A DNA stretch of 64,000 nucleotides from contig NZ_JAGTAS010000050.1 in assembly GCF_025685425.1 (NCBI RefSeq), positions 1-64,000 on the forward strand. Reading direction: 5' to 3'. Within the stretch, counting starts at the first letter, position 1. Every line of letters begins with the position of its first letter. A program made the position numbers and the translations under genes. The notes under the pieces were generated by a model that worked only from the letters and a program-made list of their open reading frames with translations, made no database searches and was not told the origin of the DNA. Shown piece by piece: positions 1 through 64,000 of this stretch. The stretch comes from Terriglobus albidus (lineage in GTDB: Bacteria > Acidobacteriota > Terriglobia > Terriglobales > Acidobacteriaceae).

Positions 1-153
1 CAGAAGCTCTGGTCCTCGAAACCCTCGCTCCCTGGACACTCATACGGTGCTCGCGCATCGAATAGTGGTGTACGCTCGTTTTACCCCTTGACACAGTCTT
101 CTTCCTTATCGAGGGGCACCCGGCTATAAGCAGCGAACATACAAAGATCACGT

Positions 154-492
154 ATGCTGAAAGCCATGAGCGATGTGGTGCACCGCAACAACGACCAGAT
201 GACCAACCCTGAGCCTGGCCTGAAGCGCCAGGTGATGAGCTATACGCCGGAGATGATGTTGGTCCGGCACACCATGGAGCCTGGATGGGTTGGGGCGGCG
301 CACTCGCATCCGCATCAGCAACTGGTCTTCGTCGTCACTGGGCACATCGTGCTCACTACACCCGACGGCGATCACACGCTGCGCGCGGGTGACAGCATCA
401 TCGTGCCGGGGGATGCCGTGCATCAGGCCCGGGCGTTTGAGGCCAGCGAGGTGCTGGACGTCTTCACGCCGTACCGCGAAGACTATGCCTGA
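154..492 (+). CDS. Small cupin-domain protein
   Basis: This is a 112-residue single-domain cupin. It shows the first cupin motif as HSHPHQQ at residues 50-56, the conserved turn near residues 78-90 (AGDSIIVPGDAVH) and a final beta strand. The histidines suggest a metal-binding beta barrel, but the substrate cannot be told from sequence. There is no signal peptide, so it is probably cytoplasmic. A second in-frame ATG at 166 is an equally good start, and neither has a strong ribosome binding site. The gene converges on the TetR gene and overlaps its 3' end by 10 bp. The 153 bases upstream hold no recognisable gene. Confidence 0.85.
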   Translation: MLKAMSDVVHRNNDQMTNPEPGLKRQVMSYTPEMMLVRHTMEPGWVGAAHSHPHQQLVFVVTGHIVLTTPDGDHTLRAGDSIIVPGDAVHQARAFEASEVLDVFTPYREDYA

Positions 493-1094
493 TTGCGCAG
501 GCCGATAGCAGGCAGCACCAGCGCAAGCAGGATTGCTGTGTCCTGTTCCGGAGTGCTGTCAGCCTCGCCGTAGAGGCGGCGTTCATTCATGCCGCGCAGC
601 ATGTCCATGACGGCCCAGCCGATCGGCTCGAAGTCTCGTGCGGGAATCTCACCGGCTTTGACGCCGTCTTCGAAGATGCCCGCGAGCTCTCGGACTGTTG
701 CCTGCAGCAGAGTGTGGGTCTGTTTCCGATGGGTGCGTTCGCGGCCGAGTGTCACCAGCATGCGGTAGACATTTGGCTGGGTCTCCCAGAAGCTCATACG
801 GATCTGCAACAGGACACGCAGGCGGTTCGCAGTTCCGGTTACCCCTTCCAATGCCTCCCGGATGCGCTCACGCTGTTCCTCGATGGCCTGCAGAACTGCC
901 GTCTCGTAGATCTCCTCCTTGGAGGAGAAGTAAAGGTAAAGCGTCCCTTTGGCGACCCTGGCCTTTTCGGCGACGTCGTCCATGCGGGTCTCCGCGAACC
1001 CTTTCTTGCCAAAGAGCTTCAGGGCGGCATCCAGGATCTCGGAGCGACGGAAGTCCGTTAAAACCTGGCGGCGGGATTTTTGTCTGACGGACAC
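483..1094 (-). CDS. TetR/AcrR family transcriptional repressor
   Basis: This 203-residue protein has an N-terminal TetR helix-turn-helix (about residues 14-60, with the typical AKGTLYLYFSSKEEIY segment) and an all-helical ligand-binding domain. It starts at a GTG. It is divergent from the DHA2 exporter at 1162, and the 67-bp gap holds a near-perfect palindrome, so it very probably represses the exporter and itself, with release by a drug-like ligand. The ligand cannot be predicted. Its 3' end overlaps the convergent cupin gene by 10 bp. Confidence 0.92.
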   Translation of the reverse strand: MSVRQKSRRQVLTDFRRSEILDAALKLFGKKGFAETRMDDVAEKARVAKGTLYLYFSSKEEIYETAVLQAIEEQRERIREALEGVTGTANRLRVLLQIRMSFWETQPNVYRMLVTLGRERTHRKQTHTLLQATVRELAGIFEDGVKAGEIPARDFEPIGWAVMDMLRGMNERRLYGEADSTPEQDTAILLALVLPAIGLRNQA

Positions 1095-1140
1095 TCAAGC
1101 CAAGCTAACATAATGAATCCCGGCAGGCTTTTATCTCTCT

Positions 1141-1158
1141 AATGACTAGTTAGTCATT
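1141..1158. promoter_or_regulatory. Probable TetR operator (palindrome)
   Basis: AATGACTAGTTAGTCATT has two 8-bp arms, AATGACTA and TAGTCATT, around a 2-bp centre. It lies in the tetR/exporter divergent gap and ends 3 bp before the exporter start codon. The size and symmetry fit TetR-family operators. Binding by the neighbouring regulator is inferred from position. Confidence 0.7.
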
Positions 1159-1161
1159 TTT

Positions 1162-2850
1162 ATGACCAGTCAGTCTTCCATGCTCGACGCCGAAGAAGAG
1201 CTCAGCCGGTCGGCGCCGGAGTTCGAGCCTGGCATTCCGCTGGAGACCGAAGCGGAGAAGCCGTCTGTCAGCGTTCCGCAGTTCAATCCCCCGTCTTTTA
1301 ATCCCTGGATCATTGCGCTGGTCGTGACCATGGGCACCTTCATGGAGGTGCTCGATACCTCCATCGCCAACGTTGCCCTGCCGCACATCGCCGGCTCGCT
1401 CTCCGCCTCGCAGGACGAGAGCACCTGGGTACTGACGACGTATCTCGTGGCCAATGCCATCATCCTTCCCATCAGCGGCTGGATCTCGTCTGTGCTGGGC
1501 CGGAGGAACTTCTATCTCGGCTCTGTGATTCTGTTTACTGCGTTCTCTGCAGCCTGCGGATTGGCGCCTACGCTGGGGATGCTGGTGATCTTCCGCGTTC
1601 TGCAGGGACTCGCCGGTGGTGGCCTGCAGCCCTCCGTGCAGGCCATCCTGGCCGATACCTTTCCGGGCAACAAGCGCGGTATGGCGATGGCTGTTTATAC
1701 CGTCGCCATCCTCTGCGCTCCGGTGCTTGGCCCAACGCTCGGCGGATGGATCACCGACAACTACTCGTGGCGCTGGATCTTCTACATCAACATACCTGTC
1801 GGCATTGCCTGTGCGTTCTTTACCCGTATCGTGCTGCACGATCCGCCGCATCTGACGGCTGCGCGCAAGGCGCAGAAGGGCAAGCCGCTTCAGGTGGACT
1901 TCGGCGGCCTGGCGCTGATCTCTATCGGTCTGGGCGCGCTGGAGATCGTTCTCGACAAGGGGCAAGAGCTCGACTGGTTCGGTTCTACCTTCATCACCTG
2001 GAGCAGCATCATTGCCGTTGGATGTCTGCTCGGCGCCATCCTATGGGAGCTGCATGTCGATAAGCCGGTGGTGAATCTGCGTCTGCTGCGCGAACGCAAC
2101 TTCGCTATCTGCTGCACTATCGTCTTGGCGCTCTATACCGCGCTGTATGCAACGACCTTTCTTCTGCCGCAGTTCATGCAGCAACTGTTGGGCTACGACG
2201 CGACGACAGCCGGTATTGCCGTCTCACCTGCTGGGCTGGTAACCATGGCGGAGGTCCCGCTGGTCGGCTTTCTGTTGAGCCGGGGAACAGATGCGAGGCG
2301 CATGATCGCGATGGGCATTGCCATGATCACGCTGGGAACCTGGTGGCTCTCGCACGGCAATCTGGATGTGGCTATGAGTGACCTGATATGGCCGCGTATT
2401 GTGCAGGTAATGGGCGTGGGCCTCACGACGGTGCCGCTCAGCACTATCATGTTCCGATTCCTGCCTGGTGACCAGACCAGCAATGCCGCGGGGATCTATG
2501 CCCTGGTGCGTAATGAAGGCGGAAGCATCGGCATTGCGATCTCGAGTACGTTCCTGCAGCGCATGGCGCAGACGCATCAAGCCTATCTGGGTGCGAATAT
2601 CAGCGCCAGTAACGTGGCTGCGATGCAGGCCGCGCATGCGTTGGGCGGAGCGGTAGGTGGCGCTACGCCTGATACCAGTTACGCCGGCCTGGCTCTGGTT
2701 TATCACCAACTGCAGCGGCAGGCAGAGCTGCTGGCGTATATGGATCAATACAAGCTGTTTGCCTATGTGCTGCTTGGCGTGTTGCCTCTGGTGCTGTTGT
2801 TGAAGCGTCCGCCGAAGCATATCGGTAAGGTGGAGTTGGATGCGCACTAA
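1162..2850 (+). CDS. DHA2-family MFS multidrug exporter (EmrB/QacA type)
   Basis: This 562-residue inner-membrane transporter has the 14-helix DHA2 layout. About 45 hydrophilic residues precede the first helix (NPWIIALVVTMGTFMEVLDT), which carries the DHA2 motif ending LDTSIANVALPHIAG. The motif A-like region (SGWISSVLGRRNFYLG) follows near residue 110 and motif C near residue 190 (CAPVLGPTLGGWI). It most likely exports drugs by proton antiport. There is no EmrA-type adaptor next to it, so it may act alone or with an adaptor elsewhere. It is divergent from tetR and overlaps the operator-like repeats. No Shine-Dalgarno is visible before 1162 or before the next ATG at 1180. Confidence 0.93.
   Translation: MTSQSSMLDAEEELSRSAPEFEPGIPLETEAEKPSVSVPQFNPPSFNPWIIALVVTMGTFMEVLDTSIANVALPHIAGSLSASQDESTWVLTTYLVANAIILPISGWISSVLGRRNFYLGSVILFTAFSAACGLAPTLGMLVIFRVLQGLAGGGLQPSVQAILADTFPGNKRGMAMAVYTVAILCAPVLGPTLGGWITDNYSWRWIFYINIPVGIACAFFTRIVLHDPPHLTAARKAQKGKPLQVDFGGLALISIGLGALEIVLDKGQELDWFGSTFITWSSIIAVGCLLGAILWELHVDKPVVNLRLLRERNFAICCTIVLALYTALYATTFLLPQFMQQLLGYDATTAGIAVSPAGLVTMAEVPLVGFLLSRGTDARRMIAMGIAMITLGTWWLSHGNLDVAMSDLIWPRIVQVMGVGLTTVPLSTIMFRFLPGDQTSNAAGIYALVRNEGGSIGIAISSTFLQRMAQTHQAYLGANISASNVAAMQAAHALGGAVGGATPDTSYAGLALVYHQLQRQAELLAYMDQYKLFAYVLLGVLPLVLLLKRPPKHIGKVELDAH
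1163..1175. promoter_or_regulatory. Second operator-like copy inside the exporter start
   Basis: TGACCAGTCAGTC differs at two positions from the matching part of the palindrome just upstream (TGACTAGTTAGTC). It begins within the exporter ATG and covers its first codons. A second repressor dimer here would cover the translation start region. The role is inferred. Confidence 0.4.
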
Positions 2851-2934
2851 GATGTGTGGATCGTACGGGGGTATTCGGTAGAGAAGAAATCTGTTTGGCT
2901 ATCGATTCGCGGGAGGCCGCGAAGAATCGGAGTA

Positions 2935-3130
2935 TCGCGCTACGCGCGATTGCCTTGCTTAAGGGCACGGCTTCAGCCGTGCCGAACTAGCCGAAAGATT
3001 TTTGCGGCTTTAGCCGCTGAGGTACGCGACCTGAATGATTGACCTCAGCGGCTAAAGCCGCGTTCTCTGTTGATGTCATTACGGGACGGCTGAAGCCGTC
3101 CCCTTAAGCAAGGCATTCGCGCGTTGCGCG
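2935..3130. repeat. Nested REP-like inverted repeat in a 332-bp gap
   Basis: The gap between the exporter and ligA (2851-3182) has no gene. Its core is a nested palindrome. The outer arms (about 2935-2983 and 3083-3130) share the cgcg tip, GCCTTGCTTAAGG and a GGCTTCAGCC/GGCTGAAGCC core. The inner arms (3004-3023 and 3042-3061) are GCGGCTTTAGCCGCTGAGGT and its exact reverse complement. The layout resembles paired REP elements (a BIME). No REP-associated transposase lies in this window. It may also act as a terminator for the convergent genes. Confidence 0.75.
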
Positions 3131-3182
3131 AACGAAAAACAAATTATCCGCAACCTAAAACAAGACGGGTCGAGCCGGACGC

Positions 3183-5351
<2,169 letters not shown>

Positions 5352-5387
5352 TCATCCTACAATCGCTTCGCACAGGGGGAGACGTTG

Positions 5388-6134
5388 ATGACCAAAGCTG
5401 AAGTAACCTCCACGGAGCCGGCACTCACGCAGGTTCAGAGGGTGATCTACACCTTTACCGCTCCGTCCAAGACCTTTACCGACATTCTTCATCACAGCCG
5501 CAACGTGTTGTTGCCCATTCTGCTCATCATCGTGGGCTCCTACATCTTTACCTTCAGTGCTGCTAAGCGCGTCGGCTATGAGGGCCTGGCTGAAAGCGCC
5601 ATCAAGGCCAATCCGAAGATGGAAGAAAGGGTCCAGGGCATGACAGCCGAACAGGTGGCGACGCTCCAGAAGCAGCAAGCGATCGGCATGAAGATCACCG
5701 TCTATTCCTTTCCGGTGGTGTTTGTCATCTTCGGTGCGCTGTATGCGCTGCTCTTCTGGGGAACGTTGAACTTCGGCTTCGGAGGGGAGGCCACCTACGG
5801 AGGGCTCTTCGCTGTGGTGCTGTATAGCTTTCTTGTCGGTCTCGGGAAATTTCTCTTGGCCGCATTGATGTTGTGGGTCACCGATCCACCGGAGATCTTT
5901 ACTTTCCAGGATCCTGTCGGCACCAACCTCGGCTATTACCTCGATCGCCACAGCGGCCCACTCTATGCATTACTGACATCGATCGATATCTTCGAGATCT
6001 GGGAGTTCATCGTTCTTGGAATCGGCTGTGCCATTGTTGCGAAGCTGACGATCCGCAAAGGCATGATTGCGGTCTTCATCTGGTGGACGCTGTTTACGAT
6101 TCTGAAGATCGGCTTCGCCGCCGCATTCAGTTGA
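5388..6134 (+). CDS. Yip1-domain membrane protein
   Basis: This 248-residue protein has about five hydrophobic segments, including LLPILLIIVGSYIFTF, VVFVIFGALYALLFW and AVVLYSFLVGLGKFLLAALM, which is the YIP1 arrangement. Its bacterial role is unknown. The start at 5388 is preferred because GGGGGAG lies about 8 bases upstream; an in-frame upstream ATG at 5304 would add 28 residues without a ribosome binding site. The C-terminal half ends in two helices around a short basic stretch. It stands alone and ends at a convergent gap with repeats. Confidence 0.7.
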   Translation: MTKAEVTSTEPALTQVQRVIYTFTAPSKTFTDILHHSRNVLLPILLIIVGSYIFTFSAAKRVGYEGLAESAIKANPKMEERVQGMTAEQVATLQKQQAIGMKITVYSFPVVFVIFGALYALLFWGTLNFGFGGEATYGGLFAVVLYSFLVGLGKFLLAALMLWVTDPPEIFTFQDPVGTNLGYYLDRHSGPLYALLTSIDIFEIWEFIVLGIGCAIVAKLTIRKGMIAVFIWWTLFTILKIGFAAAFS

Positions 6135-6160
6135 GGCTTGGAGACAGAGTCGTCACAGAA

Positions 6161-6290
6161 TCGTGCCCCATCCATTTGCGTAGCAATGGGTGGGATATTT
6201 GACCCCACATCGGATGACAAGCAAAGCAGTTCGAGCTTCGCTCGAATGTCCCACTCACGCTACGCGTGAATAGGGCACCCAATGTATGGG
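6161..6290. repeat. Mosaic of short palindromes, copy 1
   Basis: This convergent gap (6135-6386) holds short stem-loops: TTCGAGCTTCGCTCGAA, TCACGCTACGCGTGA and a CCCATCCATT...AATGGGTGGG pair. It ends with GGGCACCCAATGTATGGGG. Related mosaics occur near 10211, 14901, 52422, 56221 and 59882. The function is unknown. Confidence 0.7.
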
Positions 6291-6333
6291 GATTTGCAAA
6301 GCACCAGTCACCTTCGAGTGATGGAACTCTACA

Positions 6334-6373
6334 AAAGCCAAAGCCGCGAGATCACTCTCGCGGCTTTGGCTTT
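6334..6373 (-). terminator. Rho-independent terminator of acpP-fabF
   Basis: A perfect 17-bp stem (AAAGCCAAAGCCGCGAG and its complement) with a 6-base loop lies 13 bases past the fabF stop. A/T runs on both sides suggest it could work in both directions. Confidence 0.85.
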
Positions 6374-6386
6374 CACTCTATGAAAG

Positions 6387-7637
6387 CTACTCAGACCACT
6401 TCTTGAAGACCAGCGAACCATTGGTTCCGCCGAATCCGAAGGAGTTCGACAGGGCATAGTCGATCTCCACGGGCTGCGGCTTTCCGGGAACGTAGTTCAG
6501 CTTGCACTCCGGATCGACATTTTCCAGGTTCATCGTCGGCGGAGCCATGCTCTTCTGCATCGCCATGATGGTGATGCCTGCCTCCAGGCCGCCGGCGCCG
6601 CCCAGAAGGTGGCCCGTCATCGACTTGGTGGAGCTGACCAGCAGCTTGTGGCTCAGCGCATACTCGCCGAAGAGGTTCTCGATACCCTTGGACTCGAGGG
6701 CATCACCCAGCGGCGTGCTGGTGGCGTGTGCGTTCAGGTAGGCAACCTGCTCGGGTTTGATGCCTGCCCACTTCAGCGCATTCGCCATGGCGCGGTAGCA
6801 ACCTTCGCCCTCGGGAGCCATACCGGTCATGTGGTAGGCGTCCGAACTCATGCCGTAGCCGACGATCTCTGCAAGGATCGTCGCTCCGCGCTTCTTGGCG
6901 AACTCCAGCTCTTCCAGGATCAGGATGCCCGCGCCTTCACCCACCACAAAGCCGTCGCGGTCCTTATCCCAGGGCCGGCAGGCATGTGTCGGGTCGTCGT
7001 TGCGGGTGGAGAGAGCCTTCATCGCTGCAAAGCCGCCTACGCCCATAGGCGTAATGGCTGCCTCGGCGCCGCCGGCGATCATCGCGTCGGCATCGCCGCG
7101 CTCGATGATGCGGTATGCGTCGCCGATGGAATGCGCGCTGGTGGTGCAGGCCGTGGCAGTGGCTTCATTCGGGCCTTTGGCTCCAAAACGGATGGAGACA
7201 TGTCCCGCGGCCAGGTTCACGATGGAAGCCGGGATGAAGAAGGGCGAGATCTTGCGTGGACCGCCCTGCATCAGGTTGGTGTGTTCACGTTCAATGACAT
7301 CGAAACCGCCGATGCCCGAGCCGATATGCACGCCGACCATCTCGGCGTTCTCCGGGGTGACTTTCAACCCACTCTGTTGCATCGCCTCCTCTGCGGCGGC
7401 GATGGCAAAGTGGATAAAGCGGCCCATCTTACGGGCCTCTTTCTTATCGATGAACTTGTATGGATCGAAATCCTTGACCTCGGCGGCAAAGCGGACGGGG
7501 TGGCCTTCCAGAGGAAATGCCGTAATCTCCGCCATACCGCTCTTGCCGGCCATCAGTCCGTCCCAAACCTCTGCGGCGGTGTTACCGACACCGCAGATCA
7601 GGCCCAGGCCTGTTACAACGACGCGACGCTTTTCCAC
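6387..7637 (-). CDS. fabF: 3-oxoacyl-ACP synthase II FabF
   Basis: This 416-residue beta-ketoacyl-ACP synthase extends acyl-ACP in fatty acid synthesis. The Cys-His-His triad is visible: TACTTSAHS near residue 163, NAHATSTPLGD near 303 and KSMTGHLLGGAGG near 338. It starts at a GTG (7637), 13 bp after the acpP stop, so the two form an operon of carrier protein and condensing enzyme. Length and motifs match FabF rather than FabB. A strong terminator follows. Confidence 0.97.
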   Translation of the reverse strand: MEKRRVVVTGLGLICGVGNTAAEVWDGLMAGKSGMAEITAFPLEGHPVRFAAEVKDFDPYKFIDKKEARKMGRFIHFAIAAAEEAMQQSGLKVTPENAEMVGVHIGSGIGGFDVIEREHTNLMQGGPRKISPFFIPASIVNLAAGHVSIRFGAKGPNEATATACTTSAHSIGDAYRIIERGDADAMIAGGAEAAITPMGVGGFAAMKALSTRNDDPTHACRPWDKDRDGFVVGEGAGILILEELEFAKKRGATILAEIVGYGMSSDAYHMTGMAPEGEGCYRAMANALKWAGIKPEQVAYLNAHATSTPLGDALESKGIENLFGEYALSHKLLVSSTKSMTGHLLGGAGGLEAGITIMAMQKSMAPPTMNLENVDPECKLNYVPGKPQPVEIDYALSNSFGFGGTNGSLVFKKWSE

Positions 7638-7650
7638 GTGATTCCTTTGG

Positions 7651-7890
7651 TTACTTCTTCGAGTGGGACTCGATGTACTCGATCGCGTCCTTTACGGTCT
7701 TGATCTTCTCGGCGTCCTCATCCGGAATCTGGATGTCGAAGGCTTCCTCAAACTGCATGACCAGCTCGACGACGTCCAGGGAGTCGGCGCCCAGGTCTTC
7801 CTGGAAGCTCGCACCGGGGGTCACCTCGGCCTCGTCTACCTGAAGCTGCTCCACAATGATTGATTTCACCTTTTCTGAAACATCTGCCAT
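7651..7890 (-). CDS. acpP: Acyl carrier protein
   Basis: This 79-residue acidic protein carries the phosphopantetheine attachment motif [11 protein letters not shown] with Ser37. It shuttles acyl chains in fatty acid synthesis. The start is set by AGGAGAC just upstream. It is the first gene of acpP-fabF. The 155-bp upstream gap (7891-8045) separates it from the rmuC stop and holds nothing clear beyond a presumed promoter. Confidence 0.97.
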
Positions 7891-8045
7891 GAGTTGAGTC
7901 TCCTGTCTCTTTTCCCTCTATGAATCTCGGTACAGCAAAAAAACTGATGCGTCTGCGACCGTACGCGGCCAGTTTCCGCGAAATCTTAGGATACGAAACG
8001 CCCTGTTGAGTGTAAAACAACCGGGTGCAAAGGAAAACGAACGGG

Positions 8046-9482
8046 TTAAAACGGTTCCTCTTCCGATGCGGCCAGCAGGGGAGTAATGTTCCCCAATTCC
8101 GGGAATGGAATCGCGTCTCCGTCGCCCAGGTTCCCTGCATCCATCTCGACATCCCGTAAGGTCCGGTTGATGGCCCGGGTACGGACATTCAGGCTTTCGA
8201 TGGTGTTCTGCACCGTGCTGACCTGCTTTTCCATCTTTGACATCAGGTCGCCGAACTTGCTGAATTCGCTGCGCGTCTTCGAGAGCACCTTCCAGACGTC
8301 GTCGCCTTTTTCCTGGATGGCGAGCATGCGGAAGCCCATCTGGAAGCTGGTGAGAATGGCTGATAATGTGCTCGGACCGGCGATGGTGACGTTGCACCTG
8401 GACTGGATCTCCGCCTGCAGGCCGTCGCGGCGCATTACCTCGGCGTAGAGGCCCTCTGTCGGCAGGAACATGATGGCGTGCGGCGTGGTTACTGGCGGCT
8501 GGATGTATTTGTCGCAGATTCGTTTGCCTTCGGTCCGGATGGCAGCCTCAAAGGCGCGGCCGGCGGTGTGAACCTCTTCCGGATTGCCGCGTTCGTAGGC
8601 TGCTTCCAGGCGTTCCCAGTCCTCGCGGGGGAACTTGGCGTCGATCGGCAGCAGCGTTTCGCCCTGAGGGCTGGGGAAACGGACGGCGTACTCCACCACT
8701 TCCAGGCTGTTCGCCTTGACGCGGGCATTCTGCAGGTACTGGCTGGGAGCCAGCATCTGCTCCAGAAGCATGCCGAGCTGGACCTCGGCGAAGCCGCCGC
8801 GCGACTTCACGTTGGTAAAGATACGGCTCAGGTCGTCGACGCCTTCGGAGAGCTTGGACATCTCGCCCAGCCCGGCGTGCACCTTGGTCAACTGGTCCGT
8901 TACCTGCCCAAAGCTCTCGGTCAGGCGTGTCTGCAGGGTGGCATGCAGCTTCTCGTCGACGGTCTGCCGCATCTCTTCCAATTTGGCAGCGTTGTCGCGG
9001 TTCAGCTTTTCCAGATGCTGGGTGTTGCTCGCGCTCAGATCGTTCAGCTTGGAATTCAGGCTCTCGCGCAGGGTGGTGGCCTGCTGGTGCTGCGCTTCGG
9101 CGAACTGGCCAAGCCGGTTCTGCAGGAAGTCCATCTGCAGGTTCATTGCCTTCTGCAGGTCCACTGCGGAGCTCTTGTTATCGGCGCGGAAGCTGTCCAG
9201 GCCGCCAGTGAGGACAGTGCTGAGCTTGGAGATGCTGTCTGTCACCTCGGTACGCAGCTCGCTGGCGGCTTTGGCATTGGCCTCCAGGATGCGTAGGGTG
9301 GCCTCCTGGGCTTCTCGCCGGGCATCGCTGAAGCCATTGCGCAGGCCTGCCTCCAGAGTGTCGGTCTTCGTCTCCAGGCGGAGCATCTGCTCGGGGTCGA
9401 CGGCGGGACCCTGTTTGCGGAGCAGTAGCGCCAGTACCAGTAACAACGTCAAGCCTTCCAGCGCCGCCAGAGCAATCAGCAT
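8046..9482 (-). CDS. rmuC: DNA recombination protein RmuC
   Basis: This 478-residue protein has an N-terminal membrane helix (ALAALEGLTLLLVLALLL), a long coiled coil (about residues 30-200) and a C-terminal RmuC nuclease-like domain (LLPIDAKFPREDWERLE, then MFLPTEGLYAEVMR). The family limits inversions at short inverted repeats in E. coli, which is of some note in a window this rich in such repeats. It stands upstream of acpP on the same strand, 155 bp away. Confidence 0.92.
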   Translation of the reverse strand: MLIALAALEGLTLLLVLALLLRKQGPAVDPEQMLRLETKTDTLEAGLRNGFSDARREAQEATLRILEANAKAASELRTEVTDSISKLSTVLTGGLDSFRADNKSSAVDLQKAMNLQMDFLQNRLGQFAEAQHQQATTLRESLNSKLNDLSASNTQHLEKLNRDNAAKLEEMRQTVDEKLHATLQTRLTESFGQVTDQLTKVHAGLGEMSKLSEGVDDLSRIFTNVKSRGGFAEVQLGMLLEQMLAPSQYLQNARVKANSLEVVEYAVRFPSPQGETLLPIDAKFPREDWERLEAAYERGNPEEVHTAGRAFEAAIRTEGKRICDKYIQPPVTTPHAIMFLPTEGLYAEVMRRDGLQAEIQSRCNVTIAGPSTLSAILTSFQMGFRMLAIQEKGDDVWKVLSKTRSEFSKFGDLMSKMEKQVSTVQNTIESLNVRTRAINRTLRDVEMDAGNLGDGDAIPFPELGNITPLLAASEEEPF

Positions 9483-9620
9483 TTCGTTTTTCCTTCGCCT
9501 TCAGGCTACCATTATTTCGGCGGTAAATCCTTATGAGGAAAGCTGAATCCGGATGAGGAAATCGGGGCAGAAACCCGGAAGATACCCCCATTTCCGGGGT
9601 GTGGGAGATAAGGGAGGGAC

Positions 9621-10184
9621 ATGTCTGAGAAAGGACGCTTGAATAAGGTACGTTGTTCGTGGGCCGGTTCCGACCCGCTGATGCAGGAGTATCACGATAA
9701 GGAGTGGGGCCGACCGGAGCGCGATAGCCGCGCCATGTGGGAGTGCCTGATGCTGGAGGGCTTTCAGGCGGGCCTCTCCTGGCAGACCATTCTTCGCCGA
9801 CGTGAGGGTTTCCGGCGTGCCTTCAAGAATTTCGATCCGGTAAAGGTGGCGAAGTTCACAGAGAAGGACATTCAGCGCCTGATGCAGGACGAGGGGATTA
9901 TCCGTGCCCGCGCCAAGATCGTCGCCACGATTGAAGGCGCGAAGATCTTTCTGGCGATGGAAAAGAACGGAGAAGACTTCGGGAAGTACTACTGGAATCT
10001 CGCCGGAGGAAAGCCGACGGTTAACCGCACCGGTCATGTTCCGGCGCAGACACCCACTTCGGAGCTGATCTCAAAGGATCTTCGCAAGCGGGGATTCAAG
10101 TTCGTCGGGCCTGTGATTGTGTACGCATGGATGCAGGCGATTGGTATGGTCGACGACCACGCTGCCCAGTGTTTCCGGGCTTAG
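9621..10184 (+). CDS. tag: DNA-3-methyladenine glycosylase I
   Basis: This 187-residue enzyme removes 3-methyladenine from DNA. The family signature is present: the CSWAG N-terminal zinc-site segment, YHDKEWGRP, MLEGFQAGLSW and the YAWMQAIGMVDDH C terminus with late zinc ligands. GGGAGGGAC just before ATG 9621 sets the start. The upstream gap holds two imperfect direct copies of ATGAGGAAA but no gene. Confidence 0.95.
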   Translation: MSEKGRLNKVRCSWAGSDPLMQEYHDKEWGRPERDSRAMWECLMLEGFQAGLSWQTILRRREGFRRAFKNFDPVKVAKFTEKDIQRLMQDEGIIRARAKIVATIEGAKIFLAMEKNGEDFGKYYWNLAGGKPTVNRTGHVPAQTPTSELISKDLRKRGFKFVGPVIVYAWMQAIGMVDDHAAQCFRA

Positions 10185-10204
10185 CCCTTTGAATCAGGCA
10201 AGAC

Positions 10205-10395
10205 GGGGTGGCCCAGGTCCGGGGTCCCCAGCGAACGAGCTCGCTGGGGTGGTGTCCCTCGGGGACCTGGGCGGCATTCAAGCGAAGCTCGAATAGTTTT
10301 TCGCTTGTCAGTGTGTGTACCGGCGATCTTGAGATTTGAGGTTTGGAAAGTAAAGGCCGGGCCCATGTCCCCGAGGGACGTGGGCACCTAGAGCA
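10205..10395. repeat. Mosaic of short palindromes, copy 2
   Basis: In the convergent tag/folP gap (10185-10412), a nested hairpin runs from GCCCAGGTCC (10211) to GGACCTGGGC (10272), with an inner CCCCAGCGA/TCGCTGGGG stem. A second part at about 10359-10388 repeats the GTCCCCGAGGGAC hairpin and GGGCACC tail. No gene is visible. Confidence 0.7.
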
Positions 10396-10412
10396 TGGCC
10401 TCCATGATCTTC

Positions 10413-11240
10413 TTAGGTTCCATTCAGGATTCGGTCTACCACGCGTGCTCCCTGTAGGGCTGCTTTGACATCGTGGGCACGAATCACATGCGCGCCGGTA
10501 AGAAGTGCAGCCGTATGCATTGCCACTGTCGCGAACTCCCGGTCTCGTACTTCGCCACCAAGAAATCCTTTTCGTGACGCGCCGACCATAATCGGCAGCC
10601 CAAGCTCTTTTAGTTGGTCCAGTCCTGCCATCAATGTAAAGTTCTCTTCTCCACGTTTTCCGAAACCGAAGCCGGGATCGACGATCAAGTGCTCGCGCCT
10701 AATACCGCTCTCGTAGATACGCTGCCGTAGCTCGCGGACGACGGTTGGCACTATCTCGGTCATCGGCGGCAGCGTTGCCCATTCTGACGGTTTGCCGCGG
10801 GTGTGCATGAGGACGACGCCGCAGCCCAGCGCACGGCAGGTCGATGACATCTCCGGATCCCACAGCAGGCCGGAGACATCATTCACAATCTCCGCTCCGG
10901 CTTCGATGGCCAATCGTGCGGTGGAAGCGCGATAGGTATCCACGCTTACAATTGCTCCGGCCTTCGTCAGCGCCTCGATTACGGAAAGAACACGGCTCTG
11001 TTCTTCTTGACCGCTGACCTCACCCGCGCCTCCGGGCCGTGTTGATTCGCCGCCCACGTCAAGGATGTCCGCGCCCTCGTCCAGCAGCCGCTGGCCATGC
11101 GCTACCGGATCATAGTGACCTCCATCGCTGAAGGAGTCAGGTGTGGCGTTGACGATGCCCATGACCAGCGTGCGCTCACCGAGTGATAGCCGGCGCGAGC
11201 GCAGTTGCCAGGGAAAACGATCTCTTCGTGCAAAGCCCAT
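10413..11240 (-). CDS. folP: Dihydropteroate synthase FolP
   Basis: This enzyme joins p-aminobenzoate to dihydropterin pyrophosphate in folate synthesis and is the sulfonamide target. It shows MGIVNATPDSFSDGG near residue 27, DVGGESTRPG, then VSVDTYR, NDVSG and DPGFGFGK in the expected TIM-barrel order. At 275 residues the 11240 start gives the usual family length. A reading frame open to 11432 would add 64 unlikely residues antisense to dacB. The start is only 24 bp from that of dacB, so each promoter must lie close to or within the other gene. Confidence 0.95.
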   Translation of the reverse strand: MGFARRDRFPWQLRSRRLSLGERTLVMGIVNATPDSFSDGGHYDPVAHGQRLLDEGADILDVGGESTRPGGAGEVSGQEEQSRVLSVIEALTKAGAIVSVDTYRASTARLAIEAGAEIVNDVSGLLWDPEMSSTCRALGCGVVLMHTRGKPSEWATLPPMTEIVPTVVRELRQRIYESGIRREHLIVDPGFGFGKRGEENFTLMAGLDQLKELGLPIMVGASRKGFLGGEVRDREFATVAMHTAALLTGAHVIRAHDVKAALQGARVVDRILNGT

Positions 11241-11264
11241 CGATGCCGATGCTACACTCCGCCC

Positions 11265-12869
11265 ATGCCATTGAACCGTCCGGTCCTCCACATCCGGCAG
11301 CTTTGTGTTGCTGTGACTCTGATTGCTGTCAGCCTGCCTGGATTTGCTGCCGGCAAAAAAGCATCGCGCAAACCATCGCTGGCGCAGCAGGTCACGGCCA
11401 TCCTTGCCGATCCTGCTGTCAGCCGCGCGCATTGGGGAGTCTATGTCTCCACCCTCGATGGCCAGCCGGTCTATGGACTGAATGACGGACAGTACTTCGT
11501 CCCCGCCTCGAATAACAAGGTCTTCACCACTGCCACGGCGATTGCATTACTTGGCCCGCAGAAGAGTTTCACGACACGCATTACCGCGGAAGGAATCTAT
11601 GCAACGCCCGCAGCGCTGGCCGGTAATCTGGTGCTGGTCGGTGGTGGTGATCCGAACCTCTCCGGTCGCAGCTTCCCGTATCTCTCTCCTTCACAGCGTC
11701 CGAAGCCGGCGCCGCCCGCGGCTAATCCCCTGCAGTACCTGACGCAGATGGCCGATCAGGTCGCGGCAAGCGGATTGAAGGTGATCAATGGCGATATTGT
11801 CGGTGATGACACGCTCTTTCCGTGGGACCCGTATCCGGAGGACTGGGCGATCGATGACACGGTCGGTGATGACGGGTCACCGGTCAGCGCGTTGACCATC
11901 AACGATAACCGCATCGATGTCACCATCACGCCGGCGACTGATCCAGGTAAGCCTGCGGCGGCAAGCTTTCTGCCTGCGGTGCCGTATTACTCGCTGGAAC
12001 TGCACATCACCACCGGAGCTCCGGGGTCAGCGACACGGATCGCCTCCGAGCGAGACCTCGGTTCCAGGACAGTGCGGCTGAGTGGAACCATTGCGTCTGA
12101 CGCAAAACCCTATATCGAGTCACTGGCGATTCACGATCCGGCGGAGTTCGCCGCGCTCGCTCTGAAGCATCTTCTCGAAGCTCGCGGTGTCGAAGTAACG
12201 GGCAAGGCTGTTGCGCGTCATCGCTTGCCGGTATCTCCTGCGCCGAAGAACTTTCTCACCGCTTCGCATGAGCCGCTGATGCTGGGTGCGCCAAAACCCG
12301 ATGCCATGCCCTCGGGCAAGATACTGGCAAGCCATACCTCAGTCCCTTTGATCGATGCACTGCTGTGGACCAACAAGATCTCGCAGAATCTGCATGCCGA
12401 ACTCTTCCTGCATCATCTCGGGGCGGCGTACGGCGAGGAAGGCTCCACGGTTGAGGGGGCGCGTGTGATCCGGAGCTTCGTGACCACGCGCGCGGGTGTC
12501 GATCCGGATGACTTCGTGCTCTTCGACGGCAGCGGCCTCTCCGGGCACGACCTGATTACGCCACGGGCGCTCGGCAAATTACTGAGCTACGCGGCTACAC
12601 AGCTGTGGTTCGCCGATTGGAAGAAGACGCTGCCGATCGGTGGTGAGGATGGCACTCTGGCTGCGCGTTTTCCGAATGCGCCGATGAAGGATCATCTCTA
12701 CGCCAAGACAGGAACCCTCTCGGAAGCGCGAGCACTATCGGGATACCTCGATACCGCCAGCGGCAAGACGCTGGTCTTTTCGGTGATGGTCAGCACGCAC
12801 TACCCGCGCACCAATGCCGACCGGGACGCGATGGATAAGATCGTCACGGCGATTGCTGCCGCAAATTAG
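11265..12869 (+). CDS. dacB: D-alanyl-D-alanine carboxypeptidase/endopeptidase (PBP4 type)
   Basis: This 534-residue secreted class C penicillin-binding protein (peptidase S13) has a signal peptide (LCVAVTLIAVSLPGFAAG) and the three catalytic motifs: SNNK at 82-85, SQN in ISQNLHAE, and KTG in YAKTGTLSEA near the C terminus. It trims peptidoglycan cross-links in the periplasm. The region between SxxK and SxN is about 270 residues, fitting the inserted domains of DacB. The start at 11265 is chosen because it leads directly into the signal peptide. Confidence 0.93.
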   Translation: MPLNRPVLHIRQLCVAVTLIAVSLPGFAAGKKASRKPSLAQQVTAILADPAVSRAHWGVYVSTLDGQPVYGLNDGQYFVPASNNKVFTTATAIALLGPQKSFTTRITAEGIYATPAALAGNLVLVGGGDPNLSGRSFPYLSPSQRPKPAPPAANPLQYLTQMADQVAASGLKVINGDIVGDDTLFPWDPYPEDWAIDDTVGDDGSPVSALTINDNRIDVTITPATDPGKPAAASFLPAVPYYSLELHITTGAPGSATRIASERDLGSRTVRLSGTIASDAKPYIESLAIHDPAEFAALALKHLLEARGVEVTGKAVARHRLPVSPAPKNFLTASHEPLMLGAPKPDAMPSGKILASHTSVPLIDALLWTNKISQNLHAELFLHHLGAAYGEEGSTVEGARVIRSFVTTRAGVDPDDFVLFDGSGLSGHDLITPRALGKLLSYAATQLWFADWKKTLPIGGEDGTLAARFPNAPMKDHLYAKTGTLSEARALSGYLDTASGKTLVFSVMVSTHYPRTNADRDAMDKIVTAIAAAN

Positions 12870-12892
12870 GAGTCGAACTTGTCGAGAAATGG

Positions 12893-13046
12893 GTGGGAGC
12901 AGCGGGCTTCAGCCCGCTGATAAAGACATGTAGAACATGGGCTTTTTAGCCTGGGTCGTTTTGATCCTCAAGCAAACTTTCCAGGGCTAAAAGCCGAGTT
13001 CTTCTGGATCGCATAGACCGTGGGGCTGAAAGCCCACGGCTCCCAC
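12893..13046. repeat. REP-like inverted repeat in a 306-bp gap
   Basis: The gap 12870-13175 has no gene. GTGGGAGC at 12893 and GCTCCCAC at 13039 close a set of palindromes: CGGGCTTCAGCCCG, GGGCTTTTTAGCC, GGGCTAAAAGCC and GGGGCTGAAAGCCC. The GGCTTCAGCC core links it to the element near 2935. Confidence 0.7.
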
Positions 13047-13175
13047 AGGTTTCCGATTGGAGTTATGCGGTCTTCAGCCAATCCGCATACTTCATCCTTC
13101 CAGGATCGCGTCGCCGATGGGCACGAGGCTCTGGGCATTGTATAAACTCGAATTCTTACGGAGAAACGTCTGCCC

Positions 13176-14837
13176 ATGAAGCAAGCGCTCGCCCTCTCAC
13201 TCCTTGCCGGAACGCTGGCTGCCCAAACTGCAACCACCAAGCCATTGCCGCCCGCGGTCGAAGCTGCGGAAAATGCTGTCTCGGCTGACTCGATTCGTGC
13301 CTTCGATCAGTTCCTGTCGGATGACTTGCTAGAGGGCCGTTATCCCGGGCAGCGCGGCGGCGAGCTGGCTGCGAAGTTTATTGCGACACAGTTTGCCAGC
13401 TATGGTCTTCGTCCCGGCGGCGACAATGGCACCTACTTTCAGCAGGTTGATTTCACCAGTGTTAAGTCCGATCCGGCGAAGACGACCTTTACGCTTGTCC
13501 CAAAATCCGGTGCTCCGATGCCGCTGCGCTTTGCAGAGGACTTTGTTGTCTTCAACTCGAAGCTGGAGCCGGAGGCAGCCATCGATGCACCTATCGTCTG
13601 GGTGGGCTACGGTATCACCGCGCCTGAGTACAAGTGGGACGACTATAAGGGCGTAGACGTAAAGGGCAAGGTCATTCTCTGCATCGTCAACGATCCGCCT
13701 TCGGATGATCCGAAGTTCTTCGGCGGCAAGGGGATGACTTACTATGGCCGCTGGACCTACAAGTTCGAACACGCTGCGGAGATGGGCGCCATTGGAGCGC
13801 TGATCATTCATCGCACCGACCTGGCAAGCTACGGATGGGACGTCGTCCGCAACTCCAATACCTCTGAGAAGACTTTTCTGACGCAGGACAAAGATCCGAA
13901 GCTTGCGGCGGCGTCGTGGATTCAGCTCGATATCGCGAAGAAGCTTTTTGCGTCAGCCGGCACAACGCTGGACGCTGAGTTCGCTGCCGCGGCCAAGCCG
14001 GGCTTCCAGGCGCGTGAGCTGCCGGTCTCGTTGAAGGCGACGGTGGTGAGCTCTGTCCGCCACTTCCAGTCACCGAATGTAATCGGCATCTATCCCGGAG
14101 TGTTGCGCACGGCCCAGGACCAGGCGGTCGTCTACTCGGCGCATTACGACCATCTGGGTGTAAAGGCCGACGCGAAACCCGGTGAGGACGCAATCTTCAA
14201 CGGCGCCGCGGATAACGGCACGGGGACGGCTATGCTGCTGGAGATTGCGCGTGCTGTCACGTCATCCAAGGTGTTGCCACCGCACTCGGTGGTCTTCGCT
14301 GCGGTTACGGCCGAGGAGCAGGGTCTTCTGGGATCGCTGTATCTGGCCCAGCATCCACCGATCCCGCTTGGGCAGATCAACCTGAATCTGAATTTCGATG
14401 AGATTCTGCCCTTGGGCACTGGTTCGGAACTGCATGCCGGCGGTGTGCAGCGCACCAGCTTCTATCCCACGATGGAGGCGGTTGGAAAGAAGTTCGGCTA
14501 CAGCATCCCGGCTCCTCGTCCGGATGTGAGCGGAGGATACTACCGTTCCGATCACTTCTCTTTCGCGCATGCAGGTGTTCCGGCCTTTTCGCTTGGTCAG
14601 GGTGGAACGTATAAGGGACATGACAAGGACTGGGGACGGAAGCAGAGCGAGCTCTTCAATCAGAACGACTATCACAATGTGAGTGATAACTTCCGTCCTG
14701 AGTGGGACTTCAGCGGGTTGGCGAACTTGTGCCGGCTTGGGATTGAGCTGGGGTATGTATCGCTGACGCAGCCGCCGATTACGTGGAATCCGGGAGATGA
14801 GTTTGAGGCGGCGCGGAAGCAGAGCGTGGGGAAATGA
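13176..14837 (+). CDS. Secreted M28-family zinc aminopeptidase
   Basis: This 553-residue protein has a short signal peptide (ALALSLLAGTLAAQ). A protease-associated (PA) domain interrupts the region at about residues 115-290. The M28 metal motifs follow: SAHYDHLG, GAADNGTGTAMLLE, TAEEQGLLGS and a late His in NDYHNVSDN. It probably releases N-terminal amino acids outside the cytoplasm; specificity is unknown. The TGA stop is the first codon of an octamer microsatellite. Confidence 0.92.
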   Translation: MKQALALSLLAGTLAAQTATTKPLPPAVEAAENAVSADSIRAFDQFLSDDLLEGRYPGQRGGELAAKFIATQFASYGLRPGGDNGTYFQQVDFTSVKSDPAKTTFTLVPKSGAPMPLRFAEDFVVFNSKLEPEAAIDAPIVWVGYGITAPEYKWDDYKGVDVKGKVILCIVNDPPSDDPKFFGGKGMTYYGRWTYKFEHAAEMGAIGALIIHRTDLASYGWDVVRNSNTSEKTFLTQDKDPKLAAASWIQLDIAKKLFASAGTTLDAEFAAAAKPGFQARELPVSLKATVVSSVRHFQSPNVIGIYPGVLRTAQDQAVVYSAHYDHLGVKADAKPGEDAIFNGAADNGTGTAMLLEIARAVTSSKVLPPHSVVFAAVTAEEQGLLGSLYLAQHPPIPLGQINLNLNFDEILPLGTGSELHAGGVQRTSFYPTMEAVGKKFGYSIPAPRPDVSGGYYRSDHFSFAHAGVPAFSLGQGGTYKGHDKDWGRKQSELFNQNDYHNVSDNFRPEWDFSGLANLCRLGIELGYVSLTQPPITWNPGDEFEAARKQSVGK

Positions 14838-14871
14838 ATGATTGAAGAAATGAATGATTGAATGAGGTTTG
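14835..14871 (+). repeat. Octamer microsatellite on the M28 stop codon
   Basis: The stretch is built from TGAATGAT/TGAAGAAA-type octamers and begins with the TGA stop of the peptidase. TGA recurs at 4-base steps, so all three frames are closed within 11 bases. A near copy (2 differences in 37 bases) lies in the same orientation at 16301-16337, on the far side of pheS. Confidence 0.85.
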
Positions 14872-14897
14872 CTGGTTACTGGCTTCGGAGAAGGTGG

Positions 14898-15095
14898 TAG
14901 AGAAGCGGATTTCTCCGCTTCCCTTCACCTCAGCCAGCGAAGCTGGCCAGGGACCCCGGTCGCTGCGAAATGACAAACAAAGGCGGTTCGAGCTAAGCGC
15001 TCGAATGTCCCACCCATCGCGATGCGATGGATGGGGCACCCTGTGTGGTGGAGGGTCGAAAAGCAGGTCCTTCGCTATGCTCAGGATGACAAGCA
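14898..15095. repeat. Mosaic of short palindromes, copy 3
   Basis: The 345-bp gap 14838-15182 has no gene. It holds AGAAGCGGATTTCTCCGCTT, TTCGAGCTAAGCGCTCGAA and CCCATCGCGATGCGATGG stem-loops, a GGGGCACC tail and a GGTCCTTCG...CTCAGGATGACAA segment that recurs near 60053. Confidence 0.7.
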
Positions 15096-15114
15096 AAAGC
15101 GATTGATGGAAGAA

Positions 15115-15140
15115 GAAAGGCCCGGATTCCCGGGCCTTTC
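15115..15140 (-). terminator. Terminator of pheS
   Basis: GAAAGGCCCGGGAATCCG on the minus strand pairs with CGGGCCTTTC; the stem of about 11 bp is followed by TTC-rich sequence. The octamer repeat 15144-15178 separates it from the pheS stop. Confidence 0.75.
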
Positions 15141-15143
15141 CAC

Positions 15144-15178
15144 GATTCAACTATTCAACAAATCAACCATTCAACCAG
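15144..15178 (-). repeat. Octamer microsatellite after pheS
   Basis: On the minus strand it reads as degenerate GGTTGAAT/AGTTGAAT octamers, starting 4 bases past the pheS TAG and ending before the terminator. It belongs to the same family as 36955-36998. Confidence 0.8.
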
Positions 15179-15182
15179 TTCG

Positions 15183-16262
15183 CTACGCGAACTGCTCCAG
15201 AAAACGCATGTCGCCGGAGTAGAACTGGCCGATGTCGCCTACCCCGTAGAGCATCATCGCGATACGTTCCACGCCCATGCCGAAGGCGAAGCCTGATAAC
15301 TTCTTCGGGTCGTAGTTGACGAAGCCGAAGACGGCGGGGTCGACCATCCCGCAGCCAAGCAGCTCGATCCAGCCGGAGTACTTGCACTTGCGGCAGCCCT
15401 TCTGGCCGCAGAATGGGCAACTGATCTGCACGTCAGCGCTGGGTTCGGTAAACGGGAAGAACGAGGGGAAGAAACGCGTCTTCACCTCTGAGCCGAAGAG
15501 CGCCTTCATGGCGTGGTCCAGTGTTCCCTTCAGATCGCTGAAGGTGATGTTGGTGTCGACGCAGAGACCCTCTACCTGATGGAAAACGGGCGAATGGGTG
15601 GCGTCGGCGGCATCGTTGCGGTGCACCTTGCCGGGGATCACGATGCGGAGGGGCGGCTGCTGCTTCTCCATGGTACGAATCTGCACCGGGGATGTATGGG
15701 TGCGCATGAGCAGCCGCTCGCGCAGCGGCTTGCCTTCCTGATCGGCGATTACGAGGGTGTCCTGGGTATCTCGAGCCGGGTGATTTGGAGGGAAGTTCAG
15801 GCTTTCGAAGTTGTAGAAGTCGGTTTCGACCTCCGGACCGGTGCCGACGGAGTAGCCCATTGCCTTGAAGACGCCGACGATCTGCTGCATTGTCTTGACC
15901 AACGGATGTTCTACACCGACGCGAGGGGAGATGCCTGGCAAAGAGATATCGAGGGAAGCTGTTTTTTTGTCACTGCCGACGGTTGAGCCGCCTTCAAGAG
16001 CTGCCTCGATCTCCTGTTTCAGCTGATTGAAGCGCATTCCCAGCGCCTTCTTTGCCTCGACGGGAGCGGTCTTCAGCCATGCATCGCTTACCAGCTTCAG
16101 CCGGCCCTGTTTGCGGCCCAGCCACTCGAGGCGGAAGTTCTCCACGGCTTCGGGAGAGGCAAGGGTGGCCGCCCCGCGGCGCACCTCGTCCAGCAGGCCG
16201 GTGAAGGCCTGGTCCAGCGCAGTTTCGCTGTAGTCGTTCAGTTGCGGAATCAAATCACTCAT
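15183..16262 (-). CDS. pheS: Phenylalanyl-tRNA synthetase alpha subunit
   Basis: This 359-residue class II synthetase alpha chain charges tRNA-Phe as an (alpha-beta)2 enzyme. It has the N-terminal coiled coil, the catalytic core with FPPNHPARDTQDTLV, RTHTSPVQIRTM and VFHQVEGLCVD, and motif 3 as GFAFGMGVERIAM. The partner pheT is not next to it, since the 3' side is an M28 gene and the 5' side a HAD-UbiA gene. Microsatellites lie on both sides. Confidence 0.97.
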   Translation of the reverse strand: MSDLIPQLNDYSETALDQAFTGLLDEVRRGAATLASPEAVENFRLEWLGRKQGRLKLVSDAWLKTAPVEAKKALGMRFNQLKQEIEAALEGGSTVGSDKKTASLDISLPGISPRVGVEHPLVKTMQQIVGVFKAMGYSVGTGPEVETDFYNFESLNFPPNHPARDTQDTLVIADQEGKPLRERLLMRTHTSPVQIRTMEKQQPPLRIVIPGKVHRNDAADATHSPVFHQVEGLCVDTNITFSDLKGTLDHAMKALFGSEVKTRFFPSFFPFTEPSADVQISCPFCGQKGCRKCKYSGWIELLGCGMVDPAVFGFVNYDPKKLSGFAFGMGVERIAMMLYGVGDIGQFYSGDMRFLEQFA

Positions 16263-16300
16263 ACGCCGTATATCAGGATAAATGGGCGGGCCTGGGCGAA

Positions 16301-16337
16301 TGAATGATTGAAGAATTGAATGATTGAATAAGGTTTG
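16301..16337 (+). repeat. Octamer microsatellite between ubiA-like gene and pheS
   Basis: This is a near copy of 14835-14871 in the same orientation, so the two form direct repeats around the pheS region, about 1.47 kb apart. Its orientation is opposite to the upstream gene (HAD-UbiA, minus strand), unlike most other copies. Confidence 0.85.
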
Positions 16338-16351
16338 TGGGAACCCGCCTG

Positions 16352-17866
16352 TTAGAGCGGAATGACTGCGGAGAGGACGACGATCAGCATGAGGCCGCCC
16401 AAGATCAGGCTGCGCCTGTCTTCCAGGGCGTAGACTACCGGATCTTCGTCCAGGTCACCGCGGGAGGCCACCATCCAGAGTCTGCTGATCCACAGGATGA
16501 TGATCGGAATCAGTAGCCACAGGCGGGTGAGGTGCGGATACAGGTTCTGCGCGGTGAGTGAGTTGAGATAGAGCGCCAGCACCACCACGGCCGCATATCC
16601 GCTGGCCGAGCCGAAGGTGCGCAACTGTTCCAGATCGCTAACCCGGTAGCCACGTCCGGCGGCATTGTCTTTTTCGCGGGCCCGCAGGTTCTCCAGCTCC
16701 GCAAACCGCTTGGCGAAGGCCAGGGAAAGGAAGAAAAAGATGCTGAAGGCGCCTAGCCAGGTGGTGACGGGAATCCCGGTCGATACCGAGCCGACGACGA
16801 TGCGCAGGGTGTAAAGCATGGACAGGATGATGACATCCACCAGCATCATGCGCTTCAGCCGGAAACTGTAGCTGAGTGTCATGGCGGCGTAGATGGCGAG
16901 CCACAGAAGGAACTTATGGGGCTGCGCCAACCAGGCGTGGCCCGGAACGGCGTGGAAGAGATACGGGAGCGCCACTCCCAGCAGCACGGAGATCGCCAGG
17001 AAACTGGCGACAATTCCGAAGCCGGCGCCTACGCTCAGATCGGCTGCCGCAAAAGGCCGTAGACGTTTGCGCGGATGCCTGCGGTCGACCTCTAAGTCCA
17101 ATAGATCGTTGATGATGTAGGTTGCCGAGGCGCAAAAACTGAAGCTCAGGAAGGCGACCGTAGCGCCGACGACTGTGTTCCAGCGGATCTGGTGCGCCAA
17201 CAACAGGGGCAGGTAGATCAGGACGTTCTTGGCCCACTGGTGGATACGGATGGCCTTGAGAAAGGCCTTCAGCGGCGGTTTCTTGTCGTCGAAGACCCGC
17301 ACCGGGACGGTACCGGAGCGCTTCATCGCGACTTTCAGGCGGCCGTGTGGATTGGCGACCATTGGCGTCTGGCACGCGGCCAGGAGCTTGGCGTCGGGCA
17401 GTGCGTTGCCGATGTAACAGAAGCCTTCAGGGAACATCTGCTGAAAGGCTGCGAGCTTATTTTTCCCGGCCAGATTAATCTTGCCATCGCTGGCCAAAAC
17501 ACCATCAAAGATACCCAAGTGGCCGGCCACACGGTCGGCGAGAGCCTTCTCGGCGGCGGTAGCGAGGTAGATCTTTCGTCCGTTGGCTTTCTCTTCGCGC
17601 AGGTACTGCAGCAGTGCGTGATTGTAGGGAAGGTGCGCAGCATCAAGCATCACGACTGAGGTGACATTCCGCTTGAAGGCGGCTTTGCCCTGGCGCAGCC
17701 AGCCGAAGGTTTTCAGAATGCTCGCGGGCGACTGCCGCAGCATGACCATCAGAGCGTCGTGCAGTGTATCGCTTTTTACGAGCGTTCCATCCAGATCGAC
17801 ACAAAGTGGTACGTCCACTCGCTGGGTTGGAGCGTCTATCGTTTGAAGTTCTACTGGCAAGATCAC
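16352..17866 (-). CDS. HAD phosphatase-UbiA prenyltransferase fusion
   Basis: This 504-residue protein has an N-terminal HAD domain (about 20-200; DLDGTLVKSD with Asp24 and Asp26) and a C-terminal UbiA domain with about eight membrane helices. The first UbiA Asp motif is NDLLDLEVDRRHPRKRLRP near 252-270, and the second region is near MLVDVIILSML. The nearest known relatives of the UbiA half are decaprenyl-phosphate phosphoribosyltransferases, so it may make a polyprenyl-phosphate sugar and dephosphorylate it. That is inference; a quinone or other lipid substrate is possible. It starts at a GTG. Confidence 0.85.
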   Translation of the reverse strand: MILPVELQTIDAPTQRVDVPLCVDLDGTLVKSDTLHDALMVMLRQSPASILKTFGWLRQGKAAFKRNVTSVVMLDAAHLPYNHALLQYLREEKANGRKIYLATAAEKALADRVAGHLGIFDGVLASDGKINLAGKNKLAAFQQMFPEGFCYIGNALPDAKLLAACQTPMVANPHGRLKVAMKRSGTVPVRVFDDKKPPLKAFLKAIRIHQWAKNVLIYLPLLLAHQIRWNTVVGATVAFLSFSFCASATYIINDLLDLEVDRRHPRKRLRPFAAADLSVGAGFGIVASFLAISVLLGVALPYLFHAVPGHAWLAQPHKFLLWLAIYAAMTLSYSFRLKRMMLVDVIILSMLYTLRIVVGSVSTGIPVTTWLGAFSIFFFLSLAFAKRFAELENLRAREKDNAAGRGYRVSDLEQLRTFGSASGYAAVVVLALYLNSLTAQNLYPHLTRLWLLIPIIILWISRLWMVASRGDLDEDPVVYALEDRRSLILGGLMLIVVLSAVIPL

Positions 17867-18050
17867 CGCCCTAGGCTATGGCTCGATTATAAATTCGCGT
17901 CGGATTTGAGAAACCTTCTGCGCGGGTTGTTCGTATTTTCAAGTACGCTTGCACTAGCCCTCAGGACAAATTTCGTATCTCTGTCCGGGGAGATTACCAC
18001 CCTAACGTTTCAACGACATTCACATCATCCGGAATAGATTTCAAAAGGTC

Positions 18051-19646
18051 ATGACGACTGTACAGAAGCCCGAGCACGAATCGACGCCGGCGCGGCCCGC
18101 GCCCGGACACCATGAGGCACTGCCTGCGCACGAGGAGCATAAAAAGGGCAGCGTTCTCCGCAAGATCATCATCATTCTGGTGATTGCCGTCTTTGTCGGC
18201 TTCTGTGTCTGGAAGATCGTGGATAACCGCAAGAATGCGGCGACGCAGGGCGCCGGCCCCGGTGGACCGGGCGGCGGGCGTGGAGGCTTTGGCGGACCTG
18301 TTGCGGTGGCTGCTGCTCCGGTACAGCAGCGCACCATGCCGATCTATTACACGGCGCTGGGAACAGTCACGGCCTATAACACGGTGACCATCCGTTCGCG
18401 TGTCGACGGACAGTTGCTGCGGGTGTATGTGACGGAAGGCCAGCAGGTGAAGCAGGGCCAGCCGTTGATGCTGATCGATCCTGCTCCGTATGAGGCCGCA
18501 TTGGCTGTGGCTGAGGGAAATCTGGCCCGTGACCAGGCAACGGCTACGAATGCGCGCCAGCAGGCGACGCGGTATGACCAGTTGTATGCCTCCGGTGTTG
18601 TCAGCCGTGAGCAGGCGCAGGCGCAGGAGGCTGCTGCCGGACAGGCTGATGGAGCCGTCAAGGCCGACCAGGCACAGATTCAGACCGCGAAGGTGAATCT
18701 GAGCTATACGCGGATCAACTCGCCGATCAATGGTGTTGTGGGTCTGCGCCAGGTGGATCCCGGCAACATTGTCTCGGCAGGTTCTACGACCGGTCTTATT
18801 GTCATTACCCAGATGCACCCCATCAGCGTGATCTTCACGCTGCCCGAAGATCAGTTGCCCGAGGTGCTCAAGCGCACGCGTTCCGGGCAGAAGCTGCCGG
18901 TAGAAGCCTATGACCGTTCCAATACGACTCTGCTGTCCAAGGGCACGCTGCTGACCACCGACAACCAGATCGACACCACTACCGGCACGGCCAAGCTGAA
19001 GGCTGTCTTCGATAACAACGACAACACCCTGTTCCCGAACCAGTTTGTGAATACCCGCCTGGTGCTCGAGAACCGCCCGAATGCGATCGTGATTCCCACG
19101 GCGGCGGTACAGAGCGGAACGCAGGGCAGCTTTGTGTATGTCGTCAAGGATGGCAATCCTCCGGCCAGTGCTGATGGCGAGGGACCAGGCCAAGGTGGAG
19201 GCCAGGGACGTCAGGGAGCCGGCGGCGGGCGTCGTGGACAGGGTAGCGCGCAGGGGCAGGGCGCGTCGGGCCAGGGAGGACAAACTCAGGGCGCGCAGCA
19301 GGGACCGCCACACTATGTCGAGATGAGGCCCATCAAGATCGAAGCAACGGAGGGAACGCTGGATATCATCTCCAGTGGCTTGCAGCCGGGTGAGATGGTC
19401 GTGACTGACGGCGCCGAGCGGCTGCGCACCAACGCGCGCGTCACGATGCGTCCCGCGAATCCGATGACAGGCAGCGCCATTCTGGGCGATGGCCAGGGTG
19501 GTGGCGGCGGCCGTCGCGGCCAGGGAGGAGCCAAAGGGCCTGGAGCTCCGGGCTCGACCGCACCGGCAAGCGATAACTCCGGGCAAGGCCGTGGCAGCAG
19601 CAGCCGTCCTCGTGGACAGCGTCCCCAGGGAGGTGAACAACCATGA
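18051..19646 (+). CDS. mdtA: RND efflux periplasmic adaptor (MdtA type)
   Basis: This 531-residue membrane fusion protein links an RND pump to an outer-membrane channel. It has about 40 cytoplasmic residues, one membrane helix (IIIILVIAVFVGFCVWKIV near 44-63), a biotinyl-lipoyl half (VRSRVDGQLLRVYVTEGQ-like), a helical hairpin, a beta barrel and a membrane-proximal domain. Two Gly/Gln/Arg-rich low-complexity tracts, about 370-420 and 480-531, are unusual and make it longer than MdtA (about 415). It is the first gene of a three-gene operon and overlaps mdtB by 4 bp (ATGA). AAGG sits before the start. Confidence 0.92.
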   Translation: MTTVQKPEHESTPARPAPGHHEALPAHEEHKKGSVLRKIIIILVIAVFVGFCVWKIVDNRKNAATQGAGPGGPGGGRGGFGGPVAVAAAPVQQRTMPIYYTALGTVTAYNTVTIRSRVDGQLLRVYVTEGQQVKQGQPLMLIDPAPYEAALAVAEGNLARDQATATNARQQATRYDQLYASGVVSREQAQAQEAAAGQADGAVKADQAQIQTAKVNLSYTRINSPINGVVGLRQVDPGNIVSAGSTTGLIVITQMHPISVIFTLPEDQLPEVLKRTRSGQKLPVEAYDRSNTTLLSKGTLLTTDNQIDTTTGTAKLKAVFDNNDNTLFPNQFVNTRLVLENRPNAIVIPTAAVQSGTQGSFVYVVKDGNPPASADGEGPGQGGGQGRQGAGGGRRGQGSAQGQGASGQGGQTQGAQQGPPHYVEMRPIKIEATEGTLDIISSGLQPGEMVVTDGAERLRTNARVTMRPANPMTGSAILGDGQGGGGGRRGQGGAKGPGAPGSTAPASDNSGQGRGSSSRPRGQRPQGGEQP

Positions 19647-22600
19647 GTCCGTCAAGGCCGTTTATTCTCCGGCCAGTGGCCACCTCGCTGTTGATGGTGG
19701 CCATTCTTCTTGCCGGAGCGGTTGCCTACCTGCAGTTGCCGGTCTCGGCGCTGCCCCAGGTGGACTACCCGACCATCCAGACGCTTACGTTCTATCCGGG
19801 AGCCAGCCCGGAGGTGATGACCCAGTCGGTCACCGGTCCCCTGGAGCGCCAGTTCGGCCAGATTCCCGGCCTGACGCAGATGACCTCCATCTCCTCGGGC
19901 GGCGGATCGGTCATTACGCTGCAGTTCAACCTGAATGAGTCGATCGATATCGCTCAACAGGACGTTCAGGCAGCCATCAACGCAGCCGGTTCTTATCTGC
20001 CGAAAGACCTCCCAAACCCTCCGATCTATTCGAAGGTCAATCCCGCGGATGCGCCCATTCTGACGCTGGCGCTCAGCTCCAGTTCCCTGCCGCTCGCGAA
20101 GGTGGAAGATCTGGCTGACACGATCATGGCGCAGAAGATCTCGCAGCTGTCGGGCGTGGGTCTTGTCAGCATCAACGGCGGTCAGAAGCCGGCTGTGCGT
20201 ATCCAGGCAAATCCAACGGCGCTGGCCAGCTACGGCATGTCGCTGGAAGATGTCCGCACAGCGCTGGCGTCGGCAAACGTCGATCAACCCAAGGGAAGCA
20301 TCTCGGGAGCCCGGCAGGCCTTTACGATCGGTGCGAACGATCAGCTTACCGCCGCGGCTGACTACAGTAAGGTGATCGTTGCTTACCGGAATGGATCCCC
20401 GGTTCGGCTGTCGGATGTCGCCAACGCGGTGGACTCGGCGGAGAACCTGTACCAGGCGGCATGGTGGAACGAGGACCCGGCGGTCATCGTCAATATCCAG
20501 CGGCAGCCGGGCGCGAACATCATCTCAGTCGTCGACTCCGTAAAGGCGCTGTTGCCGCGCCTGCGCGAAACGCTGCCGAACACGGTCCGTATCGATGTGC
20601 TCACCGACCGGACGAATACGATCCGGGCATCGGTCAAGGACGTGCAGTTTGAGCTGATGCTGACCATTGCGCTGGTCGTTCTGGTCATCTTCCTCTTCCT
20701 GCGATCGTGGCGCGCCACCATCATTCCCTCGGTAGCTGTGCCGCTCTCGATCGTGGGCACTTTCGGCGTGATGTATCTGTTGGGCTATTCACTCAACAAC
20801 CTTTCGCTGATGGCGCTGACCATCTCTACGGGGTTCGTGGTTGATGATGCCATCGTCATGGTGGAGAACATCGATCGCTATCTGGAGATGGGCGACTCGC
20901 CGCTGGATGCGGCGTTGAAGGGCTCAGAACAGATTGGCTTCACCATTGTGTCGTTGACCATCTCGCTGATCGCCGTGCTGATCCCGCTGCTCTTCATGGG
21001 AGACATCGTCGGCCGTCTATTCCGCGAGTTCGCGGTGACGCTGGCTGTGACGATCCTGGTCTCCGCGGTGATCTCACTGACGCTGACGCCGATGATGGCG
21101 GCCAAGTTGCTGAAGCATCTTCCAGAATCGGAGAAGGGCTGGTTCTACCGTAAGAGCGAAGAGTTCTTCAACTACGTGATTGAGAAGTACGCCGTGGGCG
21201 TGCGCTGGGTGCTTCGCAACCAGACGTTAACCCTGTTGGTGACGCTTGCTACGTTTGTTACCACCGTACTGCTGTATATCTACGTGCCCAAGGGCTTCTT
21301 TCCGGTGCAGGACACCGGCGTGATCCTGGGAATTACGCAGGGGCCGGAAGACACCAGCTTCACTGCCATGGCTGCAAAGCAGAAGGCACTGGCGTCAGTG
21401 ATCCTGAGGAATCCGAATATTGAGAATGTCTCTTCATTCATCGGAATCGATGGCACGAATATGACCATCAACTCAGGACGCGTGCAGATCACGCTGAAGG
21501 ATCGCGAAGAGCGTAGTAAGACCGCGAGCGAGATTATCCGCGATCTGGAGCCTGAGCTGGCTAAGGTGGAAGGGATCAAGATCTACCTGCAGCCCTCGCA
21601 GGATCTGACGGTGGAGGATCGCGTCAGCGCATTGCAGTATCAGTTGTCCGTGGAAGACGCGGACCCGGTCGAGCTGCAGAACTGGGTGGATCAGATCATC
21701 GAGAAGATGCGCTCCCTGCCTGAGGTGACGGCAGTGACCAGCGATCAGCATCCCAACGGCCTGGGCGCGCACCTGGTGATCGATCGTGATACGGCGTCGC
21801 GCCTCGGCATTACGCCGCAGAACATCGATGACACGCTGGACGATGCCTTCGGCCAGCGGCAGATCTCAACGATCTATACGCAGATCAATCAGTACCATGT
21901 GGTGTTGGAGGCGGGACCCAGGTTTCAACGGACTCCGGACTCGCTTGACCATATCTATGTGAAGAGCTCGAACGGAACACAGGTGCCGTTGTCGACGTTC
22001 ACGCACTTCGAAGAGAGGAAGGCTCCGCTCTCCATCAATCATCAGAGCCAGTTTCCATCGGCGACGATCTCCTTCAACATCCGGCCTGATAAGAGCATTG
22101 GCGATGCGGTGGATTCGATCACGAAGGCGCTGAAGGAGATGAATATTCCCCTCAGCGTGAATACAGAGTTCCAGGGAACGGCGCGCAGTTTCCAGGCATC
22201 GCTGTCGAACGAGCCAATCCTGATCCTGGCCGCGCTCATTGTGGTGTACATCGTTCTGGGTGTGTTGTACGAAAGCTATATCCACCCCATCACGATTCTC
22301 TCGACGCTGCCTTCGGCGGGTGTGGGCGCCATTCTGGCGTTGATCATCGTCCGCGATTCGCTGAACGTGATTGCGTTGATCGGCATCATCCTGCTGATCG
22401 GCATCGTGAAGAAGAACGCCATCATGATGATCGACTTTGCGCTGGAAGCCGAACGTGAGCACGGCAAAACGCCGGAGGAGTCGATCTACCAGGCGTGCCT
22501 GCTGCGCTTCCGTCCCATCATGATGACGACGATGGCGGCATTGCTCGGCGGCGTTCCTCTGGCCATGGGTACGGGTACGGGTTCTGAGCTGCGGCGTCCC

Positions 22601-22765
22601 CTGGGTATCACGATCATCGGCGGCCTGATCGTCTCGCAGGTGCTCACGCTTTACACAACGCCGGTGGTCTATCTGTTCTTTGACCGTATTGGACGCAGGT
22701 ACTTCAAGACGGAGGACGCCGATCGCAGGCTGCGTGAGCACGAACACGTGGTATCGGCGGACTGA
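19643..22765 (+). CDS. mdtB: RND efflux pump subunit (MdtB/MuxB type)
   Basis: This 1040-residue HAE1-family RND pump has 12 membrane helices and two large periplasmic loops. Typical landmarks are the N-terminal FILRPVATSLLMVAILLAG, GFVVDDAIVMVENIDRYLE in TM4 with the proton-relay Asp pair, and GIVKKNAIMMIDFALEAER in the second half. With the next gene it probably forms a mixed trimer as in MdtBC. The coupled ATGA overlap with mdtA supports joint translation. No outer-membrane channel gene lies nearby. Confidence 0.95.
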   Translation: MSPSRPFILRPVATSLLMVAILLAGAVAYLQLPVSALPQVDYPTIQTLTFYPGASPEVMTQSVTGPLERQFGQIPGLTQMTSISSGGGSVITLQFNLNESIDIAQQDVQAAINAAGSYLPKDLPNPPIYSKVNPADAPILTLALSSSSLPLAKVEDLADTIMAQKISQLSGVGLVSINGGQKPAVRIQANPTALASYGMSLEDVRTALASANVDQPKGSISGARQAFTIGANDQLTAAADYSKVIVAYRNGSPVRLSDVANAVDSAENLYQAAWWNEDPAVIVNIQRQPGANIISVVDSVKALLPRLRETLPNTVRIDVLTDRTNTIRASVKDVQFELMLTIALVVLVIFLFLRSWRATIIPSVAVPLSIVGTFGVMYLLGYSLNNLSLMALTISTGFVVDDAIVMVENIDRYLEMGDSPLDAALKGSEQIGFTIVSLTISLIAVLIPLLFMGDIVGRLFREFAVTLAVTILVSAVISLTLTPMMAAKLLKHLPESEKGWFYRKSEEFFNYVIEKYAVGVRWVLRNQTLTLLVTLATFVTTVLLYIYVPKGFFPVQDTGVILGITQGPEDTSFTAMAAKQKALASVILRNPNIENVSSFIGIDGTNMTINSGRVQITLKDREERSKTASEIIRDLEPELAKVEGIKIYLQPSQDLTVEDRVSALQYQLSVEDADPVELQNWVDQIIEKMRSLPEVTAVTSDQHPNGLGAHLVIDRDTASRLGITPQNIDDTLDDAFGQRQISTIYTQINQYHVVLEAGPRFQRTPDSLDHIYVKSSNGTQVPLSTFTHFEERKAPLSINHQSQFPSATISFNIRPDKSIGDAVDSITKALKEMNIPLSVNTEFQGTARSFQASLSNEPILILAALIVVYIVLGVLYESYIHPITILSTLPSAGVGAILALIIVRDSLNVIALIGIILLIGIVKKNAIMMIDFALEAEREHGKTPEESIYQACLLRFRPIMMTTMAALLGGVPLAMGTGTGSELRRPLGITIIGGLIVSQVLTLYTTPVVYLFFDRIGRRYFKTEDADRRLREHEHVVSAD

Positions 22766-22781
22766 CGGAAGTTTGACCGTG

Positions 22782-22811
22782 GAGGCGTCTGCCCCGACAG
22801 GCAGGCGCCTC
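22782..22811 (+). promoter_or_regulatory. Hairpin between mdtB and mdtC
   Basis: A 12-bp stem (GAGGCGTCTGCC pairing with GGCAGGCGCCTC, one G-T pair) with a 6-base loop is followed by an A-rich run, not T-rich. It lies in the 89-bp mdtB-mdtC gap. It could stabilise the mRNA or alter the pump-subunit ratio; it is a poor match to a rho-independent terminator. Confidence 0.5.
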
Positions 22812-22854
22812 TGAAAAAAGATTTGGAAACAGGCAGCAGGTAAGTACTTCGCCT

Positions 22855-25800
22855 ATGCATATCTCAGCACCATTCATCAAACGGCCGGTAGCCACCTTCC
22901 TGCTCTCGATCGCTATTCTTATGGCGGGGGCGGTGGCGTACAAGTTCCTACCGGTAGCTGCTCTGCCGCAGGTCGAGTTTCCGACGATCTCGGTCAATGC
23001 CGGCATTCCCGGATCTGATCCGGAGACCACTGCGTCAGCGATTACGACACCCCTTGAGCGTCAGTTTTCGCGCATTGCCGGTATTACGCAGATGACCTCC
23101 GTCTCCGGTACGGGGACAGCGAGCATCATCCTGCAGTTCGATCTCTCCCGTGATATCAACGGCGCCGCCCGTGACGTCCAGGCAGCCATCAATGCGGCGC
23201 GTGCCCAGCTTCCGGCGAATCTCCCGCAGAACCCCAGCTACCGCAAGATCAATCCGGCGGATGCGCCGATTCTGATGCTGGCGCTGACATCCGAGTCAAT
23301 GACGTCGGCACAGCTCTATGACGTTGCCGATTCCATCCTGTCGCAGAAGATTGCCCAGGTACCGGGTGTCGGTCAGGTATTTGCCGGTGGTTCTGCCAAG
23401 CCCGCTGTTCGCATTGAGGCGAATCCCCGTCAGCTCTCCGCCTACGGTATCGGTCTGGAGGCGTTGCGGACCGCGATCGGTCAGATCAATGTTTTGCAGC
23501 CAACTGGCTATCTGCAGGATGACGAACACCGCTGGGAGGTTTCGACCTCGGACCAGCTCTTTGGCGCAGCGGCGTATGCTCCGCTGATCATCGCGACTGA
23601 TCGTGGCAATGTATCGAGCGCGGCGGCATCGACGGGGCTGCCTTCGTCGGTCGCGGCGGTTAGTACGACGACCAGCACGACGACGAACACAGCGAATGGT
23701 CCGGCGAATAATGCCAACCGCACTCCGGTGGCGGCATCGAATCAGTCCACCAGTGCCGCGGCGAACGCGCATGGCATTGTGCGTATTCGGGATGTAGCGA
23801 CGGTCTATGACGGGGTTGAGAACATCCAGACTGGCGGCTTCGTCGATGGTAAGCCGGCCATTCTGATGCAGGTCTTCAAATCGCCGGGGGCCAACGTCAT
23901 CGACACGGTGGATCGTGTTCTGGCACTGTTGCCGACGCTGCGCGCAACTATTCCTCCGGCGGTCACGCTGCAGGTGGCGATGGACCGCACCACAACGATC
24001 CGCGCTTCGGTCAACGATATTACCCGCACCCTGGTGTTGACGATCTGCCTGGTGGTGCTGGTTGTCTTCTTCTTCCTGCGCGAGGTGCGCTCGACGCTGA
24101 TTCCATCGGTGTCGGTACCGCTGTCACTGATGGGCACCTTTGGCGTGATGTATCTGCTGGGGTATTCGCTCGACAACCTCTCGCTGATGGCGCTGACGAT
24201 CTCGACCGGATTTGTGGTGGATGATGCCATTGTGGTGATCGAGAACATCTCGCGTCACCTGGAGGCCGGCATGCAGCCATTCGAGGCGGCGATGCTGGGG
24301 TCGGAAGAGATCGGCTTTACGGTGCTCTCGATGAGCATCTCGCTGATTGCGGTGTTTATCCCGATCCTGCTGATGGGCGGCATCGTCGGACGCCTGTTCC
24401 GCGAGTTTGCGGTGACGCTCTCGGTAGCGATTCTGATGTCGCTGGTGGTCTCGTTGACGACAACGCCGATGCTCTCGGCGAAGTTCCTAAAGGCGCATGA
24501 CCAGCAGAAACATGGCCGCTTCTATCTGTGGGGCGAGAAGTTCTTCAACTGGATGCTGAAGGAGTACGACCGGGGCCTGCGCTGGGTGATCCGGCACTGG
24601 GTGCTTACCTTCCTGATCACGGTCGGCACCTTCATCCTGAACATCTACCTGTTCATTCTGGTGCCCAAGGGCTTCTTCCCGCAGCAGGACACAGGCCGTG
24701 TCGGCGGCCAGATCCGCGCACAGCAGGACACGTCCTTTGAAGCGATGCGTCAGAAGATGATTACGCTTGCTGCCATTGTGCAGCGGGATCCCGCGGTGGA
24801 GCATGTGATGTCCTTCGTCGGCGGTGGTGGTCCCGGCGGTGGCGCCTTCAATACGGCCAATCTCTTTCTGGCGTTGAAGCCTTATGACGAGCGCATCAAG
24901 AATGGGGACACCGCTGATGTTGTCATCAATCGCCTGCGCCCGCGCCTGCAGGGAACGCCCGGAGCGCAGCTCTTCATGCAGTCGCAGCAGGAGTTGAACA
25001 TCGGTGGACGGCAGTCGGCTGCGCAGTTCCAGTACACGGTTACGGCCGACACGGTAGCCGAGCTGAAGGAGTGGGGCCCCAAACTGCAGAATGCGATGGC
25101 GCGTCTTCCGGAGCTCCGTGACATCAATACCGATCAGCAGGACAACGGTCTGCGGTACCAACTGGTAATCGATCGCGATACGGCATCGAGGCTGGGGATT
25201 ACGCCGTTGATGATCGACTCGACTCTGTCCGATGCCTTCGGCCAGCGCCAGGTCTCCACGACCTATCGCACCCTGAACCAGTACCACGTGGTGATGGAGG
25301 TTGCGCCGGAGTTCCAGACGGATCTCGACTCGCTGCGCCATATCTTCGTGAAGAGTACAAACGGAACCCAGGTTCCGCTCTCAGCTTTCTCGCACTTTGA
25401 GATGAACCGTGTCCCGCTGCAGGTTAATCACCAATCGCAACGTCCGGCGTCGACCATCTCCTTCAATCTGGGACCTGGCGTCTCGCTCTCCGACGCCACG
25501 AATGCCATTGAACGAGTCAAGAATCAGATCGGTCTGCCATCGACGGTCGTAGGCGGCTTCCAGGGCTCGGCACAGGCCTTCCAGTCCTCGCTCTCATCAG
25601 AGCCGATCCTCATTCTGCTTGCCATGACGACGGTCTACATCGTGCTGGGCATGTTGTATGAGAGCTTTATCCATCCGCTGACGATTCTTTCCACGCTGCC
25701 CTCCGCGGGCGTCGGCGCGCTGCTGGCGCTGCTGATCACGAACATGGAGCTCTCGGTCATTGCCATGATCGGTATGGTGCTGCTGATCGGCATCGTGAAG

Positions 25801-26157
25801 AAGAACGCCATCATGATGATTGATTTTGCGATTGCGGCCGAACGCGAACACGGTAAGGACTCCGAAGGCGCCATCTACGAGGCGTGCCTGCTGCGCTTCC
25901 GGCCGATCATGATGACGACGTTTGCCGCGTTGCTCGGCGGTCTGCCGCTGGCTCTGGGGACAGGCACCGGTTCCGAGTTGCGCAAGCCGCTGGGTGTCAC
26001 CATCGTGGGCGGTCTGCTGGTGTCGCAGTGCCTGACGCTGTTCACGACGCCGGCGGTGTATCTCTTTTTCGATAAGCTGCGGAAGCGTCTTGCGAAGTTC
26101 TTCCCGAAGAAGGCCGCTGCTCCGGCGCATGTGCCGCATCCGGCGACAGGAGACTAA
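22855..26157 (+). CDS. mdtC: RND efflux pump subunit (MdtC/MuxC type)
   Basis: This 1100-residue RND pump is a close relative of the preceding gene, with the same TM4 motif (GFVVDDAIVVIENISRHLE) and GIVKKNAIMMIDFAIAAER. It is about 60-75 residues longer than usual. A Ser/Thr/Ala/Asn-rich insert at about residues 253-306 (nt 23611-23772) sits between the strands LIIATDRGN and GIVRIRDVATV; MdtB has no insert there. The C terminus is basic and Ala/Pro-rich. It is the last gene of the operon and ends beside a heptamer microsatellite. Confidence 0.94.
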   Translation: MHISAPFIKRPVATFLLSIAILMAGAVAYKFLPVAALPQVEFPTISVNAGIPGSDPETTASAITTPLERQFSRIAGITQMTSVSGTGTASIILQFDLSRDINGAARDVQAAINAARAQLPANLPQNPSYRKINPADAPILMLALTSESMTSAQLYDVADSILSQKIAQVPGVGQVFAGGSAKPAVRIEANPRQLSAYGIGLEALRTAIGQINVLQPTGYLQDDEHRWEVSTSDQLFGAAAYAPLIIATDRGNVSSAAASTGLPSSVAAVSTTTSTTTNTANGPANNANRTPVAASNQSTSAAANAHGIVRIRDVATVYDGVENIQTGGFVDGKPAILMQVFKSPGANVIDTVDRVLALLPTLRATIPPAVTLQVAMDRTTTIRASVNDITRTLVLTICLVVLVVFFFLREVRSTLIPSVSVPLSLMGTFGVMYLLGYSLDNLSLMALTISTGFVVDDAIVVIENISRHLEAGMQPFEAAMLGSEEIGFTVLSMSISLIAVFIPILLMGGIVGRLFREFAVTLSVAILMSLVVSLTTTPMLSAKFLKAHDQQKHGRFYLWGEKFFNWMLKEYDRGLRWVIRHWVLTFLITVGTFILNIYLFILVPKGFFPQQDTGRVGGQIRAQQDTSFEAMRQKMITLAAIVQRDPAVEHVMSFVGGGGPGGGAFNTANLFLALKPYDERIKNGDTADVVINRLRPRLQGTPGAQLFMQSQQELNIGGRQSAAQFQYTVTADTVAELKEWGPKLQNAMARLPELRDINTDQQDNGLRYQLVIDRDTASRLGITPLMIDSTLSDAFGQRQVSTTYRTLNQYHVVMEVAPEFQTDLDSLRHIFVKSTNGTQVPLSAFSHFEMNRVPLQVNHQSQRPASTISFNLGPGVSLSDATNAIERVKNQIGLPSTVVGGFQGSAQAFQSSLSSEPILILLAMTTVYIVLGMLYESFIHPLTILSTLPSAGVGALLALLITNMELSVIAMIGMVLLIGIVKKNAIMMIDFAIAAEREHGKDSEGAIYEACLLRFRPIMMTTFAALLGGLPLALGTGTGSELRKPLGVTIVGGLLVSQCLTLFTTPAVYLFFDKLRKRLAKFFPKKAAAPAHVPHPATGD

Positions 26158-26161
26158 AGAC

Positions 26162-26194
26162 AGTTGCTAGTTGCTAGTTCCTGGTTGCTAGTTG
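26162..26194 (+). repeat. Heptamer microsatellite, left arm of 33-bp inverted repeat
   Basis: The stretch is AGTTGCT-AGTTGCT-AGTTCCT-GGTTGCT-AGTTG, that is (RGTTSCT)n. It starts 4 bases past the mdtC stop and overlaps the last codons of the four-helix-bundle gene. The reverse complement of 26628-26660 matches it at 32 of 33 bases. Confidence 0.88.
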
Positions 26195-26562
26195 CCCGGA
26201 CGCGGTGCTTTCAATAAGTAGGATTCCAAGGCCGTCAGCATTTTCCCAATCTCGCTTGAGAGCATGACACTTTCTTTTCGTAGAATCGAATTTCCGAAAT
26301 CAAGGCGGTCGGCAAGAATGAGCTGTGTGTTCAGCTCATCGTTCGAACCTCGGGCAACAACGACGAACTGACGGAAATCCCGTCTGGTCGTCCGTCCCGA
26401 TCCCTCAGCAATGTTGGACGCGATCGAGACACTTGCCCTTCGCATTTGAGCCGAAAGCCCGAAGACTTCCTCTCGTGGGAAGGTTTTGGTGAGTTTGTAG
26501 ATAAGCTCCGCCAAGTCGATACTGCGTTGCCAGACCTTGAAGTCTCGATAGGATGTCGGCAT
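26188..26562 (-). CDS. Four-helix-bundle protein (S23/Avd-like)
   Basis: This 124-residue protein matches the four-helix-bundle family first seen in 23S rRNA intervening sequences (S23) and related to diversity-element Avd proteins. Visible signatures are FKVWQRSIDLAELIY near 8-22, LSAQMRRASVSIASNIAEG near 40-58 and a helix ending in IGKMLTALESYL. No reverse transcriptase or variable repeat lies nearby, so a DGR role is not supported. It lies between 33-bp inverted repeats and ends inside the left one. The function is unknown. Confidence 0.85.
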   Translation of the reverse strand: MPTSYRDFKVWQRSIDLAELIYKLTKTFPREEVFGLSAQMRRASVSIASNIAEGSGRTTRRDFRQFVVVARGSNDELNTQLILADRLDFGNSILRKESVMLSSEIGKMLTALESYLLKAPRPGN

Positions 26563-26591
26563 TGCGCGATTGTATCCAGCCGTTGCTAAGC

Positions 26592-26624
26592 AAGAAAGGC
26601 CGGTCTCGATGACCGGCCTTTCTT
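26592..26624 (-). terminator. Terminator after the CocE-type gene
   Basis: AAGAAAGGCCGGTC and GACCGGCCTTTCTT form a stem of about 14 bp with a 4-5-base loop. It lies past the cocE-like stop, on the far side of the repeat 26628-26660, and 30 bp upstream of the four-helix-bundle start. Confidence 0.8.
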
Positions 26625-26627
26625 ATT

Positions 26628-26660
26628 CAACTAGCAACCAGGAACTAGCAACCAGCAACT
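26628..26660 (-). repeat. Heptamer microsatellite, right arm of 33-bp inverted repeat
   Basis: On the minus strand the cocE-like stop codon TAG (26661-26659) runs into this repeat (TAGTTGCTGGTTGCTAG...). It is the inverted partner of 26162-26194, and a third copy lies at 40550-40582. Confidence 0.88.
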
Positions 26661-28629
26661 ATTTCACTACCGGCAATTCAATAAAGCTGGCCTTGCCAGG
26701 TTCGTGCCAGATGCGTTGTTCGGCTTTCTTGTAGTCTTCGGATTTGGCGTCGAAGATGTTGGGGACGAAGGTCTGGGGGTTACGGTCGTAGAGCGGGAAG
26801 AGTGTTGACTGGACCTGCACCATGATGCGGTGACCGGACTCGAAGGTGTGATTGACCTGTGGCAGGTCGAACTTCACCAATTCGGGCTCGTTCGGTTTGA
26901 AGGCTTCGGGTTTCTCGAAACTCTTGCGGTAGCGGGCGCGGAAGATGTCGAGTGAGACCGGCAGCTCGTATCCCTTCAATTCGTCAGCGACATTTTCTGG
27001 ATACACGTCGATCAGCTTCACAGCGAAGTCGGAGTCGGTTCCGGAGGTAGAAGCCATCAGGTTCACCACCGGCGTGCCACTGAGGCGCAGGGGCTCTTTG
27101 AGCGGCTCCGTAACGAAGGTCAGAACGTCGGGACGGCCATCGACGAAGCGCTGATCGGTGACCAACCAGGTGCGCCAGTGGTCTTCTGAGACGGGACGGG
27201 GCAGGTAGGGCACGGGCTTTGCCGGGTCAGAGGTGTAGGCGGTGTACTGTTCGCCGCCTTTGGGTGCATCCCAGCTCAGCGTGCCGTTGGCAGTGAGATA
27301 GATCGGTTTGGCGTTGTGCTCGCAGCCGCTGTCGCAGCTCAGAGGCCATTTGTCGAAGCGGTCCCAGTGATTTGCGCTGGTGTTATAGATCAGGACCGGC
27401 GGCGTCGCGGCCTTGGGTGCGCCATCGACGAGGTACTGCGAGAAGAAGGGCATCATGATCTCGCGGCGGAAGTATTGGGTGGTGTCTCCGTCCCAGACGA
27501 GTGGTCCGAGGGCGCGGCCTTCACGATTCACCTGCGAGTGGAACCACGGACCCATCACCAGGTAATTCATGGTGTTGTTCTTGTCTTTCGGTTCCGTGGC
27601 GCGATAGCTGTGGATAGCGCCCCACATGTCTTCCTGGTCCCACAGCCCCTGCAGCCACATGGTGGGAACGGTCAATGGCTTATCGATGGAGATCTTATCC
27701 AGCGCCTGTGCCTGCCAGAAGCCGTCGTAGGCGGGATGGGATTCGATGGTCTTCCAGTACGGCAATTGGTCCATACCGTTGGCGCGGGCGTAGTTTCCGG
27801 AGGAGCCATAGTGCAGGAAGGTCGTGTACTGGTCCTCGGAGATGTGTTTCGGGGCATGGTAAGCGCCGCCGCGCTGACTGGTCTGGCCGACGATGTAGTC
27901 CAGCATTGTCTCGCGGAAGGCGCCGTAGTGGAACCAGTCATCGCCCATCCAGCCATCGGTCATCGGGCTTTCGGGAAGAGCGACCTTAAGGGCCGGATGC
28001 GGATTCAATAGGGCCATCTGCACGGTGTAGCCCTCGTAGGAGGAGCCGAGCATGCCGACGCGGCCATTGGACTCGGGCACGTGCTTCACCAGCCAGTCGA
28101 TGGTGTCATAGGCGTCCATGGTGTCGTCGGCGCCGGTGGCATTGTAGGGACCGACCTGCGGAGGGGTCATCAGATACGGACCTTCGGAGCCGTACTTGCC
28201 GCGGACGTCCTGGTAGACACGAATCCAACCGGCATTGACGAAGACTTCGTCGGCGAGGCCAAGCTCGTCGATCATGTGGGGTGAATCCTGCTTTCCCGCG
28301 CCACGCTCTGGCGAGGCGGCATTGCCGGTGGCCATAGGGGTGCGGGCAGCAGCGGCGCGCGAGGCGGCATTGTAGGGCGTGCGCGTCAGGATCATGGGCA
28401 CGTTCTTCGCGCCTTTCGGGATCACGATGACGGTGTAGAGCTTGACGCCGTCGCGCATCGGCACCATCTCGACGCGCTTGATGTAGTCCCATTCGGGTTT
28501 GGTCGCGATCTCAGCCTGCTGTTTGGGCGGCGTGAACGAGGCAGGAATATCGTTGTGAATCTCAGTCGTCTGCGCAAACGCGCAGCCTGTGGCAAAGATG
28601 GCGGCTACGGCCAGGCCGTGAAGCTTCAT
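26659..28629 (-). CDS. Secreted CocE/NonD-family hydrolase (peptidase S15-like)
   Basis: This 656-residue alpha/beta hydrolase has a signal peptide (LAVAAIFATGCAFA). The nucleophile motif GSSYEG lies near residue 194. A C-terminal jelly-roll domain (X-Pro dipeptidyl-peptidase C-terminal type) begins near residue 410. The family includes cocaine esterase, acylase and Xaa-Pro peptidases; the substrate here is unknown. The start at 28629 is preferred because AGGAGAA precedes it and it leads into the signal peptide. The stop codon is part of a heptamer repeat. Confidence 0.9.
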   Translation of the reverse strand: MKLHGLAVAAIFATGCAFAQTTEIHNDIPASFTPPKQQAEIATKPEWDYIKRVEMVPMRDGVKLYTVIVIPKGAKNVPMILTRTPYNAASRAAAARTPMATGNAASPERGAGKQDSPHMIDELGLADEVFVNAGWIRVYQDVRGKYGSEGPYLMTPPQVGPYNATGADDTMDAYDTIDWLVKHVPESNGRVGMLGSSYEGYTVQMALLNPHPALKVALPESPMTDGWMGDDWFHYGAFRETMLDYIVGQTSQRGGAYHAPKHISEDQYTTFLHYGSSGNYARANGMDQLPYWKTIESHPAYDGFWQAQALDKISIDKPLTVPTMWLQGLWDQEDMWGAIHSYRATEPKDKNNTMNYLVMGPWFHSQVNREGRALGPLVWDGDTTQYFRREIMMPFFSQYLVDGAPKAATPPVLIYNTSANHWDRFDKWPLSCDSGCEHNAKPIYLTANGTLSWDAPKGGEQYTAYTSDPAKPVPYLPRPVSEDHWRTWLVTDQRFVDGRPDVLTFVTEPLKEPLRLSGTPVVNLMASTSGTDSDFAVKLIDVYPENVADELKGYELPVSLDIFRARYRKSFEKPEAFKPNEPELVKFDLPQVNHTFESGHRIMVQVQSTLFPLYDRNPQTFVPNIFDAKSEDYKKAEQRIWHEPGKASFIELPVVK

Positions 28630-28664
28630 CGGCAAGGTTCTCCTGTGTGAAATATCAGCATATG

Positions 28665-29243
28665 TCAGAGGAAGAGCCGAATGCCCGCAATTCCGGAGGC
28701 TCCCGCCTCCAGGCAGGCATTGGTGTTGTCGGCGGTGATGCCGCCAAGGGCGAGAACGGGTACCTGGCCCGCGGCAAGGCATGCCTGGTGGAGTAGCTCC
28801 AGGCCGGAACCTTCGGCGACGCGCTCGCCGGTGACTGATTTTTCAAAGACGGGGCCAAAGAGAAGGAAGTCTGCGTCGAGGGAGTGGCGGACGTCATCGA
28901 TGGTGTGGCAGGAGACGCTGACGATGGCTTCGGGGAAGATGGACCGCACTTGCGCCGGGGTCAGCTCGCCCTCCCGGGAGGTCAGATGAACGCCGTGCGC
29001 TCCGGTGGCCAGGGCGACGTCCAGGCGGCCGTTGATTAGCAGTTTGGTTCGGCTGCCGGCAAGTTCGGTGAGTATCCGGCGGGCGAGCGAAACCATCTCC
29101 GCAGCCTCTAAGTCCTTTTCTCTCAATTGCAAATAGTCGATACCGGCGTGGGCCCACCAGCGCGCCAGATCGAGGAGAGCCCGCCGGGCGGCTTGTTCCT
29201 CTGATGAAACTATCTTTCGATTGGTGATAGCACAACGGGTCAT
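28665..29243 (-). CDS. thiE: Thiamine phosphate synthase family protein (ThiE/TenI)
   Basis: This 192-residue TIM-barrel protein has YLQLREKDLE, GVHLTSREGEL, SVSCHTIDDV, DFLLFGPVFEK and VLALGGITADN in the ThiE order. ThiE joins the thiazole and pyrimidine halves of thiamine. No other thi gene or TPP riboswitch is visible nearby, and some TenI proteins share these motifs, so the exact role is not certain. It is 35 bp upstream of the cocE-like gene on the same strand. Confidence 0.8.
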   Translation of the reverse strand: MTRCAITNRKIVSSEEQAARRALLDLARWWAHAGIDYLQLREKDLEAAEMVSLARRILTELAGSRTKLLINGRLDVALATGAHGVHLTSREGELTPAQVRSIFPEAIVSVSCHTIDDVRHSLDADFLLFGPVFEKSVTGERVAEGSGLELLHQACLAAGQVPVLALGGITADNTNACLEAGASGIAGIRLFL

Positions 29244-29351
29244 CCACGTGACAGTCTAACCCCTGTGTTAGCTTAGGGTTTGACGACGTAGCGAAGCTAA
29301 ACCCCTCAACGTGTAACCAAACGAGAAACCGGGGATCATCCTTAAGAGCGC

Positions 29352-30749
29352 ATGAGCAGTGTTTACGATCTGATCGTTATCGGTTCCGGCCCGGCCGGTC
29401 AGCGCGCCGCAATCCATGGCGCGAAACTTGGCAAGAGGGTCGCCCTGGTGGAGAACCGGGAGGTCGTGGGTGGCGCGTGTATCAATACAGGCACCATTCC
29501 GTCGAAGACGATGCGCGAGGCTGTGCTGCATCTCTCCGGCTATAACTACCGCTCCATCTACGGTATGAATTATCGGGTGAAAGAGCGCATCACGATGGCC
29601 GACCTGGCCTTCCGTGTGCAGCATGTCATTAAGACTGAGATTGACGTCACCCAGGCACAGCTCTCCCGCAATAACATCGAGGTTCTGACCGGTTCAGCCA
29701 GCTTTGAAGATCCCACGCACGTCCGTGTGACGAACTCCCGCGGATCGACGGTGTATGAGGCGGCGGCTACGCTGATCGCGACCGGGACCAAGCCGGCCAC
29801 GTCGCCGAAGGTGCCGATCAATGGCACGACCATCATCAACTCCGACCTGGTGCTCGATCTGAAGACGCTGCCCAAGACGATGATTATCGTCGGCGGCGGT
29901 GTGATCGGTGTGGAGTACACCTGTATGTTCGCCGCTCTGGGTGTGCGCTGCACATTGATTGAGCGCCGTCCGCGCCTGCTGGAGTTTGCCGATCAAGAGA
30001 TCGTCGAATCGCTCAGCTATCATCTTCGCGACTCACGTGTGACCATGCGCCTCAATGAAGAGGTGGAGTCGGTGGAGTCGATGGACGATGGCACAGTCGT
30101 CGCCAACCTGGAGTCGAAGAAGAAGGTTACGGGCGACACACTCCTGTATGCCGTCGGACGCCAGGGCAATGTCGATGAGCTGAACCTTGCGGCCATTGGC
30201 GTTGAAGCGGATAACCGCGGGCGTATTCCGGTCGACAAGGACTTCCGCACCAAGTGCCCGAATATCTTTGCGGCCGGCGACGTTATCGGTTTTCCTTCGC
30301 TGGCCTCGGTCAGTATGGAGCAGGGCCGTGTGGCTTCGGCGCGCGCCTTTGGCGACGAGACGATTCTGTCCAATCCGAGCTACTACCCCTACGGCATCTA
30401 CACCATTCCGGAGATCAGCTTCATCGGCAAGACCGAGGAGCAGCTTACGGAAGAGGATGTGCCATACGAGGTGGGCGTCGCCTACTACCGTGAGATCGCG
30501 CGCGGACAGATTCGCGGCGATACGACGGGACGTCTGAAGCTGATCTTCCATCGCGAGAATCACTCGCTGTTGGGCGTGCACATCATCGGTGAAGGCGCTT
30601 CGGAGCTGCTACACATCGGCCAGGCGGTGATGGCGCTGGGTGGAACGATTGAGTATTTTGTCGATACGGTCTTCAACTATCCCACGCTGGCCGAGTGCTA
30701 CAAGGTGGCGGCGTTCAATGGGTTGAATCGTGTGAGTAAGTTGGATTAG
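29352..30749 (+). CDS. sthA: Soluble pyridine nucleotide transhydrogenase
   Basis: This 465-residue flavoprotein passes hydride between NADPH and NAD+. It has the FAD site GSGPAGQRAA near residue 11, the NAD(P) site GGGVIGVEYTCMF near 180 and the FAD-binding AAGDVIGFPS near 310. The redox disulfide of the related lipoamide dehydrogenases is missing: the site reads CINTGTIPSK, with Thr in place of the second Cys, as expected for SthA. Its last 19 codons and terminator recur in diverged form at 31664-31766. Confidence 0.94.
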   Translation: MSSVYDLIVIGSGPAGQRAAIHGAKLGKRVALVENREVVGGACINTGTIPSKTMREAVLHLSGYNYRSIYGMNYRVKERITMADLAFRVQHVIKTEIDVTQAQLSRNNIEVLTGSASFEDPTHVRVTNSRGSTVYEAAATLIATGTKPATSPKVPINGTTIINSDLVLDLKTLPKTMIIVGGGVIGVEYTCMFAALGVRCTLIERRPRLLEFADQEIVESLSYHLRDSRVTMRLNEEVESVESMDDGTVVANLESKKKVTGDTLLYAVGRQGNVDELNLAAIGVEADNRGRIPVDKDFRTKCPNIFAAGDVIGFPSLASVSMEQGRVASARAFGDETILSNPSYYPYGIYTIPEISFIGKTEEQLTEEDVPYEVGVAYYREIARGQIRGDTTGRLKLIFHRENHSLLGVHIIGEGASELLHIGQAVMALGGTIEYFVDTVFNYPTLAECYKVAAFNGLNRVSKLD

Positions 30750-30764
30750 GTTTTTGGAGATGAG

Positions 30765-30797
30765 AAAAATGCCTGCCTCTACGAGGCAGGCATTTTT
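30765..30797 (+). terminator. Terminator of sthA
   Basis: AAAAATGCCTGCCTC and GAGGCAGGCATTTTT form a perfect 15-bp stem, 15 bp past the sthA stop. A similar terminator follows the second sthA tail at 31735. Confidence 0.88.
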
Positions 30798-30960
30798 GCT
30801 TTGTGTAGATTCTTGTAGCACCCGGCTCGTACGCCATCCCTCCTCGGAGCCAAGAAGTCTCAGGTAGTTAGCGCGAGAGGACATGGGTGTGGCACTGAGT
30901 CCCGGAGAACCCATGTTTGTTGTCGCGGGGGGCACCACGAGTCTCGCCGAAATACGGAAT

Positions 30961-31524
30961 CTACGACTTCGTAGCCGGGGCCGTGGCGCTTACCTTATGA
31001 CCTGTCGCTTCTTCGACGACCGAAAACTCTCCACCGTTCTGCGACATCTCGAGCTTGAACGTGTACTCGGTATTGGATACCTGCTTGACGGTGACGCGCA
31101 CACTTATCTTGACGTCGCCCATGTTGGATTCGGCGGTCCAGTTCCAAGTGTCGCCGTTCACCGTGCCTTTTGAATCGATAGCTTCGCCTGTGCTAGTGAA
31201 CGCATGGTAGGTGTAAACCTTCTCATTCGGATCGTAGCCCATGAAGGAGACGCTCTTCTCTGGCCCCATCGGCCCGGCGCCTTCCGAGTGGCACATGACG
31301 AAGAAGTCGCCCGAGTACCATTCGCATTTTTCCGTGGAGGTGAACTTGCCTCCGGGCATTGACCCGAATGGTTTAGCTTCGCCCTCCACTTTCCACGTGC
31401 CAACGTTATAGTCGAGCTTCTTCACCTCTGGCCCTGGCTTCGGTGGGCCCTGAGGCACCTGTGCTTGGAGTGATGTAGCAAGAAGCATCGCGCAAACCGC
31501 GAGCAGTACATTGATTTTCTTCAT
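30961..31524 (-). CDS. Secreted DUF1579-family protein
   Basis: This 187-residue protein has a signal peptide (NVLLAVCAMLLATSLQAQ) and a DUF1579 beta-barrel-like domain (LDYNVGTWKVEGEAK, SVSFMGYDPNEKVYTYHAF). The family function is unknown. AGGAGG before 31524 sets the start; an upstream ATG at 31611 lacks support. The gene lies between the two copies of the sthA tail and on the opposite strand, as if inserted by recombination at that repeat. The gap before it (30798-30960) shows no gene. Confidence 0.85.
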   Translation of the reverse strand: MKKINVLLAVCAMLLATSLQAQVPQGPPKPGPEVKKLDYNVGTWKVEGEAKPFGSMPGGKFTSTEKCEWYSGDFFVMCHSEGAGPMGPEKSVSFMGYDPNEKVYTYHAFTSTGEAIDSKGTVNGDTWNWTAESNMGDVKISVRVTVKQVSNTEYTFKLEMSQNGGEFSVVEEATGHKVSATAPATKS

Positions 31525-31663
31525 AATCGCCTCCTGAAGCGGCCCCGCCGTGGGTGTAGGCGGATGGAACGTCATGTTCACGGCGCGGTGGGGCGTGCGG
31601 GAATGATACATCCGGTCTCTAAATCTTCAACAGAACAATCGCTCTGACTTCGCGGTCTTGTGG

Positions 31664-31722
31664 CGAGTGCTACGAGGTCGCGACGTTCAATGGATTGAAT
31701 CGTGTGAGTAAGTTGGATTAGG
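31664..31722 (+). pseudogene. Second, diverged copy of the sthA 3' end
   Basis: This stretch matches the last 59 bases of sthA (30691-30749) with about 5 differences and would encode ECYEVATFNGLNRVSKLD plus the stop. Two differences change amino acids (Lys to Glu, Ala to Thr). Sequence upstream of it does not clearly match sthA. A similar terminator follows. It is a fragment only. Confidence 0.88.
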
Positions 31723-31734
31723 CTTTGCAGGGAG

Positions 31735-31766
31735 AAAAGCCTGCCTCGTTGAGGCAGGCTTTTTTG
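31735..31766 (+). terminator. Terminator after the sthA-tail fragment
   Basis: AAAAGCCTGCCTC and GAGGCAGGCTTTT pair with a 3-4-base loop and a following T run. It is homologous in position and core sequence to the terminator at 30765. Confidence 0.85.
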
Positions 31767-31886
31767 TTTTAGTGCATTCCACAGGTGGGCCACCCGGTCG
31801 GGAAAATAGGAAAGGCGGTCTCGTTTCGCTCGATACCCCATTCTTTGTCGAAGACGAAAAATGGCAACGAACTCACGGGTGTGGGG

Positions 31887-32525
31887 CTATTCCTTGATCA
31901 CCTTCACGAAGGCGCCTTCAGGCAGGGTTGCGCCGCCGAGAAGGTGGACCACTCCGTCGCGGACGAAGCCGCGGAGCATGGGGTTGCCGTTGGGGTTTGG
32001 CGGGGCCGTGGATTTGGTGGGATAGGGTGTAGCCTTCAGCGGAGCCGGTGCAGGACCGCCGGGCTTGTTCTCGCGTTTCATGCCGCGGTCCATGGCCTCA
32101 TTGGCGAGACGGTCCGCGATCTTGTTCTTGTGGCGCAGGGCGTGGCCGATCTCAAAGCCGTCGAGCTGGCGGATGCGGCGCTTGGCTTCCTCCCACATGG
32201 GCTTCAAGTCAGGCGAGCTGACCTTGTACTTGCCCTGGATCTGCTTGACCATCAGCTCGGAGTCGGACGTGACTTTGAGCCGAGGAATCTTGTGCTCGAT
32301 GGCGTATGCCAGCACCGCCAACAGGCCGGAGTACTCCGCATAGTTGTTGGTGCGGAAGCCGAGGAACTCACTCAGTTCCGCGAGGACGGTGCCGTCGGGA
32401 GCGTAGAGTACGGCGCCGAAGCCGGCAGGGCCGGGGTTGCCGCGTGCTCCGCCGTCGCAAAACGCTGCGACCCAGCCGCCTTCTTGGGCGGCTTCTTCCG
32501 TAAATAAACCATGTGTCTCGCGCAT
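31887..32525 (-). CDS. RNase HI-family protein with a C-terminal extension
   Basis: This 212-residue protein has an RNase H fold with all four acidic residues: Asp24 (FCDGGARGNPGP), Glu64 (NNYAEYSG), Asp88 (TSDSELMVKQ) and Asp138 (NKIADRLANEAMD). It probably cleaves RNA in RNA-DNA hybrids. A Pro-rich linker (about 150-182) leads to a 30-residue tail (LRGFVRDGVVHLLGG then LPEGAFVKV) that resembles DUF104-type antitoxin beta strands. The gene starts on the base after the yqeY stop, so the two are one operon. Confidence 0.88.
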   Translation of the reverse strand: MRETHGLFTEEAAQEGGWVAAFCDGGARGNPGPAGFGAVLYAPDGTVLAELSEFLGFRTNNYAEYSGLLAVLAYAIEHKIPRLKVTSDSELMVKQIQGKYKVSSPDLKPMWEEAKRRIRQLDGFEIGHALRHKNKIADRLANEAMDRGMKRENKPGGPAPAPLKATPYPTKSTAPPNPNGNPMLRGFVRDGVVHLLGGATLPEGAFVKVIKE

Positions 32526-32993
32526 CTATTTCGCCAGTTCCGCCTTCAGCATCTCAGAGACACGCTTGTTGTCGGCATGCAGGCCGCTGGCCGCGATGCG
32601 CTGCTGCACGACTTTCATGGCTGCGCCCATGTCCTTAGGCCCGGGCTTGTTTCCGCTCTCCGCCAGGGTGGCGATAGCGCCCTGTACCACGGCAAAAATC
32701 TCCTCGTCGCTCGACTGCTTCGGCAGGTAGGCCTCGATGATGACGATCTCCGCCTGTTCCTTCTCGGCGAGCTCCGGACGGCCGCCCTTGGCGAACTGCT
32801 CGGCGGCGTCTTTGCGCTGCTTGATCAGGGTGGTCAGAATCTGCTGCTCTTCGGCGTCGGTGAGCGGCTGGCGCTTATCGATCTCCTTGTTTTTGAGCGC
32901 GGTTTTTGCCATGCGCAACGTAGTGAGCCGCAGCTCCTCCTTAGCCTTCATCGCGGTGATGATGTCTTTGCTGATCTGTTCTGTGATGGCCAT
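32526..32993 (-). CDS. yqeY: GatB/YqeY-domain protein
   Basis: This 155-residue helical protein is a stand-alone YqeY domain like the tRNA-binding tail of GatB (KDIITAMKAKEELRLTTLR near the N terminus and KDMGAAMKVVQQRI near residue 125). It may assist tRNA-dependent amidation or tRNA quality control; the role is unproven. It is the first gene of a two-gene operon with the RNase H gene. Confidence 0.92.
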   Translation of the reverse strand: MAITEQISKDIITAMKAKEELRLTTLRMAKTALKNKEIDKRQPLTDAEEQQILTTLIKQRKDAAEQFAKGGRPELAEKEQAEIVIIEAYLPKQSSDEEIFAVVQGAIATLAESGNKPGPKDMGAAMKVVQQRIAASGLHADNKRVSEMLKAELAK

Positions 32994-33034
32994 ATGCCTG
33001 TCCTTCCGTTTTAGAGCGTTCTCCGTATTGCCAG

Positions 33035-33270
33035 GTATCCGGAAGGGTGCAGCGGCATTTTCATTGCGGAAAACGCCTATAGGTTGTGGAAGCCCTACAT
33101 TACACCCGAAGGGAAAATGCTCTATCGCTTACTGATTGTAAGACGCGGCCTGGAGCACTTCCCTGTTGCTGGGTAGTCCGAAAGAGGAGTGCAGCGGCGT
33201 TTTCATTATAGAAAACGCCCATAGATGCGGAGGCCCTAGACTACACCTACAGGGAAATGCTCTACCTGTT
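33035..33270. repeat. Two-copy tandem repeat in a 311-bp gap
   Basis: Two copies of about 97 bp (33035-33131 and 33172-33270) lie in the divergent gap yqeY/aminotransferase (32994-33304). Shared blocks are GTGCAGCGGC, the GCGTTTTC...GAAAACGC hairpin, GGAGGCCCTAGACTACACC-like sequence and GGGAAATGCTCTA. No gene is visible. The second copy reaches to 35 bp before the aminotransferase start and may influence its promoter. Confidence 0.78.
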
Positions 33271-33304
33271 CGCTAATCGACACGGAGACTACAATCAAGG
33301 CATC

Positions 33305-34486
33305 ATGATCCGTAAAACACGCCTTTTTACGCCCGGTCCGACGCCTCTGCTTCCGGCAGCACAGTTCGCCATGGCAGCGGCGGACATTCACCATCGCACC
33401 CCCGAGTTCCGCGCTCTGTTCACCAAGGTGCTCTCGCAGTTGAAGGATTTCGTCGGTACCTCCAACGACGTGATCCTGCTCTCTTCGTCCGGTTCGGGCG
33501 CCATGGAGGCCGCCGTCTCCAATCTGACCTCGCCCGGTGACCGCGTGCTGGTGGTGACCGCTGGTAAGTTCGGCGAGCGCTGGGTAGGCCTGGCCAAGGC
33601 CTTCGGATGTCATGCGGATGTTGTCAGCGCCCCTTATGGCCAGACTGTCTCGCTGGATGAGGTGAAGTCCGCGCTGAAGCCGGAGACCACGGCTGTCTTC
33701 GTGCAGGCGACGGAGAGCTCCACCGGCGTGCGCCACGATGTGAAGGGAATCGCCGAGTTGCTGAAGGCAGAGAAGTCTGAGGCTCTGCTGATCGTCGATG
33801 CGATCACCGGCCTCGGCACCACGCATCTCGACATGGATGCATGGGGTGTCGATGTTCTGATCGGCGGCTCACAGAAGGCCGTGATGATGCCTCCGGGCCT
33901 GAGCTACCTGGCGGTAAGCCAGCGTGCGTGGGACCGTATGGAGAGCTCCAAGAATCCGCGTTACTACTTCGACCTGCGCAAGGAGCGCAAGAACGCGGCC
34001 AAGGGCGAGTCTGCGTACACTCCGCCGGTCTCGCTGATTGCAGCTCTGGGAGCCTCGCTGGACTACATCGCCGGTCAGGCCGATGGCGACCTGAAGGCCG
34101 GCCGCACCAAGCTGGTAGACAACGCCGAGACCTGCGCTGCGATGACGCGCGCCGCTGCTGAGGCACTGGGTCTGAAGCTCTTCGCCCCCAAGGGCTATGA
34201 GGCTGCTGCAGCCACTGCGATTCTGCCTCCTGAGGGCGTTGATTCGGGTGTGATCGTGAAGGGTCTGAAGTCGAAGTTCGCGGCCATCGTCACCGACGGT
34301 CAGGGCGAGATGAAGGGTTCGCTCTTCCGCATTGCGCACATCGGCTTCTTCGACTACCTGGATACCATCGCCATCATTGGCGCTTTGGAGCAGGTTGCCG
34401 TTGCGGCGAAGCTGCCGCTGCCAGGCCTTGAGTTCGGTAAGGGACTCATCGCCGCGCAGAAGGTCTTTGCCGAGCGCGTGAAGTAA
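33305..34486 (+). CDS. Class V aminotransferase (serine/alanine-glyoxylate type)
   Basis: This 393-residue PLP enzyme begins RKTRLFTPGPTPLLPAA, as usual for alanine-glyoxylate/serine-pyruvate aminotransferases. The PLP lysine is Lys191 in GGSQKAVMMPPGL, and the Asp of VDAITGLGTTHLDMD binds PLP. It probably moves amino groups between serine or alanine and glyoxylate or hydroxypyruvate; serA lies elsewhere in the window but is not linked. The start at 33305 is chosen over the upstream ATG at 33257, which lies in repeat sequence. Confidence 0.9.
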   Translation: MIRKTRLFTPGPTPLLPAAQFAMAAADIHHRTPEFRALFTKVLSQLKDFVGTSNDVILLSSSGSGAMEAAVSNLTSPGDRVLVVTAGKFGERWVGLAKAFGCHADVVSAPYGQTVSLDEVKSALKPETTAVFVQATESSTGVRHDVKGIAELLKAEKSEALLIVDAITGLGTTHLDMDAWGVDVLIGGSQKAVMMPPGLSYLAVSQRAWDRMESSKNPRYYFDLRKERKNAAKGESAYTPPVSLIAALGASLDYIAGQADGDLKAGRTKLVDNAETCAAMTRAAAEALGLKLFAPKGYEAAAATAILPPEGVDSGVIVKGLKSKFAAIVTDGQGEMKGSLFRIAHIGFFDYLDTIAIIGALEQVAVAAKLPLPGLEFGKGLIAAQKVFAERVK

Positions 34487-34552
34487 CTCTCTGTCAGAAT
34501 TTCCGCCGTGGGGATGCCCTCACGGCGGAAGCTGTACCCTTCCACCAAACCC

Positions 34553-34882
34553 ATGAAACGCTCCGCGCACGTTACTGCACCACTTCTCGCTGCTACCGCG
34601 CTTGCTCTGCTCACTGCCTGCAAACAGAAAGAGATGCAGCGCTGCGTCGATGAAAACGGCGTGGTTGTAGACAACAGCCTGTGCGGTTTACCGCCGCAGC
34701 AGTTGTCCAATCAACCCGGATACATCCCTCACATCTATCGCTACTACTACGGCGGCTGGGGTAACTATGACCTCGGCACACGTGTCGGCGGAGGAAGCTA
34801 TGTTCCGCTTGCGGGCCATAGCTATGGCACTGTCGGCCGCGGTGGTTTCGGCAGCTCCTTTGGCCACGGAGGTGGCGAGTGA
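34553..34882 (+). CDS. Small lipoprotein, possible YgiB-like partner
   Basis: This 109-residue protein has a lipoprotein signal with LLTAC (Cys23), two further Cys pairs of unknown use and a Gly/Tyr-rich tail ending GTVGRGGFGSSFGHGGG. It overlaps the next gene by 4 bp (GTGA). In enterobacteria a lipoprotein with a similar RGGFG-rich end (YgiB) precedes the glutathionylspermidine-synthase-like ygiC, so a paired role is plausible. Sequence similarity beyond the tail is weak. Confidence 0.65.
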   Translation: MKRSAHVTAPLLAATALALLTACKQKEMQRCVDENGVVVDNSLCGLPPQQLSNQPGYIPHIYRYYYGGWGNYDLGTRVGGGSYVPLAGHSYGTVGRGGFGSSFGHGGGE

Positions 34883-36021
34883 AGCGTTCCAGCGTCTCCC
34901 CCCGCAGCGAGTGGCAGCGGATCGTCGAAGAGCAGGGCCTCACCTTTCATACGCTCGAAGATGGCTCTCCTTACTGGGATGAGTCCGCTTGCTACGAGTT
35001 CTCATCTGCCGAGGTAGACATGTTGGAGGCCGCGGCCAATGAGATGCAGCAGATGTGTCTTGCCGCCGCACAACACGTTATCGACAACGGGCGCTACGAC
35101 GAGTTGGAGATCGCGGGCGAAGCCGTGCCCATGATCGAGTGGGCATGGGAGCAGGAGCCGCCTGCGATCTATGGCCGTTTTGATTTCAGTTATGACGGTG
35201 TGACACCGCCGAAGCTGCTGGAGTACAACGCCGATACACCTACGGCATTGCTGGAGGCTGCGGTCATTCAGTGGACCTGGATGGAGCAGGTGCGTCCCGG
35301 AACGGACCAGTTCAACTCGATCCATGACAGGTTGATTGCGAAGTGGAAGGATGTTGCGCCTTACCTGTCGAAGCCGGTCTACTTCGCGAGTGTCAACGCT
35401 CCAGAGGACCTGCTGACGGTGACGTATCTGCGGGATACGGCGGAGCAGGCAGGGATTCCGACGGGTCAGTTGCTGATGGAAGAGATCGGCTGGGACAGCG
35501 GGCGGCGTATCTTTGTCGATCTGGAGAATCGCCGCATCGACTCCATCTTCAAGCTGTATCCGTGGGAGACGATGGTGGAGGAGGAGTTCGGCGCCTCCGC
35601 GCTGGAGACGTATCAGGATGTGAAGTGGATCGAGCCTATCTGGAAGATGCTGCTCTCGAACAAAGGCATCCTGCCGATTCTGTGGGAGCTGTACCCGGAT
35701 CATCCGAATCTGCTGCCGGCGTACTTCGCGGATCTCAGCGTGCCGCCTGCACCAGGAACGGTGCGTAAACCGATGCACTCACGTGAAGGTGCGAATATTA
35801 CGCTGGTGCGCGCAGATGGAACGGCCTATGCCACCGAGGGTGACTATACGGATCGATTGTGTGTTGACCAGGCGCTGGCGCCTCCGGCAGTCTTCGATGG
35901 CCAGCATCCCGTGCTGGGACTGTGGATGATTGATCAGGAGTGCGGCGGTATGGGGATTCGCGAGTCTTCTGAACCGGTTACGGGGAATTTCAGTCGCTTT
36001 GTTCCACATTTTTTCCTTTAA
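34879..36021 (+). CDS. Glutathionylspermidine-synthase-like ATP-grasp protein (YgiC type)
   Basis: This 380-residue protein has the family's ATP-grasp domain: YGRFDFSYDG and PKLLEYNADTPTALLE near residues 95-120, FVDLENRRIDSIFKLYPWE near 215, and the closing GMGIRESSEPVTGNFSRF. It lacks the amidase half of true glutathionylspermidine synthases, as YgiC does. The reaction is probably ATP-dependent amide ligation; the substrate is unknown. It starts at a GTG coupled to the lipoprotein gene. Confidence 0.9.
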   Translation: MKRSSVSPRSEWQRIVEEQGLTFHTLEDGSPYWDESACYEFSSAEVDMLEAAANEMQQMCLAAAQHVIDNGRYDELEIAGEAVPMIEWAWEQEPPAIYGRFDFSYDGVTPPKLLEYNADTPTALLEAAVIQWTWMEQVRPGTDQFNSIHDRLIAKWKDVAPYLSKPVYFASVNAPEDLLTVTYLRDTAEQAGIPTGQLLMEEIGWDSGRRIFVDLENRRIDSIFKLYPWETMVEEEFGASALETYQDVKWIEPIWKMLLSNKGILPILWELYPDHPNLLPAYFADLSVPPAPGTVRKPMHSREGANITLVRADGTAYATEGDYTDRLCVDQALAPPAVFDGQHPVLGLWMIDQECGGMGIRESSEPVTGNFSRFVPHFFL

Positions 36022-36097
36022 ATCCACAGACGTTATCCACCGGAGCATCTGCAGGGTTAATACAACCTTTCCTTGAAGCAGGCGTAGCCTTGGACCC

Positions 36098-36949
36098 ATG
36101 ATCCGCAGCTACGTCCTTTTAGCAGCTCTCTTTGTGTGCTCCCTGTGCGCATGTGCCGCTGTGTACCCGAATTTTCCGCCGCATAAGATTGCGGGGAATC
36201 TCTATTACGTGGGCGACAGCTTTGAGGCGGCGTTTCTTATCGTGACGCCGCAGGGCAATATTTTGGTCAACGTTGGCGATTCGGACGAGATCAAGCTCGT
36301 GAAAGAGAATATCGCCGCCCTGGGCTTCAAGTGGACGGACACGAAGCTGCTGCTCTCAAGCCAGGCGCACTATGATCACGTCGGAGCGGCGGCGCAGGTG
36401 GTGAAGGAGACCGGAGCGAAGTTTCTGGTGATGGATGGTGATGTGGATCTGGTTGAGTCGGGCGGGAAGAAAGACTTTGCCTACTACGCGCCGAAGTACC
36501 AGTTTCCACCGGCGCATGTAGACAAGGTGCTGCATGACGGTGAGGTGGTGCAGTTAGGCAGGGTGAAGCTGGTTGCTCACAAGACTCCAGGGCATACGCG
36601 CGGTTGTACTACGTTCACGATGCAGGTCAACGAGGGTAGTAAGAGCTACAACGTGGTGATCGTTGGCGCGGGCGGCGCTAACTTTGGCGATGCCGGGTAT
36701 GAGCTGGTGGGCAACAAGGTGTATCCACAGATTGTGAGCGACCTGCGTAAGAGCTATGCGGTGCTGCATTCGCTGCCTTGCGACATCTTCCTGGGCGCGC
36801 ATGGCAAGTACTACGGTCTGGAAGAGAAGTACCCTCGCTCGAAGACCGAGGGTGTGAAGGCGTGGATCGATCCGGCGGGATATAAGGCGTATGTGGATGG
36901 GAAAGAGAAGGAGTTTGAGGAAGAGCTGAGGAAGGAGCAGAAGAAGTAG
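36098..36949 (+). CDS. Subclass B3 metallo-beta-lactamase with Gln in the first zinc site
   Basis: This 283-residue secreted protein has the B3 fold. The zinc motif reads QAHYDH (Gln89, His91, Asp93, His94) where most B3 enzymes have HxHxDH; His166 (KTPGHTRG) and His235 (GAHGKYY) complete the site. The His-to-Gln change occurs in GOB-type enzymes, which are active. LPCDIFLGAHGKYY is typical B3. The N terminus has a signal peptide with several Cys (CSLCAC), so lipid anchoring is possible. Beta-lactam hydrolysis is likely but unproven; other lactones or amides are possible. The stop is followed by a 44-bp repeat arm. Confidence 0.87.
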   Translation: MIRSYVLLAALFVCSLCACAAVYPNFPPHKIAGNLYYVGDSFEAAFLIVTPQGNILVNVGDSDEIKLVKENIAALGFKWTDTKLLLSSQAHYDHVGAAAQVVKETGAKFLVMDGDVDLVESGGKKDFAYYAPKYQFPPAHVDKVLHDGEVVQLGRVKLVAHKTPGHTRGCTTFTMQVNEGSKSYNVVIVGAGGANFGDAGYELVGNKVYPQIVSDLRKSYAVLHSLPCDIFLGAHGKYYGLEEKYPRSKTEGVKAWIDPAGYKAYVDGKEKEFEEELRKEQKK

Positions 36950-36954
36950 CTCTC

Positions 36955-37186
36955 TAGTTGAATGGTTGAAAAGTTGAATAGTTGAATGGTGCTGACGCCG
37001 CCGGGGCGAAGCTGAATTCAACCTTCGAGCGACAACGGATTCGATTGCGCTGGAGAACTATAGAACGCGCCTTCAGCGCTTAATTCGAAGCGCGTAAATG
37101 GCTTAAAGCGAATAGTTGAATGGCTTTACGCGGATGCGGGAAGCATCAGCACCATTCAACTATTCAACCAATCAACTATTCAACTA
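36955..37186. repeat. 44-bp inverted repeat between two convergent stop codons
   Basis: The left arm (36955-36998) begins TAGTTGAATGG, 6 bases past the beta-lactamase stop. The right arm (37143-37186) is its inverted copy with about 5 differences, and its first three bases on the minus strand are the galU TAG stop. The arms consist of AGTTGAAT octamers followed by GGTGCTGAYGC. The 144-bp centre includes CGCGCCTTCAGCGC (REP-like) and one more AGTTGAATGGC. Confidence 0.88.
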
Positions 37187-38062
37187 AATCGGGAACGTCT
37201 TCAGCCACTCGCGGAACTTTGGTCCGAGGTCGTCGTGCTTGAGGGCGAACTCGACGGTAGCCTTCAGGAAGCCGAGCTTGTCGCCGGCGTCGTGGCGTTT
37301 GCCTTCGTAGGTGAAGCCGTAGACCTTCTCATACTGCAGCAAGGCTTTGATGCCATCTGTGAGCTGCAGCTCGCCACCCGCACCGGGAGTAATGTTCTCC
37401 AGCATCTCGAAGATGCGTGGCGTGAGGATGTAGCGGCCGATGATAGCGTTCTGGCTGGGTTGGGTGCCGGGCTTCGGCTTTTCAACCATGTCCTTTACAG
37501 CGAGGAGCTTCGGATTCTTTGCATCGGGGGTGCAGTCCAGGCAGCCGTAGGCTGAGATGGCATCGCCCTCTACGACTTCGGAGCCCAGGATGGAGGACTG
37601 CGTCTCGTTGAAGGCATCCACCATCTGCTTCATGCAGGCGACGTTGGAGTCAACGATATCGTCGGGCAGAATGACGGCGAAGGGCTCATCGCCGACCAGT
37701 GCCTTGGCCTGCAGCACGGCGTGACCGAGGCCCAGGGCCTCAGCCTGACGGGTGTAGGTGATCTTAGCCAGCTTCGAGACGGAGCGGGCCACTTCGAGCA
37801 GAGCAGTCTTGCCGCGAGCTTCGAGTGAGGCTTCCAACTCGGCGGATTTATCGAAGTGGTCTTCCATGGTGGTTTTGCCGCGGCCGGTGACAATGATGAT
37901 CTCTTCACAACCGGCGGCGACGGCTTCTTCAACGCCGTACTGAATCAGTGGCTTGTCGACCAGCGGCAACATTTCTTTTGGCGTGGCCTTGGTTGCAGGA
38001 AGGAAACGGGTGCCCATCCCTGCGGCGGGAAAAACTGCTTTACGGACTTTCATGAATGCCAT
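37184..38062 (-). CDS. galU: UTP-glucose-1-phosphate uridylyltransferase
   Basis: This 292-residue nucleotidyltransferase makes UDP-glucose for glycans and envelope sugars. The N terminus VFPAAGMGTRFLPATKATPK is the GalU signature, followed by VDKPLIQYGVEEA, LGLGHAVLQA and ILPDDIVDS. ATG at 38053 is a possible second start. It lies downstream of the P-loop ATPase on the same strand (73 bp). Confidence 0.95.
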   Translation of the reverse strand: MAFMKVRKAVFPAAGMGTRFLPATKATPKEMLPLVDKPLIQYGVEEAVAAGCEEIIIVTGRGKTTMEDHFDKSAELEASLEARGKTALLEVARSVSKLAKITYTRQAEALGLGHAVLQAKALVGDEPFAVILPDDIVDSNVACMKQMVDAFNETQSSILGSEVVEGDAISAYGCLDCTPDAKNPKLLAVKDMVEKPKPGTQPSQNAIIGRYILTPRIFEMLENITPGAGGELQLTDGIKALLQYEKVYGFTYEGKRHDAGDKLGFLKATVEFALKHDDLGPKFREWLKTFPI

Positions 38063-38135
38063 GAGCGAAAAAGGGTCCTTATCGTTACTTGAGTACCGTC
38101 ATCGTACCAAATCAATTAGGCGGAGACGTTACCAC

Positions 38136-38723
38136 CTACGATGCATCCGGGCTGCTCTGCCGTTTGTCAGGGGAGCGAGGATTTTCGGCGGCTACACCCT
38201 GCTGGAGCGTCTCAAGCACGAAATCGGCACGCTCACGGATACCGATCTTCGGCAGCAGGATGACCTTGTAACCTAGGCTGGGGTAAGTCTTAAGCAACCT
38301 TTCATATTCGGCGATGGCGTCATCGAAGCTGTGGCGGCGCTCTGCGTCAGTGCTGTAGATCTCCGGCCAGGGAGGCGTAAGAAAGACCTGTGGATAGTAA
38401 CGATGCTTCCGGCCGAGTTCCTCCAGAACAGGTTCGCCGGTAACGTGCTGCAGAGCAGAGGCTGCGTCGATCAGTCCACGGTCGAAGAAGACCCAGTCCT
38501 GTGAGGGGGCTGCGTCCCGGTCCCTGAGGGAGATGGTGATCGCGCGGCGGAGGAATGCCGCCACGTCTGCCCATGGCAGCGCCGACCCTCCTTGTTCTGT
38601 CTCTTCCCGGACAATCCGGCGTCCGGGCTCTTCAACAACACGGTAGCCCCTGCGAGCAAGCTGATCGAGGAGGGATGATTTCCCTCCTCCTGAGCAGCCG
38701 GAGAGGATTACGAATCGTTGCAT
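38136..38723 (-). CDS. AAA_28-type P-loop ATPase
   Basis: This 195-residue protein has a Walker A GCSGGGKSSLL near residues 9-19 and WVFFDRGLIDA as a Walker B/LID-like segment near 97, as in predicted AAA_28 ATP/GTP-binding kinases. The target is unknown. It follows the DUF885 gene by 10 bp on the same strand and precedes galU, so the three may be co-transcribed. Confidence 0.82.
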   Translation of the reverse strand: MQRFVILSGCSGGGKSSLLDQLARRGYRVVEEPGRRIVREETEQGGSALPWADVAAFLRRAITISLRDRDAAPSQDWVFFDRGLIDAASALQHVTGEPVLEELGRKHRYYPQVFLTPPWPEIYSTDAERRHSFDDAIAEYERLLKTYPSLGYKVILLPKIGIRERADFVLETLQQGVAAENPRSPDKRQSSPDAS

Positions 38724-38733
38724 TCGAGAATGC

Positions 38734-40488
38734 CTACAGCACCGGAGAGTTGTCGTGCAGCATGCTCTTGCGGATGATCTTGATAGGCACCGGCCCCTGG
38801 CGCATGAGGTCGTCGTGGAACTTCTCCAGGCTGAAGGCCGCGCCCTGCTTCTTCTTCACGTCCTCACGCAACTTCAGGATCTCCAGCTTGCCCAGGGTGT
38901 AGTACATGTAGAGGGCATCGGCGGTGCCGCGCTTGGTCTCCACAGTGGCTGAGGCGCGGGACTGGTAGCCCTCCTTCACGAAGAAGTCGACGCCTTCATC
39001 AAAGGTCATCTGCCCGGTGTGCATCTTCAGTCCGACGATAAAGCGTGCGTTGCGCAGCAGGGCATCCTGCAACTGGCCCAGGCGGATGAGCTTGGCTTCG
39101 CGGTCATCTTTTGCGCCCGCGCCGGGCTGTCCATAGCCTTCGTCCAGCATCATCTGCTCGGTGTAGTGGGCCCAACCTTCGACGTTGCTTGCCGACATCG
39201 TCAGCTTGCGGACCTTGGACGGGAACTGCGACTGCCACAGGAACTGCACATAGTGGCCAGGATAGGCTTCATGGACGGCGGTGGAGATGATGGTGCCAAT
39301 GTTGAAGCTGGCCATGTGTTCGGCGACGTGCGCGGCTGTCCAGTCTTTTTCCGGAAGGGTGACGTTGAAGTAAGCCTTCGTTGAGTTCTTCTCGTAGGGG
39401 CCGGGCGAGTCCATGCTGGCGAAGGTGGTGGCGCGCATGAAAGGCGGCGTCTCTTCCAGGGTGGGCTGAACATCGCTGGGTATGGTGATGATCTTCCTGG
39501 CGCGGACGAAGCTGACCAGGGAATTGAATGTGTCCTGAAAGGCGTTCAGCAGCTTGTCCGGAGCCGGGTGAATGGTCCCCAGCTCGGCAAGAACCTGGTC
39601 GGGTGTCTTCGTAGGGTCGAGCTCTTTGGCGATACGCGCGAATTGGGCCTGGTTGGCGCGCATGTTAGCCATGTCGATCTCAACCAGCTTGTCCAGCGGC
39701 AGATCGACCATTTCATCCAGAGCAAGCTTCTTACGGAAGGTGGCTTCGCCGAAGCGGAAGTCACCGTTGGAGCGGGGCAGCAGATCGCTCTTCAGCCAGT
39801 CGCCATAGCTCTTCAGGGCGTCAATGACAGCCTTGTTGGATTTGGCGAAATCTGTCTTGGTCTCCGCATTGGTGGCTTTGCTGAACGCCAGGGGAACGTC
39901 GTTCTCGAAGAATGAAATGATGCCGGGGATCTGCTCGATGGCGATTTCGGTGTAGATCTTCGGAGGGTTCTTCAGGTTCTTGCGAGCTTCCAGAAAGACC
40001 TGGGGCATCAGCTTCTCGCGTTCAACGGCGGCGCGGAGACGCGTGTCCACGGGAGCGAAGTCGCGGCTCATCAGAACGAAGATGCTGTTGGTGATGCCGG
40101 AGGAGTAGTTGTCCGGGTTCTTCTCCCACATGCGGATGGTTTCAAGTGAGAGCAGATTGGACTCGATGTTATTCAGCAGCACCTGGCGATCATCAGCCAC
40201 AGAAGCATCGAGACCGTCGGGGGGTACTGCTTCAAACTTCTTCTGCCACTCGCGCATGGACTTGATCTGCGTCTGCACGGCGGCGGCGGAGTAGTCTTCG
40301 AGGCGGCCGTCGTACTGGTGAAAGCCGGCCTGGGTGCCGTAGGTCGGCGAGAAGTTGAAGACATCATCGAAGTACTGGTCGACGTAGAAACGGAAGGTCT
40401 GCTGCGCTCCGTCGGCGGAGATCTTCTGCGCGGGTGCTGTGGCGGCGGTCATAGCGGCTCCGAGAGCGAGGATGGCGAGTTTCTTCAT
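38734..40488 (-). CDS. Secreted DUF885-family protein (putative metallopeptidase)
   Basis: This 584-residue protein has a signal peptide (LAILALGAAMTAATAPAQ) and the DUF885 motif HEAYPGHYVQF near residues 404-414, an HExxxGH arrangement seen in M32-like zinc peptidases. Many Acidobacteriota carry several paralogues. The substrate is unknown. The upstream gap holds a heptamer repeat and a hairpin mosaic. Confidence 0.85.
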   Translation of the reverse strand: MKKLAILALGAAMTAATAPAQKISADGAQQTFRFYVDQYFDDVFNFSPTYGTQAGFHQYDGRLEDYSAAAVQTQIKSMREWQKKFEAVPPDGLDASVADDRQVLLNNIESNLLSLETIRMWEKNPDNYSSGITNSIFVLMSRDFAPVDTRLRAAVEREKLMPQVFLEARKNLKNPPKIYTEIAIEQIPGIISFFENDVPLAFSKATNAETKTDFAKSNKAVIDALKSYGDWLKSDLLPRSNGDFRFGEATFRKKLALDEMVDLPLDKLVEIDMANMRANQAQFARIAKELDPTKTPDQVLAELGTIHPAPDKLLNAFQDTFNSLVSFVRARKIITIPSDVQPTLEETPPFMRATTFASMDSPGPYEKNSTKAYFNVTLPEKDWTAAHVAEHMASFNIGTIISTAVHEAYPGHYVQFLWQSQFPSKVRKLTMSASNVEGWAHYTEQMMLDEGYGQPGAGAKDDREAKLIRLGQLQDALLRNARFIVGLKMHTGQMTFDEGVDFFVKEGYQSRASATVETKRGTADALYMYYTLGKLEILKLREDVKKKQGAAFSLEKFHDDLMRQGPVPIKIIRKSMLHDNSPVL

Positions 40489-40549
40489 CGGTGGAAGGCG
40501 TCCTGAGGGAGTGGTTCCTTGCTGCTTTGCAGTGTACTGCTAGAAAAGC

Positions 40550-40658
40550 AGTTGCTGGTTGCTAGTTCCTGGTTGCTGGTTGAGGATCGCGCCGTGCGCG
40601 ATCCTCTATGCGATGGATGGGGCACCTAGTGTATTGGCTCCGCCGTTCTTGGTTGCTA
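40550..40658. repeat. Solo heptamer repeat plus short palindromes
   Basis: 40550-40582 is a third copy of the 33-bp heptamer repeat, differing at one base from the reverse complement of 26628-26660. A GAGGATCGCG...CGCGATCCTC hairpin (40582-40606) and a GATGGATGGGGCACC tail follow. GTTCTTGGTTGCTA (40645-40658) then resembles part of the heptamer repeat and includes the mfd stop codon on the other strand. Confidence 0.8.
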
Positions 40659-43600
40659 CGAGGGCCGTAGGACCAGTTGTTCAAGCAGAGAGCGGGTTTC
40701 GGCCAATACATCCTCGGCTTTGGCGGAGCTAAGGGGCCAGCGCAGTACGCCTTGTGGCGAGAACTGGGCTCCGCGTTTGGCGTAGCGGGCTACCAGTTTC
40801 ATCAGCTCGTTCGGATCGATCAGGCTCTTGGGATCGAAGCGGACGTGCAGCATCTCGACGTTTTCTTTCTTTTTGGCGATCTCGATCTGGGTGCGTTTGC
40901 GGTCGATTTGAGAGACGCAGAGACGTTCTGCGGTCAGGCGCAGCTCTGCGGCAGAGAGCAGGTTGAGCACCGAGTCGGGCAGCGTGCCGTAGCGGTCGAT
41001 CAGCTCGGCGCGGACGTCGGCGAGCTCGGCCTCGTTGGCGGCTCCGGCGATGCGTTTGTACATACGCAGGCGCTGGTTCTCTTCACCGATGTAATCGTTG
41101 TCGATGCGGAGTGAGATACCAAGATTGAGCTGGACGGGCTGGCGTTCCTGCTTCTCCTCGCCTTTCATCTTGGCGACCGCTTCTTCGAGCATGGAGGTAT
41201 ACATCTCGAAGCCGATGGCTTCGATGTGGCCGCTCTGCTCGCCGCCCAGCATGTTGCCGGCGCCACGCAGCTCCAGGTCGAGCGCTGCGATCTTAAAGCC
41301 GGCGCCGAGGTCGGAGAACTCTTTCAACGCGGCCAGACGGCGGCGCGCTACTTCGGTGAGTTCAGTTTCCGGCGGAATCAAAAGGTAGGAATAGGCGCGG
41401 CGGTTCGATCGGCCAACGCGGCCGCGGAGCTGATAGAGCTCGCTGAGACCGTGACGGTCGGCGCGATTGATGAGGATGGTATTTGCCAGCGGGATATCGA
41501 GACCGTTCTCGATAATGCTGGTGGCTACCAGAACGTCGTACTCGTGATGCATGAAGGCCAGCATCACGCGCTCGAGCTCAGCTTCGCCCATCTGTCCGTG
41601 ACCGACAACCACGCGTGCCTGCGGAACAAGCTCGCGGATGCGTGAGGCGATGTCGTAGATGGTCTCGACGCGGTTGTGGACGAAGTAGGCCTGGCCGCCG
41701 CGTTCGAGCTCCATCTCGATGGCCGTGCGGACGATCTTCTCGTCGAACTTGGCAACGATAGTCTGGATGGCCATGCGGTCTTTGGGCGGCGTCTCGATGA
41801 CGCTCATATCGCGCAGGCCGACGAGGGACATGTGCAGCGTACGCGGGATGGGCGTAGCCGACATCGAGAGCACGTCGAGGTGCGTGCGGAACTGCTTCAT
41901 ACGTTCTTTGTGGCGCACGCCGAAGCGTTGCTCCTCGTCGACGATCAGCAGACCGAGATCCTGGAAGGTCAGGTCCTTGGAGAGCAGGCGATGGGTGCCG
42001 ATCAGGATGTCGATCTTGCCGGCGGCGGCGTCTTCCGCGATCTTCTTCTGTTCCTTTGCGGTGCGGAAGCGCGAGATCATCTCCACGGTGACGGGGAACT
42101 TGGCAAAGCGCTTCTTGAAGCTCTCGTAGTGCTGGAAGCTGAGCACGGTGGTGGGCGTGAGCACGGCCACCTGTTTGGAGTCCTGTACGGCTTTGAAGGC
42201 GGCTCGCATGGCGACTTCGGTTTTGCCGTAGCCGACGTCGCCGCAGAGCAGGCGGTCCATGGGCTGCGTGGTCTCCATGTCGCGCTTGATGTCCGCGATG
42301 GCGGAGAGCTGGTCTTCGGTCTCGTTGTAGTCGAAGGCGTCTTCGAACTCGCGCATCAGGTTGCTGTCCGGCGAGAAGGCGAAGCCCTGCGCGGCTTTGC
42401 GCTGCGCGTAGAGCTTCAGCAGCTCGTCGGTCATGTCCTGCATGGCCTTCTTGACGCGCGCTTTGGTCTTGGCCCACTGCTGGCTGCCCAGGCGGTTCAG
42501 CTCGGGGGCCGGACCGGTATCAGTAGAGCGGTACTTCTGGATCAGGTCGAGCCGTGTGAGCGGAACGTAGAGCTTGGCTCCCTCGGCGAACTCCAGGATC
42601 ATGAGCTCGAGCGGAATGCCTTCCTGATCGATGGTGCGCAGGCCCTGGTACTGGGCAATGCCGTGTTCGACGTGCACGACATAGTCGCCGATGGCGAGGT
42701 CGCGGAAGTCGGAGACGAAGGCGGAGGTCTTGGACTTCTTGAAGGTGCGCCGGGGAGCGATGTCGGCCTCATCCTGCAGGTCCTGCGCGCCGTAGACGAC
42801 GAGCTGGCGGGCGGTGGCCTGGTCGAGGTCGAGGATGTGGACGCCGTTCAGGATGGCGGCGCGGACGATGGCCGGCGTATTGGCGCTGCCGGAGAGATAG
42901 GTGGTCTCGTCGTAGACGGTTGCGGAACCGCTACTGGTCTGCAGACGAGAACCGATGCGGTACGGGACTTTGTACTCCTGCAGCAGGCCGGCGAGGCGCT
43001 CCACTTCGCCCTGGTTGGGGGCGGTGAGGACGATGCGCGAGTCCTGATTCATCAGGGAGCGAAGCTGTTCAACCAGCGCAGGAATAGAACCGTGGAAACG
43101 CGTTGTGGGCCGTGTCGGAATCTCGATGCCGCTGAGGGCATCGACCTGCGTGTCCAGCACATCAACGGCGCCGAGCTGATCGAGCTCGATGCCGGGCATG
43201 CGGCGGATGCGGTCCTCCAGATCCCACGGGGAGAGATAGATATCTTCGGCGCGGACCAGCGAGCCGATGGCGGCGCGATCGTGTGCCTGTTCCAGCTTGT
43301 TCCACCAGCGCTCGCCCTGGTTTTTGACCATGGCGGGTTCTTCGACGAAGACGCGTGTGGTTGGGCCGAGCAGGGCGAGGAGATCGCTGTTGGCTCCGGC
43401 GACCGGGGCGTAGAACTCCCATCCGGGGAAGACGGTGGCTTCGCCGTAGGTAGTGCGGATCTCGCGGGGCTGTTCATTGCCTTCGAGAGCTGCTCCGGCC
43501 TCACCGGCGCGGGTGAGGCGATTGTTGATGGCGGTGAGGAGTTTCTCGGTGACGGGAGTCTCGGTGAGCGGCAACAGCAGGGCTTCTTCGAGAGGCGTGG

Positions 43601-44276
43601 AGCTGCGCTGTGTCTCCGGATCGAACTTGCGGATGGTCTCGATCTCGTCGCCGAAGAAGTCGATGCGGACGGGGCGGTCCTGTTCGGGCGAGTAGACGTC
43701 GATGATGCCGCCGCGGTGGGTGACCTGCCCGGGCATTTCGACGACGTCGACGCGGGTGTAGCCGACGGAGAGCAGGTGTTCGAGCAGCATCTCGGGGATG
43801 TGCTCTTCGCCGCGGCGCAGATGCAGGGCCAGGCCCGCATAGTGCTCGCGGGAGAAGAGCCGCATGCAGGCCGACTCCATAGGCGCGATGACCAGTTTTG
43901 CGGTGCCGCTGGCAATCTTCCAGAGAGTGGCGGCGCGCTGCTCCTGGATCTCGGCGTGCGGCGAGAGGTTCTCGAAGGGAAGCACGTCATGCGAGGGCAG
44001 GCGGAGGACGGTCCTGGCGTCGAGCGCGCCGGTGAGCTCGCAGGTCTCGATAAGGGCGCCGTGCAGGGCTTCGGCGGCTTTGTTGTCGGGAACGATGACG
44101 AGGCAGGCGGTGTGGCTCGCGCGGACGAAATAGGGAAGATAGAGGGCGCGAGCGGTAAAGGTGAGCCCGGAGACACGACGACGCCCCACACCGGCACTCA
44201 GATGGCGGCGCACACGTTCGTACGGCTCAGTATGTTCCAGTTCCGCAAACAGCTCGCGGACAAATGGAAGAATCAT
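40656..44276 (-). CDS. mfd: Transcription-repair coupling factor Mfd
   Basis: This 1206-residue protein removes RNA polymerase stalled at lesions and recruits UvrA. It has UvrB-like N-terminal modules, an RNA-polymerase-interacting domain (IGDYVVHVEHGIAQYQGL near 525), the RecG-like helicase with CGDVGYGKTEVAMRAAF near 680 and DEEQRFGVRHKE near 780, and the C-terminal D7 domain. The start at 44276 has GGAGAAAGAG just upstream; an upstream ATG at 44378 adds 34 residues without support. Confidence 0.97.
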   Translation of the reverse strand: MILPFVRELFAELEHTEPYERVRRHLSAGVGRRRVSGLTFTARALYLPYFVRASHTACLVIVPDNKAAEALHGALIETCELTGALDARTVLRLPSHDVLPFENLSPHAEIQEQRAATLWKIASGTAKLVIAPMESACMRLFSREHYAGLALHLRRGEEHIPEMLLEHLLSVGYTRVDVVEMPGQVTHRGGIIDVYSPEQDRPVRIDFFGDEIETIRKFDPETQRSSTPLEEALLLPLTETPVTEKLLTAINNRLTRAGEAGAALEGNEQPREIRTTYGEATVFPGWEFYAPVAGANSDLLALLGPTTRVFVEEPAMVKNQGERWWNKLEQAHDRAAIGSLVRAEDIYLSPWDLEDRIRRMPGIELDQLGAVDVLDTQVDALSGIEIPTRPTTRFHGSIPALVEQLRSLMNQDSRIVLTAPNQGEVERLAGLLQEYKVPYRIGSRLQTSSGSATVYDETTYLSGSANTPAIVRAAILNGVHILDLDQATARQLVVYGAQDLQDEADIAPRRTFKKSKTSAFVSDFRDLAIGDYVVHVEHGIAQYQGLRTIDQEGIPLELMILEFAEGAKLYVPLTRLDLIQKYRSTDTGPAPELNRLGSQQWAKTKARVKKAMQDMTDELLKLYAQRKAAQGFAFSPDSNLMREFEDAFDYNETEDQLSAIADIKRDMETTQPMDRLLCGDVGYGKTEVAMRAAFKAVQDSKQVAVLTPTTVLSFQHYESFKKRFAKFPVTVEMISRFRTAKEQKKIAEDAAAGKIDILIGTHRLLSKDLTFQDLGLLIVDEEQRFGVRHKERMKQFRTHLDVLSMSATPIPRTLHMSLVGLRDMSVIETPPKDRMAIQTIVAKFDEKIVRTAIEMELERGGQAYFVHNRVETIYDIASRIRELVPQARVVVGHGQMGEAELERVMLAFMHHEYDVLVATSIIENGLDIPLANTILINRADRHGLSELYQLRGRVGRSNRRAYSYLLIPPETELTEVARRRLAALKEFSDLGAGFKIAALDLELRGAGNMLGGEQSGHIEAIGFEMYTSMLEEAVAKMKGEEKQERQPVQLNLGISLRIDNDYIGEENQRLRMYKRIAGAANEAELADVRAELIDRYGTLPDSVLNLLSAAELRLTAERLCVSQIDRKRTQIEIAKKKENVEMLHVRFDPKSLIDPNELMKLVARYAKRGAQFSPQGVLRWPLSSAKAEDVLAETRSLLEQLVLRPS

Positions 44277-44424
44277 CTCTTTCTCCAGTGTAATCGTGGA
44301 TCTTCGGATATGCAGATGACTGAAAAGAAGCGTATTAGGGAACCTTCTTGAATCAGCGGAATTGCTGGGAACAGGCACGCGAAAAAATGTAGGCTGCCGC
44401 GGGCCGAACTCATAGACTCGGCAG

Positions 44425-44973
44425 ATGGAGCAGGGTGTGGAAGACGTACAGTGGCCGGAACTGCAGCAGGATGACAGAGAACTCTTGAAGACCCTGATGA
44501 AGGTGCTATCGGCTCGGGTCTCGGGAGATCCGTACAGCAGAGATGGAAGTTATTCCGCGTTACTGGCCGAACTTCCTCCAGGTCTCCGAGCCATGGAAGC
44601 GACTCATTGGCTTGATATCAGCCTCACCCTCGACAGCGTTACATGGCACTTCGGCAACTTCGGAGAACCTGGGTTGGTGGCCCAGACGGAGGAGGGCCTA
44701 CTTGAACTAGGCCTACCGGAACTGGCGGCCTGCTTCCACGAGGCGGCCGAATTCATGACACCTCTCCTGCATCAGCGAATTTCAAGCGAAGAAGATCTCT
44801 ATCAACTGTTAGAGCGGAAGGGGCTGCGGGGCGTGTCGAAAGAGATTGACAGGCGGGCGTGGGCGCTGGACTTGCCTGGAAGAGGCACATCGCGTAGAAG
44901 AGGCAGGTCGCTTATTTATGAAGCCTGGGTTCGGTATGCTCGGGCGTACCCCGAACGCGTCTTTGGCTCGTGA
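44425..44973 (+). CDS. Unknown protein, weakly DMP19/DUF4375-like
   Basis: This 182-residue cytoplasmic protein is not clearly recognised. The middle (TWHFGNFGEPGLVAQTEEGL then LGLPELAACFHEAAEFM) recalls the helical DMP19/DUF4375 family. The end reads RGTSRRRGRS then YEAWVRYARAYPERVF. In a shifted frame the basic stretch reads EEAHRVEEAGRL, which looks more natural, so two compensating indels near 44877-44911 are possible. It is divergent from mfd and 20 bp before gatB. Confidence 0.6.
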   Translation: MEQGVEDVQWPELQQDDRELLKTLMKVLSARVSGDPYSRDGSYSALLAELPPGLRAMEATHWLDISLTLDSVTWHFGNFGEPGLVAQTEEGLLELGLPELAACFHEAAEFMTPLLHQRISSEEDLYQLLERKGLRGVSKEIDRRAWALDLPGRGTSRRRGRSLIYEAWVRYARAYPERVFGS

Positions 44974-44993
44974 ATTGATAAAATTTGGTTCTG

Positions 44994-46472
44994 ATGCCCA
45001 CAGCAAGCGCGCTTTCGCCCGAGGTTCTCGCCAAGTACCAGCCCGTGATCGGGCTTGAGGTCCACGTCCAGCTTCTTACCAAGACGAAGGCATTCTGCGG
45101 CTGCGTCAATCTCTACGGTGGCGAGCCTAATACCCACGTCTGCCCGGTATGCCTCGGCTTGCCCGGAGCACTGCCAGTGCTGAATGAGCAGGCGGTGGAG
45201 TTTGCTGTCCTGACGGGCGCGGCGCTGAACTGCAAGATCAACCCGGTCAGCATCTTTGCGCGCAAGAACTACTTCTATCCGGACTCGCCCAAGGGCTATC
45301 AGATCTCGCAGTACGATAAGCCGACGTGTGAGCACGGCTATCTTGATATTCCCGACGGCAACGGTGGCCTGAAGCGCATCGGCATCACCCGCGCGCATAT
45401 GGAAGAGGACGCGGGCAAAAGCATCCACGATGGCTTTCCGGATTCGGTGACGCGCAGCTACATCGATCTGAACCGTTGCGGCACGCCGTTGATTGAGATC
45501 GTCTCGGAGCCGGATATCCGTTCGCCGCAGGAAGCGTTTGACTACCTCACCAAGCTGAAGGAGATCCTGCTGTATGCCGGCGTCTCCGACTGCAATATGG
45601 AAGAGGGCTCGCTGCGCTGCGACGCCAACGTCTCGGTCATGTTGAAGGGTGCGGACAAGTTTGGCACCAAGGCTGAGGTGAAGAACGTCAACTCGTTCCG
45701 CTTCATCCGTTCGGCGCTGGAGTATGAGATTGAACGCCAGGTGGAGATTCTGGAGTCGGGCGGCAAGGTGGTGCAGGAGACGCGTCTCTACAACTCGGCC
45801 GAGGGTGTGACGTATTCCATGCGTTCGAAGGAGCAGGCGCATGATTACCGCTACTTCCCGGAGCCGGATCTGCCGCCGCTGCTTATCAGTGAGGAGTGGA
45901 AGAACAAGATTCTGAAGGGTCTGCCTGAGCTGCCTGAGGCCAAGCGCACGCGTCTGATCGCCGAGTACGGCATTACCGAGAAGGACGCGGAGACGCTGAC
46001 TGCTTCGGCCTCGTTTGCCGATCAGTTTGAGGCAGCAGCCAAGGCATCGAAGAGCCCCAAGCGTGTTGCTGCGCTGATTACCAGCGAGCTCACCGGCCGT
46101 TTGAATGCCGCCGGTCTGGAGCTGGAGCAGTCGCCGGTCAGCATGAAGGGTCTGGCGATGGCTGCCGACCTCGCGGAGAGCGGTGAGCTTTCGAGCAAGA
46201 TGCTGAAGCAGTTGCTCGATATCAGCTTTGAGAAGGGCGAGGACTTCCCGGTCGTCTACGAGCGCGAGAAGCCGCAGCAGATCTCCGATACGTCGGTGAT
46301 CGAGAAGATGATTGATGAGGTTATCGCTGCCAATCCGAAGCAGGTGGAGCAGTTCAAGGGCGGCAAGACCACGGTCTCGGCCTTCTTCGTCGGTCAGGTG
46401 ATGCGTCTGTCGAAGGGACAGGCAAATCCTGCGTTGCTGAATGAGCTGGTGATTAAGAAGCTCAGCGAGTAA
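44994..46472 (+). CDS. gatB: Asp/Glu-tRNA amidotransferase subunit B
   Basis: This 492-residue GatB activates misacylated Glu-tRNA-Gln or Asp-tRNA-Asn within GatCAB. The N terminus IGLEVHVQLLTKTKAFCGC, the zinc-site THVCPVCLG and SPKGYQISQYDKP are typical, and a YqeY-like tail lies at the C terminus. gatA and gatC are not adjacent. A TTG 9 bases earlier is also in frame, but ATG 44994 aligns best with the family. Confidence 0.96.
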   Translation: MPTASALSPEVLAKYQPVIGLEVHVQLLTKTKAFCGCVNLYGGEPNTHVCPVCLGLPGALPVLNEQAVEFAVLTGAALNCKINPVSIFARKNYFYPDSPKGYQISQYDKPTCEHGYLDIPDGNGGLKRIGITRAHMEEDAGKSIHDGFPDSVTRSYIDLNRCGTPLIEIVSEPDIRSPQEAFDYLTKLKEILLYAGVSDCNMEEGSLRCDANVSVMLKGADKFGTKAEVKNVNSFRFIRSALEYEIERQVEILESGGKVVQETRLYNSAEGVTYSMRSKEQAHDYRYFPEPDLPPLLISEEWKNKILKGLPELPEAKRTRLIAEYGITEKDAETLTASASFADQFEAAAKASKSPKRVAALITSELTGRLNAAGLELEQSPVSMKGLAMAADLAESGELSSKMLKQLLDISFEKGEDFPVVYEREKPQQISDTSVIEKMIDEVIAANPKQVEQFKGGKTTVSAFFVGQVMRLSKGQANPALLNELVIKKLSE

Positions 46473-46491
46473 ACGCGCATCCAAAGCAGGT

Positions 46492-47979
46492 ATGCGGCGT
46501 GTCCTTGGCAGAGTAGCGGTCGCGCGTGGTATGGGTTTCGCGCGTGGTGCGGTATTCGCGGTGGTCTCGTGTACCTTGATGGCGGGGCAGACCATGGGTG
46601 CTCCTACGTTGCCGAACACGGTGCCGCTCTCGCAGATGGTGCGGGAGCTCTCCGCTCAGCCGGGCTTCACCGAGAAGCTGCTGGCTGCGATCGGCGGTGG
46701 GCAGAAGGCAGGCGCCGTGCTGACGCCGAAGCTCTTCGATCTGCTGCGCAGCCTCATCCTTGGAAAAGACTGGAGCGGTCTTGACCGTTTTCCCGGATGG
46801 ACGATTGGCCGCGTCAACGGCACGGTCGATTTGGGAACACGGATCTTCGGCGAGAAGCTGAAGCCGGCCACACGAACGCTGACGCAGTGGGTCACGCTGG
46901 GGCCGTACACGCTGGAATCCCCCCAGACGGAAGATCTCGACAAGCCCTCCGAGCGTGGTGAGTTGAAGGCAGAGATTACGGACCTCGGAGCCGAAGTGAC
47001 GCGAGGCGATGGGCCTGATCCAGAGCTAGCTCCCTTGCATGCCGAGAGCCAACGATTGGCAGAGGTCTTGAACCGCCTTTCGCTGAACCGGCTCGACGAT
47101 GCGCAGAGCTTCGGAGCTACGATCGGTGGAAGCACGGTGCATACACCGGAAGAGTTGATTGATGCGCTGGCAGCGAGCGGGCATCGGATTACGGTCTCCG
47201 ATGTGCGTTACTTCGCCAACTTCGGACACTTCCATTACAAGGGCCAGGATGTGATGATGCCTTTCTTCCTGGATTCGCAGCTCCTGGTGCCTGCTGATCA
47301 CTGGTGGCAGAGGAGGCGGCATCTCCTGGTGCCGGTCGCGCACGCGGAGTACGAGTTGATGGTGGAGGGGCCGCGTCTGCACGCGGATGTGACCTTCTAC
47401 TTCGGTATCGATGGCCGCGCCGAGTTTCGCACCAACGATCTGTTGAATCAGCCATGGGTGATGGGCCGGCATGCGCATGAGTATGCAGGTGCACAGGCGC
47501 GTGAAGTGATCCGTCTGCTGGGCAGTTTTACGGCGGCGTATGCGCGGCTGCATCTGGCGAATCCGCAACTTCCTTTTGGTGGGTATTACACGCTGGGCGT
47601 CTGCCAGGACGCCGTCTCCGCGATTGAGTTGAAGATGACGGGCAAGACGACGCTCTTCCCGAACACAGCGCAAACGGAGTTCTTCAACGATGCGAAGGAT
47701 GCCGAGGTGAATGCATTGCTGGCTGCTATTCCGAAAGATCGAGATGGTGTAGCGCCTGCACCGGAACGTATCTTTGGATCATTGCCAACCACAGACTTCA
47801 GTACCATCACCGTTCCAGGCTTGCGGGAAGATGTGCAGCGCAGTTATGCGGCGCATCAGCGCGGTGAGCTTGTGCGATCACCCGGTGTATGGCAGTGGGT
47901 TCTTGAAGGCATCGCCTTCATCGCGTCGATCATCCTGTCGCTGTGGGGATACAGAAGGTATCAGAAGATGCAGGAGTAA
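46492..47979 (+). CDS. Secreted, C-terminally anchored protein of unknown function
   Basis: This 495-residue protein has an N-terminal hydrophobic signal (about 14-36), a long exported region without a recognised domain, and a C-terminal membrane helix (WVLEGIAFIASIILSLWGY) followed by a short basic tail (RRYQKM). It may therefore sit on the outer face of the inner membrane with its C terminus in the cytoplasm. An alternative start is Met14. It is 19 bp after gatB and may share its transcript. No function is proposed. Confidence 0.75.
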   Translation: MRRVLGRVAVARGMGFARGAVFAVVSCTLMAGQTMGAPTLPNTVPLSQMVRELSAQPGFTEKLLAAIGGGQKAGAVLTPKLFDLLRSLILGKDWSGLDRFPGWTIGRVNGTVDLGTRIFGEKLKPATRTLTQWVTLGPYTLESPQTEDLDKPSERGELKAEITDLGAEVTRGDGPDPELAPLHAESQRLAEVLNRLSLNRLDDAQSFGATIGGSTVHTPEELIDALAASGHRITVSDVRYFANFGHFHYKGQDVMMPFFLDSQLLVPADHWWQRRRHLLVPVAHAEYELMVEGPRLHADVTFYFGIDGRAEFRTNDLLNQPWVMGRHAHEYAGAQAREVIRLLGSFTAAYARLHLANPQLPFGGYYTLGVCQDAVSAIELKMTGKTTLFPNTAQTEFFNDAKDAEVNALLAAIPKDRDGVAPAPERIFGSLPTTDFSTITVPGLREDVQRSYAAHQRGELVRSPGVWQWVLEGIAFIASIILSLWGYRRYQKMQE

Positions 47980-48034
47980 GAGACAACTCTCTTTCAGGTT
48001 GCCTGACTCTTATAACCCGGGAGGATAGTTTTTT

Positions 48035-48349
48035 ATGGCAACCAAAAAGGCAAGCAAGAAGTCCACGAAGAAAGCAGCGAAGAAGAGTACTAAGAAAGCC
48101 GCGAAGAAAGGTACGAGCAAGAAGAGCACGGCCAGAAAGAGTACGAAGAAGTCGGCAAAGAAATCTTCTTCGCGGAAGTACTCTCCTTCGGCAGGTAAGA
48201 ATGTCGAGACTGAAATGCACGAGATGAAGGCCGGCAAGCTGAAGAGCGGCCGTAGCGGCAAGAAGGTCACGAGCCGGAAGCAAGCCATCGCGATCGGACT
48301 TTCGAAGGCTCGCAAGGAAGGCAAGAAAGTTCCGAAGAAACGTTCCTAA
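48035..48349 (+). CDS. Histone-H1-like Lys-rich protein with DUF6496-like tail
   Basis: This 104-residue, strongly basic protein has an N-terminal half of KKSTKKAAKK repeats (about residues 3-48), like bacterial histone H1-like and Hc1 proteins. The C-terminal half has a DUF6496-like pattern (EMHEMKAGKLKSGRSGKKV then RKQAIAIGLSKARKEG). It probably binds nucleic acid, perhaps compacting DNA. GGGAGGATAG precedes ATG 48035. The terminator at 48366 follows. Confidence 0.85.
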   Translation: MATKKASKKSTKKAAKKSTKKAAKKGTSKKSTARKSTKKSAKKSSSRKYSPSAGKNVETEMHEMKAGKLKSGRSGKKVTSRKQAIAIGLSKARKEGKKVPKKRS

Positions 48350-48365
48350 GCTCTGTCTTGCAAAA

Positions 48366-48394
48366 AGAAAGCCCGCCGGTAAGGCGGGCTTTTC
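48366..48394. terminator. Bidirectional terminator between H1-like gene and fmdB
   Basis: AGAAAGCCCGCC and GGCGGGCTTTTCT form a 10-12-bp stem with a short loop, with A and T runs on opposite sides. It lies 16 bp past the H1-like stop and ends at the fmdB stop. Confidence 0.85.
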
Positions 48395-48688
48395 TTATTT
48401 CTTATCGGCGGTTGCTGTTGCAGCGGCAGGCGCCGGTGTGGAAGAGGTTGAGTCGCTGCTGCTGCTCGTGCTGCTGGACTCAGTCTTCGCTGCACCACCA
48501 CTCTTCTTGGACGAAGAGTAGAGATCCGCGTACCATCCGCCACCTTTGAACTGCACCGCGGGCGCTGTGAGAGTTTTCTCCAGACGGCCGCCGCAGTGCG
48601 GACATTCGGTCAGAGGCGGGTCAGAGAACTTCTGAATCTTCTCCACGTACCGATGGCATTGCTGGCACTCGTATTCGTATAGCGGCAT
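48395..48688 (-). CDS. FmdB-family zinc-ribbon protein
   Basis: This 97-residue protein has the FmdB zinc ribbon at its N terminus (MPLYEYECQQCH with CPHCGG about 20 residues on) and a Ser/Thr/Ala-rich disordered tail from about residue 65. FmdB proteins are of uncertain regulatory role. It lies 2 bp after the serA stop, so it is co-transcribed with serA. Confidence 0.9.
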   Translation of the reverse strand: MPLYEYECQQCHRYVEKIQKFSDPPLTECPHCGGRLEKTLTAPAVQFKGGGWYADLYSSSKKSGGAAKTESSSTSSSSDSTSSTPAPAAATATADKK

Positions 48689-48690
48689 AG

Positions 48691-50298
48691 TTAGATTTTA
48701 CCCAGTTCTACCAGACGAACGCTGACGATGGCCTCCACCTTGCGCAGCGCAGCCAGTGCATCGTTGGCGGCTGCGGCGGAGGGGACATCGATTTGCACGA
48801 CGGCCAGAGCCTGGCCCTGCGGAACGCTCTGCGAGCGGACGTTGCGGCCAAGGGCGAAGTTCGCGATGTTGATGCGGTGTTCGCCAAGGATGGTGCCGAT
48901 ACGGCCGATTACGCCGGGGACGTCGTGGTTACGGATGACGACGAGCGTACCGGTGAGCGGAGCCTCGATGTCGATGCCGTCAAAGCTCAGCAGGCGGGGC
49001 GAGCTGCCATGCAGTACCGTTGCAGAGCCGGAGGAGATGCCGCTGGCTGAGTGCAGCGTCAGCTTCAGTACCGATCCGGCGCCGCCGGAGGCGAACTCCT
49101 TCTTCTCCTCCTGCAGGCGGATGCCCCGTTCTTGCGCGACCGCGGCCGCGTTGATGCGGTTCACATTGTCGCTATCGGCCAGAATGCCGCTGATCGAGGC
49201 GTTGCGGACCAGCTCGGTCTTGCCCTGTGCCAGACGGCCGGCATAGTTGATCTGGATGTTCTCCAGATTGCCGGGTGTGGCGTGCGAGAGAAAAGCTCCC
49301 AGGCGCTCGGCCATCTCCACATAGGGAGCGACCTGCTGGTACTCCTCGTGCGTGAGCGAGGGGAAATTGACGGCGTTCTGGACCACGCCAAGCTTCAGGT
49401 AATCGCGTACCTGCTGCGCAAGCTGGATACCGATGGCTTCCTGGGCTTCGTCGGTCGATCCGCCGATGTGGGGCGAGAGGATGACGTTCTCCAGGCCGTG
49501 ATACGGAGATTCCTTTAATGGCTCCTGCGAGAAGACGTCGAGGGCGGCGCCGCCGATCTTGCCGGACTGAATGGCTTCCGCCAGGGCAGCATCGTTGATC
49601 AGTTCGCCGCGGGCGCAGTTTACGATGCGAACGCCTTTCTTCATGGTGGCCAGCGAGGTGGCGTTGATCAGGCCTTCGGTCTGCGGCGTGAGGCCGACGT
49701 GCAGCGTCAGATAGTCGGCCTTACGGAAGACTTCATCCAGAGGAGCGAGGCCGACGCCGTTCTCGCGGGCGATGACGGGAGCAACGAAGGGATCATAGCC
49801 GATGAGCTCCATGCCGAAGGAGCGGGCGCGGCGCGCCACTTCCTGGCCGATGCGGCCCAGGCCGATGATGCCCAGGGTCTTGCCGCGCAGCTCCTGGCCC
49901 TGCAGGGTCTTCTTGTCCCACTTGCCCGCGTGCATGGTGGCATTGGCACGAGGAATGAAGCGCGCCATGGTGATCATCAGGCCGATGGTCAGCTCTGCCA
50001 CGGCGATGGCGTTGGCGCCGGGCGTGTTCATCACCACGATCCCGCGATGGGTGGCGGCATCGGTGTCGATATTGTCGACTCCCACACCGGCACGGCCGAT
50101 GATGCGGAGCTTTGGAGCGGACTCCAGCAGCTTGGCATCTGCCTGCACGGCGCTGCGGACGATGAGAGCGTCAGCGTCGGCAAGCTCGGCGGCGAGGCCA
50201 TTCTTGATCTGGTCCGGCGTGACGATCTGCCAGTCCGGCTCTTGTTGAAAGACAGCAAGGGTAGCAGGCGAGACTTTTTCGGCGAGGACTATCTTCAT
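48691..50298 (-). CDS. serA: D-3-phosphoglycerate dehydrogenase
   Basis: This 535-residue long-form SerA does the first step of serine synthesis. It has the NAD site GIIGLGRIGQEVARRA near residue 147, the catalytic Arg in NCARGELI, His in LSPHIGGST, an intervening domain, and a C-terminal ACT domain (RNHDVPGVIGRIGTIL), where serine may inhibit. It is first in serA-fmdB and divergent from the spermidine-synthase-like gene. Confidence 0.95.
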   Translation of the reverse strand: MKIVLAEKVSPATLAVFQQEPDWQIVTPDQIKNGLAAELADADALIVRSAVQADAKLLESAPKLRIIGRAGVGVDNIDTDAATHRGIVVMNTPGANAIAVAELTIGLMITMARFIPRANATMHAGKWDKKTLQGQELRGKTLGIIGLGRIGQEVARRARSFGMELIGYDPFVAPVIARENGVGLAPLDEVFRKADYLTLHVGLTPQTEGLINATSLATMKKGVRIVNCARGELINDAALAEAIQSGKIGGAALDVFSQEPLKESPYHGLENVILSPHIGGSTDEAQEAIGIQLAQQVRDYLKLGVVQNAVNFPSLTHEEYQQVAPYVEMAERLGAFLSHATPGNLENIQINYAGRLAQGKTELVRNASISGILADSDNVNRINAAAVAQERGIRLQEEKKEFASGGAGSVLKLTLHSASGISSGSATVLHGSSPRLLSFDGIDIEAPLTGTLVVIRNHDVPGVIGRIGTILGEHRINIANFALGRNVRSQSVPQGQALAVVQIDVPSAAAANDALAALRKVEAIVSVRLVELGKI

Positions 50299-50337
50299 GA
50301 CGTCTCTATTTTACTTGGCCTGCCCCTCGGACCTCGG

Positions 50338-52380
50338 ATGATAGCCTTGGACACGCCATTTGCGCGTCCCATGACCAAGCGTCCGCTCTTTGCCCTGACC
50401 ATCTTTCTCGGCGCCTTTCTGCTGTTCCTGGTAGAACCTCTGGCTGCCCGCCAACTGCTTCCCGCCCTCGGCGGAAGCTCAGCCGTCTGGATCACCTGCC
50501 TGGTCGTCTTTCAGCTTCTCCTGTTGTTCGGCTACACGTATGCTCACTGGCTGACGCGGCTGCGGATGCAGCGTGGCCTGCATCTTGTCCTGCTGGCAGC
50601 GGCGGTGTTGCTCGCCTTTGTCTCGACGGCGCCTGGTTCGCCAACTGCCTTCCGGCATCCCATTACGACCATTTTTCTTGCGCTCGGTAGCAGCATCGGT
50701 CTACCGTTTCTGCTGCTTTCGGCCACCAGCCCGCTGTTACAAGTATGGCTGGCGAAGAGTGAAGGCGGGGGCGTGCGATACCGTTTGTTCGCCCTCTCGA
50801 ACATCGGCAGCCTGCTGGCGCTGCTGGCCTATCCGGTGCTGATTGAGCCGCACATGTCGCTGCACACGCAGCGTATCGCCTGGGCGGTAGGGTTCGTCGT
50901 CTATGCCGCGCTTTGCGCGATGCTGGTTCCGGCAACGGGAGGCGACGTGGTGACAGAGGATGCCTGCCAACCGGCAATCCGCCCGGCGACTGGAAAGCTT
51001 GTGCTCTGGTTTCTGTTGCCGTTTGCTGCCTCCATGCAACTTGCGGCGGTGACGGCGCACCTCTCGCAGGACATTGCACCGATTCCATTGCTATGGATTC
51101 TGCCGCTCTCGGCATATCTGCTCAGCTTTATCACTGCGTTTGAGTTTGGGCGCTTATATCAGCGGGGCCTGGTGATCCGTTTCCTGGTCGTCTTTCTTGC
51201 GGCACTGGCCTATACGCTCACGAAAGAGGGAGCTACCTTCCCCATCTGGCTTAGTATCAGCTTCTATCTGATCGAACTCTTTCTGGCCTGCTACTTCTGT
51301 CATGCCGAGCTTTATCTGCGTCGCCCGGAAGACCCGCACCAGTCAACGCTGTTCTACCTGATGCTCTCAGCCGGCGGAGCCGCAGGAACGTTCTTCATCG
51401 GCATTGTGAGTCCGCTGGTCTTTGCGGCGAACTACGATCTGGCGATCTCTTTCTTTGTCACAGCGGCGGTCGCCGTCTTTGCGTTATGGCAGGAGGGTTG
51501 GGCGCAGCGTCTTTTGTGGGCGACGGCGTCGGTGCTGCTGCTCTTTCTTATCGGGAGGGAGTATCAGGCGTTCCAGGCAGGTAGCATGGCCCAGGTCCGC
51601 AACTTCTATGGTCCGCTGCGCGTGACGCAGGGTGCATTTCCGCCGGCCAGTGTGCTCCGCACGCTCTACAACGGAACCATCAAGCACGGCACGCAGATCT
51701 TTACTCCCGATCATGCCCGCGTTCCGGTCAGTTATTACTCGCCTGATTCTGGCATTGGCCTGGCCATGCGCTACTGCTGCAAGGGACGGCCGAAGTCCGT
51801 GGGGGTAATTGGCCTGGGCGCAGGTTCTCTGGCGGTGTATGCACAGCCGGGAGACCGTTATCGCTTCTACGAGATCAATCCTGCGGTCGAGCCGATCGCG
51901 CGCAATCTGTTTACCTATCTCCGCGATGCGCCGATCCAGATTCCCATTGTTGCGGGCGATGCGCGTATTTCATTGCAGCACGAAGCTCCGAACAATTTCG
52001 ACATCCTGGTGATCGACGCGTTTTCCGGAGATGCCATTCCGCTGCACCTGATCACGACGCAGGCGCTTGAGCTCTACCGGAAGCATATGGCTCCGGGCGG
52101 CATTATCGCGTTTCATGTCTCGAACCAGTATTTGCATCTGGCACCTGAGGTAGCCGCGCTGGCGAAGACCGCTGGACTGGATGCGGTGTTAATCAGCAGT
52201 CCGAATGATGAGAAGAAGGGATACTACAGCGCGACGTGGGTACTGCTGACGAATCGTAAGGATTTTCAGCAGGAGACGGATGTGGTGATTGCGCGGTCGA
52301 GTTTTCCGGAGATCAAGGCGACTGCGTGGACGGATGATTATTCGAGTATTTTGCCGTTGATGAATTGGGGGAAGCGGTAA
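50338..52380 (+). CDS. Membrane protein fused to a spermidine-synthase-like domain
   Basis: This 680-residue protein has an N-terminal part with about 10-12 membrane helices (FALTIFLGAFLLFLVEPLAA, AYLLSFITAFEF and others) and a C-terminal Rossmann domain of the spermidine synthase/methyltransferase type (SVGVIGLGAGSLAVYAQPG, NFDILVIDAFSGDAIPLHL). Such fusions are common and of unproven function. The reading frame stays open far upstream antisense to serA; 50338 is the first ATG outside serA, with 50371 as an alternative. Confidence 0.85.
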   Translation: MIALDTPFARPMTKRPLFALTIFLGAFLLFLVEPLAARQLLPALGGSSAVWITCLVVFQLLLLFGYTYAHWLTRLRMQRGLHLVLLAAAVLLAFVSTAPGSPTAFRHPITTIFLALGSSIGLPFLLLSATSPLLQVWLAKSEGGGVRYRLFALSNIGSLLALLAYPVLIEPHMSLHTQRIAWAVGFVVYAALCAMLVPATGGDVVTEDACQPAIRPATGKLVLWFLLPFAASMQLAAVTAHLSQDIAPIPLLWILPLSAYLLSFITAFEFGRLYQRGLVIRFLVVFLAALAYTLTKEGATFPIWLSISFYLIELFLACYFCHAELYLRRPEDPHQSTLFYLMLSAGGAAGTFFIGIVSPLVFAANYDLAISFFVTAAVAVFALWQEGWAQRLLWATASVLLLFLIGREYQAFQAGSMAQVRNFYGPLRVTQGAFPPASVLRTLYNGTIKHGTQIFTPDHARVPVSYYSPDSGIGLAMRYCCKGRPKSVGVIGLGAGSLAVYAQPGDRYRFYEINPAVEPIARNLFTYLRDAPIQIPIVAGDARISLQHEAPNNFDILVIDAFSGDAIPLHLITTQALELYRKHMAPGGIIAFHVSNQYLHLAPEVAALAKTAGLDAVLISSPNDEKKGYYSATWVLLTNRKDFQQETDVVIARSSFPEIKATAWTDDYSSILPLMNWGKR

Positions 52381-52383
52381 GAG

Positions 52384-52625
52384 TGCCCATACTCTGGGTG
52401 CCCATATCTGCGCCGCGGGGTCCCGAACGAACTATGTTCGTTCGGGTGCAAGGAGATGTGGGCATTCGCGCTATGCGCGAACCGTTTTCCGATAACGGTT
52501 GAGAGATCCGCTAGAGCAAACGGATCGAGCTTCGCTCGATAAATCACCCCAGCGAACTTGTTCGCTGGGACCCCGATGATCCCACATCTGCTTCGCAGAT
52601 ATGGGGCACCCGGCGAGGGTCGGTC
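52384..52625. repeat. Mosaic of short palindromes, copy 5
   Basis: This convergent gap holds at least five stem-loops: CCCGAACGAAC...GTTCGTTCGGG (52422), AACCGTTTTCC...AACGGTT (52480), ATCGAGCTTCGCTCGAT (52524), CCCAGCGAACTTGTTCGCTGGG (52548) and ATCTGCTTCGCAGAT (52586), then ATGGGGCACCC. The 33 bases from 52518 are identical to 56221-56253. Confidence 0.8.
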
Positions 52626-52648
52626 ACCCGGTTCATAGAAACTGGTGG

Positions 52649-53251
52649 TTACTTGCGGATGTAGCGGCGGCCTTCGATGCGGTATTCGCCGGAGAGCACG
52701 CGCTGCAGGCCTTCTGCGTAGGCCTGGTGTTCCTGTTCGAGGATACGTGCTGCCAGTGTGTCGTGCGTATCGTCATCGAGCACCGGCACGGTGCGCTGCA
52801 CGATGATGGCGCCGTGGTCCACCTGCTCGTCCACGAAGTGGACGGTGCAGCCTGCGACTTTGGCTCCATACTCCAGCGCCTGTCCCTGCGCGTCCAGGCC
52901 GGGGAAGGAGGGCAGCAGCGAGGGATGGATATTCAGAATGCGATTGGGAAAGGCCGCGAGGAACTCCGGAGAGATGATGCGCATGTAGCCGGCCAGGCAG
53001 ATGAGGTCGACCTTGGCCTGCTGCAACGCCGCGATCATCTGGCGGTCGTGCTCCTGGCGCGGAATGCCTTTGGACGGAATCGCGCGCGCTTCCAGGCCCA
53101 GTTGCCGGGCGGCGTCGATACCGGGCGCGTCTGCTTTGTTCGAGAGCACGAGTACGATCTCGCAGCCGCGCAGGGAGCCATTGTTGATGGCTTCCGCGAT
53201 CGCGAGAAAATTCGATCCCCGTCCGGAGAGAAGAACACCGAGTCTGGTCAT
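52649..53251 (-). CDS. purN: Phosphoribosylglycinamide formyltransferase PurN
   Basis: This 200-residue enzyme formylates GAR using 10-formyl-THF in purine synthesis. It shows GRGSNFLAIAEAI at the N terminus, the catalytic RILNIHPSLLPSFPG with Asn and His, and VDEQVDHGAIIVQ with the catalytic Asp. The start at 53251 is chosen because it aligns with the family; a longer frame to 53293 would overlap purM. It follows purM by 16 bp. Confidence 0.96.
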   Translation of the reverse strand: MTRLGVLLSGRGSNFLAIAEAINNGSLRGCEIVLVLSNKADAPGIDAARQLGLEARAIPSKGIPRQEHDRQMIAALQQAKVDLICLAGYMRIISPEFLAAFPNRILNIHPSLLPSFPGLDAQGQALEYGAKVAGCTVHFVDEQVDHGAIIVQRTVPVLDDDTHDTLAARILEQEHQAYAEGLQRVLSGEYRIEGRRYIRK

Positions 53252-53267
53252 CGAGGAGCTACAGCTC

Positions 53268-54323
53268 TTATGCGTAGCTAACTTTGCGGTCACCGCGAAC
53301 GACGCGGCCGATCACATGAAAGCGCTCATTGGCGCGGTTCAGAATCGCCTTGGCCTTCTTTACCTTGTCGGCGGGAACCACGCAGATGAGACCGATGCCC
53401 ATGTTAAAGGTGCGGAACATCTCATCCTGCTCCACTTGGCCCAGCTCTTGCAGATGCGTGAACAGCGGCGGCACCTGCCATGAGGTGAGGTCGATGTGCG
53501 CGCCCATTCCCTTGGGCAACACGCGAGGAAGGTTCTCGGTAATGCCGCCACCGGTGATGTGCGCCATGCCGGCAACGCAGTCGGCGGCATGCAGCTTTCT
53601 GATAATGCCGAGGTAGCTGCGATGCGTCTTCATCAGGGCAGCGCCGGTCTTTTCCTTGATGGAGCCGACGTACTGGTCGGCGGTGTATCCCGCGACTTCA
53701 AACAGCAGCTTGCGGGCCAGCGAGTAGCCGTTGGTGTGCAAGCCGGTCGAGGGCAGACCAAAGAGCACGTCGCCCACCTCGGTTTTCTCACCGGTGATGA
53801 TGCGATCTTTGCTGACGGCGCCCACGATAAAACCGGCAAGATCGTAATCGCCCGGTTGATAGAAGCCCGGCATCTGCGCCGTTTCGCCGCCGATGAGGGC
53901 GCATCCATTGGCTTTGCAGGCATCAGAGAGACCGGTGACGATCTTCTCGACGACATTGCCTTCCAGCTTCCCCATCGCCAGGTAGTCCAGGAAGAACAGC
54001 GGCGTCGCGCCCTGTACAGCGATATCGTTTACGCAGTGGTTGACGAGGTCGCCGCCCACAGTGTGATGAATGCCGAGCTCGAAGGCGACCTTCAGCTTGG
54101 TGCCTACACCGTCGGCGGAGGAGACTAGAACCGGATCCGGAAACTTGCTCAGGTCCAGGCCAAACAGGCCGCCAAACGAACCGATCTCAGACAGGACGTT
54201 CTTGTTGAAGGTCCGGCGCGCTAACAGCTTGATCTTGTCTTTGGAGCGGTCTGCTGCGGAGATATCCACACCGGCATCGGCGTAGGAGATGGGGCCTGAG
54301 GACTTCACGGGAATTGGAGCCAA
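53268..54323 (-). CDS. purM: Phosphoribosylformylglycinamidine cyclo-ligase PurM
   Basis: This 351-residue enzyme makes AIR from FGAM with ATP. It shows SYADAGVDISAADRSKDKIK at the start, SADGVGTKLKVA, LIGGETAQMPGFY and MAHITGGGITENLPRVLP. It is first in the purM-purN operon. Confidence 0.97.
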   Translation of the reverse strand: MAPIPVKSSGPISYADAGVDISAADRSKDKIKLLARRTFNKNVLSEIGSFGGLFGLDLSKFPDPVLVSSADGVGTKLKVAFELGIHHTVGGDLVNHCVNDIAVQGATPLFFLDYLAMGKLEGNVVEKIVTGLSDACKANGCALIGGETAQMPGFYQPGDYDLAGFIVGAVSKDRIITGEKTEVGDVLFGLPSTGLHTNGYSLARKLLFEVAGYTADQYVGSIKEKTGAALMKTHRSYLGIIRKLHAADCVAGMAHITGGGITENLPRVLPKGMGAHIDLTSWQVPPLFTHLQELGQVEQDEMFRTFNMGIGLICVVPADKVKKAKAILNRANERFHVIGRVVRGDRKVSYA

Positions 54324-54415
54324 AGATGCGCCTTCCAGAGGAAAAATAAAACAGCAGGAAGTCTAGAGTTTATCAGGATTGATGGGGGAGCGGAGGTCTG
54401 CGCGACTGTTCCGTT

Positions 54416-54868
54416 TCAACTCTCCAGCCCGATGAAGCGCTCACGAAGCCCCGGCTCGGGAAGCGGGCAGATTTCGTATCGTCCTGTGAGACGGTAGCGA
54501 ATCCGGGCGACCAGACGATAGACAGGGTCGCCCAGCCACGATGGAATCGTCATGAGAATCTGTCCCAGGATCCTCCAGGGCCGCCTCAGTCGCATCATGA
54601 CCTGTGCAACTGCCTTGGTGCGCAGGAAGATCCGCTCTTGCTGGGTAGCGGCGTGTTCCAACACGACGACGGAGTTGAGGGCTTCGGCGGCGATTCCATA
54701 CCGCTGGAGCAGCTCGACGCCCAGGCGGGAGCCGAGCGGGAGAAACAGGAGGCGACCAGCAGCATCGCGCCGGGCGGCAAAGTGCACAACGCCGTTACAG
54801 AGAGCGCATATGCCGTCGTAGAGCAGGATGTCCCTGCCTGCGAGCCGTTGCTGTTCCTGTGCGGTCAT
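54416..54868 (-). CDS. DCC-family thiol-disulfide oxidoreductase-like protein
   Basis: This 150-residue DUF393 protein begins [16 protein letters not shown], with the DxxCxxC-type motif of DCC proteins, a thioredoxin-like family of unknown partners. It is divergent from hemL with 37 bp between starts. The gap to purM (54324-54415) holds nothing clear. Confidence 0.9.
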
Positions 54869-54905
54869 CGTCCAGAGCCTCCTGCGCCTTTCTATACTGA
54901 ATTGG

Positions 54906-56201
<1,296 letters not shown>

Positions 56202-56220
56202 AAGTCTTGTTTGTTTCGGA

Positions 56221-56330
56221 AAACGGATCGAGCTTCGCTCGATAAATCACCCCAACAAACAAGTTCGCTGGGGAACCCGATGATCCCACATCTCGGCGGA
56301 GCCGAGATATAGGGCACCCCGTGTATGGGT
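56221..56330. repeat. Mosaic of short palindromes, copy 6
   Basis: This convergent gap hemL/MFS repeats the block seen at 52518: ATCGAGCTTCGCTCGAT, then CCCC...GTTCGCTGGGG, GATGATCCCACATCT, a GAGATATAGGGCACCCC tail and GTGTATGGG. The middle stem differs (AACAAACAAGTTCGC), showing the stems drift independently. Confidence 0.82.
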
Positions 56331-56333
56331 TTG

Positions 56334-57608
56334 TTATGAGGTCACGGCCGGTGTCTTCGGTTCCATGAAGAGCTTGCCTACGGCCATCAGGACCAGCAGG
56401 AGTGCGGCACAGAGGGTGAACACCTGGCGGGTGCCGGTGTGTTGTGCCAGTACACCGGAGAGGATCAGTCCCAGGATCTGTGCGGTGAAGATCATCGACA
56501 TCAATGTTGATCCAACGCGGCCCATGAGGTGGTGCGGCGTCTCCTGTTGAATCATGGTTTGCGCCGGGATGATGATGCCTGCGACCGACAGGCCGATCAC
56601 CAGGTTGCCGAAGATGCATGCGGCCAGATAGGGAATGCCGGCAAGGATCACGAGACCCAGAGCAATTCCACTCAGGCCGGCGTAGACCAGCACGGTGTTC
56701 TTCATCTTCTTCCCGAAGATGTTCAGCAGGTTCATGCCCAGCAGAATGCCGGCGCCGATGGAGGCTGAGGCCGCGCCAAAGGAGCGTGGTGTGGTGGCGT
56801 GCAACACATCGCGCACATAGACGGCGATGAGCGGACCGAAGCATCCCAGCACGAACATGCCGGAGGCCAGCGCAAGGATCACGAACAGCAACGCCGCATG
56901 ATGCACGATGAATTGGATGCCCTGTTGCATGTCATGCAGCACGCGCGCGACGCCGGTCTTGGTGGTCTGGTGTTCCGCAGCCACCGGAGGACGCGTGATG
57001 GCGATGCTGGCGATAAAGCTGGCGGAGACAACGAAACTGATCGCGTCCACGATGTAGCAGGCCTTCGCTCCCAGGGCGGTTACCAATACGCCCGCAGCTG
57101 CCGGCCCAATGATGCGCATGACGAACATGACCTGCTGCATCAGCGCATTGGCGGAGCGCAGGCCGTGCATCGGCACTGCCGTGCGAAGAGTGACACCCTG
57201 CGCCGGATTGAAGAAGCTGGAGACGATAGAGATGGCAGCAAGAATCACATAGAAATGCATCGCCGATCCTGCCCAGATCAGCAAGAGACACAGCAATGCG
57301 CGTGAAAGGTCGCTGGCGATCAACGTTCCCTTCAGTGACCAGCGGTCGACGAAGACGCCGGCGACGATGCCCAGAACTGCAATCGGTAACTGATAGGCGA
57401 TCTGCACGCCGGTTACCTGTTGCGCTGTGGCATGCAGGTTGAAGGTCAGCACACTGATGACGGCGAACAGTGCCAGGAAGTCGCCGAAGTTTGAGACCAC
57501 CTGTGCATACCAGAGCCGGCGCATGGTGGTGATTTTCAATACCTCACGCATCGACATCGGTTCCTGGTGAACGTGCGGAGGCGCCTGTGTCTGCGTGGGC
57601 GTGCTCAT
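56334..57608 (-). CDS. MFS transporter (DHA3/EntS-like)
   Basis: This 424-residue protein has 12 predicted helices and resembles DHA3 exporters (FGDFLALFAVISVLTFNL near helix 1, VFVDRWSLKGTLIASD as motif A near 65). The substrate is unknown; macrolide or siderophore export is known in the family. It follows the polysaccharide deacetylase by 54 bp on the same strand. Confidence 0.88.
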   Translation of the reverse strand: MSTPTQTQAPPHVHQEPMSMREVLKITTMRRLWYAQVVSNFGDFLALFAVISVLTFNLHATAQQVTGVQIAYQLPIAVLGIVAGVFVDRWSLKGTLIASDLSRALLCLLLIWAGSAMHFYVILAAISIVSSFFNPAQGVTLRTAVPMHGLRSANALMQQVMFVMRIIGPAAAGVLVTALGAKACYIVDAISFVVSASFIASIAITRPPVAAEHQTTKTGVARVLHDMQQGIQFIVHHAALLFVILALASGMFVLGCFGPLIAVYVRDVLHATTPRSFGAASASIGAGILLGMNLLNIFGKKMKNTVLVYAGLSGIALGLVILAGIPYLAACIFGNLVIGLSVAGIIIPAQTMIQQETPHHLMGRVGSTLMSMIFTAQILGLILSGVLAQHTGTRQVFTLCAALLLVLMAVGKLFMEPKTPAVTS

Positions 57609-57662
57609 AGGGGTCGTTCCTCTAAACGCTAAACGTGAATGCGGTGAGGAAATTGTAGGAGC

Positions 57663-58376
57663 TTAAACCCATATTTCGGGAGTGACAAATGTAAGGTTCC
57701 TGATATTTCTTTCCAGCAGCAGGGCGGTGGCTTCCACGGTCGGCATGCGCTTTGCTCCCAGACCCAGATGACCGCCGTCATGCAGCAGGAGGTTTGAGGC
57801 CCGGTTTTTCTGCCGGTTCTTGGCGATGCCTCGCTCCATTCGCTCCAGAAGCCGCTGCGGCGTTGCAGGATTCCAATCCTGGGCGGCGACATTCCATTGG
57901 ACCGGAGTCAGACCGAGTTCTCGCGCGATGCGGAGGGTGGCAGGGCGGCGAACTCCGAAGGGAGGGCGGAAAAAACGGATCTTCTGCCCGAGGGTCTGCT
58001 CCAGAATGTCGTTTGTTTCTGTAAGCTGGCGCCGTGTCTCCCCGGATGAAGTGATGGCCAGGTTCGGATGCGTAAGGGTGTGATTGCCGATCAGGTGTCC
58101 GGCGGCAGCGACCCGTCGCGCCAGCTGCGCCTGCACTTTCACAAAACTGCCCACCATAAAGAAGGTCGCGCGCACCTGATACCGCGCCAGTACGTCGAGG
58201 AGCTGCGGGGTCGCATCGGGATTCGGCCCGTCATCATAGGTCAGTGCGACCTGGCCCGGGTGGGGCCTGGCGACGATGGTGGCGCCGTAGATCTGCGATT
58301 CCGGCCAGTAGGCCGCGTAAACGGAGACGCCAATGCCTGCGGCTGCGGCCGTTCCGGCAATTACAGGGAAAAGCAT
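57663..58376 (-). CDS. NodB-type polysaccharide deacetylase
   Basis: This 237-residue carbohydrate esterase 4 protein has an N-terminal hydrophobic anchor, the catalytic TYDDGPNPDAT, the metal-binding HTLTHP and FFRPPFGVRRP. It probably removes acetyl groups from a cell-surface glycan such as peptidoglycan or exopolysaccharide. It is divergent from the deoxynucleoside kinase. Confidence 0.92.
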   Translation of the reverse strand: MLFPVIAGTAAAAGIGVSVYAAYWPESQIYGATIVARPHPGQVALTYDDGPNPDATPQLLDVLARYQVRATFFMVGSFVKVQAQLARRVAAAGHLIGNHTLTHPNLAITSSGETRRQLTETNDILEQTLGQKIRFFRPPFGVRRPATLRIARELGLTPVQWNVAAQDWNPATPQRLLERMERGIAKNRQKNRASNLLLHDGGHLGLGAKRMPTVEATALLLERNIRNLTFVTPEIWV

Positions 58377-58549
58377 GTGTCTTAATAATGCCTTTTAGAT
58401 CCAGAGTTTGGAACATATCTGGCTTTGTCGATGATCGAGATACCGATATATCGAAGTGGCAAGAATCCGCCATGTACTTCGTCCGTTACTTGGCGATCAC
58501 CAGGCGTGGTGATATTTTGCTTTTTATTCGCCCCTTTCGGAGGTCCTCC

Positions 58550-59200
58550 ATGATGCTGTTCGATCCCCCAAGCTATATCGCCATCGAAGGCCCGATTCGC
58601 GTCGGGAAATCGACCCTGGCAGGAATGCTGGCCGAGAAGATGGAGGCGTACCGCGTCACCGAGCCGGAGGACAATCCTTTTCTCGACCGCTTTTACCGGC
58701 AGGAGCCGGGCATGGCCTTGGCCACCCAGATGTGGTTTCTCGAAGCGCGCTATGCGCAACTGCAAGCCGCAGAGCGGCAGGCGGGCGGCGATATTGTGCG
58801 GCGGAGCGTAGTGGCCGACTACATCTTCGAGAAAGATAAACTCTTTGCCTGTCTGAACCTGGGGGACGACGAGCTAAAGCTCTATAACCGCTTCTATGAG
58901 CCCATGCGCTCAGACCTTTCGACCCCTGACCTGGTGATCTACCTGAAAGCGACGCCCGATGTGCTGCGCACGCGCCTGAAACGAAAGGGCGTTCCCGGCG
59001 AACGGGCCGTCAGCGAGGAGTACCTGGAGACGGTGATCGAGGCGTATGAACACTTCTTCTCCCGCTACACGGCCAGTGACCTGCTGGTGATCGACACCTC
59101 GCAGATCGATTTCGTGCACAACAACCGGGATCTGCAGGCTCTTTTCCAGCGGCTGGATGCTCCGGTAAAAGGGACACAGCATTTTCTGATGGTGGGATAG
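58550..59200 (+). CDS. Deoxynucleoside kinase
   Basis: This 216-residue P-loop kinase phosphorylates deoxynucleosides in salvage. It has Walker A GPIRVGKSTLAGML near residue 14, VVADYIFEKDKLFA near 85 and the LID Arg region RTRLKRKGVPGER. It most resembles bacterial deoxyadenosine/deoxyguanosine kinases. The start at 58550 has CGGAGG upstream; a longer open frame overlaps the divergent deacetylase and is rejected. Confidence 0.92.
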   Translation: MMLFDPPSYIAIEGPIRVGKSTLAGMLAEKMEAYRVTEPEDNPFLDRFYRQEPGMALATQMWFLEARYAQLQAAERQAGGDIVRRSVVADYIFEKDKLFACLNLGDDELKLYNRFYEPMRSDLSTPDLVIYLKATPDVLRTRLKRKGVPGERAVSEEYLETVIEAYEHFFSRYTASDLLVIDTSQIDFVHNNRDLQALFQRLDAPVKGTQHFLMVG

Positions 59201-59291
59201 GTGGCTTGGGTGGGGCAACTTCCATCGGGGGATGATGGTTCCAAAAGAGCAGGTCTTTTTAGCACTCCATCAGGGGTGATTTCATAAAGGC

Positions 59292-59828
59292 ATGTTTGAT
59301 CGGGTTTTGATCTTTCTGATGGGGATGCTTCTGTTCCTCGGCTCGGGGGCGGCGCAGCATTCATCGACCGGTACTCCGGGCACGGGCGAAAGTTCTGGAA
59401 TGCTGCTGAAGGTTCAGATGCAGGAGGGTATCAGCTCTGCAGATGCCCGGAATGGCCAGACACTGCACGGTCAGCTTACTGAGGCCATTACTCTTGAGGG
59501 CCGTGTCTTCGCCGTCGGAGCTCCGGTGACCATTACGGTGGTTGCCGCTGCCAAGGCAGGCGAGATCGACAGCGCGGGAGAGATTTCGCTTCAGGTGGAA
59601 GCGGTTGGGCAGGAGGAAGTACTGAGCGACGTGATTGTGATCCTGGGCAAGGAAGGCGCGAAAGATCTGGAAGATAGCGCTCCGGCCAAGGGGACTGAAG
59701 CTGTGGTGAAAGCAAAGTCCGTGCTGACATTCCATGTTTTTCCGCTGGGGCTGGCGAATCGGGAGCCTCGGGCTGGACAGGGAACGAGGATGGAATTGGC
59801 TGGAGAGGGTCTGTTGTCCGCGGAGTAG
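59292..59828 (+). CDS. Secreted protein of unknown function
   Basis: This 178-residue protein has a signal peptide (FLMGMLLFLGSGAAQ) and a beta-rich body with alternating Val/Gly segments (GQTLHGQLTEAITLEG, GAPVTITVVAAAKAGEID). It looks like small Acidobacteriota exported proteins of unknown role. It lies 91 bp after the kinase on the same strand. Confidence 0.7.
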   Translation: MFDRVLIFLMGMLLFLGSGAAQHSSTGTPGTGESSGMLLKVQMQEGISSADARNGQTLHGQLTEAITLEGRVFAVGAPVTITVVAAAKAGEIDSAGEISLQVEAVGQEEVLSDVIVILGKEGAKDLEDSAPAKGTEAVVKAKSVLTFHVFPLGLANREPRAGQGTRMELAGEGLLSAE

Positions 59829-59865
59829 GGCTGCTTGTTGCCCTTTGTTTGCCAGAGCTTAGGAC

Positions 59866-60090
59866 AGTGGAGCGGGGCTCATGTCCCCGAGGGACACCAC
59901 CCCAACGAACAAGTTCGTCGGGGACCCCGAACAGGGGATCCGGTGCATAGGCACTCTCAGCTTTACTGACCAAAGCAAATCCTTCGCGAATATCCCACCC
60001 ATTGCTTACGCAATGGATGGGTCACCCGGATTGGTGGCTGTCTCGACAGCGGGTCCTTCGCCTGCGGCTCAGGATGACAACCCGAAAAAA
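59866..60090. repeat. Mosaic of short palindromes, copy 7
   Basis: This convergent gap holds TGTCCCCGAGGGACA (59882), CCCCAACGAACAAGTTCGTCGGGG (59900-59923, in parts), CCCATTGCTTACGCAATGG (59998), GGGTCACCCGG and CTGTCTCGACAG. The segment GGTCCTTCG...CTCAGGATGACAA matches part of copy 3 near 15066. No gene is visible. Confidence 0.72.
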
Positions 60091-60107
60091 GGCCGAGTTT
60101 TTCGAAG

Positions 60108-60575
60108 CTACTTGTTGGCTTTTACGTAAGCCAGGACCTCTTCGGCGTGCCCTTCCGGCTTTACTTTGGGGAAGACGTGCAGCAGCTTGCGGCCGGGGCC
60201 GATCAGGTAGGTGGTGCGCTCGATTCCGGTTACCGGTTTACCGTACATGGTCTTCTGCTTGATGACGTCGAAGTAGTTGCAGATCTTCTGGTCGGGGTCG
60301 GCCAGGAGGGGGTAATTGAGGTCGTATTTTTCGGCAAACTTCTTCTGCGCCTTCACGGTGTCGCGGGAGATGCCAAGGACGACCACACCTGCCTTTTTAA
60401 GCTTGTCGATGGCGTCCCGGAAGCCGCAGGCCTCGATGGTGCAGCCAGGGGTATCTGCTTTGGGGTAAAAGAACAAAACGACAGGTTTAGGGTCAAAGCT
60501 GGACAGGGTGACCGGGTTGCCGTCCTGATCGTTGAGGGTGAAGTCTTCGATGATGTCGCCTGCTTGTGGTGGCAT
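60108..60575 (-). CDS. bcp: Thioredoxin-dependent peroxiredoxin (BCP type)
   Basis: This 155-residue 2-Cys peroxiredoxin reduces peroxides. The peroxidatic Cys45 lies in ADTPGCTIEAC and the resolving Cys50 five residues later, as in BCP enzymes. LFFYPKADTPG is typical. It is divergent from the unknown gene at 60653. Confidence 0.95.
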   Translation of the reverse strand: MPPQAGDIIEDFTLNDQDGNPVTLSSFDPKPVVLFFYPKADTPGCTIEACGFRDAIDKLKKAGVVVLGISRDTVKAQKKFAEKYDLNYPLLADPDQKICNYFDVIKQKTMYGKPVTGIERTTYLIGPGRKLLHVFPKVKPEGHAEEVLAYVKANK

Positions 60576-60652
60576 GGATGCAAAGGTACAGCGCTTGCGG
60601 TCTGAGCTGCAAGATGGCCTTCAGGTAGCTGAACCGCGAGATTGGCCGTCTT

Positions 60653-62014
60653 ATGAGTGTGATGAAAGTTTTCAGAGGAATCGGACTTGCCGCCATTGCG
60701 GCGATGGTGGCCACGGCATCGGCCCAGATGCACCGCGTCACCAAAAAAGACAATGTCACCCGCGCGATCGGCGTGTATGAGTGGACCGGCGACGATATTA
60801 AGAAACCGTTGGCCAGCCGGCTGGTCCCTGTCTCGCTTTTCGTCGATGGAGATTACCAGGATGCAGGTCTTTACCTGGCACGGCCTGTCCCGCTGGCGTT
60901 GAGCACGGACGTTGTCTATGAGCTGCAGGATGCAGGTGAGCCCAAGGGATTGCTTGACCTGGACTTCGCCCGCAATCTGAAGCCCGACGATGCGGTGAGC
61001 AGCGTATTTGACCAAGGATGGATGGGGTATGGCAAGTGGCAGCCTTTACCGGTGGACAAGCCTAAGTCTCCGCAGAAGGTTGTCCTGGAATCGACCGACA
61101 AGGATGACAGCCGCCCGAAGCTCGGCCGCAAAGACAAAGATAAGAAGGACAAGTCGAACTCGAAGGATTCGAAGGACAGCAAGAACGGGAAGGATAAGGA
61201 TCAGAGCGGTGTCACTGGCGTGGGAGACGATCCATCGGATGATGCTGACCGGCCTACGCTGAAGAAGCGTACCGAGAAAGAAAAGCGTGACGCTATCAAG
61301 AACGATACGGCCAACGTGCAGACGCTCGGAGATCTGAATGACGATCCTGATCGTCCGAAGATCATGCGCGGTAAGCCGGCGAAGCTGGCTGAGGCGCCGC
61401 AACTGAGCGGCATGCCGGCCAACCTGCACCAGATGATCGCCGTCAGTGATGCGGCTTCGCGAGAGATCCACGACTTCACCTATCGTTTCCGCGATCCTTC
61501 GGAGAAGACAGAGATTCAGGCCAAGCTGGAAAAGGTGGCGATGTCGCTGGTGGCTCCCCCTCCGGCTGCCGCTCCTGCACCGATCAAGACTGGTGGCGTA
61601 AGTCGCTCAACGGGAGCGCGCAGCAAGCTGAGAGCTGCTCCGGTAGCCGAGCTGCCTGCGGTGAAGCTGGCTGATGAGAAGTTTTCCGCCTTTGAGCTCA
61701 GCTACAACAGCGCTCCGGTCTTTGTGCTGGAAGCCCATACCAACGGTGAGGGCGGGGCGCCGGTGAAATATGTTACGGTGGTTGCGCAGAATGACAGCTT
61801 CGGCGAACCGCAGGTGGCGATGAAAACGGTGACTGATGCGATCCACATGGATACAACACCGCGGATGCACCTGGTGGGAGTTGTGGATGCAGAGGCATCC
61901 AATCGTGCCAGCCTGGTGATGGAACTGCGCGGTCAGCAGGCGCGGTCGTTTGCGATGTATCGCGTGATCGGTGGACAGGCGACGAAGTTCTTTGAGACCG
62001 GGGTTACGCAGTAG
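60653..62014 (+). CDS. Secreted protein of unknown function with charged linker
   Basis: This 453-residue protein has a signal peptide (IGLAAIAAMVATASAQ). Its N-terminal domain (about 30-140) contains DGDYQDAGLYLARPVPLALS. A Lys/Asp/Ser-rich disordered stretch follows (about 155-185, KDKKDKSNSKDSKDSKNGKD). The C-terminal half includes a beta-rich region. Methionine 60662 is an alternative start. The domains are not recognised and no function is proposed. Confidence 0.72.
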   Translation: MSVMKVFRGIGLAAIAAMVATASAQMHRVTKKDNVTRAIGVYEWTGDDIKKPLASRLVPVSLFVDGDYQDAGLYLARPVPLALSTDVVYELQDAGEPKGLLDLDFARNLKPDDAVSSVFDQGWMGYGKWQPLPVDKPKSPQKVVLESTDKDDSRPKLGRKDKDKKDKSNSKDSKDSKNGKDKDQSGVTGVGDDPSDDADRPTLKKRTEKEKRDAIKNDTANVQTLGDLNDDPDRPKIMRGKPAKLAEAPQLSGMPANLHQMIAVSDAASREIHDFTYRFRDPSEKTEIQAKLEKVAMSLVAPPPAAAPAPIKTGGVSRSTGARSKLRAAPVAELPAVKLADEKFSAFELSYNSAPVFVLEAHTNGEGGAPVKYVTVVAQNDSFGEPQVAMKTVTDAIHMDTTPRMHLVGVVDAEASNRASLVMELRGQQARSFAMYRVIGGQATKFFETGVTQ

Positions 62015-62034
62015 GTTTAGGGGAATGAAATGTG

Positions 62035-62065
62035 AAAACGCTCCGCAGAAGTGCGGAGCGTTTTT
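62035..62065 (+). terminator. Terminator after the 60653 gene
   Basis: AACGCTCCGC and GCGGAGCGTT form a 10-bp stem with a 5-base loop, followed by TTTTTGTT. It lies 21 bp past the stop. Confidence 0.88.
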
Positions 62066-62089
62066 GTTCGGGGTTGAAGATGTATTGGG

Positions 62090-62215
62090 TGATCGCCGTC
62101 AACGACGGTCCTATAGAGCGGGCTTTCAGCCCTTCTCTCCTCTATTGCGGCGCTACCTGGGGCGTTGCCCCAGGCTGATATAGAGCGCGCCTTCAGCGCT
62201 TTTTGGTGGCGAATT
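62090..62215. repeat. REP-like palindromes before htrA
   Basis: AGCGGGCTTTCAGCCC, CCTGGGGCGTTGCCCCAGG and TATAGAGCGCGCCTTCAGCGC are palindromes of the same type as at 2935, 12893 and 37065. The last reaches the htrA 3' end. Confidence 0.65.
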
Positions 62216-63406
62216 CTACGTTTGGCGTTCGCTGGCTTCGCTCAGGGTGACGCGCAACTCAAGCTTCTTGCGTCCGCGGAAGATTGTGACTGTGACCGTA
62301 TCGCCTGCCTTATGGGAGTTCATCACGTCGGAGACATCCTGCTGGGTGGTGATGTCCTGTCCATCGATTTTGACGATGAGGTCACCACCGATCATCACCG
62401 GTGTGTTGCCCATGTAAGCGCGCTGTGAGCCGCCCTTCAGGCCGGCCCGTTCTGCGGCACCGCCGGGCAGGACCCTCTCCACCAGGACTCCGTAGTCGGC
62501 TGCGAGGCCCAGCTGGTCGGCGATATCCGGGCCGATGGGCAGTGTGACAACATCCAGCGCCGGACGGCGAACATGGCCATAGCGGGCGAGGTCGTCGACG
62601 AAGGCACGGGCAGTATTGATGGGGATGGCGAAGCCGATGCCGGCGCTCTGGTCGCTGCCGTTGGAGGCAATCATCGTGTTGATGCCGATGACCTCGCCGC
62701 GCGAGTTCAATAGCGGTCCACCGGAGTTGCCGGGGTTGATGGCGGCGTCGGTCTGGATAGCGTTGTCGATGGCTGCTCCTGTCGGTCCGCGGACGGAGCG
62801 AAGGGCGGAGATGATGCCGCGGGTCATGGTTCCGTTCAAGCCGAAGGGATTGCCGATGGCATAGACCTTCTGCCCAACGACGATGTTCTTGGAGTCGGCC
62901 AGGGTGACAGGAGTCAGGTTGGGCGCATTGATCTGCAGTAGCGCCAAGTCATGGCTCTTATCCACCTGAACCACATTGGCCTTGTACTTGTGCTTGTCGC
63001 TCAGCGTGACTTCGATGCGTTGGCCATCCTGAATCACGTGGTTGTTGGTGAGGATGTGGCCCTCTTTATCGATGATGAACCCGGTACCCATACCCTGCTG
63101 GGGAACAGGACCGTAGAAGAAATCGAATGCGACGGTCGTAGAGGTAACGTTCACCACGCTCGGCAGTGTGCGCTTGTAAACGTTGATGTTGTTCTGCTCT
63201 TCCGCATCAAACTCCGGCGCTGCGTTGGCGACGGTCATATGGAAGTTGCCCAGAGGGCCGTTCACCGCGGTTGTTCCATTGCCCGGCAGTGACGGAAAGG
63301 CGCTCTTCACCCAGTTACCGATGGTTCCTGACGGCACCATGTAGGTTGTCAGCAGGTAGAAACCGCTCACCAGAAGGAGCACGAGCAGTACGCGACGCAT
63401 CTTCAT
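62216..63406 (-). CDS. HtrA/DegP-family serine protease
   Basis: This 396-residue protein has an N-terminal membrane anchor (LLVLLLVSGFYLLTTYMV), a trypsin-like domain with His123 (LTNNHVI), Asp153 (KSHDLALL) and Ser228 (NPGNSGGPLL), and one C-terminal PDZ domain. It degrades or senses misfolded periplasmic proteins and is DegS-like in size. It lies 34 bp downstream of coaE on the same strand. Confidence 0.93.
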   Translation of the reverse strand: MKMRRVLLVLLLVSGFYLLTTYMVPSGTIGNWVKSAFPSLPGNGTTAVNGPLGNFHMTVANAAPEFDAEEQNNINVYKRTLPSVVNVTSTTVAFDFFYGPVPQQGMGTGFIIDKEGHILTNNHVIQDGQRIEVTLSDKHKYKANVVQVDKSHDLALLQINAPNLTPVTLADSKNIVVGQKVYAIGNPFGLNGTMTRGIISALRSVRGPTGAAIDNAIQTDAAINPGNSGGPLLNSRGEVIGINTMIASNGSDQSAGIGFAIPINTARAFVDDLARYGHVRRPALDVVTLPIGPDIADQLGLAADYGVLVERVLPGGAAERAGLKGGSQRAYMGNTPVMIGGDLIVKIDGQDITTQQDVSDVMNSHKAGDTVTVTIFRGRKKLELRVTLSEASERQT

Positions 63407-63440
63407 ATAACTTCCTTTACGTTTCCTTTGCCTGTGAAGT

Positions 63441-64000
63441 TCAGGCCTTAAACGATTCTAGGCTCTCAGAGGCTGCTTTGAGCGCCTCCCACACCTGGAG
63501 GACCTGCCGGCGCAGATCTTCGAGCGTGCCGTCATTCCGGATCAGGAAATGGGATCGCTGCATTTTTTCAAAGTCGGACATCTGCGCCTCCATACGGCGG
63601 CGCGCATCGTCTACCGTTGCTCCCGGCTGCCGCGCCAGGAAGCGTTCGATGCGAACCTGTTCCGGAGCATAAACCAGTACGATCCGGTCGAAACGATCGC
63701 GCAGGTTGCCATATTTCGTCTCGAAGAGCAGTGCGGTTTCGACGACGCAGACGGCATTGGGTTCGCGTTGTCCGATCTCTGTCATCCATGCGGCCTGGGC
63801 TGCGATGGTGGCCGGATGGACGATGGCGTTCAATTCCTCGACGCGGCCGTCGGTGAAGGCGATCTTTGCCAGCCGCGCACGATCCAGCGTGCCGTCGGCT
63901 GCGAGCACCTCTGTGCCGAAGTGCGCGACAATACGGTCGAAAACGTCATGGCCCGGCTGCATCAGCCTGCGGCCGATCTCATCGGCCTGGATAACGTGCG
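63441..64000 (-). CDS. coaE: Dephospho-CoA kinase, N terminus beyond the window
   Basis: This 186-residue fragment of CoaE phosphorylates dephospho-CoA in the last step of CoA synthesis. The frame stays open to the window edge and reads HVIQADEIGRRLMQPGHDVF before a Met at 63962, which is the family's D-A-D region, so that Met is not the start. The P-loop (GxTGSGKS) is beyond the window. AFTDGRVEELNAIVHP and the LID region RFLARQPG follow. It precedes htrA by 34 bp. Confidence 0.93.
   Translation of the reverse strand, partial: HVIQADEIGRRLMQPGHDVFDRIVAHFGTEVLAADGTLDRARLAKIAFTDGRVEELNAIVHPATIAAQAAWMTEIGQREPNAVCVVETALLFETKYGNLRDRFDRIVLVYAPEQVRIERFLARQPGATVDDARRRMEAQMSDFEKMQRSHFLIRNDGTLEDLRRQVLQVWEALKAASESLESFKA

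Follow-up and report, generated by a model that had tools for sequence, protein, structure and literature searches.

The DUF1579 gene of Terriglobus albidus lies between two diverged copies of the end of sthA, and this arrangement is old, inherited and the product of ordinary genome remodelling. As its best explanation (to which we give a probability of roughly 45%) we propose an old insertion by homology-facilitated illegitimate recombination (HFIR), in which one joint was homologous and lay within sthA, the other was illegitimate, and the original sthA tail was displaced. The locus is an example of a gene being added behind a conserved gene without damage to the latter; it is a single locus and alters no general view. 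Below, the window refers to the whole 64,000-nucleotide stretch of DNA that was analysed, and relatives are numbered, with G000 for the window's own genome. The following features are of key importance:

29352 to 30749, + strand: sthA-like gene of the pyridine nucleotide-disulphide oxidoreductase family (Pfam Pyr_redox_2 and Pyr_redox_dim)
30692 to 30802, + strand: copy 1, the functioning sthA end with its terminator (repeat alignment)
30765 to 30797, no strand assigned: terminator hairpin 1, intrinsic-terminator-like, with one A-rich and one T-rich side
30875 to 31661, - strand: conserved DUF1579 block, the gene with its flanks (89% over 790 columns to locus L039 of G001)
30961 to 31524, - strand: DUF1579 gene, 187 aa, from the start codon common to relatives
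31603 to 31630, - strand: promoter-like site 5' of DUF1579, within the moved block, placed by consensus match alone (9/12)
31655 to 31673, no strand assigned: right-hand junction, where the DUF1579 block end GTCTTGT is joined to the sthA end GGCGAGTGCTAC, the same in G008
31664 to 31770, + strand: copy 2, a decaying sthA end with a 5' truncation, plus terminator (repeat alignment)
31733 to 31765, no strand assigned: terminator hairpin 2, between the promoter side of DUF1579 and the end of the RNase H gene
31887 to 32525, - strand: RNase H-like gene, convergent with sthA and the next gene beyond it at the empty site of G001 and G018

The label sthA is carried over from an earlier reading of the sequence alone and is taken here as given, while the family placement comes from Pfam. 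DUF1579 is the only recognisable gene in the insert. It matches PF07617 with 45.5 bits (above the curated Pfam cut-off of 25.2), and an ATG further upstream would extend the protein to 216 aa. Its structure model, with a mean pLDDT of 57, is predicted to be dominated by strands, and we found no literature on DUF1579. PHROGs gave no match to it at E 0.01, and four further open reading frames in or overlapping the insert matched neither Pfam nor PHROGs at that threshold. A viral origin was considered and rejected, as none of 153 pattern-matching stretches in viral_contigs was confirmed and PHROGs gave no match. The same goes for an Rfam element, since a scan of 30600-32000 yielded 0 matches at gathering score. 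Three inverted pairs of at least 20 bases occur in 29000-33000, and none of them represents terminal inverted repeats of a transposon or IS at the block ends. They consist of the hairpins against each other, a pair in 32312-32353, and 30878-30898 with 32615-32635 (76%). Of the last pair, one arm lies at the left end of the block and its partner far outside.

The repeat itself is well above chance expectation. Positions 30692-30754 and 31664-31726 align without gaps at a spacing of 972 and are identical at 58 of 63 positions (92%), the repeated coding part being the final 58 bases of sthA. The hairpin stretches 30764-30802 and 31732-31770 share 82% identity, a gapped alignment of both copies gives 85.6% across 111 columns, and blastn scores the match at E 1e-27 (in a small search space). 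This confirms two claims of the sequence-only reading, namely that the sthA tail and terminator recur beyond DUF1579 and that they do so with about five differences, two of them non-synonymous. In the final 57 coding bases, the G000 copies show four differences, two synonymous and two non-synonymous.

These differences are unevenly spread. Copy 1 of G000 departs from the sthA ends of G001, G008 and G010 (contig C68) by synonymous changes only. Copy 2, on the other hand, carries two non-synonymous changes in G000 and has one base deleted in G008, which could be a sequencing error given a coverage of 2.75 (record L108, taken as the same contig). A 5' truncation is seen in copy 2 only. At the joint, copy 2 of G008 has about 27 additional sthA bases, owing either to a loss in G000 between two near-identical short repeats or to a gain in G008.

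Comparing the region downstream of sthA among relatives, as the sequence-only reading had suggested, revealed that the arrangement is not universal. Our search covered 19 genomes of the genus, G000 counted, 15 of which reach 90% completeness with contamination of no more than 5%. A nearly full-length sthA orthologue (at least 86%) is present in 17 of the 19; the remaining two have contig-cut pieces (G015) and a 62-residue stretch at 81% (G017). DUF1579 occurs in four (G000, G001, G008 and G010), and in three of the 19 (G000, G008 and G010) it adjoins sthA. These three also have a second site of sthA-end-like DNA (on contig C504 in G010). Other extra matches to the sthA end are opposite-strand hairpins, the separated C504 terminator or a 59% paralogue in G001. 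In G008 the order is that of the window: sthA, copy 1, DUF1579, copy 2, RNase H. Contig C68 of G010 reads sthA, copy 1, DUF1579 and then ends, so the arrangement is established in G000 and G008 and, for G010, in its left part. In G001 and G018, sthA is followed by a terminator and RNase H, with a single sthA end and no intervening gene.

A tree from 4 kb upstream groups the genomes as ((G008,G010),G000), with G001 next and G018 distant; support is 100/100 on each inner branch. Hence, the three carriers form a clade and the two genomes with a single end lie outside it, in line with the explanation preferred here; G000 and G008 are about 91% identical in this upstream DNA. The 1.1 kb on the downstream side give an unresolved tree, in which G000 is no nearer to G008 (90.1% identity) than to G001 (91.2%), a point against that explanation.

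G001 has its DUF1579 block (about 790 bases) at 2330094, where no sthA end is present. In the DUF1579 tree it falls outside G000, G008 and G010 (100/99), as in the species tree, and the outside records L109 (gp2) and L110 (KBS 83) lie beyond it. We also compared 33 DUF1579 loci, 26 of which come from the best rows of 55 matching genomes in a draw of 300 family genomes, mostly with flanks of about 1.5 kb, some of them contig-cut (L122 and L110 are probably one organism). In three of the 33, all of the G000/G008/G010 clade, DUF1579 sits beside sthA. The G001 neighbourhood was rejected as a common ancestral place, since its other flanks are not found next to DUF1579 in G000 or G008, and in G010 the fatty-acid cluster alone is, on C504. 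Most simply, DUF1579 predates the insertion and has changed place. G001 may also have lost the insert by crossover between the copies, which would remove it tracelessly, and hold a second DUF1579 copy elsewhere.

The right-hand junction is the key to the mechanism. Where GTCTTGT meets GGCGAGTGC, the parental sequences share at most one or two bases in a by-eye comparison, so this joint is non-homologous. Past the junction point, the DUF1579 block continues as GTCTTGTCGTC in G001 and as GTCTTATCGTA on contig C25 of G010. Because G000 and G008 have an identical non-homologous joint, one event before their split is most simply assumed. On the left, copy 1 is seamless and the sthA identity along the gene is not anomalous. 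As the truncation at the non-homologous joint is confined to copy 2, the simplest view is that copy 2 was the resident end, since displaced, and that copy 1 came in with the insert.

In the preferred reading, a piece of DNA bearing an sthA end, terminator and DUF1579 would have joined the chromosome of the ancestor shared by G000, G008 and G010, in the gap that separates sthA from the convergent RNase H gene. Homologous recombination inside sthA would have made the left joint and left the gene intact (copy 1), whereas the right joint would have formed non-homologously within the resident sthA end, so that what remained of the resident tail, with its terminator, came to lie on the far side of the insert (copy 2). 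The incoming piece need not have been foreign, and coding constraint on copy 2 would be gone since the insertion. We infer the crossover inside sthA, the resident status of copy 2 and the use of the terminators. Against this explanation, the donor would already need DUF1579 next to sthA, and sthA bears no import signature.

Both hairpins are intrinsic-terminator-like with 15 pairs each, and hairpin 1 could serve both sthA (+) and DUF1579 (-). Because sthA and the RNase H gene are convergent, the transcripts of both could end at one hairpin; once DUF1579 is placed between them, hairpin 1 would be used by sthA and DUF1579, and hairpin 2 by RNase H. All seven hairpin copies tested are fully paired (98/98 cells), with two pairs altered on both sides (5 cells). 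The rows are few, and the count is of 7 out of 8 copies, with the dissimilar hairpin of G018 omitted. None of 500 shuffles matches the pairing, the number of both-side-changed cells or the covariation score; the pair count and the pair-type count are not above those of shuffles (227/500 and 471/500 as high). This intact pairing is consistent with terminators that still function, and both hairpins may have remained paired because each would still terminate a transcript. What appears to remain under selection in the displaced end is the terminator, not the coding scrap.

The sequence-only reading had held that the segment was inserted, that the event was no recent duplication and that the sthA end served as a homologous landing site. 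An insertion is indeed seen relative to G001 and G018 with their single sthA ends, and the data likewise speak against a recent duplication. The landing site stands as a plausible anchor only. The further step, from divergence of the copies to a foreign donor, did not hold, as G000 and G008 have the same arrangement and right junction. Since that junction is common to both, the copies have been free to diverge for at least as long as the two species, and differing copies are to be expected with an upstream divergence of about 9% between G000 and G008/G010. Entry from another species is neither needed nor shown.

Whether copy 2 is closest to the local sthA had been put forward as a check on foreign origin, and here the answer is mixed. 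Copy 2 of G000 is 88.3% identical to copy 1 of G010 (of 111 columns), 87.4% to copy 1 of G008 (of 127), 86.1% to the G001 end (of 115) and 85.6% to its own copy 1 (of 111). In a tree of eight sthA ends (109 columns) it joins copy 1 of G008 at 95/97. However, hairpin arms change pairwise, so this full alignment counts arm changes twice; support falls to 76/82 on the 57 coding columns and to 72/82 with one arm (87 columns of coding, spacer and 5' arm), and G008 has the insertion itself. AU tests, which used a single tree and groups partly chosen post hoc, reject sister status for the copies of G000 (p 0.026) and G008 (0.035) and keep the G010 pair (0.25), while p for the G000 copies rises to 0.07 on 57 and 0.09 on 87 columns. 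An all-copy-2 clade (p 0.038) and an all-copy-1 clade (p 0.029) are rejected as well, which a single event does not predict without later exchange between the copies; perhaps such exchange has occurred. About 110 sites are too few to tell which relative copy 2 most resembles.

An identity scan of sthA and its upstream DNA (20 steps of 200 bases) gave no import signature along sthA in G000, the 3' end included. Between G000 and G001, the last sthA step reaches 94.2%, with 18 other steps at 80.0-94.5% and one at 68.5%; between G010 and G001, identity peaks in that last step at 98.4%. The spacers were compared in 28 pairs with 300 shuffles each. The one after copy 2 of G000 resembles the native spacers of G018 (0/300 shuffles as good) and G001 (2/300), and the one after copy 2 of G008 that of G001 (0/300), with no significant resemblance to G018 (34/300). 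The two do not resemble each other (183/300), nor is the match to the native G001 spacer confined to copy 2, as the spacer following copy 1 in G000 has it too (1/300). These matches are short, with motifs that recur elsewhere in the window, and they lend mixed and weak support to copy 2 as the resident end.

G010 deserves separate attention, as its contigs break at the DUF1579 block and its arrangement is uncertain. C68 ends exactly at the right end of the block. C504 begins within another sthA end, followed by a palindromic element, a similar terminator and fatty-acid genes (acyl-CoA dehydrogenase, thiolase, 3-hydroxyacyl-CoA dehydrogenase, TetR and AMP-binding genes), after which a further palindromic element precedes the beginning of a DUF1579 block. 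C25 opens with the final 139 bases of the block and continues towards RNase H. The contigs are compatible both with an array on one chromosome and with a bin that mixes two strains. The sthA end and bidirectional terminator might even be a recurrent landing place, reached by DUF1579 in three species and, in the G010 material, by the five-gene fatty-acid cluster as well, behind another sthA end, although we regard this as doubtful. If true, genes would be added convergently behind a housekeeping gene whose end is used as homologous anchor, and every arrival would carry its own terminator.

Several side observations concern the same contigs and small repeats. The fatty-acid oxidation cluster (about 8 kb) has differing surroundings in G010 C504 (L082), G000 C33 (L105) and G001 (L104, G001:C1:2334414-2346317), and it is situated elsewhere in G000 and G001; in the latter it is interrupted by about 3.7 kb of electron-transfer-like genes (by eye). 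In G008, its acyl-CoA dehydrogenase gives distant matches only (at most 39%). The window holds two copies of a palindromic element of about 110 bases (33011-33122 and 33159-33262) with ends like GAGCATTTTCCC. More copies flank the cluster in G010 C504 and adjoin it in G000 C33, and the element looks like a small non-autonomous mobile repeat. Beside it, at 8515-8643 of L082, lies a second small repeat type with ends TAGTGTCCTGAGTC and its reverse complement (by eye). On C25 (L106, 168-674), an ORF of 168 aa lies between the DUF1579 block end and RNase H, without a Pfam match and without a relative in five other genus genomes (1/6, itself). Elsewhere in the window, 19838-26055 contains stretches that match one another at 73 to 78% with a spacing of about 3.2 to 3.4 kb and are probably tandem paralogous genes.

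The main rival to an HFIR-type insertion yields the same joint. DUF1579 would first have come to lie between RNase H and the terminator of sthA; a tandem duplication would then have doubled the segment that runs from the sthA end to the DNA upstream of DUF1579, and the second DUF1579 would later have been deleted in G000 and G008. The observed junction is what duplicating that unit would leave, G010 with its second partial DUF1579 and a right block end leading to RNase H looks like an intermediate, and G008 has an additional small sthA-end repeat at copy 2. Nonetheless, an extra deletion is required, the genomes of G000 and G008 each give one DUF1579 match and no second, and the G010 structure may reflect two strains in one bin, so we consider this course rather unlikely. 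Insertion-duplication, in which a circular molecule with the sthA end, terminator and DUF1579 integrates through one crossover, is improbable; it produces direct repeats flanking the insert, as observed, but alone would not give a truncated copy at a non-homologous joint, and Pfam and PHROGs recognise no plasmid-type gene in the insert.

We judge it similarly improbable that homologous recombination at the sthA end imported DNA from another species, which would make one of the copies foreign (copy 2, or else copy 1). In its favour, copy 2 has closer matches in the G008 and G010 ends than in its own copy 1, and the C504 end differs from that of C68 by six synonymous and no non-synonymous changes (0.00005 to 0.00075 by chance in simulation), suggesting that it evolved as a working end. 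Yet the species split accounts for the divergence, the identity scan lacks an import signature and the position of G001 outside the three in the DUF1579 tree matches the species tree. Finally, a duplicated 3' gene end flanking an insert is the usual footprint of integrative elements, and the repeat layout matches it, so the copies could be attachment sites left by a site-specific element that integrated at the sthA 3' end. But no integrase was recognised among DUF1579 and the four further ORFs in or overlapping the insert (Pfam, PHROGs) or among the five C504 proteins tested, and the pattern-based viral_contigs scan gave no DUF1579 relative, which leaves such a remnant very improbable.

Integrative elements at 3' gene ends are alike in their duplicated end but different in that here a single ordinary gene is present and no integrase is recognised. 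HFIR combines one homologous with one non-homologous joint (PMC3240628), the same pairing as proposed here. HFIR takes up incoming, usually foreign linear DNA; at our locus, G001 lies outside in the DUF1579 tree and has DUF1579 elsewhere. Our case differs in that it is known from its end product alone, that the homologous joint is deduced and that the donor possibly belonged to the same lineage. In Vibrio cholerae, effector-immunity modules have been sequentially displaced, for which the authors propose an HFIR-like mechanism (PMC5361080). There, likewise, an upstream anchor is used, a new module is inserted and the old 3' part is moved downstream, although the displaced parts are whole immunity genes, whereas here they comprise a tail fragment and terminator only.
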